Below the pieces are notes generated by a model that was not told the DNA's origin, ran no database searches, and saw nothing but the letters and a program-made list of their open reading frames with translations. Of a stretch of DNA of 35,252 bases, positions 1 to 35,252 are shown piece after piece. How positions within the stretch are numbered: the first letter of the stretch is position 1; each line of letters starts with the position of its first letter. The position numbers and the translations under genes were made by a program. Origin of the DNA: Tannerella sp. (GTDB lineage Bacteria > Bacteroidota > Bacteroidia > Bacteroidales > Tannerellaceae); the NCBI GenBank assembly GCA_031270465.1, contig JAISXP010000172.1, forward strand, positions 1 through 35,252. The letters are read 5' to 3'.

Positions 1-615
1 GACTACTTCTTCCAGCGTTTTAGCATCTTCGATCAGTCTTATTATGAGCGACTTGCTCCCGTCAATAGCGGACAATACGCTGACTTCCTTCGTAATATAC
101 CCGATGTAAGAGACTTGCAACACGGCATTGTCTGCGACATTCAGCGAGAAACTTCCGTCTATGTCCGTCACGGTTCCGTTTGCCGTCGCACCTTTTTCGA
201 TGATGTTTGCACCGATAACCGGCTCGCCGCCGGTATCGGTGACAGTCCCGGAGATAAATTTTCGTAACTTGTCGACGTTATTTGCCGTTGCAGGCCGTTT
301 ATCGGCAATAACTATCGACCGTGCGGACAGGATGCTGTATTCCAGGTTTCTGCCGGCGAGGGCGTCGTTCAGGATGGAACTGACGGATGCTTTATCGCGC
401 GAGATGCTGATGTCTTTCCTGTTGTCGATCACTGCATCGCGGTAAGAAAAGCGGTACGTCGTCTGCTTTTCGATGGCGCTGAAAATGTCTTTCAGCGACG
501 CGTTCTCCAGATGGATGGTTACGACTTGTTCCTGCTCCTGTGCACCGACGTCGACGGGACAGACGAGCAGCAGGCATAACGCATACCATACGATTTGTCT
601 AACTGTTTTGTTCAT
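1..615 (-). CDS. SusC/RagA-like TonB-dependent receptor, N-terminal part (runs off the window)
   Basis: Only the first 205 codons are present; the frame is open to base 1. The ATG at 615 is followed by a signal peptide (residues about 1-26, cut near VGA-QEQ). Next is an STN (secretin/TonB short N-terminal) domain at about 30-85, then a carboxypeptidase-regulatory-like domain at about 118-200 with the usual ISGTVTD, GANI and YIGY signatures. The last residues, TLEEVV, are where the TonB box and plug normally begin. STN domains in this family contact a FecR-type anti-sigma factor across the periplasm, and a FecR gene lies directly upstream in the same direction. I infer an outer-membrane importer of glycan or another ligand that signals its own induction. 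The substrate cannot be told; the SusD partner would lie beyond the window. Confidence 0.9.
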   Translation of the reverse strand, partial: MNKTVRQIVWYALCLLLVCPVDVGAQEQEQVVTIHLENASLKDIFSAIEKQTTYRFSYRDAVIDNRKDISISRDKASVSSILNDALAGRNLEYSILSARSIVIADKRPATANNVDKLRKFISGTVTDTGGEPVIGANIIEKGATANGTVTDIDGSFSLNVADNAVLQVSYIGYITKEVSVLSAIDGSKSLIIRLIEDAKTLEEVV

Positions 616-816
616 GTGTTCAAAAAATTAAATTATACATAATGATATCTATGCCGGTAAAGACAAGTCGCACGGGTGGAGAGTACCAAAAAAATGATAT
701 GTTTTACAGCATAAAATTCAGCGAACACGGCAGTTTTTTCGCTGTGTCACTCCGTGCAGGAAAAAAATGCACAGAGTTTCACGGAGAAGGCGAGAAGACA
801 CGGGGTTATTTCTGTG
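616..816. other. Intergenic gap between fecR and the STN-type receptor, with inverted repeats
   Basis: No gene is seen here. A 7-bp inverted repeat, CTCCGTG (750-756) and CACGGAG (780-786), encloses a loop holding an A-tract. Nearby ACACGG and CTGTGTC words give further partial pairing. In minus-strand RNA this sits just after the fecR stop and could act as a weak terminator or processing hairpin ahead of the receptor gene. I find no clear TAnnTTTG promoter box before the receptor start at 615. Confidence 0.4.
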
Positions 817-1821
817 TCATTTGAATAAAAACTGTTTGTCGCGGATCAGGCGTACTTTTCTGTTGTGCAGGGTTGCTTTGAAATGGCAGGTTTTTTCGAG
901 AATGTCAAGCGCTTCATTGAGGTTTGAGTTCGTGATTGTTCCGGTAAACAAGTCCGTCAGACACTGTTCGCAGTCCGTTTCGATGGATATGCCGTAATTT
1001 TCCTGCAGCGCTTCCATTACATCCGTGAGGGGCGTGTTTCTGAAGACCAGTTCGCCGTTCTTCCATGCCGAGACGTACTGTATTTCCGTTTCGGTCAGCA
1101 CCGTAATTTTTCTGCTGGAATGATTGAGGATTGCTGTCTGATGGGGTTTGAGCACGATTTCTTCACCTGTCTGCAAGGAGACAAGCCGTACGCTGCCCTC
1201 TTCCAGCGTCAGTTCGGATGTTTCGCCGTTTTTGCGAGCCAGCAGATTGAAAGTTGTGCCCAGTACGGTTACACACAGGTCTCTGGCTGCGATGTGGAAG
1301 GGACGTTTCCCGTCGTTTTTTACCCGAAAAAAGGCTTCTCCTTCAAGAGATACCTGCCGTTCGTCTTTATTGTAGCGTTTGGGCGTGTAGCTGAGCATCG
1401 ATTCCACATTCAGCGTCACCTGCGAACCGTCGGGCAGCGTGACATTCGCCCGTTCGCCTTTGTCTGTCGAGACAATTACGTTTTCCGATTCTCCCTGCCT
1501 GTTTTCATGGTAGAGATACAGAGTAGTACAGGCAAACAGCAGAAGCAGTATGGCGGCAGCTGTCCGGGCTGCCCGGATGAAGAAGAGACGGGGCGAATGA
1601 CTGAATCCCAGGCGTCGGTCTATCTGCCGTTTCATTCTGTTCATCCGTGCCGTGTCTATACCGGACACGTCCGGTTCTTCGTTCGTCCAGCTGTCGCGAA
1701 CCGTCTGTTCGATTTCCTCGTCCGTCAAGGAATTCATCGTTTCCCTGAGCCTTTTCAATTCTTCCGGCGAGAGTTCGTCACGCCTGTATTTTCGTTCCAA
1801 ATGTTTCATCGACGCTGTCAT
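817..1821 (-). CDS. FecR-family anti-sigma factor
   Basis: Protein of 334 residues (330 if translation starts at the second Met, 1809). The N-terminal 80 residues are cytosolic, charged and helical, as expected of the sigma-binding part. One transmembrane helix follows at about 84-104, then the periplasmic FecR domain at about 115-215 (ANVTLPDGSQVTLN, LEGEAFFRV, VLGTTFN) and a DUF4974-like C-terminal domain from about 255. FecR proteins hold the partner ECF sigma factor inactive until the receptor's STN domain signals ligand binding. The gene lies 27 bp after the sigma gene and just before the receptor, the classic sigma-FecR-SusC order in Bacteroidales. The assignment is firm for family; the ligand is unknown. 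Confidence 0.93.
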   Translation of the reverse strand: MTASMKHLERKYRRDELSPEELKRLRETMNSLTDEEIEQTVRDSWTNEEPDVSGIDTARMNRMKRQIDRRLGFSHSPRLFFIRAARTAAAILLLLFACTTLYLYHENRQGESENVIVSTDKGERANVTLPDGSQVTLNVESMLSYTPKRYNKDERQVSLEGEAFFRVKNDGKRPFHIAARDLCVTVLGTTFNLLARKNGETSELTLEEGSVRLVSLQTGEEIVLKPHQTAILNHSSRKITVLTETEIQYVSAWKNGELVFRNTPLTDVMEALQENYGISIETDCEQCLTDLFTGTITNSNLNEALDILEKTCHFKATLHNRKVRLIRDKQFLFK

Positions 1822-1848
1822 TTATCAGTTAAGACAATAATTTTCCGT

Positions 1849-2460
1849 TTACCGTACCGTAAAACACAGATGATTAACAAACAATAACATGCAAGACAGG
1901 ATAAGCGTTCTGTCCAGTATCTCGCGCAAGGCTTTCAATCCAAGCGAAAGCTGGTTTTTGACTGTTTGCAGGCTTAGCGACAATTTTTCGGATACTTCGC
2001 TGTTCGACAATCCCTTCAGGCGCGAGAGTTCGATTACTTTCCGCTGAGTAGGCGGCAACTGTCCGAGCGCTTTCCGGATCTGGCCGACAAAGTCTTCATA
2101 TTCCAGGCTGTGGCCGGCATCGTCTGCGGCAAGTTTTTCCTGATAGTCTACATAGTCTTCGTATACGGGAGAGTTGACCGTTGCCCGGTACGCATTAATC
2201 AGGTGATGCCTGGCTATGACGAACAGGAGCGAGCGCAGTGATTCTTCCTGCCTGATGTTTTCGCGGTTTGCCCAGAGCTGCATGAATACGTCCTGAACAA
2301 TTTCTTCCGCGTCTTCGGTCAGTTTGGCATACTGCAGGCAATAGGCAAAGATTCGCTTTGCATACATTATATATATATCATTAAATGCTTTCTGCGACCC
2401 CTGCTTCAGTTTTCGGATAAGCGTCTGTTCTGTCTGACTGTCAATCTGCATATCGCACAA
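1849..2460 (-). CDS. ECF-type RNA polymerase sigma-70 factor (Bacteroides FecI-like family)
   Basis: Protein of 203 residues, or 200 if translation starts at the second Met (2451). Region 2 is at about 25-90 (FNDIYIMYAKRIFAYC, then EEIVQDVFMQLW). Region 4 is at about 130-185 (LPPTQRKVIELSRLKGLSN, then the helix-turn-helix SLQTVKNQLS). The hydrophobic C-terminal tail after residue 185 is common in Bacteroidales members. It should direct transcription of the adjacent receptor operon when released by the FecR protein encoded downstream. Its start codon lies inside the 3' end of purA (overlap of 11-20 bp), so it may be partly co-transcribed with purA. I do not see a separate promoter. Confidence 0.93.
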   Translation of the reverse strand: MCDMQIDSQTEQTLIRKLKQGSQKAFNDIYIMYAKRIFAYCLQYAKLTEDAEEIVQDVFMQLWANRENIRQEESLRSLLFVIARHHLINAYRATVNSPVYEDYVDYQEKLAADDAGHSLEYEDFVGQIRKALGQLPPTQRKVIELSRLKGLSNSEVSEKLSLSLQTVKNQLSLGLKALREILDRTLILSCMLLFVNHLCFTVR

Positions 2461-3712
2461 TCGTCTGTTCCCTGTCGGAGCCTACGGAAACGATCTTGAT
2501 CGGCACGCCCAGTTCCGTTTCGAGGAACGAGAGGTAGGCGTTAAATTCTTCGGGAAATTCGTTTTCGCTTTTCATGCCCGTCATGTCGGTTTGCCATCCC
2601 GGAAGATCCACGTAGACGGGCTGCACGTCCGCCTCCGAAATGTCGAAGGGGAATTCGGTTGTTTCCTTGCTGCCGATGCGGTAGGCGATGCAGGCGCTGA
2701 TTGTTTCGAAGGGGTCCAGCACATCGCTTTTCATCATGATAAGTTGCGTGACGCCGTTGATCATGACGGCGTATTTGAGTGCGACCAGGTCGATCCATCC
2801 GCAGCGTCGCCGGCGTCCCGTGACGGAGCCGAATTCTTTTCCGCGATCGCACAGCGTGTCGCCCGTGGCATCCGTCAGTTCGGTCGGGAAAGGCCCGCTT
2901 CCGACGCGGGTGCAGTAGGCTTTGAATATGCCGAATACTTTGCCGATGTTGCGCGGCGCGATTCCCAGTCCCGTGCAGCATCCTGCGCAGACGGTGTTGG
3001 ACGAGGTGACGAAGGGGTACGAGCCGAAGTCGATGTCGAGCATTGTTCCCTGCGCGCCTTCGGCCAGTATGGATTTTCCTTCTGCCAGCAGCCGGTTGAT
3101 TTTGTGTTCGCTGTCGATGATGCTGAATTTTTTCAGATATTCGAGTGCGTCGAACCACAGGGTTTCCTGCGCCGCAATGTCGCAGTCGCAGTTCAGTCCG
3201 CGCAGTACGGTTTCGTGGAGGCGTCTGGTTTCGGCGTATTTTTTTTCGAAGTCGTGAAACAGGTCTCCTACGCGCAGTCCGTTGCGTCCGACCTTGTCCG
3301 TATAGGCCGGTCCGATGCCTTTGCCTGTTGTTCCGATTTTGCCGTTTCCCTTGGCTGCTTCGTATGCGGCGTCGAGGAGGCGGTGGGTGGGGAGTATCAG
3401 GTGGGCTTTCTTCGAGATATACAGCCGTTGCGTGATGTCGTGCCCGCTACGGGCGAGGTTTTCGGTTTCTTCTTTGAACAGAAGAGGGTCCAGCACGACG
3501 CCGTTTCCGATGATGTTGATTTTTTCTCCCTGGAAAATACCCGAGGGGATGGAGCGGAGGATGTATTTCTCGCCGTTGAAGGAGAGAGTGTGTCCGGCGT
3601 TCGGTCCGCCCTGGAAGCGTGCAATCACATCATATCCGGGGGTCAGTACATCGACGACCTTGCCTTTGCCTTCGTCGCCCCATTGCAGTCCCAGTAAAAC
3701 ATCTACTTTCAT
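2441..3712 (-). CDS. purA: Adenylosuccinate synthetase
   Basis: Catalyses GTP-dependent joining of IMP and aspartate to adenylosuccinate, the first committed step to AMP; cytosolic. The start at 3712 gives MKVDVLLGLQWGDEGKGK and 423 residues, the normal family length; longer in-frame starts would run back into the fur gene. Signatures are the nucleotide-binding GLQWGDEGKGKVVD near residue 8, NAGHTL with the catalytic His near residue 40, GTTGKGIGPAY near 130 and the EGAQGTMLD loop. The fur-like gene ends 25 bp upstream. The sigma gene begins before this gene stops. Confidence 0.97.
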   Translation of the reverse strand: MKVDVLLGLQWGDEGKGKVVDVLTPGYDVIARFQGGPNAGHTLSFNGEKYILRSIPSGIFQGEKINIIGNGVVLDPLLFKEETENLARSGHDITQRLYISKKAHLILPTHRLLDAAYEAAKGNGKIGTTGKGIGPAYTDKVGRNGLRVGDLFHDFEKKYAETRRLHETVLRGLNCDCDIAAQETLWFDALEYLKKFSIIDSEHKINRLLAEGKSILAEGAQGTMLDIDFGSYPFVTSSNTVCAGCCTGLGIAPRNIGKVFGIFKAYCTRVGSGPFPTELTDATGDTLCDRGKEFGSVTGRRRRCGWIDLVALKYAVMINGVTQLIMMKSDVLDPFETISACIAYRIGSKETTEFPFDISEADVQPVYVDLPGWQTDMTGMKSENEFPEEFNAYLSFLETELGVPIKIVSVGSDREQTIVRYAD

Positions 3713-3737
3713 ATTTTTTTCCGTGTTCATATTTGTG

Positions 3738-4187
3738 TCAGTCTGTTGTTTTTTTTGTGTTATGTATCTGTCGGAATCTGCATTTCGAGCATACGCCGTA
3801 GATATACATCGAGCAGTATTCCTGCGTGAATTTGGCAATCTTCAGGTCTCTCATATACCGTGTGATTCTTTCGTTTCTTATTTCTCTTACCGTTCCGCAG
3901 CAGTTGCATATTACGTGATGGTGTCCTGCGGCCGCGCTTTTCAGTTCGTACCGGACGGTTTGCGTGGAAAACTGGTGGCGTACGACGAGACAGGCGTTCA
4001 TCAGCAGTTCGATGGTGTTGTAGATGGAGGCTTTGCTGACGTGGAAGTTGTTGCTTTCCAGTTTTTCGTACAGCATGTCCACGTCGAAGTGTCCCTGAAT
4101 GTTGCAGATACATTCCAGAATGGTTTTGCGTTCCGTAGTTTTCCGGAGTCCGTGTTCAGTCAGGTATTCGATAAAAATACTGTTCAT
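3738..4187 (-). CDS. Fur-family (Fur/Zur/PerR) metal-dependent repressor
   Basis: A winged-helix N-terminus (TERKTILECICN, then HVSKASIYNTIELL as the recognition helix) is followed by a dimerisation half. This half contains the HHHVIC metal site, a CxxC pair (ICNCCG) and a second CxxC (GVCSKC), which are typical structural zinc ligands. An upstream ATG at 4247 would give 169 residues. However, a strong promoter -7 box (TACTTTTG, 4252-4245) sits over that ATG, so transcription should begin below it. The ATG at 4187 gives 149 residues, the usual size for the family, and is my choice. I cannot tell Fur from Zur or PerR by sequence alone. It is followed closely by purA. Confidence 0.88.
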   Translation of the reverse strand: MNSIFIEYLTEHGLRKTTERKTILECICNIQGHFDVDMLYEKLESNNFHVSKASIYNTIELLMNACLVVRHQFSTQTVRYELKSAAAGHHHVICNCCGTVREIRNERITRYMRDLKIAKFTQEYCSMYIYGVCSKCRFRQIHNTKKTTD

Positions 4188-4244
4188 CCTGTCTGTATCA
4201 TACGGATTTGTAATCGTTTTTTCGGCGTGTTTCTTCACAGTCGT

Positions 4245-4252
4245 CAAAAGTA
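4245..4252 (-). promoter_or_regulatory. Promoter -7 box for the fur-family gene
   Basis: On the minus strand this reads TACTTTTG, matching the Bacteroidales -7 consensus TAnnTTTG. No clear TTTG lies 19-21 bp upstream. The box overlaps the upstream candidate ATG (4247), arguing for the start at 4187. Confidence 0.55.
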
Positions 4253-4267
4253 TAAAGCTGTTCTACA

Positions 4268-6328
4268 TTAATTGTATGTCGGCAGAAAGGAATAGTCTCT
4301 TCCGTATCGCAGCATCTGGCTTGCATAGTCTTCCGTGTAATCGAGTACGATGTCGACGGTTTCGCCCCGGCTGTTGCGAATTTCTTTCATCACCGGATTG
4401 ACGAATCCGCGGTAGGGAGCAAGATTGAGTTTTGCGTAGCGTGCAAGTGTTTCGCCGTGCAGTGCGCGGTCTACTTTCACGCCGTATGTTTCGACCAGAT
4501 GTTTTGCGGCTTCGAAATCGCCTTCGCTTTTGATTCGCTGCACTTCGGCGAGCAGTTGTGCGAAGAGGGCGCGCAGTTTTGCGTAGTCGTTCACGACGGC
4601 ATACGTTTTGCCGTCGCGCGACTTCAGTTCGACGACGTGTTCGGGCAGTCCTTTTTCGTATACCCAGCGTGCGATGAGTTGCCGGTTGCGCATGTGTGCT
4701 TCCTCGATATCTTTGCCCGGTTCGATGCGTGCGAGCTGTGTCATCAGTCCGTTCATGATGTAGCGGTAATATCCGGCTTTGAAGGCATCCGCGTGGGGGA
4801 GGAGTCCGAGTTCGAGTATTTTGCCGTCGGCCAGGTAATAGAGAGCGAACAGGTCGGCACGAGCTTCTTCGATGGTCGAACTGTAGGCTTTCAGTGCGTC
4901 GTGGTCGACTCCCGGCAGGATGATGCCCGATCCGTGTCCGAGGCATTCGTGCAGGTCGGTATGCAGGTTGTCGGTGATGAAGCCGTACTGCCGTGTCAGG
5001 GTTCGTTCTTCGTCGCTCCACATAAATTCTTCGTTGAAGCCGCTGCCCTGCGAGGCTTCGTCGTATGCGCGCGCGATGTTTTCGACAGTGACGGATTTGG
5101 ATCCGTGCAGGTGCCGTATCCAGTTTGAATTGGGCAGATTGATTCCGAGGGGCGTGGCGGGATAGCAGTCTCCGCCCAGCATGACGGCGGTGATGACTTT
5201 GGCGGTGACGCCTTTCACTTCCGTCTTTTTGAAGCGGGAGTCGACGGGCGAACGGTCTTCGAACCACTGTGCGTGGTCGCTGATGATTTTCGTGCGGCGC
5301 GTGGCTTCGCGGTTGGTGAAGTTGACGGTTGCTTCCCAGCTGGCTTTCAGTCCCAGCGGGTCGCCGTACGTTTCAATGAATCCGTTGATGAAGTCGGTGT
5401 CCGAATCGACGTCTTTGACCCACAGAATCGAATATTCGTCGAACGTTTTCAAATCGCCTGTCCTGTAATATTCGACGAGTTTGGCGATGACCGCCTTCTG
5501 TCTGCCGTTTTCGGCAAAGGGGATGGCTTTTTCGAGTTCGGCCGTGATTTTTTCGATGGCCTGTGTATAGAGTCCGCCTGTTTTCCAGACTTTTTCTGTC
5601 AGTGTGCCGTTTTCATGGACTAACCGGCTGTTGAGGCCGAAGGAGACGGGCGTGGTGTCGTTCGGGTTTTTCAGTCCGGCGTAGAACGTTTCGACGTCGG
5701 CCATCGTGACGCCGTCGCCGTAATAGTTGTTTGCCGAGGCGGCGATCAGGTCGCCGTCGCCGCTCTGCACGGAGCGTCTGGGCATGATTGCGGGCTGAAA
5801 AATGACGGGCATGATTTCGGCCAGCCATTCGTCGACCGTCTGTCCGTGGCGCACCGGAACGAGCGATTCGTCCAGGCTACGGATGCAGCGTTCGAAAAAT
5901 TCGGGCGTGAACGCGGGCGCAAACTTGTCGCCCGAATAGTGATGATGGATGCCGCCGGCAAACCATACCTGTTTCAGATAGGTCTCCAGCGCCTTGAAGT
6001 CGGGCGAGTGAACGTCGTCGCGACAGTTCCGCAGGATGGCTTCCAGCGCCCGGCGGACGGCGAGGTTATACCGGTTGTTCTGGTCGAACAGTATGTCGCG
6101 TCCCACCAGCGCCGCTTCCGAGAGGTGATACAGAAGCTGCTTTTGCTGCAGGGAGAGCGATTCGAAGCCGTGCGCCCGGTAGCGCAGGATTTCGATGTCG
6201 GCAAAGCGGTCTGCGACATGACGGATGTCGGCAGACGGCGTGCTGTCGGCGGCCGGCCTGTCGACCCTGTTCGTGCAGGATGCCGCAAGTGTTGTCAGTA
6301 CCATGTATAAAACTGTTTTTTTCATCAC
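4268..6328 (-). CDS. Dipeptidyl peptidase III-type zinc metallopeptidase (family M49), lipoprotein
   Basis: Protein of 686 residues. The M49 zinc signature HECLGH is at 460-465, with zinc ligands His460 and His465 and catalytic Glu461. The second motif EEARAD begins at 487 and supplies the third ligand (Glu488 by family pattern). DPP III releases dipeptides from the N-terminus of short peptides. Here the N-terminus is a lipoprotein signal (MMKKTVLYMVLTTLAASC, lipid-modified Cys18), so the enzyme should be exported and membrane anchored. The HECLGH form, with a single residue fewer than the eukaryotic HELLGH pattern context, is what I recall for Bacteroides homologues. A second Met at residue 2 is an alternative start. 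It is monocistronic, with a strong promoter just upstream. Confidence 0.93.
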   Translation of the reverse strand: MMKKTVLYMVLTTLAASCTNRVDRPAADSTPSADIRHVADRFADIEILRYRAHGFESLSLQQKQLLYHLSEAALVGRDILFDQNNRYNLAVRRALEAILRNCRDDVHSPDFKALETYLKQVWFAGGIHHHYSGDKFAPAFTPEFFERCIRSLDESLVPVRHGQTVDEWLAEIMPVIFQPAIMPRRSVQSGDGDLIAASANNYYGDGVTMADVETFYAGLKNPNDTTPVSFGLNSRLVHENGTLTEKVWKTGGLYTQAIEKITAELEKAIPFAENGRQKAVIAKLVEYYRTGDLKTFDEYSILWVKDVDSDTDFINGFIETYGDPLGLKASWEATVNFTNREATRRTKIISDHAQWFEDRSPVDSRFKKTEVKGVTAKVITAVMLGGDCYPATPLGINLPNSNWIRHLHGSKSVTVENIARAYDEASQGSGFNEEFMWSDEERTLTRQYGFITDNLHTDLHECLGHGSGIILPGVDHDALKAYSSTIEEARADLFALYYLADGKILELGLLPHADAFKAGYYRYIMNGLMTQLARIEPGKDIEEAHMRNRQLIARWVYEKGLPEHVVELKSRDGKTYAVVNDYAKLRALFAQLLAEVQRIKSEGDFEAAKHLVETYGVKVDRALHGETLARYAKLNLAPYRGFVNPVMKEIRNSRGETVDIVLDYTEDYASQMLRYGRDYSFLPTYN

Positions 6329-6347
6329 TATGAATCGTATCGAAGGG

Positions 6348-6378
6348 CAAAGGTATGAAATAATCCGGAATACTCAAA
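6348..6378 (-). promoter_or_regulatory. Promoter of the DPP III gene
   Basis: On the minus strand TTTG (6378-6375), a 19-bp spacer and TACCTTTG (6355-6348) match the Bacteroidales consensus exactly. The predicted start of transcription is near 6341, giving a 5' leader of only about 13 nt before the ATG at 6328. Confidence 0.8.
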
Positions 6379-6536
6379 ACTGTCGGCGGTGTATTTTGAA
6401 TACATCGGTTTTCGGTTCAAAATATCGCACGGCAGGAGGGTTTTGCGGTCATCCCGACCGTGTATAATGTCTCTGCGGACAGAGAACCGTGAACCGTAAA
6501 TTTTGAATTGCGAATCGCGGGCTTCGGGTTCTCTCT

Positions 6537-7232
6537 TCAGCGTAGAAATTCTTCGGCGCGTCCGATGTCTGCGGCATGGTCGACGTCGATTATTTTCGAG
6601 AAGTTATAGGCTCTCAGCTTCAGTCCTTCGGCAACGAGCCGGCGCTGGTAGTTTCTCATGCGCGACATTCCCGAAGCGACGGCCTTCTCGAGGATGTCTA
6701 TTGCGGGTCGTTTCAGGCAGTAGATTCCGCCGGATACGCAGCGGCATCCCTCCTGCGGCGCGTCGGAAAAGTCCAGTATCATTCCGTCGTCGCGTGTCAA
6801 GACATACAGCGGCTTTTCGTCGTCGACGAAATCCGTCACGGCCATCATACCGTCCAGATGCGTATCATTCCGGAAGGCCTCGATGTAGCGTTGAAATTCG
6901 TCTTCGCGGAAAACGGTATCGACCGTGGTCAGACAGACGGCGTCGCCCGTCAGGTGGCGGCTCAGTTCATAGAAACTGTGCATCGAACTCGGCGTCGAGC
7001 GTACTGTCAGATGAAACGGAACGGGCATCTGCCGCATTTTCAGATGCGACTGCACTTCGCGCATCTCCCCGTTCACGATGATGCTGATCGACGATGCGCC
7101 GTTCTGCAAAAACACATTTATCAATCTGTCGACCAGTGGCGTTCCCTGCAGTCGAATCAGCGGTTTGGGCGTCGCGATGCCTTCCCGAACCAGACGCGAG
7201 CCTTCGCCCGCTGCAATAATGGCATAATCCAT
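6537..7232 (-). CDS. Sugar-phosphate nucleotidyltransferase-like protein
   Basis: Protein of 231 residues with a single NTP_transferase (GT-A-like Rossmann) domain. The N-terminal signature AIIAAGEGSRL, followed by TPKPLIRLQGTPLVDRLI, is the nucleotide and Mg-phosphate loop of sugar-nucleotide pyrophosphorylases; TTVDTVF near residue 107 occupies the place of the metal-binding Asp. No left-handed beta-helix or CBS extension is present, so it is a minimal catalytic domain. Substrate cannot be told: a hexose-1-phosphate, a MobA-type molybdopterin precursor or another phosphate ester would fit. It is divergent from the DUF5686 gene and stands alone. Confidence 0.8.
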   Translation of the reverse strand: MDYAIIAAGEGSRLVREGIATPKPLIRLQGTPLVDRLINVFLQNGASSISIIVNGEMREVQSHLKMRQMPVPFHLTVRSTPSSMHSFYELSRHLTGDAVCLTTVDTVFREDEFQRYIEAFRNDTHLDGMMAVTDFVDDEKPLYVLTRDDGMILDFSDAPQEGCRCVSGGIYCLKRPAIDILEKAVASGMSRMRNYQRRLVAEGLKLRAYNFSKIIDVDHAADIGRAEEFLR

Positions 7233-7263
7233 GCTTCTCTCCTATTTTAGATGATTTGCGCGC

Positions 7264-7271
7264 CAAAATTA
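7264..7271 (-). promoter_or_regulatory. Likely promoter -7 box for the nucleotidyltransferase gene
   Basis: TAATTTTG on the minus strand, 31 bp upstream of the start codon, fits TAnnTTTG. The -33 region is only A/T-rich without a clear TTTG. Confidence 0.45.
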
Positions 7272-7312
7272 CGGTTTTTTCAGGCTAAAAAAGAATCATT
7301 ACCAGATAAGTT

Positions 7313-7343
7313 TTTGATTTCTGGAAAATAAATACGACTTTTG
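7313..7343 (+). promoter_or_regulatory. Promoter of the DUF5686 gene
   Basis: TTTG (7313-7316), a 19-bp spacer and GACTTTTG (7336-7343). The -7 box departs from TAnnTTTG only at its first base. It lies 44 bp before the ATG. Confidence 0.6.
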
Positions 7344-7387
7344 CGGCGTTTTATGCTCATTGAAAAAAACAAAACAAATAACGCGGA

Positions 7388-9946
7388 ATGAATCTGAGAA
7401 GATATTTATCCACACTGACGCTGTGGATACTGATCCTCTGTCCGGCGCGGCTGTCTGCACAGCAGTTGATCGAGGCGGAAGGAACTGTCAGGGACTCGCT
7501 CACCGGTGAGGCGCTGCCTTACGTATCTGTCTTTCTGAACGGAACAACCATCGGAGTGATTACGGACGAAAACGGACATTTCTCGCTCACAGCCCATTCG
7601 GACAGCACGGTGCTCGGCATTAAATATCTGGGATACGAGGACTGTTTTATATCGCTGAAAGCCGGCGAGATCAATCATGTCACCGTACTGCTGCATCCCG
7701 TTGCCTACGAACTGGACGACATCGTCGTACGCCCGCAGAAGGAAAAATATGCGCGCAAGAATCCGGCGGTAGACTTCGTAAAGAACGTCATCGAACGGCG
7801 TCGATCGAACGACCCGCGCAATCATGACTACTACAGCTATCAGACGTACGAACAGAAATCGTTCGCCCAGAATGATTTCAACGCGGGAGCGCTCAAAAGC
7901 AACCGCTTCCTCAGACGGATGGACTTCCTGCTCGAATACGTCGACACGTCGGTCGTTACCGGCAAACCCATCCTTCCGCTTTTCAACGAAGAAATCATCG
8001 AAAATACTTATTACCGCAAATCGCCCAAATCCGAAAAAAGCGTCATCGAAGGCTTCAACCGCGCCGGACTGGTCGAAATCATCTCCGAAGACGGCATGAC
8101 GCAACTCCTCGAAGAAGTTTTCAGGGAAGTGGACATCTTTCAGGATAACATACCCCTGTTCCTTCAGCGCTTCGTCAGCCCGCTCTCGTCGTTCGGCCCC
8201 GGCTTCTACAAATACTACATACTCGACACGCTCGAAGTAGGCGGCGAACAGTGTCTGGATCTCGCCTTCGTGCCCTTCAACTCCGAATCCTTTGGATTTA
8301 CGGGACACATGTTCGTCTCGCTCGACTCCACCTTCTTCGTTAAAAAGGTGAAATTAAACATCCCCCGCGACATAAACCTGAACTTCGTCAGCTACATGTC
8401 CATCGAACAGGACTTTGCCCGGACGGCCGACAATACGCGCCTGGTAACCAAAAACGACATCGTCGCCGAACTGAAGATTCTCGAAAAACAGAGCGGACTG
8501 TATGCCCGCCGTCTGCGCCTTTACCGCAACCATTCGTTCGAACCGCCCGACGACATGAACGTCTTCAGGCAGGACGCTCCCGTCGTCGAACTGGAAGAAG
8601 CCCGTAAACAGCCCGAAATCTACTGGCACGAACGGCGCATAAAAGAAAAGGACATCAAAGAAACATCCGTCGACAATATGATGGTGCGCCTGCGTAAAAT
8701 ACCGGCCTTCTACTGGTCAGAAAAAGTCGTCGGCGCACTTATCAACGGATACGTGCAGACGTCGGACGTCAATAGCCCGTTCGAATTCGGCCCGGCCAAC
8801 ACGCTCGTTAGCGGCAACATGCTCGAAGGGACACGCTTCCGCCTGGGCGGTACAACAACGGTAAACCTCAGCAAGCGCTTTTTTGCAGACGGATACGTGG
8901 CCTACGGTACGGGAGACCGCAAATTCAAGTACGATGCCATTCTGGAATATTCCTTCAACGACAAAAAATCTTTCCGCAAGGAATATCCCTTCCACTACCT
9001 GCGGGCGGAATACAAATACGACATCAACCAGATAGGACAGCATTACATGTATACCAATCCCGACAACATCTTCATGATGCCCAAACGGCGCCGCAACGAC
9101 CTGATTACATACATGCAAACAGCCGAACTGGGCTACTATCGCGAACATTACAACGGCTGGGGATACGGCGTCACAGCCCGGCACCTGACGGAATGGGCTA
9201 CGAAATATGTCCCCTTCACAAAAATCCTTCCCGACGGAACCGCCACCCCCGAAAGCCTTTACCGCTCGACACAGCTTGAATTTAAAGTACGCTGGGCGCC
9301 GAACGAAAAATTCTACCAGTCGCGCAACTACCGCTACCCCATCACACTCGACGCTCCGGTCGTCACGCTCAACCACGTCATATCGCGCAGAGGAATTCTG
9401 GGATCGGACTTCAACTACAACCGTACAGACATCGGTATCCGCAAACGCTTCTGGATGTCGCCCTTCGGATATGTAGACATTTATGCACAAGGAGGGAAAG
9501 TCTGGGACAGAGTGCCCTATCCGCTGCTCGTCATACCCAACGCAAATCTCTCGTACAGCATCGAACCCGAATCGTACACATTGATGAATCCGATGGAATT
9601 TATCAACGACCGCTATGCTTCGTGGGAAGTAACCTATTTCATGAACGGAATGATATTCAACCGCCTTCCGCTTGTCAAATATCTTCAGCTCAGAGAAGTC
9701 GTCGCCTTCCGCGGCTGGTACGGCGAATTGAGCGACAAAAACAATCCCTCGAAAAACGGCGCCGGACTCTATCAGTTCCCCGCCAACAGCTATCTGATGA
9801 ACGAAGGCCCGTACATGGAACTCAGTTTCGGTCTCGACAACATACTCAAGATAATGCGATTAGACTACGTCTGGCGGCTCTCGTACAAAAATCATCCCCA
9901 CGCACCCAACAGCGGACTGCGGATGAAAATGGAATTTTCTTTTTGA
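7388..9946 (+). CDS. DUF5686 outer-membrane protein with carboxypeptidase-regulatory-like domain
   Basis: Protein of 852 residues. It has a signal peptide (about 1-25, cut after LSAQ) and then a CarboxypepD_reg-like beta-sandwich at about 30-110 (GTVRDSLTGEALPYVSVFLN, followed by YLGYEDCFI). The long remainder resembles the DUF5686 family, with many alternating aromatic/polar strands and a C-terminal Phe (KMEFSF) as in beta-barrel outer-membrane proteins. The function of the family is not established; members are common and often conserved in Bacteroidota. It is followed 64 bp later by rarA, which has its own promoter. Confidence 0.88.
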   Translation: MNLRRYLSTLTLWILILCPARLSAQQLIEAEGTVRDSLTGEALPYVSVFLNGTTIGVITDENGHFSLTAHSDSTVLGIKYLGYEDCFISLKAGEINHVTVLLHPVAYELDDIVVRPQKEKYARKNPAVDFVKNVIERRRSNDPRNHDYYSYQTYEQKSFAQNDFNAGALKSNRFLRRMDFLLEYVDTSVVTGKPILPLFNEEIIENTYYRKSPKSEKSVIEGFNRAGLVEIISEDGMTQLLEEVFREVDIFQDNIPLFLQRFVSPLSSFGPGFYKYYILDTLEVGGEQCLDLAFVPFNSESFGFTGHMFVSLDSTFFVKKVKLNIPRDINLNFVSYMSIEQDFARTADNTRLVTKNDIVAELKILEKQSGLYARRLRLYRNHSFEPPDDMNVFRQDAPVVELEEARKQPEIYWHERRIKEKDIKETSVDNMMVRLRKIPAFYWSEKVVGALINGYVQTSDVNSPFEFGPANTLVSGNMLEGTRFRLGGTTTVNLSKRFFADGYVAYGTGDRKFKYDAILEYSFNDKKSFRKEYPFHYLRAEYKYDINQIGQHYMYTNPDNIFMMPKRRRNDLITYMQTAELGYYREHYNGWGYGVTARHLTEWATKYVPFTKILPDGTATPESLYRSTQLEFKVRWAPNEKFYQSRNYRYPITLDAPVVTLNHVISRRGILGSDFNYNRTDIGIRKRFWMSPFGYVDIYAQGGKVWDRVPYPLLVIPNANLSYSIEPESYTLMNPMEFINDRYASWEVTYFMNGMIFNRLPLVKYLQLREVVAFRGWYGELSDKNNPSKNGAGLYQFPANSYLMNEGPYMELSFGLDNILKIMRLDYVWRLSYKNHPHAPNSGLRMKMEFSF

Positions 9947-9972
9947 CGGTAACGAATTTTGCGCTACATTTG
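9942..9972 (+). promoter_or_regulatory. Promoter of rarA
   Basis: TTTG (9942-9945) overlaps the stop region of the preceding gene. A 19-bp spacer and TACATTTG (9965-9972) follow, an exact consensus match. Transcription would begin near 9979, so the in-frame ATG at 9972 is not transcribed, which supports the start at 10011. Confidence 0.8.
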
Positions 9973-10010
9973 TGTCCAAAGATTCAACATTCAAATGTAA
10001 TATCAGCAAA

Positions 10011-11306
10011 ATGAACCCGCCGTTAGCAGAACGAATGAGACCCGAAACGCTCGACGACTATGTCGGACAGCAGCATATCGTGGGGCCCCAGGCCGTATTG
10101 CGCCGGATGATCGACGCCGGCCGGACGCCTTCCTTCATCATGTGGGGACCTCCGGGCGTCGGAAAAACAACGCTGGCGAAAATCATCGCCCGCCGGACAG
10201 AGTGCCCTTTCCATACCTTAAGCGCCATCAGTTCGGGAGTGAAAGACGTCCGCGAAGTCATCGACAGAGCCAGAAGTAATCCGCTGTTCCGCACAGCGCA
10301 CGCGCCCATCCTGTTTATCGACGAGATTCACCGCTTCAGCAAATCGCAGCAGGATTCCCTTCTCAACGCCGTGGAAACAGGCGTGGTTACGCTCATCGGC
10401 GCCACGACGGAAAACCCCTCGTTCGAAGTCATCCGCCCGCTGCTCTCCCGATGTCAGGTCTACGTACTCAATCCCCTGGACAGGGAAGACCTGCTCGAAT
10501 TGCTGCAAAAAGCCCTCGCGAAAGACGCCGTCCTGAAAGAAAAAGACATACGCCTGAAGGAAACGGACGCCATACTCCGCTATTCGGGAGGCGACGCGCG
10601 AAAACTGCTCAACATACTGGAACTGACCGTCAGCGCGGAAGAACACAGCGCGGTGATCGAAATTACGGACGAAAAAGTAGTGGAACGGCTGCAGGAAAAC
10701 CCCGCAGCATACGACAAAGGCGGCGAGATGCACTACGACATCATCTCGGCATTCATCAAATCCATTCGAGGGAGCGACCCCGACGCCGCCATCTACTGGC
10801 TGGCACGCATGGTGGAGGGAGGCGAAGACCCCGAATTTATTGCGCGAAGACTGCTGATCTCCGCCGCCGAAGATATCGGACTGGCCAATCCCAACGCCCT
10901 CCTGCTGGCCAACGCCTGCTTCGAGGCGCTCAAGAAAATCGGATGGCCCGAGGGACGTATCATCCTGGCCGAAACAGCCGTATATCTGGCGTGCAGCCCG
11001 AAGAGCAATTCGTCGTATCTTGCAATAGAAAAAGCCATCGCGCTCGTCCACGAAACGGGCGACCTGCCCGTCCCGCTTCATCTGCGCAACGCACCCACCA
11101 AACTGATGAAAGAATTGAACTACGGCAAAAACTACAAATATGCACACGATTACGAAGGCCATTTCGTCAAACAGGATTTCCTTCCGAAAGAACTGCTCAA
11201 ACACCGTCTCTGGCACGGACAGTCCAATCCTGCCGAAGATAAAATACTTGAACACATGCGGCAGTTGTGGGGAGAGAGATTCAAAGATTCGAGAGATTCC
11301 GGCTGA
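10011..11306 (+). CDS. rarA: Replication-associated recombination protein A (RarA/MgsA) AAA+ ATPase
   Basis: Protein of 431 residues with the start chosen at MNPPLAERMRP. It carries an AAA+ core with Walker A GPPGVGKTT (about 46-54), Walker B LFIDEIHRF (about 100-108), sensor 1 GATTEN and an arginine-finger region (PLLSRC). The C-terminal MgsA/RarA tetramerisation part contains ISAFIKSIRGSDPDAA and YWLARM. The protein is related to clamp-loader subunits and acts at stalled replication forks as an ssDNA-stimulated ATPase. All core motifs are intact. It is a single-gene unit with its own promoter. Confidence 0.96.
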   Translation: MNPPLAERMRPETLDDYVGQQHIVGPQAVLRRMIDAGRTPSFIMWGPPGVGKTTLAKIIARRTECPFHTLSAISSGVKDVREVIDRARSNPLFRTAHAPILFIDEIHRFSKSQQDSLLNAVETGVVTLIGATTENPSFEVIRPLLSRCQVYVLNPLDREDLLELLQKALAKDAVLKEKDIRLKETDAILRYSGGDARKLLNILELTVSAEEHSAVIEITDEKVVERLQENPAAYDKGGEMHYDIISAFIKSIRGSDPDAAIYWLARMVEGGEDPEFIARRLLISAAEDIGLANPNALLLANACFEALKKIGWPEGRIILAETAVYLACSPKSNSSYLAIEKAIALVHETGDLPVPLHLRNAPTKLMKELNYGKNYKYAHDYEGHFVKQDFLPKELLKHRLWHGQSNPAEDKILEHMRQLWGERFKDSRDSG

Positions 11307-11517
11307 AGCATCCCGTAGTATGTCAGCGAACATCTTTGTCTCGCGTGCAGCATATAATAAATTCCCCGAAGACCCTGTTTTTATTATTCTAAAAACAAAC
11401 CATTTATAACTGCAGGCAACATCGCCGGCAAAAAAAACGGTATTAAATGCCTCCGTTTTGCCGGAAATAAAACCGGTTTTCGTATATTTGCAGGAATTAT
11501 TCAAAGAAAGCATTTTT
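11307..11517. other. Gap between rarA and the C1 peptidase gene with an inverted repeat
   Basis: No gene is seen. The arms CCGGCAAAA (11425-11433) and TTTTGCCGG (11456-11464) are perfectly complementary, with additional AACGG/CCGTT pairing inside. The right arm overlaps the -33 box of the next promoter. It could be the rarA terminator (although no T-run follows) or an operator on the peptidase promoter. Confidence 0.4.
11457..11490 (+). promoter_or_regulatory. Promoter of the C1 peptidase gene
   Basis: TTTG (11457-11460), a 22-bp spacer and TATATTTG (11483-11490). The spacer is 1-2 bp longer than usual. The ATG is 28 bp downstream at 11518, which rules out the longer in-frame start at 11458. 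Confidence 0.7.
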
Positions 11518-12696
11518 ATGAAAAAGATTATTATCTCGAGTTTACTCCTTACCGGAGTTTTTGTGACTGCCGCTGCGCAGGAAGAGTATCAGTTTACGAC
11601 TGAGAAGGAAGTGAAAATCACACCTGTCAAAAACCAGAGCCGTTCGGGCACGTGCTGGTCGTTTTCGGGTGTAGCGCTGATTGAAGCCGAGCTGCTGCGC
11701 ACCGGCAAGGGAACGTACGACTTGTCGGAGATGTTTGTAGTGAACCATTCGTATCGCGACAAGGCGGAGAAATACGTGCGGCTGCACGGGAACATGAATT
11801 TCGGTCAGGGCGGTTCGTGTCCCGACGTGCTGTATGTGTTCAAGCACTACGGCGCCATTCCTCGCAGCGTGTATGCCGGACTGCAGTACGGCGAAGACAT
11901 CCATGTGCACAGCGAAATGCAGCAGCTCGCCTCGTCGTTTTTGAAAACGGCCATCACCAAACCGAACGGGAAACTGACCCCCGTCTGGCAGAAAGCCTAT
12001 CAGGGCATCATTGACACCTATCTGGGCGAAATCCCCGAAACGTTCACGCATGAAAACAAACAGTATACGCCGAAAAGTTTCGGACAGTCTCTTGGACTGA
12101 ACATCGACGATTACATCTCGCTGACGTCATTCACTCACCATCCGTTTTACGCGCCGTTTGCGCTGGCGATACCCGACAACTGGCGCTGGGAACAAAGCTA
12201 CAACATCCCTCTGGAAGAGCTGATAGAAACGATTGACCATGCAATAGACAACGGTTACACCGTGGCATGGACGGCCGATGTGAGCGAAAGCGGTTTCACG
12301 CGCGACGGCCTTGCAGTCGTCCCCGACATCAAAGCGCTGGAAACGTCCGGCTCCGACCAGGCGCGCTGGGTTGGTCTGAGTACAAAGGAAAAAGAAGACG
12401 AGATAAAGAAACTGACCACGAAGCCCTGCAAGGAAATCGACGTGACGCAAACCCTGCGCCAGGAATCGTACAACAACTACCAGACCACGGACGACCATCT
12501 TATGCTGATTTACGGTTCGGCCAAAGACCAGACAGGAAAAAAATTCTACCTTGTGAAAAATTCGTGGGGCACGGAAAGCAAGTACAAAGGCGTCTGGTAT
12601 GCATCCGGCGCATACGTGGCATACAAAACCATCAACCTCACGCTCCACAGGAATGCCGTACCCAAAGCCATCAAAACGAAACTCGGAATCAAATAA
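11518..12696 (+). CDS. Secreted C1-family (papain/bleomycin hydrolase-like, C1B) cysteine peptidase
   Basis: Protein of 392 residues. A signal peptide (about 1-21, ending TAAAQ) implies export to the periplasm. The catalytic set is complete: Cys46 in SGTCWSFSG, His327 in TTDDHLMLIYG and Asn348 in KNSWGTES, with the oxyanion Gln in KNQSRS. The long spacing between Cys and His is as in PepC/bleomycin-hydrolase (C1B) enzymes rather than papain. The protein starts almost directly with the mature domain and has no long inhibitory pro-region. It probably trims peptides; Porphyromonas Tpr is a distantly similar protein. The gene ends in a shared terminator with the converging hexokinase. Confidence 0.9.
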   Translation: MKKIIISSLLLTGVFVTAAAQEEYQFTTEKEVKITPVKNQSRSGTCWSFSGVALIEAELLRTGKGTYDLSEMFVVNHSYRDKAEKYVRLHGNMNFGQGGSCPDVLYVFKHYGAIPRSVYAGLQYGEDIHVHSEMQQLASSFLKTAITKPNGKLTPVWQKAYQGIIDTYLGEIPETFTHENKQYTPKSFGQSLGLNIDDYISLTSFTHHPFYAPFALAIPDNWRWEQSYNIPLEELIETIDHAIDNGYTVAWTADVSESGFTRDGLAVVPDIKALETSGSDQARWVGLSTKEKEDEIKKLTTKPCKEIDVTQTLRQESYNNYQTTDDHLMLIYGSAKDQTGKKFYLVKNSWGTESKYKGVWYASGAYVAYKTINLTLHRNAVPKAIKTKLGIK

Positions 12697-12726
12697 GCCG
12701 GTTTTTCCACGCAACAAATAAAAACG

Positions 12727-12770
12727 AAAGGAAGGTATTTCGCCGGATACACCGGCAATACCTTCCTTTT
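12727..12770. terminator. Bidirectional intrinsic terminator between the C1 peptidase and hexokinase genes
   Basis: GGAAGGTATT (12730-12739) pairs with AATACCTTCC (12757-12766), and GCCGG (12742-12746) pairs with CCGGC (12752-12756) around the loop ATACA, with a 2-nt bulge. TTTT follows on the plus strand, and CTTTCGTTTTT follows on the minus strand. It sits 30 bp after the peptidase stop and 42 bp after the hexokinase stop. Confidence 0.85.
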
Positions 12771-12812
12771 CCAAACCCCGAATCTTGAGTCCTGAATCTC
12801 CTGAATCCTGTC

Positions 12813-14045
12813 TTACGACAAAGCGGCAATAGCCGACCCTATCAGGTTGGCATCCCGCGCCTTTTCGACGCGGACAGTGATGTCGTCATAACCGAAAGTC
12901 CTCAGCAGGCTGTACAGTTCATCCAGCACCTGGCATTTATAGCTTTTGAATTTCACGTTCTTAAACCCCTTCTGGTCTTCACTCCAGAACAGGCTGCCTT
13001 CGGCTGTCAGGCGGATGGTACTGACCGGCGTGTCATACGATTCGATAATGTCGACAATCAGGCCGGCCAGCGACGCGGCGACTAATTTTGCCGAGCGTTC
13101 GTACACCTGGTGAGCTGCCTGCACATATTTGTCCTTGTACATGTCGGGATAACTCATGATGCGCGTCAGTTTTTCGGCATCGAATTTGTCTTCAAACTCA
13201 TCGCACGAGAAAAGATATTCGATGATACGTCCGAGATACATGCCCGAAATGGCTTTCTCGAATCGCTGTCCGCCCTGATTATCCGAGTATTTGTCGATTT
13301 TGTCGTCGATAACCGTCAAAAACGGCGGATAAAAGTTCCCCGACTCCAGGTTGATGGGAATCAATCCTTTCTGTTCGTAGACAGGGTCCAGTTTCCTGAT
13401 TTTCCCCGACGGATAGAACGGCGCCATGTTGGTGCCTGTCCCTACAATCAGTCCGATATGCGCCTGCGACTCCTTGTCGGTCAGTCCCGCAAACAGGCTG
13501 GCCACCGTGTCGTTAATCACTTTGATGGATGTAAAGTTGCATCCCTTGAGATTTCTGTTCAGATACTCCATCAATGTTTTTCCGACAAGTTCGCCAATCA
13601 GTCCGCGCACGGTGACGCCCTTTGTCCAGTAAAGCAGTTTGGCGTCGCCGTCCAGCGTCGATTCGCACGGATACGAGAAACAGTACCCGATGGAGTTGAC
13701 GCCGTCGAGGTTGAGCGAACCGATCAGACCGGCCATCTTTTTGTAAAGATCGTCGCGCTCACGTCCATCCGGATCTTTCATGATTTTCTCGAAATTGTCT
13801 TTTATCCCCGGATGGACGTTCGGCTTTCCGTCGGCAAAGTCGATGACGGTAGCCCTGAAATTGGTGCCGCCCAAGTCCAGCACCAGTACCTTCCCGTTCA
13901 CCACGTTCGTGTTGGGATTAATGTATGTCGGGAGACAGCGGATTTCTTTCCCGTCTTCCCCAAGACCTTCGCCGATTTTCTCCCGAAGGTTTGCTGCAAT
14001 TGCCTTTAATTGCTCTGTTGTCAGTTCGAAAATATTATTTTCCAT
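12813..14045 (-). CDS. Hexokinase (glucokinase), eukaryote-like hexokinase family
   Basis: Protein of 410 residues (412 if an ATG two codons upstream is used). It phosphorylates hexoses to hexose 6-phosphate with ATP; cytosolic. Signatures are the phosphate-1 loop LDLGGTNFRAT at 56-66, the sugar-binding CFSYPCEST region, the catalytic Asp in VINDTVASL, the phosphate-2 loop LIVGTGTNM, and the adenosine motif near the C-terminus (TAEGSLFW). This belongs to the Hexokinase_1/Hexokinase_2 family seen in Bacteroides, not the ROK kinases. It is a single-gene unit, converging on the C1 peptidase gene. Confidence 0.94.
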   Translation of the reverse strand: MENNIFELTTEQLKAIAANLREKIGEGLGEDGKEIRCLPTYINPNTNVVNGKVLVLDLGGTNFRATVIDFADGKPNVHPGIKDNFEKIMKDPDGRERDDLYKKMAGLIGSLNLDGVNSIGYCFSYPCESTLDGDAKLLYWTKGVTVRGLIGELVGKTLMEYLNRNLKGCNFTSIKVINDTVASLFAGLTDKESQAHIGLIVGTGTNMAPFYPSGKIRKLDPVYEQKGLIPINLESGNFYPPFLTVIDDKIDKYSDNQGGQRFEKAISGMYLGRIIEYLFSCDEFEDKFDAEKLTRIMSYPDMYKDKYVQAAHQVYERSAKLVAASLAGLIVDIIESYDTPVSTIRLTAEGSLFWSEDQKGFKNVKFKSYKCQVLDELYSLLRTFGYDDITVRVEKARDANLIGSAIAALS

Positions 14046-14077
14046 GGACAATAAAATTATGAAATTATTAATACGCG

Positions 14078-14108
14078 CAAAAGTAATTTATTTTCTCGAT
14101 ACGGCAAG
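14078..14108 (-). promoter_or_regulatory. Promoter of the hexokinase gene
   Basis: On the minus strand CTTG (14108-14105), a 19-bp spacer and TACTTTTG (14085-14078). Only the first base of the -33 box differs from consensus. The start codon is 33 bp downstream. Confidence 0.65.
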
Positions 14109-14146
14109 AAAAAAACAGGAGAAAAAAAATAAATTATGCAGAACCG

Positions 14147-14177
14147 TTTGCAGTTTCAAAAAAAGCATTTATCTTTG
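14147..14177 (+). promoter_or_regulatory. Promoter of the tRNA-Leu pair (and of a short leader RNA)
   Basis: TTTG (14147-14150), exactly 19 bp, then TATCTTTG (14170-14177), a full consensus match. Transcription should begin near 14184, 66 bp before the first tRNA. Confidence 0.8.
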
Positions 14178-14209
14178 CACCCGAAAATTCTGATTCAGTC
14201 AGGAGAGAC

Positions 14210-14232
14210 GCGGCAGGCGGCCGCCTTTTTTT
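14210..14232 (+). terminator. Terminator-like hairpin between the promoter and the first tRNA-Leu
   Basis: GCGGC (14210-14214), loop AGGCG, GCCGC (14220-14224), then C and seven T residues. It has the form of an intrinsic terminator but lies upstream of the tRNAs, so it either ends a roughly 50-nt leader RNA or acts as a processing or attenuation site. Confidence 0.55.
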
Positions 14233-14249
14233 ATGTATTTTATTGACAT

Positions 14250-14335
14250 GCCCAGGTGGCGGAATTGGTAGACGCGCTCGTTTCAGGTGCGAGTGGTTAA
14301 TAGCCGTGCAGGTTCGAGTCCTGTTCTGGGCACCA
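14250..14335 (+). tRNA. tRNA-Leu (anticodon CAG)
   Basis: Class II tRNA with acceptor arms GCCCAGG/TCTGGGC, a D-arm with GGTAGA, anticodon stem CTCGT/GCGAG around loop TTCAGGT (anticodon CAG, reads CUG), a long variable arm, and a T-arm with GGTTCGAGTCC. Discriminator A is followed by an encoded CCA (14333-14335). Confidence 0.95.
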
Positions 14336-14347
14336 TCCTAACAACAT

Positions 14348-14431
14348 GCGCAGGTGGTGGAATTGGTAGACACGCTACTTTGAGGGGGTAGTGCCGGTAA
14401 CGGTGTGTGAGTTCAAATCTCATCCTGCGTA
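14348..14431 (+). tRNA. tRNA-Leu (anticodon GAG)
   Basis: Class II tRNA with acceptor GCGCAGG/CCTGCGT (G-U at the end pair), anticodon stem CTACT/GGTAG around loop TTGAGGG (anticodon GAG, reads CUC/CUU), a long variable arm, and a T-loop TTCAAAT. Discriminator A is followed by CGA, so the CCA tail is not encoded, unlike in its neighbour 12 bp upstream. Confidence 0.94.
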
Positions 14432-14516
14432 CGAACAGGGATTTGCCGTATGAAATCATGACGAAAGAATTGTCGGATTATTATTATTAATGTATGAAAT
14501 AAACTCGGGCGGAAAG

Positions 14517-14548
14517 TTTGCAGAGACAAAATAAAATGTTTACCTTTG
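14517..14548 (+). promoter_or_regulatory. Promoter of the rpmB-rpmG-DUF4295 operon
   Basis: TTTG (14517-14520), a 20-bp spacer and TACCTTTG (14541-14548) match the consensus fully. The rpmB ATG is 39 bp downstream. Confidence 0.82.
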
Positions 14549-14587
14549 CGCCCTGAAACTAAAATTAATTTGCAAAAATAAAAAGCG

Positions 14588-14824
14588 ATGTCAAAAATTT
14601 GTCAAATTACAGGAAAGAAGGCAATGGTTGGAAACAATGTTGCTCATTCAAACAAGAAAACGAAACGTAAATTCAACGTGAATCTGTTCGCGAAGAAATT
14701 TTACTGGGTTGAGCAGGACTGCTGGATTACGCTGAAAGTCTCGGCAGCGGGACTTCGCCTTATCAACAAGGTCGGTTTGGATGCCGCAATCAAAAAGGCA
14801 GCCTTAAAAGGTTTTATAGGCTAA
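14588..14824 (+). CDS. rpmB: Large ribosomal subunit protein bL28
   Basis: Protein of 78 residues. It begins [24 protein letters not shown], the diagnostic bL28 N-terminus, and continues with KRKFNVNL and [15 protein letters not shown]. The length is normal. It is the first gene of a three-gene ribosomal operon with a strong promoter. This version has a single Cys (ICQ) near the N-terminus and lacks a full pair of CxxC zinc motifs. Confidence 0.97.
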
Positions 14825-14843
14825 AAAAGAGGAGGAACGGAAA

Positions 14844-15032
14844 ATGGCTAAAAAAGTAAAAGGCAACAGGATACAGGTAATCCTCGAATGTACGGAGCAT
14901 AAGAACAGCGGTATGCCGGGGACGTCGCGCTACATCACGACGAAAAACAGGAAGAATACGACACAGCGGCTGGAACTGAAAAAATACAACCCCGTACTGA
15001 AAAAGGTTACATTGCATAAAGAAATTAAATAA
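14844..15032 (+). CDS. rpmG: Large ribosomal subunit protein bL33
   Basis: Protein of 62 residues: [20 protein letters not shown], then [22 protein letters not shown] and a basic tail, as in bL33. Only one Cys remains (ECTEH), so this is the zinc-free type. A purine-rich AGGAGG ribosome-binding site lies 9 nt before the ATG. It is separated from rpmB by 19 bp. Confidence 0.96.
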
Positions 15033-15046
15033 CAGGAGATTAACCC

Positions 15047-15199
15047 ATGGCAAAAAAAGCAGTTGCAACATTTAAAAAAGGCGAGGGACGCACTTATTCC
15101 AAAGTTATCAGGATGGTAAAGTCTCCAAAAACAGGAGCCTATATCTTCCAGGAAGAAATGGTGCCCAACGAAACCGTAAAGGATTATTTTGCGAAATAA
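15047..15199 (+). CDS. DUF4295 family microprotein
   Basis: Protein of 50 residues, starting MAKKAVATFKKGEG and ending VKDYFAK; very basic (many Lys). It lies 14 bp after rpmG behind an AGGAG site. DUF4295 proteins are small, conserved in Bacteroidota, and regularly follow rpmB-rpmG. Context and charge suggest association with the ribosome, but no function is established. It is the last gene before the terminator. Confidence 0.9.
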   Translation: MAKKAVATFKKGEGRTYSKVIRMVKSPKTGAYIFQEEMVPNETVKDYFAK

Positions 15200-15230
15200 T
15201 CTTTCACAGAAACGAAAAGGATAACGCGTG

Positions 15231-15262
15231 GCCGCCGGATTGATTTCCGTGCGGCTTTTTTT
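15231..15262 (+). terminator. Intrinsic terminator of the rpmB operon
   Basis: GCCGC (15231-15235) pairs with GCGGC (15251-15255) and is followed by seven T residues (15256-15262). It lies 32 bp after the DUF4295 stop. Confidence 0.8.
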
Positions 15263-15343
15263 ACTGTGTGTTACAGCTAATACTGCACCTTTGGAATACA
15301 CCTTGTTTTGCGAACGGACGAAAAATATACCGCAAACGTGGTA

Positions 15344-15374
15344 TTGACACAATGCCTGCCCTACCCTACTTTTG
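15344..15374 (+). promoter_or_regulatory. Promoter upstream of the frameshifted small gene
   Basis: TTG (15344-15346), a 20-bp spacer and TACTTTTG (15367-15374), close to consensus. The first ATG after it is at 15389. Confidence 0.6.
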
Positions 15375-15388
15375 CAGAAACATTTGTA

Positions 15389-15531
15389 ATGAAGAATCCG
15401 TATAAATTTAAAATGAAGACGGCTACGTGGTGTATCCGCTGGAAAACCTGTACCACGGTAACTGGCGCAACTACTACGATCCCGACTTCGACTGGGGTCT
15501 GTTTGTCGCCGTTTTTCCGAAGGCAGATTAG
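15389..15531 (+). pseudogene. Small hypothetical gene broken by a frameshift
   Basis: A near-consensus promoter leads to ATG at 15389, reading MKNPYKFK. From about 15412 the protein-like signal moves to another frame: residues such as EDGYVVYPLENLYHGN, then YYDPDFDWGLFVAVFPKAD and TAG at 15529-15531. The second frame has no start codon of its own and a TAA at 15409. One indel near 15410-15414 would join the two into a protein of about 46 residues. I do not recognise the family. It is either a recent pseudogene or a sequencing error. The 85-residue open frame at 15308-15565 is the out-of-frame reading of the same region. Confidence 0.5.
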
Positions 15532-15573
15532 CGGGATGAACGTGCTTTACCCGCGTGCAGCATAAATGCAAAG

Positions 15574-15613
15574 GAAGCAGTCCGCTCGCAATGATTTGTT
15601 CACGGACTGCTTC
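15574..15613 (-). terminator. Inverted repeat downstream of susD, probable terminator
   Basis: GAAGCAGTCCG (15574-15584) and CGGACTGCTTC (15603-15613) form a perfect 11-bp stem with an 18-nt loop, 62 bp after the susD stop. On the minus strand it is followed by CTTTGCATTT, a poor T-run, so termination may be inefficient or Rho-assisted. Confidence 0.55.
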
Positions 15614-15675
15614 GATCCACATTAACTAAAACAATATCGAATGGCTATATCCTTTTCATTTCATGCCTGCTCTGT

Positions 15676-17445
15676 TCAGTATCCCGGATTCTGTGCTATG
15701 CCCAGATCGTTTCCGCTCAGCCCGCCGGGAATGGGGAAGCGGTAGAACTTGCCGTTCACGTTGTCGTATTTCTTGTGAAGATGCGTATAAATCTTGGCAA
15801 AGAACGGATAGTTTGTCGAGGCGGGGTATGTGGCGCCCTCCTCTTCCGGTCCGAACCTGGCGACGATGGATGACACGTCGCGGTAGTCTTCCTTGAAATA
15901 CTCATAGTTGCTCACCTTCAGCACCGTTTGAATCAGTTTGCGCCAGCGGACAAGGTTCACCCAGTTGCGCTGTTCGAAGAACTGTTCCAGCTTGTATTCA
16001 TTTTCCAAATCGTTTTGCGTGAGTGCTGTGAGCCTGCTCAGCCCGGCGCGTTCTCTGATTTGGTTGATTTCCGCAAGTCCCCTGTCACCGCTGTTGAGGT
16101 AGAATTTGGCTTCCGCCTTGTGGAGCAGCACGTCGGCAAGGCGTATTTCCACGCGGTTGATGTTGTTGGGCTGTCCCGCATAGTTCACGCCCTGGTCGGG
16201 AGCGACTTCGATGAGCGCCGCCCTGTTGTAGCGGTGAATCCACTTGGCATAGCGCGGCGAGGTGACGGGGAATGTGAACTCGTACTTCCTGTAGTTTTCA
16301 GGCACATCGGGAGTGGCAGAGCCTGTCTTCTCGTTGGCATTGTAGAGTTGCGCCGTGATGGAGAGGCGTTTGCGCTTGTCGCCCGCTTCGAACCAGTCGA
16401 GCAGGGTCACGTCGGCAGGGCCAATGTGGTTGTCGGTATAGAGGTCGAAACCGAACGTGAAGGGGCAATGCGTCTGGTGGTTGCCCTGGCTGTCGCCGTT
16501 GCCGTCGCCGTCGTGGTGGATGGTGAAGATATGCTCCGCCGAACGGTTTTCCGACTGCACGCCCCACAAGCTCTCGAAGTTGGCTTCCAGTTGGAAGTTG
16601 CCGCTGTTGATCACCCTGTCGGCATGTTCCACCACCTTTTGCAACCGTGCATTGTCCCACTGCGGGGCGGCGGGGTCGGTTTTGCCGCCGGCGATGGCGC
16701 CCGTCTCCGCCTGTGTGAGCGGTTTACCTGCCCATTGCAGGTAGGCGCGCGCCAGAATGGCATTGGCCGACCCCTTGCTCGGGTTGGAGCGGTTGATGTC
16801 GAAGTCGGGCAACAGTTCTTCGGCTTCCGTCAAATCCGTGACAATCTGCGTATAGACTTCGTCGATCGACTTGCGCGCCGTGCGTTCGGCATTCGCGGGG
16901 CTGGGCGACGTGAAAACCGGGACTTCGCCCCACAGTTGCACAAGGTAAAGGTAAGCCAGTCCGCGTATAAACTTTGCCCTGCCCTTTGCCAGATCAATGG
17001 TGGCCTGCGTGAGGCTGCCGGTGGCGTATGCCGAGTCGAGTTTGGCAACGGCTTTGTTTGCCTCGCCGATGCTCACGTAGAGATAATTGAATATCTTGGT
17101 AGGATACCAATTATTTTTGTCGGTTTCAAAACGGCTTACTAAAGGACCGTCCGCACTGTCGTCGCCTTCAAAACTGATGGTCGATTCCGTAGCCGATTCC
17201 AGAAGGAATGAAAACGACGAACTCAGCCGTCCCCAGTCGTAGTACGCGCCTGCGGCGAGGGCAAGCGCTTCCTTTTCGCTCTTGATGGGCGAATCCCATG
17301 AGATGACTTCGCCCGGTTCGGGTTCGGGTGGCTCAGGCTCTTTCTTTACATCATCATCGTCACTGCATGAAACAAAGGAAAATAATGTTGTTGTCAACAC
17401 GGCAAACAAGGTTGCCAAAACTTTCCAGGTAATTGCTTTTTTCAT
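15676..17445 (-). CDS. SusD/RagB-family outer-membrane nutrient-binding lipoprotein
   Basis: Protein of 589 residues. The lipoprotein signal peptide ends FSFVSC (Cys27), followed by an acidic stretch SDDDD and Pro/Glu-rich linker that fits surface export of lipoproteins. The SusD-like N-terminal TPR region follows (NYLYVSIGEANKAVAKLD, then KFIRGLAYLYLVQLWGEVPVF, the diagnostic RALAYFYLVQLFGDVPL-type motif). The C-terminal domain has the EIRLADVLLHKAEA motif and ends with LGIAQNPGY. SusD proteins cap the SusC channel and bind the ligand. The SusC partner gene directly upstream is broken, so this protein may have no working channel. Glycan specificity cannot be read from sequence; no glycoside hydrolase gene lies nearby. 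Confidence 0.93.
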   Translation of the reverse strand: MKKAITWKVLATLFAVLTTTLFSFVSCSDDDDVKKEPEPPEPEPGEVISWDSPIKSEKEALALAAGAYYDWGRLSSSFSFLLESATESTISFEGDDSADGPLVSRFETDKNNWYPTKIFNYLYVSIGEANKAVAKLDSAYATGSLTQATIDLAKGRAKFIRGLAYLYLVQLWGEVPVFTSPSPANAERTARKSIDEVYTQIVTDLTEAEELLPDFDINRSNPSKGSANAILARAYLQWAGKPLTQAETGAIAGGKTDPAAPQWDNARLQKVVEHADRVINSGNFQLEANFESLWGVQSENRSAEHIFTIHHDGDGNGDSQGNHQTHCPFTFGFDLYTDNHIGPADVTLLDWFEAGDKRKRLSITAQLYNANEKTGSATPDVPENYRKYEFTFPVTSPRYAKWIHRYNRAALIEVAPDQGVNYAGQPNNINRVEIRLADVLLHKAEAKFYLNSGDRGLAEINQIRERAGLSRLTALTQNDLENEYKLEQFFEQRNWVNLVRWRKLIQTVLKVSNYEYFKEDYRDVSSIVARFGPEEEGATYPASTNYPFFAKIYTHLHKKYDNVNGKFYRFPIPGGLSGNDLGIAQNPGY

Positions 17446-17514
17446 TGCTTTAAAATTTAAATTGTGAATAAAATAAACAAGTAAATAACTGTTGATATAT
17501 AAATAAACTTTGAT

Positions 17515-18624
17515 TCAAAACGAAAAGCTTGCGCCCAGCAGGACGGTTCTTGCCATCGGATAGGTACCCAGGTCTGTACCGCCGGCTATTTCGGGGTCAT
17601 ACCCCCTGTATCGCGTGAGCGTGAACAGGTTTTGGACTGTTGCAAAGAGACGCAGGTCAATCTTTGGGGCGACCGTCAGCCTGTAGCCTGCCGTCAGCGT
17701 TTTCAGCCGCAGGTAGGAAGCGTCTTCGATGTACCGGCTGTCCAGTTCGGACGAAAACCTGCTCTGCGTGATCTTCGGGACAGTGCGGGAGGGATTGTCG
17801 GGCGTCCATGCATCCAGCAGCGCTGTTGCCATGTTGTAACTGTCGGTGGGGATTTCCAGAAAGCGCCGCAGTTGATTGTACACTTTGTTACCCTGCGCCC
17901 CCTGAAGGGACACGTACAGGTCGAAGCGACCGTAATTCAGCGTATTCGACAGTCCGAAGATGTATTCGGGCTGTCGGCTGCCCAATGTTACCCTGTCCCG
18001 GGAATCGATGTGATTGTCGCCGTTTTTGTCGTAATATTTCGGGTCGCCCGGCTGCAGCGTATTGTAAGAGGGGGAAGTCGGCAGCGTGGAAACGTCCTCG
18101 CCCTGTTGCACTACGCCTTCAAACCGCAGGCCGTAGAACTGTCCCGTCGCCTCGCCCACCTTCAGTATTTCCACGCCGCTGACCGTCATCTCCGCGACGT
18201 CTTCGTAGAGCGCCGTTATGCGGTTGAGATTGCGGGCTGCATTGGCGGCAACCGCCCATCGCCATTTGCGACTGTCCAGCAGCGTAGCGTTTAGACTCAA
18301 TTCAATGCCCCTGTTGGTAACGTTTCCGGCGTTTACCAGCTGAGAGTTGCTCTCGCCCAGCTTCGGCGGAATACGCAGCAGCAGGTCGGACGTCTTTTTG
18401 TAGTAAACGTCCACCGTTGCCGTAAGGCGGTTGTTCCACAGTCCGGCGTCGATACCGGCATTATATTGTGCGGTACTTTCCCAGCGCAGGTCTTCGTTGC
18501 CGCTGTTGTTGACGATATATACCGTTCCGCCACCGTAGCGCGCTGCGGTAATGGTTTGCAGGAACTCGTATTCGCCGATGCCTTCCTGATTACCCACCGT
18601 ACCCCCGCTGAGGCGCAGCTTCAA
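17515..18624 (-). pseudogene. SusC/RagA-family TonB-dependent receptor, C-terminal fragment of a broken gene
   Basis: Encodes the last roughly 370 residues of a SusC beta-barrel, in the same frame as the N-terminal fragment: LKLRLSGGTVGNQEGIGEYEFL, then KTSDLLLRIP, and YDPEIAGGTDLGTYPMARTVLLGASFSF with the C-terminal Phe of outer-membrane barrels. It has no signal peptide or plug and only a TTG as a possible start, so it cannot work alone. It lies downstream of the in-frame TGA carried by a 66-bp insertion. SusD follows 69 bp later. Confidence 0.85.
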
Positions 18625-18625
18625 C
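18596..18625. repeat. Direct repeat copy 1 (30 bp) in the broken susC
   Basis: An identical 30-bp sequence occurs at 18662-18691. In the gene's frame both copies encode LKLRLSGGTV. The repeat period is 66 bp. Confidence 0.95.
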
Positions 18626-18661
18626 TTACTATAACCTGCTCAATCCATTTTTCCAGCAAAG
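18626..18661. other. 36-bp insert carrying an in-frame stop within susC
   Basis: It lies between the two 30-bp repeats. Read in the susC frame (minus strand) it gives FAGKMD, TGA (18642-18640), then AGYSK. The insert plus one repeat is 66 bp, a multiple of three, so the only damage is the stop codon. Confidence 0.9.
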
Positions 18662-20673
18662 ACCGTACCCCCGCTGAGGCGCAGCTTCAACAGCGAAAGG
18701 GTGCGGCCGTTAGCCAGAAACGGTTCTTCGCTCACATTCCACGACAGGCCGACGGAAGGGAAATTCTTCCTTCGATGCTTTTTCGCCAGCCGCGTGGAAT
18801 AGTCGCTGCGGAAGTTTGCCGTAAGATGGTAGCGGCTCAGGAACGAATAATTCACCCTTCCCAGCAGCGAATAAAGGTCTCCTGCGGATGTTCCCGTAAC
18901 GGGTGGCAAATATTCCCCGCCATCCTGCAGGTTGTTGAATCCCAGCGTTTCGATGGTATAATTGGAACTTGAACCGGAGGCAAAGTTCTTTTTTGTTGTT
19001 TCCTGCGTATAGCCGGCAAGGATGTCGAAAGCGTGCCGGTCGTTGACAGCCCTGCCGTAGCTGACCGTGTATTCGGTAAGGATGGTCTGCTGCTGTTTGT
19101 TGCCTACGCCACCCACACCGTTCAGCGACAGTCCGATGGCTGCATATGACGGTGCGAAATAGTTTTGCGTGGCATGGCTGAGGTTGCCGCCCAGGTTCAC
19201 TTTTGCCGCAAGTCCTTCCAGCGGCGAAATCTGCACGTAAGCGCTGCCCAGCATGACGGTATGGATGTTCTGCGCCGAACTGTTTTTCAAGTCCGAAATG
19301 GGGTTTGCCGTCTGGCTGCCCTTGCGAAGATAGGCGTATTCAAAAGGATTGCTGTAATTATAGTTGCCATCCGGAGCGTACAGCGGCACCACCGGTGGAA
19401 TATAAAGCGCGTATGTCAGTGAATTGGCAATACCGTGCGAATAGGGAGAATCGTTGTAGTTCACATTTTCAAATGTAGTCAGCGTGTTTTGCGTGCTTTT
19501 GCTCGCCGTAACGGTGATGCCCGCTGTCACGATGTGCGACAGTCTCTTGTCCAGATTTACCCTGCCGACAAAACGGTCGAAGCCCGAATTGAGGATGATG
19601 CCGTCCTGTGTCAGGTAGTTGCCCGAAACGAAATAGCGCGTGGTTTCGTCGCCGCCACCGAGCGAAACATCGTGGGTCTGCGCAATGCCCGTCTGAAGCA
19701 CCGCGCTTTGCCAGTCGTAAGTCGGAAGCAGCGGAATGTCGCCGTCGGCATACTGTCCCTTGTTGTTGAAGTAGTCCTTTTGCAGGCGCGCCCACTGCAG
19801 GCCGGTCAATAAGTCAAGTTTTCGCGACGAACGGCTGAATCCGACGGAATAGCGGTAATCCACCGAAGCGCCGTCGCGTCTTCCCTTTTTGGTGGTGATG
19901 ATAATCACTCCATTGGAACCGCGGGAGCCGTAAATTGCGGTTGCCGATACGTCTTTCAGTATCTCAATGGATTCTATGTCGGACGGATTCAGCAGGTTGA
20001 GCGGATTGATTTCTCCCTCAATGGCTCCAAGACCGGTTTGCACGGACGATTTGTCGCTGTAAAAGATAAAGCCGTCAATTACGTAAAGCGGGTCGTTTCC
20101 GGCATTGACCGAATTGCCGCCGCGAATACGGATGCTTGCCGCCGCACCGGGCTGCCCCGACGCCTGCGTCACGTTCACGCCTGCCGCCGCACCACTTAGC
20201 AGAGCGTCTACCGATGGCGCAATATTGTAGCTTAAATGTGCTTTGGAAACAGTCGAAATGGCGCCCGTCAGTTCTTTTCTTTTTTGCGTGCCGTAACCCA
20301 CAACGACCACTTCTTTCAGAAAGTTTGTATTTTCAGCGAGCGAAATTACAAGCGGAGCAGTGTAATTGCTTATAACCGTCTCTACGCTTTTGTATCCTAA
20401 ATAACTGACAGATATTGTTGCGGGAAGCGATTGCGGATGAACGGTGAAAAAACCGTTTTCGTCCGCTACGGTGCCTGTTTTTTCATTGACGAGGAAAATC
20501 CCGGCTCCGGGAAGAGGCTCGCCGGTTTTCTCATCCAAAACTTGCCCTTTGAACGTCAGCGGGCCGTTGGACTGGGAAAATCCAGTCAATGGATATGTGC
20601 TGAACAAAATGCTGCACAAAAAAATAATCCAAAAACATTCGTCAATGTAAAATAATTTGTCTACTTTTGCCAT
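18640..20673 (-). pseudogene. SusC/RagA-family TonB-dependent receptor, N-terminal fragment of a broken gene
   Basis: Encodes 677 residues: a signal peptide (about 1-34, ending GFSQ), a carboxypeptidase-regulatory-like domain (about 40-115), the TonB-box/plug start LKEVVVVGYGTQKRKELTG (about 118-136), the plug with PLYVIDGF and SIEILKDVSATAIYGSRGSNGVI, and about half the barrel. It stops at TGA 18640 inside a 66-bp insertion. No STN domain is present, so unlike the receptor at the left edge it is not FecR-coupled. Without the extra 66 bp the gene would run 17515-20673 and encode 1030 residues, normal for SusC. The break may be a real mutation, a switchable state or an assembly error. Confidence 0.9.
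18662..18691. repeat. Direct repeat copy 2 (30 bp) in the broken susC
   Basis: Exact copy of 18596-18625, found in its natural place for the N-terminal reading (SLLKLRLSGGTV). Confidence 0.95.
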
Positions 20674-20694
20674 GACTCTAAAACTTTAGCGTTA

Positions 20695-20737
20695 GGGTGC
20701 CCTCAGAAACCAATTGCAGTCGGAAATGAGGGCACCC
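20695..20737 (-). promoter_or_regulatory. Leader hairpin in the susC 5' untranslated region
   Basis: GGGTGCCCTCA (20695-20705) and TGAGGGCACCC (20727-20737) form a perfect 11-bp, GC-rich stem with a 21-nt loop. It is located 22 bp before the susC start codon and inside the predicted transcript. No T-run follows on the susC strand. It may control translation or stability, or bind a regulator. Confidence 0.6.
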
Positions 20738-20788
20738 GTTTTAATACACGGTCAGTTACAATCAACATTTATTTTGTAAATAACAGTG

Positions 20789-20796
20789 CAAAGGTA
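20789..20796 (-). promoter_or_regulatory. Promoter -7 box for susC-susD
   Basis: TACCTTTG on the minus strand matches TAnnTTTG. The -33 region overlaps an inverted repeat and lacks TTTG, as expected for a promoter that needs an activator. The leader would be about 110 nt and contain the hairpin at 20695-20737. Confidence 0.55.
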
Positions 20797-20815
20797 TTGC
20801 TGTTTTTTGGTACGG

Positions 20816-20839
20816 AAAATACCATAAATGGGGTATTTT
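20816..20839. promoter_or_regulatory. Operator-like inverted repeat upstream of susC
   Basis: AAAATACC (20816-20823) and GGTATTTT (20832-20839) are perfect 8-bp inverted arms separated by 8 bp, centred about 32 bp upstream of the -7 box. The symmetry and position suit a dimeric regulator. The regulator is not in this window. Confidence 0.5.
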
Positions 20840-20928
20840 TATTCGTCTGTCATCCCCGCTCCGTCTCCTTTTAGCGCGTATATCATTGCTGCTGACAATA
20901 TTATCCGCATAAGATTTGCGTTTCTCAT
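20839..20928 (-). CDS. Possible 29-residue peptide
   Basis: ATG at 20928 to TAA at 20839, beginning MRNANLMRIILSAAMIYALK and then acidic. It has a short hydrophobic segment at residues 6-18. No clear promoter or ribosome-binding site is seen, and its end overlaps the operator-like repeat, so it may be chance. Confidence 0.15.
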   Translation of the reverse strand: MRNANLMRIILSAAMIYALKGDGAGMTDE

Positions 20929-21083
20929 AATAATTAATGTATAACAGTAATAATATGGAATATGGCTGAATTTTTTTTTGAGACGCTATTGTTTTTGAGC
21001 CTGAATCCTGTTTCCGGCAAAAAAATCCATACTCATCTCCGTTCATTGTCCAGCCCCGGAGTGAAGGTGTCGGAAAAGTGAAA

Positions 21084-21115
21084 GCAGGAAGAAAACAGAA
21101 TCGTTTTCTCCCTGC
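21084..21115 (-). other. Imperfect 13-bp hairpin in the gene-poor stretch
   Basis: Arms 21084-21096 and 21103-21115 pair over 13 bp around a 6-nt loop. In minus-strand RNA the single mismatch becomes a G-U pair, so the structure is favoured in that direction. It lies about 200 nt downstream of the orphan promoter at 21323-21354 and could end or fold that transcript. Confidence 0.4.
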
Positions 21116-21322
21116 TTTGTATCGAGGAAAGCCGCACAATATGGATGTGAAAAACTCCGTATGACAGGATTTGAGTGCTTTACTGCCTTTGTAATCCGCC
21201 GTGCGAAGCATGTCCCGAAGGATGCGGCCCGCCATTGACAGCAAGAGCGTGTCTCGGAATTTAAAATAAATCTGATGAGTTTACCAATCGAACATGTGCG
21301 GCTTAACTCATATCTTGTCATG

Positions 21323-21354
21323 CAAATGTAGGCGATTATTATGAGATGAGCAAA
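21323..21354 (-). promoter_or_regulatory. Orphan consensus promoter with no recognisable gene
   Basis: On the minus strand TTTG (21354-21351), a 20-bp spacer and TACATTTG (21330-21323), a perfect Bacteroidales promoter. Transcription would begin near 21316 and run toward susC through a region without a recognisable protein. Confidence 0.65.
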
Positions 21355-21399
21355 TTTTTTCGATAAAAATTGCGATTTTAACATTCTTCGCCCGTAAAA

Positions 21400-21432
21400 A
21401 AAAGAGACGTTTCGTTTGGAAACGTCTCTTTT
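21400..21432 (-). terminator. Intrinsic terminator of the thrS-infC-rpmI-rplT group
   Basis: AAAAGAGACGTTTC (21400-21413), loop GTTTG, GAAACGTCTCTTTT (21419-21432). On the minus strand the stem runs into a T-tract (eight T residues). It lies 18 bp after the rplT stop. Confidence 0.88.
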
Positions 21433-21450
21433 CGCTTGTTTTACATCACA

Positions 21451-21795
21451 TTACTTTACTTTTTCTACTATAGCTTTGAATGCCTCCGGATGATTGACTG
21501 CAAGGTCGGCGAGTACTTTGCGGTTGATTTCGATGCCGGCGTCATGCAACGCCCCCATCAAATGCGAGTACGACAAACCTTCCAGCCGGGCAGCGGCATT
21601 GATTCGTTGGATCCACAGCGCGCGGAAATTGCGTTTTTTGTTCCGGCGGTCGCGGAATGCATACGTCAACCCTTTTTCCCACGTGTTTTTTGCTACTGTC
21701 CACACATTTTTACGAGCGCCGTAATAACCTCTCGTAAGTTTCAGAATCCGTTTTCTTTTTGCTCTCGAAGCAACATGATTTACTGATCTTGGCAT
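21451..21795 (-). CDS. rplT: Large ribosomal subunit protein bL20
   Basis: Protein of 114 residues, normal length: [20 protein letters not shown], then [15 protein letters not shown] and [21 protein letters not shown], the bL20 signature. It binds 23S rRNA early in 50S assembly. It is the last gene of the infC-rpmI-rplT cluster. The 103-bp gap to rpmI is unusually long for an operon of small ribosomal genes and could hold the bL20 autoregulatory site known in other bacteria, but I cannot show the structure. Confidence 0.97.
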
Positions 21796-21898
21796 AATTT
21801 TGAAATTGTGAATGTCAGCGTCATCTTTTACGATGCTCTTAGGCGCTGAGCACTCGGTTAATAAAAAAATATGATAACTTTCTCGTTTGGCGGATGAT

Positions 21899-22096
21899 TT
21901 ATTTAAGGCAAAGCAACCGCTTTACATTATTTGCATCCACATTCGCGACCAGACCGATATGGGTCAGATTGCGTTTCTGCTTTTTTGTCTTCTTCGTCAG
22001 AATGTGACTTTTAAAAGCATGTTTTCTCTTGATTTTACCTGTTCCGGTAAGGGCAAACCTCTTTTTGGCGCCGGAATTAGTTTTTAATTTTGGCAT
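21899..22096 (-). CDS. rpmI: Large ribosomal subunit protein bL35
   Basis: Protein of 65 residues: [20 protein letters not shown], then [13 protein letters not shown], the bL35 signature. Basic, normal length. It is placed between infC and rplT as in most bacteria, 50 bp after infC. Confidence 0.97.
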
Positions 22097-22146
22097 TTCT
22101 ATTTACTTTTTTTATATTAATACTCAATTATATTCTGTTTTTACTG

Positions 22147-22743
22147 TTATTCTTTTTCTGTATTCGGCCTGGCCTGCTGTTTGGACGACGGCGATTTGGC
22201 TGCGCTTTTTTTCGGCGAGAGCATAATCGTCATTCGCTTTCCTTCGAGCAACGGCATTTGGTCTACTTTCGCAGATTCTTCCAAATCGTTTGCGAAACGA
22301 AGCAACAGCACTTCTCCCTGTTCTTTAAACAAAATCGAACGTCCTTTGAAAAATACGTACGCTTTCACTTTCGCTCCTTCTTCAAGGAAACTCTTGGCAT
22401 GACGCAGTTTGAAGTTGTAATCGTGGTCGTCCGTCTGAGGGCCGAACCGGATTTCCTTCACCACAATCTTTACGGATTTGGCTTTCTGCTCTTTCTGCCG
22501 CTTCTTTTGCTGATAGAGAAATTTCTGGTATTCGGTTATCCTGCATACGGGCGGCTCTGCATTGGGCGATATCTCCACAAGATCCAATTCCATATCTTCA
22601 GCCATTTGCAAAGCCTTTCCAATTTGATAAATGCCATTTGTCACATTATCACCTACCAAGCGTACTTCAGGAACTCGAATCCGCTCATTGATTCTATACA
22701 ATTCTTTCACACGATCGTTTCTCATGCGTCGATTATCATTAAT
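22147..22743 (-). CDS. infC: Translation initiation factor IF-3, probably starting at an AUU codon
   Basis: IF-3 discriminates the initiator tRNA and start codon and keeps 30S subunits apart. The first in-frame ATG (22725) gives 192 residues: [21 protein letters not shown], then [23 protein letters not shown] and [19 protein letters not shown]. That ATG has no ribosome-binding site at a proper distance. Six codons upstream in frame is ATT (22743-22741), and 6 nt before it is a full GGAGGT (22755-22750). An ATT start would give 198 residues beginning MNDNRRMRN. An AUU start used for IF-3 autoregulation is established for infC in enterobacteria, so I choose it. A basic, Ser/Lys-rich C-terminal tail of about 20 residues extends past the usual end. 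Confidence 0.9.
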
Positions 22744-22749
22744 AAGTGT

Positions 22750-22755
22750 ACCTCC
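22750..22755 (-). promoter_or_regulatory. Strong Shine-Dalgarno site deciding the infC start
   Basis: GGAGGT (in the context AAGGAGGT) on the minus strand, 6 nt from ATT 22743 and 24 nt from the first ATG at 22725. Ten nt downstream it also faces an out-of-frame ATG opening a five-codon frame that ends in ATGA over the infC ATG, an alternative by translational coupling. Confidence 0.65.
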
Positions 22756-22776
22756 TTTTTATATTTTATTTATACT

Positions 22777-24735
22777 TTATTTTGTTTGTTCCTTTGCCAA
22801 CCGGGTCATCGTTTCATTGATTTCCGCTGTCAAAATTGCTGCAAAGGTAGTAATTTTCATCGAACCTTTATCACCTTCGCCCTGTTTTCTTACAGAAACT
22901 TCGTTATTTTCTATTTCTTTTTCGCCGACAATCAGCATGTACGGGATTCTTTTCAACTCATTGTCACGTATTTTGCGTCCAACCTTCTCATTGCGGTCAT
23001 CGACGGACACGCGGATGTCCTGTGCTTCCAGTTCTGCGGCAATCCGGCGGGCATAGTCGTTGTATTTCTCGCTGACAGGCATCACGATGACCTGGTCGGG
23101 TGTGAGCCACAGCGGAAATTTTCCGCCCGTATGTTCGATCAGTACGGCGACGAAACGTTCCATCGAGCCGAAAGGTGCACGGTGAATCATCACCGGACGA
23201 TGTTTTTTGTTGTCCTCGCCGGTATATTCGAGGTCGAAACGTTCGGGCAGATTGTAGTCCACCTGAATGGTGCCCAGCTGCCAGCGGCGACCGAGGGCGT
23301 CTTTCACCATAAAGTCCAGTTTAGGTCCGTAAAAGGCGGCTTCGCCTGTTTCGATTCGTGCCGGAAGCCCCTTTTCTTCACAGGCTTCGACGATGGCTCG
23401 TTCGGCTTTTTCCCAGTTTTCGTCCGAGCCGATGTATTTTTCTTTGTCGTCGGGGTCTCGCAGAGAGATCTGCGCTTCGAAATTTTCAAAGTCAAGCGCC
23501 TTGAAGATGATGAAGATGATGTCCATCACTTTCATAAATTCGGCTTTCAACTGGTCGGGACAGCAAAACAGGTGTGCGTCGTCCTGCGTGAAACCGCGCA
23601 CGCGCGTCAGGCCGTGCAATTCGCCGCTCTGTTCGTAGCGATAGACGGTTCCGAACTCTGCAAAGCGGATGGGCAAGTCCCTGTATGAGCGTGGAAAAGC
23701 TTTGTATATCTCGCAATGGTGCGGGCAGTTCATCGGTTTCAGCAGAAATTCTTCGCCTTCTTGCGGTGTAAGGATCGGCTTGAACGAATCTTTGCCGTAT
23801 TTTTCATAATGTCCGGAAGTGACGTAGAGTTGTTTGCCGCCGATGTGTGGCGTGATCACCTGCTGATAGCCGTATTTTTTCTGGATTCGTTTCAGGAAAT
23901 CTTCCAGTCGCAGTCGCAGTTGCGTTCCCCTCGGCAACCACAGCGGCAATCCGGCGCCGACATTCGTTGAGAAAGTGAACAGTTCGAGGTCTTTACCCAC
24001 TTTGCGGTGATCGCGTTTTTTTGCTTCTTCCAGCAGGGCAAGATATTCGTCCAGCAATTTCTTTTTCGGGAACGTGATGCCGTAGAGTCGTACCAGTTGT
24101 TTGCGTTTTTCGTCGCCGCGCCAGTATGCTCCGGCTACGCTCATTATTTTCACTGCCTTGATGTACGACGTGTCGGGAAGGTGCGGACCGCGGCACAAGT
24201 CCGTGAAACCGCCCTGGGAATAGATCGTGATTTGTCCATCTTCCAGTTCGCTGATCAGTTCCGTTTTATATGTTTCCTTACGCTCGTCGAACATTTTAAG
24301 CGCGTCGGTTTTGGAAATATTTTTCCGTTGGATCGGTTCTTTTTTTGCTGCAAATTCCAGCATTGAGGCTTCGATTCTGGCGAAGTCGCTGTCGGTGATG
24401 GTCTGGTCGCCAAGGTCGACGTCGTAATAAAATCCGTTTTCGATGGCGGGGCCAATGCCGAATTTGACGCCCGGATATAAATGCTGTAAAGCTTCGGCCA
24501 TCAGGTGAGCACTTGAATGCCAGTATGTATGCTTTCCTTCTTCGTCGTCCCATTTGAGCAGTTGGAACGTGGCGTCCTGTGACAGTGGGCGGTTCAAATC
24601 CCAGACTTCACCATTCACTTTGGCGGCCAGTACGCTTTCGGACAGGCGCGAACTGATACTTTCCGCTATCTGCAACGAAGTAGTGCCTTCGGAATATTCT
24701 CTGACGGAATTATCCGGAAATGTTATTTTTATCAT
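22777..24735 (-). CDS. thrS: Threonine-tRNA ligase
   Basis: Protein of 652 residues from the ATG at 24735 ([14 protein letters not shown]); a start 12 codons earlier falls before the expected transcription start. Domains: TGS (about 1-62), the editing domain with [11 protein letters not shown] (His-x3-His) and the SAD/second ligand cluster, then the class II catalytic core with [36 protein letters not shown] (motif 2) and [12 protein letters not shown] (motif 3), and the C-terminal anticodon-binding domain ([10 protein letters not shown] onward). It charges tRNA-Thr. infC follows 33 bp after the stop, as in many bacteria. Confidence 0.97.
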
Positions 24736-24768
24736 CGTCTTATGAAACTGTTCTTTTAATTCAGGATG

Positions 24769-24776
24769 CAAAGATA
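24769..24776 (-). promoter_or_regulatory. Promoter -7 box for thrS and the genes after it
   Basis: TATCTTTG on the minus strand fits TAnnTTTG; no good TTTG is seen 19-21 bp upstream. The box overlaps the upstream candidate ATG at 24771 and so supports the start at 24735. Confidence 0.55.
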
Positions 24777-24868
24777 GTAAATAAATTGTGAAGATGTTAC
24801 AGTAAAATTTGGCGAAATAAAAGATTTTTTGTTTTTATACGCTTTTGTTCTCCGCATTTTTGTCTGTC

Positions 24869-26941
24869 TCAGTTTACAGTCATTCTTTTGATAATGCTGT
24901 ATGCGTTCAGAATGCCCAGTTCGCCGGCTTTGCTCAGGTCGGCTATTCCTCGGGGTGCGTCGCCCATGGAGAGGCGAGCCAGGCCGCGGTTGAAATAAGC
25001 TTCGGCAAACTCGGGGTCGCGCAGGATGGCTTCGTTGTAGTCGATGATGGCAGCCCTGAAGTCGTGTTGTACGCAGCGCATGTTCCCGCGATTGTAGTAC
25101 GAATAGACAAATTCCGGATTTTGTTGTATGACAATATTATAATCCATTATTATCTGTTCGTGACCGTGCTCTTCCTGTATGTTTTTTGTATCTTTGCCGG
25201 TAGAAAGCGAAGGGACAGATTGATTTTTACCGAACTGTATACTCATCGAATTCAGGTCTTCGTAGGATGTCGCCGACTGCGAACGGCTGTACTCTATTTG
25301 TTTATAACGGACTACGGCGCGGTTGAAATAAGCCTGCGTGTAAGCAGGATTCAGTTCTATCGTACGGTCAAAGTTGCGGATGGCTTCGGCGAAATCCTGC
25401 ACCAGCATAAAGTCGAGAGCGCGTCCGAAATAATAGTCGGCAATGTCCGGTTCGCGTTCGATTTTTGCGGAGTAGTCGTTGATCGACGCAAAGTGCGCCG
25501 CAATCTGCTCTTCGGTCAGGGCTGCTTCCTGATTGGTGATAAGCAGCTGCCACATTAGAGCCCTGCGTGCGTTGAACGATTCAAGCGATTTGTCGTAATA
25601 CACTTTCTCGCCGAATCGGTCGCCTTTTTCGTAATAGGTCAGAACGAACGACGGTTCGAGGTCGACACGTACATTGCGATCCTGTACGCGTCCGCGTATT
25701 TCGCTGTTGTATTTTCGTTTTTGTTCTTCTTCTTTGTCATATACAACCAGTCGGTTGAATTTGTCGATATTTTTGTCGGATTGCTGACGTGTTTTTTCTT
25801 CTTCCGTCTGGCCTTGTCCGGTTCTGTTCGGCGTAGCGGTTTCGTTGCGACTGTTTTTCTCTTCGAGGCTGAGGGCTGTCCAGTAATCCCGGTCTGCTCC
25901 TGCGGCGTCGTTTAATTTTCGTTTGGCTTCCGCACGGCTGAAATATCCGGGGATGAAGTTCGGATACTGTTCGAGTACGACATTGAAATCGAATACAGCA
26001 CTTGTAAATTCTCCGATTTCCATGTTGAGCAGGGCACGGTTGTAGTATGCCATGAAATTGTTGGGTTCATGTTCGATGACGACGTCAAAATCTTCGATGG
26101 CGCGGTTGTTATCTCCCACCTGAAAACGCAGCAGCCCGCGGTTGAACCGGGCTATCAGATTGTAGCTGTCCATGGCTATAACCTGGTCGTAATCAGCCAT
26201 TGCTCCGCGCAAGTCGTTCATTTCGTAGCGCACCAGCCCGCGATTGATGTAGTAGCCGCTTTCGCGCGTATTGAGGCGAATGGCTTCGTTCAGGTCTGCT
26301 AATGCTTCCTTCAAACGACCTGTCTGGTATAGCAGAATCGCCCTGTTGCCGTAACAGGGGGCATAATAGGGATCAATGTCAACAGCCCTGTTCAAGTCGG
26401 CCATGGCAAGAGTCGTGTCGCCTTTTTCCAGATACATGACTCCACGCGTCAGGTATCCCAGCGACAGTTTTGGATAAGCGCTAATCAGTTCGCCAAAAGC
26501 TATTTCCGCTTCGTCGTAGTTTTTATTTTGCAAATAGGCAATCGCCATGTTTGCCATCATTGGGCGGTCGCTGGGGCGGAGTTCCAGCCCTCTTTTGTAG
26601 TCGCTGATGGCCTCTTCATACTTCTCCATGCTTTGCCGGGCGATGCCGCGCGCGTAATATGCTTGCGTATAAAAGGGATTGCGGGCAATGCAGAGCGAGC
26701 AGTCTTCTTCGGCGCCCTGGAAATCGTCGAGGCTCAGTTTGGCTACTGCACGGTAGAAATAAGGCTCTGCTATCCACGGCTTTGAGCGAATAACCTGATT
26801 GAAATACTGGATAGACAATACGTAATCTTCGAAATACAGCGCATTCCGCCCGACAGTCAGTACGCGGTCGGTATTTACCTGCGCTTCAAGAGAGAACGCA
26901 GACAGTACGACGCTGAAGAAAAGTATCGTTTTTTTTATCAT
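24869..26941 (-). CDS. Exported tetratricopeptide-repeat protein
   Basis: Protein of 690 residues with a signal peptide (about 1-20, SLEAQ). At least a dozen TPR units follow. One block covers about 25-345 with repeated AYYNRAL, YNRGLLRF and [11 protein letters not shown] helices. A charged linker (about 355-420, rich in Glu/Arg/Lys/Asn) follows, then a second block (about 480-690) with [12 protein letters not shown] and [25 protein letters not shown]. TPRs are protein-binding scaffolds; a periplasmic site is implied. Its ATG overlaps the def stop (ATGA), so it is translationally coupled to def. No enzymatic domain is seen, and the partner is unknown. Confidence 0.92.
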
Positions 26942-27495
26942 TTTTTAGAGGGCTTGATCCGATACGCGCATGATGCCGTACCTTTGATTATACTGTTCAG
27001 TTTTCCTTTATTCAATTGTTTGCGAATAGGAGAGATATGGTCTATCAGCATTTCGCCGTTCAGATGTTCACATTCGTGCAGCACGACACGCGCCGTAAAA
27101 TTTTCCAGTATTTCTTCCTGTGCGGCAAAATCTTCGTTCAGATATCTGACGCGTATTTTGGCGGCACGCTCTACTTTTTCGTGTATGCCGGGAAAGCTCA
27201 GGCATCCTTCTTCCTGAACAATGGTTTTGTCGCTTTTTTCAATAATATCCGGATTAATCATTACACGTTTGAAGTTTTTACATTCGGGATAATCTTTTTT
27301 CAGCGCATCGGTATCGATAACCAGCAGACGGATAGAATGTCCTATTTGCGGGGCGGCCAGCCCGACGCCTTCCGCGTGGTACATTGTTGCGAACATGTCG
27401 GCAATCAGTTGCTTTATGTCCGGATAGTCCACGTCGATCTCGTGCGTTTTTTCCCGCAAAACCGGTTGGCCGTATGTGTAAATAGGTAATATCAT
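26938..27495 (-). CDS. def: Peptide deformylase
   Basis: Protein of 185 residues; removes the formyl group from the N-terminal Met of new proteins. All three motifs are present: [10 protein letters not shown] (motif 1), EEGCLSFPG with metal ligand Cys98, and HECEHLNG with ligands His140 and His144 and catalytic Glu141. The usual D of HExDH is Glu here. It lies 3 bp after ruvX and overlaps the TPR gene by 4 bp. The family's best-known neighbour fmt is absent. Confidence 0.97.
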
Positions 27496-27498
27496 ATT

Positions 27499-27924
27499 TT
27501 ATATTTTATTATATTTTATACTTTCCAGATAGGACTGAAGGATGAGCACTGCGCTTATTTCGTCGACCATTCCTTTGTCCTGTCGTTTCTTTTTTTTCAA
27601 TCCGCCGTCGATCATGATCCGGTGCGCCATTACGGATGTGAAGCGTTCGTCGCAATAGACAGTCCGAATATCAGGCAGTTTATTATGCAGGTGTTTTACA
27701 AACGATTCCACATATTTCCAGTTATCCGACGGCTCGTTGTTCATTTGTTTGGGATATCCTACCACAAATAAATCGACCGGTTCACGTGCCACATAATCAG
27801 TCAGATAGTCGACTACTTTGCAGCTTGGCACGGATGTCAAGCCATTGGCAATCAACTGCAACGTATCGGTCGCAGCCAGTCCGGTACGCTTCCGGCCGTA
27901 ATCAATGGCAACAATTCTTCCCAT
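27499..27924 (-). CDS. ruvX: Putative pre-16S rRNA nuclease / Holliday-junction resolvase-like protein (YqgF/RuvX)
   Basis: Protein of 141 residues with an RNase H-like fold. The motifs are MGRIVAIDYGRKRTGLAATD (catalytic Asp8), VVGYPKQMN, and DERFTS with the second acidic residue, followed by the MVDEISAVLILQSYL helix with a third acidic residue. YqgF acts in maturation of 16S rRNA; it was also proposed to resolve Holliday junctions. It is the first gene of ruvX-def-TPR. The -7 box ends only 10 bp before the ATG, so the mRNA would be nearly leaderless. Confidence 0.94.
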   Translation of the reverse strand: MGRIVAIDYGRKRTGLAATDTLQLIANGLTSVPSCKVVDYLTDYVAREPVDLFVVGYPKQMNNEPSDNWKYVESFVKHLHNKLPDIRTVYCDERFTSVMAHRIMIDGGLKKKKRQDKGMVDEISAVLILQSYLESIKYNKI

Positions 27925-27934
27925 AAGTAAGGTG

Positions 27935-27969
27935 CAAAGATAGTAAAAAATAAGAAACCGGATGACAAG
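27935..27969 (-). promoter_or_regulatory. Promoter of ruvX-def-TPR
   Basis: TATCTTTG on the minus strand (27942-27935), with CTTG at 27969-27966 as a weak -33 candidate (23-bp spacer). The predicted transcription start is about 4 nt before the ATG. Confidence 0.55.
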
Positions 27970-27974
27970 GTATG

Positions 27975-29369
27975 TTAATAAGCGTTTTTTTCACCTTTAA
28001 ACATGTTTACTACGGTGACGAAAACAATTTTCAAGTCCAGGAAAAACGACCAGTTTTCGAGATACCAGACGTCGCGTTTCACACGTCCTTCCATCTGTTC
28101 GAGCGTGCGGGTTTCACCTCTGTAACCCATGATTTGCGCCCATCCCGTGATGCCCGGCTTCACAAGATGACGCACCATGTATTTATCTATTAATTTGGAA
28201 TACAGCTCGGTATGTTTTAGCATGTGGGGGCGTGGTCCTACGACCGACATGTCGCCGAGCAGTACGTTGACGAATTGTGGAAATTCGTCGAGGTTCGTTC
28301 TGCGTAGAAAACTGCCGATTTTTGTTGTGCGCGGATCGTCTTTTACTGCTTGTATAACGTCGGCGTCTTCGTTCATTTTCATCGTCCTGAACTTGTAACA
28401 TTCAAATACTTGTCCGTAGATGCCCGTCCGTTTTTGTTTGAAAAGAATGGGGCCTTTGGAACTTAACTTTATCAGAGAGCCGGCGATGATGTAAAGCGGC
28501 GGGTAAAACACAATCAGCACCAGCAACGAGAAAACGATGTCGAATGTCCGCTTCAAAAAACGGTTGTATGGCGACTGCAACGGTTCGTTGCGAGGCGAAA
28601 GCAAAGGAACGGATTCGAGAAAATCCAGTACCATGCTCTTTTTTATGTTCCTGTAAAATTCAGGAATGATATAAAACCGGATCATGTTTTTTTCGGCAAA
28701 CAGGAGCAGGTCGGATATTTTCTCGCTGTTGTAGCCGGGTATCGTACAATAAATTTCGTCTATTTCGTGCCCGGCGACAAATTCGCTCAACTCATCGATT
28801 CGCCCCAGATAGTTCGGCAGGATACCTTTAAGCCGTTCGTTATCATCGAAAAATCCCAATACGTTAAATCCGTACGACAGATCGGTTTTGATGACGCGAT
28901 ACAGTTCCATCCCGTTTTTTCCTGCACCTACAATAATGATATTCTTTGAGTTATATCCTTTTCGGCGATATTCTTTAATTGCTATGCGTATCAGTACGCG
29001 CCATATTGTGAAACTCAGCGCCATCACAATATAATATATGATAAAGAACATGAACAGGCTGCTGCCCTGCTTCAGGAAATCAATGCATGTAGCAAAGAGA
29101 ATGGTCTGGATGGTAATCAGCGTAAACGAGCGTTGTACGATTTTGTCCAGATAGACGACAGATCGATGCAGTTGAATGGGCACAAAGTAGAGTGCGAAGA
29201 AATAGCAGAAATTCAATATCAGGATGATTTCCTTAAGATTATACAGGTTAACGCCCGTATACCCCTTCATCTTGTAGTAAACAGTTATAAACAGGATATT
29301 TAATATTAGTAAATCGCCTGTGCCGATAATCCATTGAAGAAACTCACCTTGTCTGTTTTTTTGTTCCAT
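27975..29369 (-). CDS. Undecaprenyl-phosphate sugar phosphotransferase (polyprenyl glycosylphosphotransferase)
   Basis: Protein of 464 residues. Four or five transmembrane helices occupy the first roughly 130 residues, then a cytosolic Rossmann-like (CoA-binding) domain (YNSKNIIIVGAGKNGMELY onward). Next comes the bacterial sugar transferase domain from about 275 (RTFDIVFSLLVLIVFYPPLY membrane helix, KFRTMK, TNLDEFPQFVNVLLGDMSVVGPRP, GITGWAQIMGYRGET). WcaJ/WbaP-type enzymes start capsule or exopolysaccharide repeat units by moving a sugar-1-phosphate to undecaprenyl phosphate. Glucose is common for this architecture, but specificity is inferred. It stands alone, away from glycosyltransferase genes, unusual for a capsule-initiating enzyme. 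Confidence 0.92.
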   Translation of the reverse strand: MEQKNRQGEFLQWIIGTGDLLILNILFITVYYKMKGYTGVNLYNLKEIILILNFCYFFALYFVPIQLHRSVVYLDKIVQRSFTLITIQTILFATCIDFLKQGSSLFMFFIIYYIVMALSFTIWRVLIRIAIKEYRRKGYNSKNIIIVGAGKNGMELYRVIKTDLSYGFNVLGFFDDNERLKGILPNYLGRIDELSEFVAGHEIDEIYCTIPGYNSEKISDLLLFAEKNMIRFYIIPEFYRNIKKSMVLDFLESVPLLSPRNEPLQSPYNRFLKRTFDIVFSLLVLIVFYPPLYIIAGSLIKLSSKGPILFKQKRTGIYGQVFECYKFRTMKMNEDADVIQAVKDDPRTTKIGSFLRRTNLDEFPQFVNVLLGDMSVVGPRPHMLKHTELYSKLIDKYMVRHLVKPGITGWAQIMGYRGETRTLEQMEGRVKRDVWYLENWSFFLDLKIVFVTVVNMFKGEKNAY

Positions 29370-29387
29370 TATCTTCTAAAAATCTCA

Positions 29388-29395
29388 CAAAAGTA
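29388..29395 (-). promoter_or_regulatory. Promoter -7 box for the sugar transferase gene
   Basis: TACTTTTG on the minus strand, 18 bp before the start codon; the -33 region is a T-tract without an exact TTTG. Confidence 0.55.
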
Positions 29396-29686
29396 GAGAA
29401 TATTTTAGAGGAAAAAAAATGCGTTTTGAACAAAGTGAATGATTTGGATGTCGATAATGACGGTTGTGCGGCGTCTTTTATGCTGTAGCAATCATATTAT
29501 CAGACGATTTTGCAAGGGAAAATATCTGAAAATTTTTGTGAAACAAGATTATCCGTTTTTCGAGAATCGGTTACAGCCTAACCACTGTAACCGTTTTTCC
29601 GGCAAAGTTTCTTTTTGCATGTACAGTTTTACCGTTCTCAGGTGATACCGGTCTCCCCGTTTCGTGCATTTTTGCTATGAAATAAA
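29396..29686. other. Intergenic stretch between the sugar transferase and glutathione peroxidase genes
   Basis: No gene is supported. It contains an orphan plus-strand terminator (29568-29598). Weak promoter-like boxes precede that terminator (TTTG at 29509-29512, 18 bp, AATTTTTG at 29531-29538). Confidence 0.5.
29568..29598 (+). terminator. Orphan intrinsic terminator
   Basis: CGGTTACAG (29568-29576), loop of 8 nt, CTGTAACCG (29585-29593), then TTTTT. It is perfect on the plus strand, but no plus-strand gene lies upstream (the nearest gene is on the minus strand). Confidence 0.7.
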
Positions 29687-29716
29687 GTTGATTTGCAAAA
29701 ACTATGCTTATATTTG
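29687..29716 (+). promoter_or_regulatory. Promoter of the glutathione peroxidase gene
   Basis: GTTG (29687-29690), an 18-bp spacer and TATATTTG (29709-29716). The ATG is 25 bp downstream at 29742, which excludes the longer frame starting at 29664. Confidence 0.65.
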
Positions 29717-29741
29717 CGCAATAAATTTAAAATTTCAAAGG

Positions 29742-30290
29742 ATGAAGACAGTAATTAGGTTATTAGCATTGGTTTGCTTGTTTCCATGTCTGTTGCAGGC
29801 TCAAAACAGGACATTTCATGATTTTACAGTGAAAACGATTGATGGCGAGGATTTTTCACTTTCGGAACTGAAGGGGCGAAAGGTGCTGGTCGTCAATGTA
29901 GCGTCCAAGTGCGGGTTGACGCCGCAGTATGAACAACTGCAATCGCTGTACGAGAAATACAGGGACCGAAATTTTGTGATAGTCGGTTTCCCGGCGAACA
30001 ATTTTGGTCAGCAGGAGCCGGGAACGAACGACGAAATAAAAGCGTTTTGCACGCTTAACTACGGCGTTACTTTCCCGATGATGCAAAAAATTTCCGTAAA
30101 GGGCGAAGATATGGCGCCGCTGTATAAATGGCTCACACAGAAAAGCGAAAACGGCAGTGAGGATGCCGAAGTGACGTGGAACTTTCAGAAATTCCTGATA
30201 GATGAAAATGGTCGGTTAGTGAAATCTCTTCCTCCTAAAACCGTTCCTCTTTCCGAAGATATCGTATCCTGGATAGAGGAGAAACCGTAA
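29742..30290 (+). CDS. Exported glutathione peroxidase-family thiol peroxidase
   Basis: Protein of 182 residues. A signal peptide (about 1-20, LLQAQ) implies a periplasmic location. The catalytic residues are present: Cys57 in NVASKCGLTPQY (Cys in place of selenocysteine, codon TGC), Gln91 in NNFGQQEPG, and Trp146-Asn147 in TWNFQKFL. Non-selenium bacterial members generally take electrons from thioredoxin rather than glutathione; a second redox Cys (Cys near residue 105, AFCTLNYG) is a candidate resolving residue. Role: removal of hydroperoxides. It converges on the YgiQ-family gene with only 5 bp between stop codons. Confidence 0.93.
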   Translation: MKTVIRLLALVCLFPCLLQAQNRTFHDFTVKTIDGEDFSLSELKGRKVLVVNVASKCGLTPQYEQLQSLYEKYRDRNFVIVGFPANNFGQQEPGTNDEIKAFCTLNYGVTFPMMQKISVKGEDMAPLYKWLTQKSENGSEDAEVTWNFQKFLIDENGRLVKSLPPKTVPLSEDIVSWIEEKP

Positions 30291-30295
30291 AACTG

Positions 30296-32137
30296 TCATT
30301 TTTTGACTGTTCCGATTATTTTTGCAATTAAGTCGCTTCGCTTTATTCTGCGTAGAATCTGCAGGATTTGTTTGCGTGCTTCGGGAAGGCGCCAGAAGAA
30401 AAAGATTCGTTGCGCGAGTTTTTCATCCTGTGTTTTGGCGCATGGCACGGGTTGCAAAGTATACGGATGCAGTCCTGTGTAATAGATTTCCGTCGCCAAA
30501 GTCATGGGAGTAGGAGTGAAATCCTGTACCTGTTCGAGAAGGAGGTGCATTTTTTTCGTTTTGACGGCCAGTTCCGCCATGTCGTTTTCCGTACATCCGG
30601 GATGACTTGAGATAAAGTACGGTATCAGTTGCAGGTTTAAACCTTTCGCCCTGTTGATGCGGTCGAAAATCAGTTTGAACTGTTCGAATTGGTGAAACGC
30701 AGGCTTGCGCATCATTTGCAGCACGCCGTCTTCCGTATGTTCGGGAGCAACTTTCAACCGCCCCGATACGTGGTGAGTTATCAGTTCTTCCATATATTCT
30801 CCGGCAGATTGGCACCATGCCTTTTCCGTGTATGCATGCAAAAGCAGGTCGTAGCGGATACCGCTGCCGATAAACACTTTTTTGATTGCCGGCATCCGGC
30901 GAACAGTTCTGTACAAATCGAGTAGCGGCGCATGGTCGGCATGCAGGTTTTTACATACCGACGGTGCGGTGCAGGACGTTTTTTTACATTTCCGGCAGAT
31001 GCTTTCGTCCTTTCCACGCATTTGATACATATTGGCGGACGGACCGCCAAGATCGCTTATATAGCCTTTGAAATCGGGCATTTTGCATATCCGGCCGATT
31101 TCTCCCAGTATCGAGCGGCGACTGCGCGATGTGATGAATTTACCCTGATGCGCCGAGATGGTACAAAATGAGCATCCGCCGAAGCACCCTCTGTGGATGT
31201 TGACGGAAAATTTAATCATCTCGTATGCCGGAATGGTTTTGCCCGCGTATTTCGGGTGCGGCATGTGTGTATACGGCAAATCGAAGGAAGCATCCAGTTC
31301 GGCTTCCGTCATGGGCGGGCAGGGAGGATTGACGACGATTGCCTGCTGTTTGGTTCGCTGTATGATGCGCGACGAATGGTATCTGTTCGATTCCTCTTCG
31401 ATTGTTTTGAAGTTTATTGCCTGTTTGCGCTTGCTTTTCAAACATTCATCGAACGGAAACAGTTCGATGTCGCCGGCCGAAACTTCCACGTGGCTTGCAA
31501 GATAAGCTGTTTGCGGAATATCTTTCAATTGGGAGAACGGAATACCTTCGCGCAGTTTGCGTACCAGTTCGCGAACAGGCTTTTCACCCATGCCGTAGAT
31601 CAGCAGGTCGGCGGGGCTGTCGGCCAGAATACCGGGGCGGAGACAGTTCTGCCAGTAATCGTAGTGCGCCAGCCGTCGCAGCGACGCTTCGATGCCTCCC
31701 AGTACGACTGGCGTTTCGGGGAAAAGTTTTTTCAGGATGCAGGCATAGACAATGCTTGGATAATCAGGCCTCAGACGTGGCTGTCTGTCGGGCGAATAAG
31801 CGTCGTCGCTTCGTAGCCGCCTGTTTGCCGTATAGTGGTTGACCATTGAATCCATTGCGCCGGGCGCAATCCCGAAGAAAAGACGCGGCGTGCCTAACTT
31901 TTTGAAATCCCGGTAGTCGCCCCGCCAGTCGGGTTGCGGAACGATGGCTACGCGCAGCCCTTCGTCTTCGAGTACACGGCCGATGACTGCTGCGCCGAAC
32001 GAAGGATGATCGACGTAGGCATCGCCGCTGAACAGTATCACATCCAGACAGTCCCAGCCGCGGAGTTCGACTTCTTTTTTTGTCGTCGGCAGCCAGTCCG
32101 TCAATTCTGCTTTTTTTATTCCGACATCCCTTCCCAT
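30296..32137 (-). CDS. YgiQ-family radical SAM protein
   Basis: Protein of 613 residues from ATG 32137 (MGRDVGIKKAELTDWLP); earlier in-frame starts lie deep inside ispE. Parts in order: the N-terminal YgiQ domain (about 1-300, DVILFSGDAYVDHPSFG, VVLGGIEASLRRLAHYDYW), then the radical SAM cluster site Cys318, Cys322, Cys325 in RGCFGGCSFC. The C-terminal region carries extra cysteines (CRKCKK, then C in the SCTAPSVC stretch) that may hold a second cluster, and a DUF3362-like end. The reaction is unknown for this family. It overlaps ispE by 22 bp. Confidence 0.94.
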   Translation of the reverse strand: MGRDVGIKKAELTDWLPTTKKEVELRGWDCLDVILFSGDAYVDHPSFGAAVIGRVLEDEGLRVAIVPQPDWRGDYRDFKKLGTPRLFFGIAPGAMDSMVNHYTANRRLRSDDAYSPDRQPRLRPDYPSIVYACILKKLFPETPVVLGGIEASLRRLAHYDYWQNCLRPGILADSPADLLIYGMGEKPVRELVRKLREGIPFSQLKDIPQTAYLASHVEVSAGDIELFPFDECLKSKRKQAINFKTIEEESNRYHSSRIIQRTKQQAIVVNPPCPPMTEAELDASFDLPYTHMPHPKYAGKTIPAYEMIKFSVNIHRGCFGGCSFCTISAHQGKFITSRSRRSILGEIGRICKMPDFKGYISDLGGPSANMYQMRGKDESICRKCKKTSCTAPSVCKNLHADHAPLLDLYRTVRRMPAIKKVFIGSGIRYDLLLHAYTEKAWCQSAGEYMEELITHHVSGRLKVAPEHTEDGVLQMMRKPAFHQFEQFKLIFDRINRAKGLNLQLIPYFISSHPGCTENDMAELAVKTKKMHLLLEQVQDFTPTPMTLATEIYYTGLHPYTLQPVPCAKTQDEKLAQRIFFFWRLPEARKQILQILRRIKRSDLIAKIIGTVKK

Positions 32138-32919
32138 ACAAAACAGCCGGGAAAATGAAGTGTTTTCTTCGCCTCGAACAGCCCGAAAACGGATGATCCC
32201 GAACCGGACATCGACGCATATACGGCGTCTTGTGCGTAGAGTTTGTCCTTGATCTTGCCGATGACGGGATAGCGTTTGAAAATGCTTGGTTCGAAATCGT
32301 TTACGAGATATTCTTTCCATTCCGGAACGGGACGGGATATAATTTCGAGCAGCGGACGAGCCGGTTTCGCCGGTTCGACAAGTGAATAGGCTTCACGCGT
32401 AGAGACGGACACGTCGGGTTTGACGATGTATAGCATGTAGCCTTTCAGCGACAGGGACAAAGGTTCAAACACATTACCTGTGCCGGTGGCGAGCACCGGT
32501 TTGTTACGGATGAAAAACGGACAGTCCGCCCCGATGGCCGCAGCCGTTTCTTCCAGTTCACGGTCGCTGATATTCAGTTCTGCGAACGCATTCAGCAGCT
32601 TCAGCATAAAAGCGGCGTCTGCCGATCCTCCGCCCAGACCTGCGCCGAAAGGGATGTTTTTTTTCAGATAGACGGCCAGCGGCGGTATGACGTATTTTTC
32701 CTCCAGTGCACGAAGCGCTTTCATGACCAGATTGTCTTCAGGCGCGACGTCCGGCCGTATACCGCTCTGTGTGAATGATGTTTTGCCCGCGTGAACAACT
32801 TCCAGCGCATCCCTCAGCGGAACGGGATAGAAAACCGTTTCGATGTCGTGGTAACCGTCCTGCCGTTTGCCCTGCACGTGAAGGCCCAGGTTAATTTTTG
32901 CGTTCGGGAAGCAAATCAT
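32116..32919 (-). CDS. ispE: 4-diphosphocytidyl-2-C-methyl-D-erythritol kinase
   Basis: Protein of 267 residues, GHMP kinase superfamily. It phosphorylates CDP-ME with ATP in the non-mevalonate (MEP) isoprenoid pathway. Motif 1 is FPNAKINLGLHV (Lys8), the ATP loop PFGAGLGGGSADAA is at 90-103, the catalytic Asp is in IGADCPFF near 130, and motif 3 is MSGSGSSVFGLF near the C-terminus. The family usually runs 260-290 residues. It lies 11 bp after the helicase gene and overlaps the YgiQ gene. Confidence 0.96.
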   Translation of the reverse strand: MICFPNAKINLGLHVQGKRQDGYHDIETVFYPVPLRDALEVVHAGKTSFTQSGIRPDVAPEDNLVMKALRALEEKYVIPPLAVYLKKNIPFGAGLGGGSADAAFMLKLLNAFAELNISDRELEETAAAIGADCPFFIRNKPVLATGTGNVFEPLSLSLKGYMLYIVKPDVSVSTREAYSLVEPAKPARPLLEIISRPVPEWKEYLVNDFEPSIFKRYPVIGKIKDKLYAQDAVYASMSGSGSSVFGLFEAKKTLHFPGCFVWEGMSE

Positions 32920-32930
32920 GCAGTCGAGAA

Positions 32931-34217
32931 CTAATGATTGGGTTTGCGATGTTTTCCGTGTCCGTTTTTCGGTCGGAAGGACTCTTTGCTTTTCGAACGT
33001 GCCGGTTTTGCGCCACGCGGGTTGGCCGGCCTTCTTCCACGCATTCGTCCTCTGTTTTTTTCGGGTTCGTAGGCTGGGACTTCTCCGAACGAAGGGTCGA
33101 CGGGAATCTTGTAAATTGTTTTGCCCAGGAATGTTTCGATTTCCTTGAAGCGGCTTTGTTCTTCCAGTCCGACGAAAGTGATGGCTACGCCTTCGCCGTT
33201 TGTTCCGCGCGCTGTCCGGCCGATGCGGTGCACGTAATCTTCCGGGTCGTTCGGAATGTCGTAGTTGATCACGAGGCTGATGTCGGTTATGTCGATACCT
33301 CGCGCGACCACGTCTGTTGCTACAAGTATGTCCGTGTGTCTGTTTTTGAAGTCTTTCATCACCTGTTCGCGTTCCGGCTGGTCAAGGTCGGAATGCATGG
33401 CGCGTACATTAAATTCCAGACGTTGCAGAGTGACGGCCAGTTCCTTGACTTTCATTTTCGAAGACGAGAAAATGATCACGCGCTGCGAATTGCTTTGCTT
33501 GAACAGATGTCGCAGGATGGGCAATTTCTGAGCCTCGTAGCAGATATATGCCGATTGCAGGATAGATTCGGGTGGCCGTGCGATGGCAATTTTTATTTCT
33601 ACCGGGTCTTTGAGTATCGTTTGTGCCAGTTTTTTGATTTTGGAAGGCATTGTCGCCGAAAACATGATAACCTGGCAATTCGCGGGTAGATGTTTGTATA
33701 TCTGCATTATATCGTCGTAAAACCCCATGTCCAGCATGCGGTCTGCCTCGTCGAGAATAAAAAACGAGGTTTGCGAAAGATCTACGCTTCCCATGTTCAG
33801 ATGGCTCAGCAGCCGTCCGGGAGTAGCAATCACAATGTCGGCGCCCATCCGCAGGCCACGTTCCTGCTGGGAGTAGGCAATGCCGTCTGTTCCGCCGTAA
33901 ACGGCTACGGCCGAGACCGGAACGTAGTAGGAAAATCCTTCGATTTGCTGGTCGATTTGTTGTGCCAGTTCGCGTGTGGGCGACATAATGACGGCGTTGA
34001 TAGCGTCGGCCGGATGTCCACCTTTGCTCAGTTCGTTGAGGACAGGCAACACGTAGGCGGCCGTCTTGCCCGAGCCGGTTTGTGCGAAACCCATGATGTC
34101 TTTCCCTTCCAGAATAGGAGGGATCGACATCTCCTGTATGGGTGTCGTTTCTTCGAAGTGCATGGCGTAAAGTCCGTCCAGTATGGCATCTTCCAGATTC
34201 AGTTCATCAAATTTCAT
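32931..34217 (-). CDS. DEAD-box ATP-dependent RNA helicase
   Basis: Protein of 428 residues. Motifs in order are the Q motif (TPIQEMSIPP), I AQTGSGKT (about 45-52), Ia PTRELAQQ, TPGRLLSH, II DEAD at 156-159, III SAT, V ATDVVARGIDI and VI HRIGRTARG. A basic Arg/Gly/Lys-rich tail (from about 390) should bind RNA, as in RhlE-like proteins. It probably unwinds RNA in ribosome assembly or mRNA decay. It is the first gene of a helicase-ispE-YgiQ operon with a consensus promoter. Confidence 0.96.
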   Translation of the reverse strand: MKFDELNLEDAILDGLYAMHFEETTPIQEMSIPPILEGKDIMGFAQTGSGKTAAYVLPVLNELSKGGHPADAINAVIMSPTRELAQQIDQQIEGFSYYVPVSAVAVYGGTDGIAYSQQERGLRMGADIVIATPGRLLSHLNMGSVDLSQTSFFILDEADRMLDMGFYDDIMQIYKHLPANCQVIMFSATMPSKIKKLAQTILKDPVEIKIAIARPPESILQSAYICYEAQKLPILRHLFKQSNSQRVIIFSSSKMKVKELAVTLQRLEFNVRAMHSDLDQPEREQVMKDFKNRHTDILVATDVVARGIDITDISLVINYDIPNDPEDYVHRIGRTARGTNGEGVAITFVGLEEQSRFKEIETFLGKTIYKIPVDPSFGEVPAYEPEKNRGRMRGRRPANPRGAKPARSKSKESFRPKNGHGKHRKPNH

Positions 34218-34275
34218 GAATACGTAAAATTAATATTATGTATGTCGTCTTTTTTTTGTTGAGAAAAACGACGTG

Positions 34276-34306
34276 CAAAGTTACGCATTATTTTATAGAC
34301 AGCAAA
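34276..34306 (-). promoter_or_regulatory. Promoter of the helicase-ispE-YgiQ operon
   Basis: TTTG (34306-34303), a 19-bp spacer and TAACTTTG (34283-34276) on the minus strand, an exact consensus match, 58 bp before the start codon. Confidence 0.8.
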
Positions 34307-34602
34307 GGATGGGGAAAATAACCCGGGGTAAACGTATGAAATTATCATTATTCCGCCTGCCCTAAAGGCAATATTTTCATAACCGCAGGTCAGCGACCTG
34401 CGGAGAATGTATGTCGGCAGCTACCCAAATATCCTTATCTGACGGGACATAGCCACATGGCATGTGGAGACGCTGTTCATCGCGTCTCCCGTTCGGACGG
34501 AGTTCTGCCTCATACATACAGGTGATTCAAAGTCAACAGATGCAGAGGAGATGTTGACGGTCTCAGCCTCCAATCCGGTCGTGTTGCGCACCCTGTACCC
34601 TG
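34307..34602. repeat. Structured intergenic stretch with palindromes, probably a dispersed repeat
   Basis: No gene is supported. A perfect 9-bp palindrome, CCGCAGGTC (34383-34391)/GACCTGCGG (34395-34403), has a 3-nt loop. CCACATG (34453-34459) faces CATGTGG (34461-34467). GGAGACGC (34466-34473) pairs with GCGTCTCC (34482-34489). The last two hairpins share two bases, so they are mutually exclusive at full length. The pattern is like REP or MITE-type intergenic elements. Confidence 0.5.
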
Positions 34603-35160
34603 TCAGTCCTGCGCCAAAGCAACAAATTCCCACTCAAAACGATTGTCCGGGTAAACCGTCAGTAACCGGAAGCCGGCAGGTCGTTCGTCAAAGTTCCGGC
34701 TGGTGGTTTCACCGTTCAACACGGTAATAGCGCCAGAGGTTCGTTGAACTGTTCGATGGATATGTCCGGCCAGCCAGACAAAAACGCCGTTCTTTTCGCA
34801 CTGCATGAGCAAATCGCTGCGCAGGGAAACCGGTAAGTTAAAATATTCGTCCGGTTCATCTATGAATGTGACGAAAGGAGGAATATGGGTCACCATGACA
34901 ACGGGCTGTCCTTTTCTTTTCGCCAGTTCCAGGCTCTCGTGCAGTTTCCGGCGATGACTGTCCTGCTCGCTTTGAGGCGCTTCCCTCCACAGCTGGGAGT
35001 TGGCGGAAATGAGATATTTTCCTTTACAATCCATTGTTTGGAAATCGTCTCCGAAAATTGAACGGTAACGTTTCAGTCCTTCGGCTGTGACGGGATCCGG
35101 CAGATCGTGGTTGCCTGCAGTCAGGACAACAGGCGGGTGCAATTCAAATTGTCGCACCCG
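34603..35160 (-). pseudogene. Metallophosphoesterase, C-terminal part; N-terminal half missing
   Basis: About 185 residues of a calcineurin-like phosphoesterase. Metal-site motifs present are TAGNHDLP near the start, VMVTHIPPF and AGHIHRTVQ. The N-terminal DxH and GD motifs that every active member needs are absent. Upstream in the same frame is a TAA (35163-35161), and the sequence beyond it does not resemble a phosphoesterase. The only possible start is a GTG at 35157 without a ribosome-binding site. I read it as a gene cut by insertion or rearrangement; a contig-end artefact is also possible. Confidence 0.75.
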
Positions 35161-35252
35161 TTAAGCCGCCCTTATAGCAGGCATTTTAAGAAAGTCTATA
35201 ACTTTCGCCCATTGTCTGTTCATGGAAATAATCCTTAGTCGCAGCATATTTT
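35161..35252 (-). CDS. Unrecognised C-terminal fragment entering from the right edge
   Basis: An open frame from the window edge to TAA at 35161, with about 29 codons including MNRQWAKVIDFLKMPAIRAA. It is in the same frame as the truncated phosphoesterase that follows but unlike its family. It could be the end of a transposase or another gene carried by an inserted element. Arms CGGGTGC/GCACCCG flank the junction (35134-35160). I cannot identify the family. Confidence 0.3.
   Translation of the reverse strand, partial: NMLRLRIISMNRQWAKVIDFLKMPAIRAA

Follow-up and report, generated by a model that had tools for sequence, protein, structure and literature searches.

Phase variation of SusC/RagA receptors in Bacteroidales works by DNA inversion. 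Genes can also become insertional pseudogenes by the capture of a short piece, and non-canonical CRISPR integration has reportedly been seen in vivo by Nivala and colleagues in 2018. For a type II-A Cas1-Cas2, PMC6895254 describes off-target integration in vitro into non-CRISPR DNA, guanine being preferred. We compared with these systems a broken susC gene of a Tannerella sp. genome, located in a window that is a whole contig of 35,252 nucleotides; the assembly comprises 183 contigs and 3.03 Mb and is 90.66% complete. Like insertional pseudogenes of the captured-piece type, the locus carries an unrelated piece between duplicated target bases, has one broken frame and displays no other decay that could be seen. 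It shares with SusC/RagA phase variation the kind of gene affected, a SusC receptor gene, but differs from it: no inverted repeats were reported for positions 18300-19000, the aligned relatives lack the unit, and the assembly offers nothing from which to regenerate it. With non-canonical CRISPR integration it has in common the lengths of 30 and 36 bp, which are those of the repeat and of the commonest spacer in two genomes of the same genus, whereas its own assembly holds neither Cas1 nor such a repeat and the insert has no mobile-element match beyond chance. Literature searches on filler-type duplications and on SusC switching brought up nothing that we considered close, and we make no claim that such events are unpublished.

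The gene is interrupted by a 66-bp unit, consisting of 36 bp of unique sequence and one copy of an exact direct repeat of 30 bp, whose two copies are 100% identical and start 66 bp apart (Table 1). Read on the minus strand from 20673 to 17515, the frame comprises 1053 codons, both stops included, and terminates at a stop codon; its one internal stop is the TGA within the insert. As the length of the unit is a multiple of 3, both parts of susC lie in one frame. On recheck, the repeat coordinates, the 66-bp period and the sole in-frame stop given in a preliminary description of this DNA were found to be exact, and its arithmetic for a restored gene of 1030 residues was correct, this product being computed, with no deletion made. 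It also held true that susC is broken solely by the 66-bp unit, being otherwise one open frame; an intact SusD gene adjoins it. The G+C content of the insert is 36%, against 54% for the susC span. By our estimate, which assumes uniform bases, an exact 30-bp repeat within 400 bp would arise in 35 kb with a probability of about 1e-11; the repeat is not a product of chance.

Table 1. Positions of the features; those preceded by an L handle lie in other stretches of DNA, all others in the window.
Feature	Position	Strand	Remarks
susC 5' part	18640..20673	-	677 residues; CarboxypepD_reg-like domain, TonB plug and first part of receptor; ends at in-frame TGA
susC 3' part	17515..18624	-	same frame; remaining beta-barrel to natural stop
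First 30-bp repeat copy (5'-proximal in susC)	18662..18691	-	within LKLRLSGGTV
36-bp unique insert	18626..18661	-	in-frame TGA 18642-18640; no donor found in searches
Second 30-bp repeat copy	18596..18625	-	
susD	15676..17445	-	intact frame, downstream partner of broken susC; SusD_RagB 1.4e-24, SusD-like_3 6.2e-22
Short tandem arrays	L101 49-250; L095 18021-18200; L105 2793-2880		
Short tandem arrays	L111 292-400; L112 6104-6270; L109 16414-16600		
L011-type protein family, ~320 residues	L011 3584-4546	minus	
L011-type protein family, own-genome member	L033 1501-2403		

Membership of the SusC/RagA family of TonB-linked outer-membrane nutrient receptors was apparent along the whole protein, which is matched by the TIGR04056 profile: the 5' part corresponds to profile positions 2-609 with 494.1 bits (cut-off 368.25) and the 3' part to positions 600-981 with 299 bits, which, taken alone, is under the whole-protein cut-off. 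The two halves overlap by ten positions only, and these represent the duplicated stretch. The CarboxypepD_reg-like domain, the plug and the barrel are all present and a SusD partner adjoins; the reading frame is interrupted by the TGA, making this a broken member of the family. Just upstream of susC and susD are a Bacteroidales-1 RNA (21124-21303, minus strand) and a threonyl-tRNA synthetase stretch, both within positions 20762-24771 of the window, a region that, judged by eye, presumably also carries ribosomal protein genes. On its other side, susD is followed by a reading frame of 230 residues (14930-15622) that matches nothing in Pfam or NCBIfam.

Over the 369 residues that make up the 3' part, the nearest two SusC relatives show 84% and 83% identity; their records are MAG Prevotellaceae bacterium isolate Im510_bin102 and MAG Dysgonamonadaceae bacterium isolate Cc175_bin105, presumably termite-gut metagenome genomes, although the titles do not say so. 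In two related loci the 30-bp stretch is present in single copy and runs on without interruption, namely L136, with about 80% identical DNA, and L137, with about 78%, whose contig has only 43 bases before the match. We assayed the spacing at the site in 96 SusC loci (19 from genomes of the same genus, 1 paralogue of this genome and 76 from the search for relatives) by counting the bases between segments upstream and downstream of it, the smallest difference being kept for a locus with several alignments. Alignment on both sides was obtained for 84 loci, with no difference in spacing in 45 and a difference of -18 to +12 in the other 39; the frame was the same in all 84, and none showed a difference of about +66 bp. 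The remaining 12 aligned downstream only (3), upstream only (5) or not at all (4). Since the site is single-copy in relatives and an excess of 66 bp occurs in none of the 84 loci, the unit is derived and, within what was compared, confined to this genome; judged from these alignments, the single-copy state of the 30-bp stretch is the ancestral one. Comparison with the relatives also revealed purifying selection on both parts of the gene, with dN/dS of about 0.11 in each half: against L136, dN and dS were 0.106 and 0.955 in the 5' part and 0.098 and 0.807 in the 3' part; against L137, they were 0.094 and 1.062 in the 3' part. Hence selection had maintained the gene until recently, and the break is either recent or artefactual.

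The 36-mer has no second place in its own genome assembly, incomplete as this is, when up to 3 mismatches are allowed. A 27-mer and a 23-mer from the insert, the latter extending into the repeat, were found in none of the 40 other genomes of the genus, and another 27-mer in none of the 392 other sampled genomes of the order; a paralogue containing the 36-bp segment was likewise found in none of these sets. An exact 30-mer had no match in 84,980 species genomes, a collection from which the own genome or near ones were possibly left out. Three pieces of the insert, a 22-mer, a 21-mer and an 18-mer, had no match in viral contigs; a 17-mer occurs in six of them, which over the 36 bp match at 17-24 positions only, with no extension. 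Phage and plasmid searches gave only matches with E-values of at least 1. Taken together, the viral contigs, phages, plasmids and 393 sampled genomes of the order yielded no match beyond chance to the insert as a possible protospacer.

We tentatively favour, at close to an even chance, a single private event in which a 36-bp fragment was inserted, its 30-bp target was duplicated and susC was thereby recently inactivated. Two strands would have been opened or joined 30 bp apart at the susC site, a short fragment of 36 bp linked in between them and the gaps then filled, leaving one copy of the 30 bp on each side. Translation would then end at the TGA, with 677 of some 1030 residues made and the final portion of the barrel missing; such a receptor would be non-functional, whereas susD stays intact. 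The unit probably exists in living cells, as opposed to being an error of assembly, and the truncated frame suggests that the function of this SusC receptor has been lost. The mechanism is deduced from the geometry of the product, and of the explanations considered a general staggered join with fill-in commits us to least. The 30-bp duplication is longer than the target duplications of common insertion sequences. Plain tandem duplication fails to account for the site, the relatives being without the 36 bp. Counting against the capture of a fragment, neither an enzyme nor a donor came to light, in so fragmented and incomplete an assembly the donor or a second allele may be missing, and an assembly chimera would have the same appearance. 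Taken as it is, the locus is a gene broken once in an ordinary way, and it counsels care in interpreting SusC pseudogenes in draft assemblies.

An alternative that we doubt, but take seriously, is that the unit exists in no cell, or that it joins pieces of different strains, in what is apparently a short-read metagenome-type assembly. The number of contigs and the degree of completeness lend themselves to such an error, and the open remainder of susC under purifying selection is what would be expected of a non-biological break; moreover, in some assemblers neighbouring unitigs overlap by k-1, which for k=31 is likewise 30 bp. No assembly-wide signature was seen, however, when 40 further stretches, with 469,585 readable bases in all, were scanned: they contain no second pair of about 30 bp around a unique insert. 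Nor does the assembly offer another occurrence of the insert that could have been mixed in. The contigs of the two nearest relatives have k119 names, and a word of 119 bases would span the whole 96-bp structure if the same pipeline was used here. The specific error put forward in the preliminary description, a misassembly of two near-identical susC genes, finds no second near-identical copy in the assembly, where the best other place is 68% identical over 157 bp of a 1101-bp query; a single assembly chimera may nonetheless have arisen. That similarity, the only other one to the site in the genome, bears equally on an illegitimate, out-of-register recombination with a second SusC paralogue as the origin of the insert. 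Although partners for it exist, with 23 matches to SusC-type genes in the genome, the broken gene included, we find this origin very unlikely: the insert occurs at no other place of the assembly, and the motifs KMDW and AGYSK, by which the insert had been likened to the segment preceding LKLR in SusC paralogues, stand before LKLR in none of 19 other SusC sequences, one of them from this genome. A second SusC allele as the source also found no backing in the searches, the 36-mer having no second place in the genome and its pieces occurring in 0 of 40 genomes of the genus and 0 of 392 of the order. We give just as little credence to a phase-variable off state that would be reversed by deletion between the 30-bp repeats. 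Spontaneous deletion between exact 30-bp repeats separated by 36 bp is possible in principle, but not one of the 84 loci with alignment on both sides of the site has the unit, and a return to the off state would have no template in the assembly, where the 36 bp occur only this once, so that the switch would be one-way. Phase variation of this susC, as had been suggested, is thus unsupported: the unit was seen only here, and a deletion would not be reversible without another source of the 36 bp.

It is also conceivable, and in our view unlikely, that the join was of a specific kind, the off-target integration by Cas1-Cas2 of a single 36-bp spacer in susC with duplication of a 30-bp target of repeat length, giving in effect a one-spacer array outside any CRISPR locus. 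The geometry of the product fits, with a repeat-length duplication around one piece of spacer length, and the arrays of two genomes of the genus, G026 and G025, have 30-bp repeats and 36 bp as their commonest spacer length (spacers of 34-40 bp, 36 in 21 of 65, in G026; 34-38 bp, 36 in 28 of 66, in G025). The CRISPR locus of G026 is of type III-A with Cas1b and Cas2. That repeat type is present in only 2 of the 41 genus genomes, however, and of the nine array loci at places of Cas1 in the genus only two fit 30/36, the others differing in geometry when exact cores are compared. Cas1 itself occurs in 8 of the 41 genomes, or 6 of the 13 with a completeness of 90% or more and a contamination of 5% or less. 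The own assembly, at its completeness of 90.66%, has no Cas1, no RAMP protein and no such 30-bp CRISPR repeat at up to 3 mismatches, and in the window a script requiring three exact copies detected no CRISPR array. At the level of its bases, the similarity of the 30-bp stretch to the two real CRISPR repeats does not convince: four comparisons gave 7, 7, 10 and 12 identities of 30, and the best of these was reached by 48 of 2000 shuffles. The borders of the repeat in susC are a G at one end and an A, on its own strand, at the other. In PMC6895254 the off-target events are described as likely half-site integrations and not full duplications, which counts against this origin, as do the lack of any phage, viral or plasmid match of the insert beyond chance and the fact that the idea was formed after the lengths had been seen. 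We keep as an improbable lead the reading that the unit is a natural chromosomal record of off-target Cas1-Cas2 integration, with inactivation of a receptor gene, in a lineage with some 30/36 arrays. If true, it would mean that in nature the spacer-acquisition machinery can mutate host genes, and genomes could be scanned for a simple footprint, a repeat-length duplication around a spacer-length piece. Long CRISPR arrays with 66-68 exact repeats lie at L072 1795-13990 (G026) and L073 4191-8638 (G025).

The scan of the 40 other stretches covered about 16% of the genome and recorded exact repeats of at least 16 bp at distances of up to 400 bp. The close repeats that it revealed were mainly multi-copy tandem arrays, simple repeats, repetitive coding-type DNA and, judged by eye, one tRNA-like duplicated stretch. 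Nearest to isolated pairs were 22 bp at distance 94 (L099) and 23 bp at distance 41 (L116); a further near-isolated pair, of 28 bp at distance 99, lies inside a repetitive stretch (L105). Short tandem arrays with periods of 21 or 42 bp are found on several contigs of this Tannerella sp. genome.

In a relative, the gene upstream of susC (L011) contains a match to 17 bases of the insert, with alignment scores of 34-36 against 27 for the best of 20 shuffles. We rejected the family of this gene as the donor: a 20-mer, searched with up to 2 mismatches in the 41 genus genomes, has 9 places outside the own genome, of which 5 are in the family and 4 are unrelated, and a control gave 1 hit; the other 16 bases of the insert are unmatched in the family, and the own genome's copy of the gene differs at this position. 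The family has matches in 29 of the 41 genus genomes and, by coordinates, adjoins a susC in six of them (G008, G006, G016, G030, G024 and G017). The member tested has no Pfam or NCBIfam match, and our impression, which is no more than that, is of a phosphate-type substrate-binding protein.
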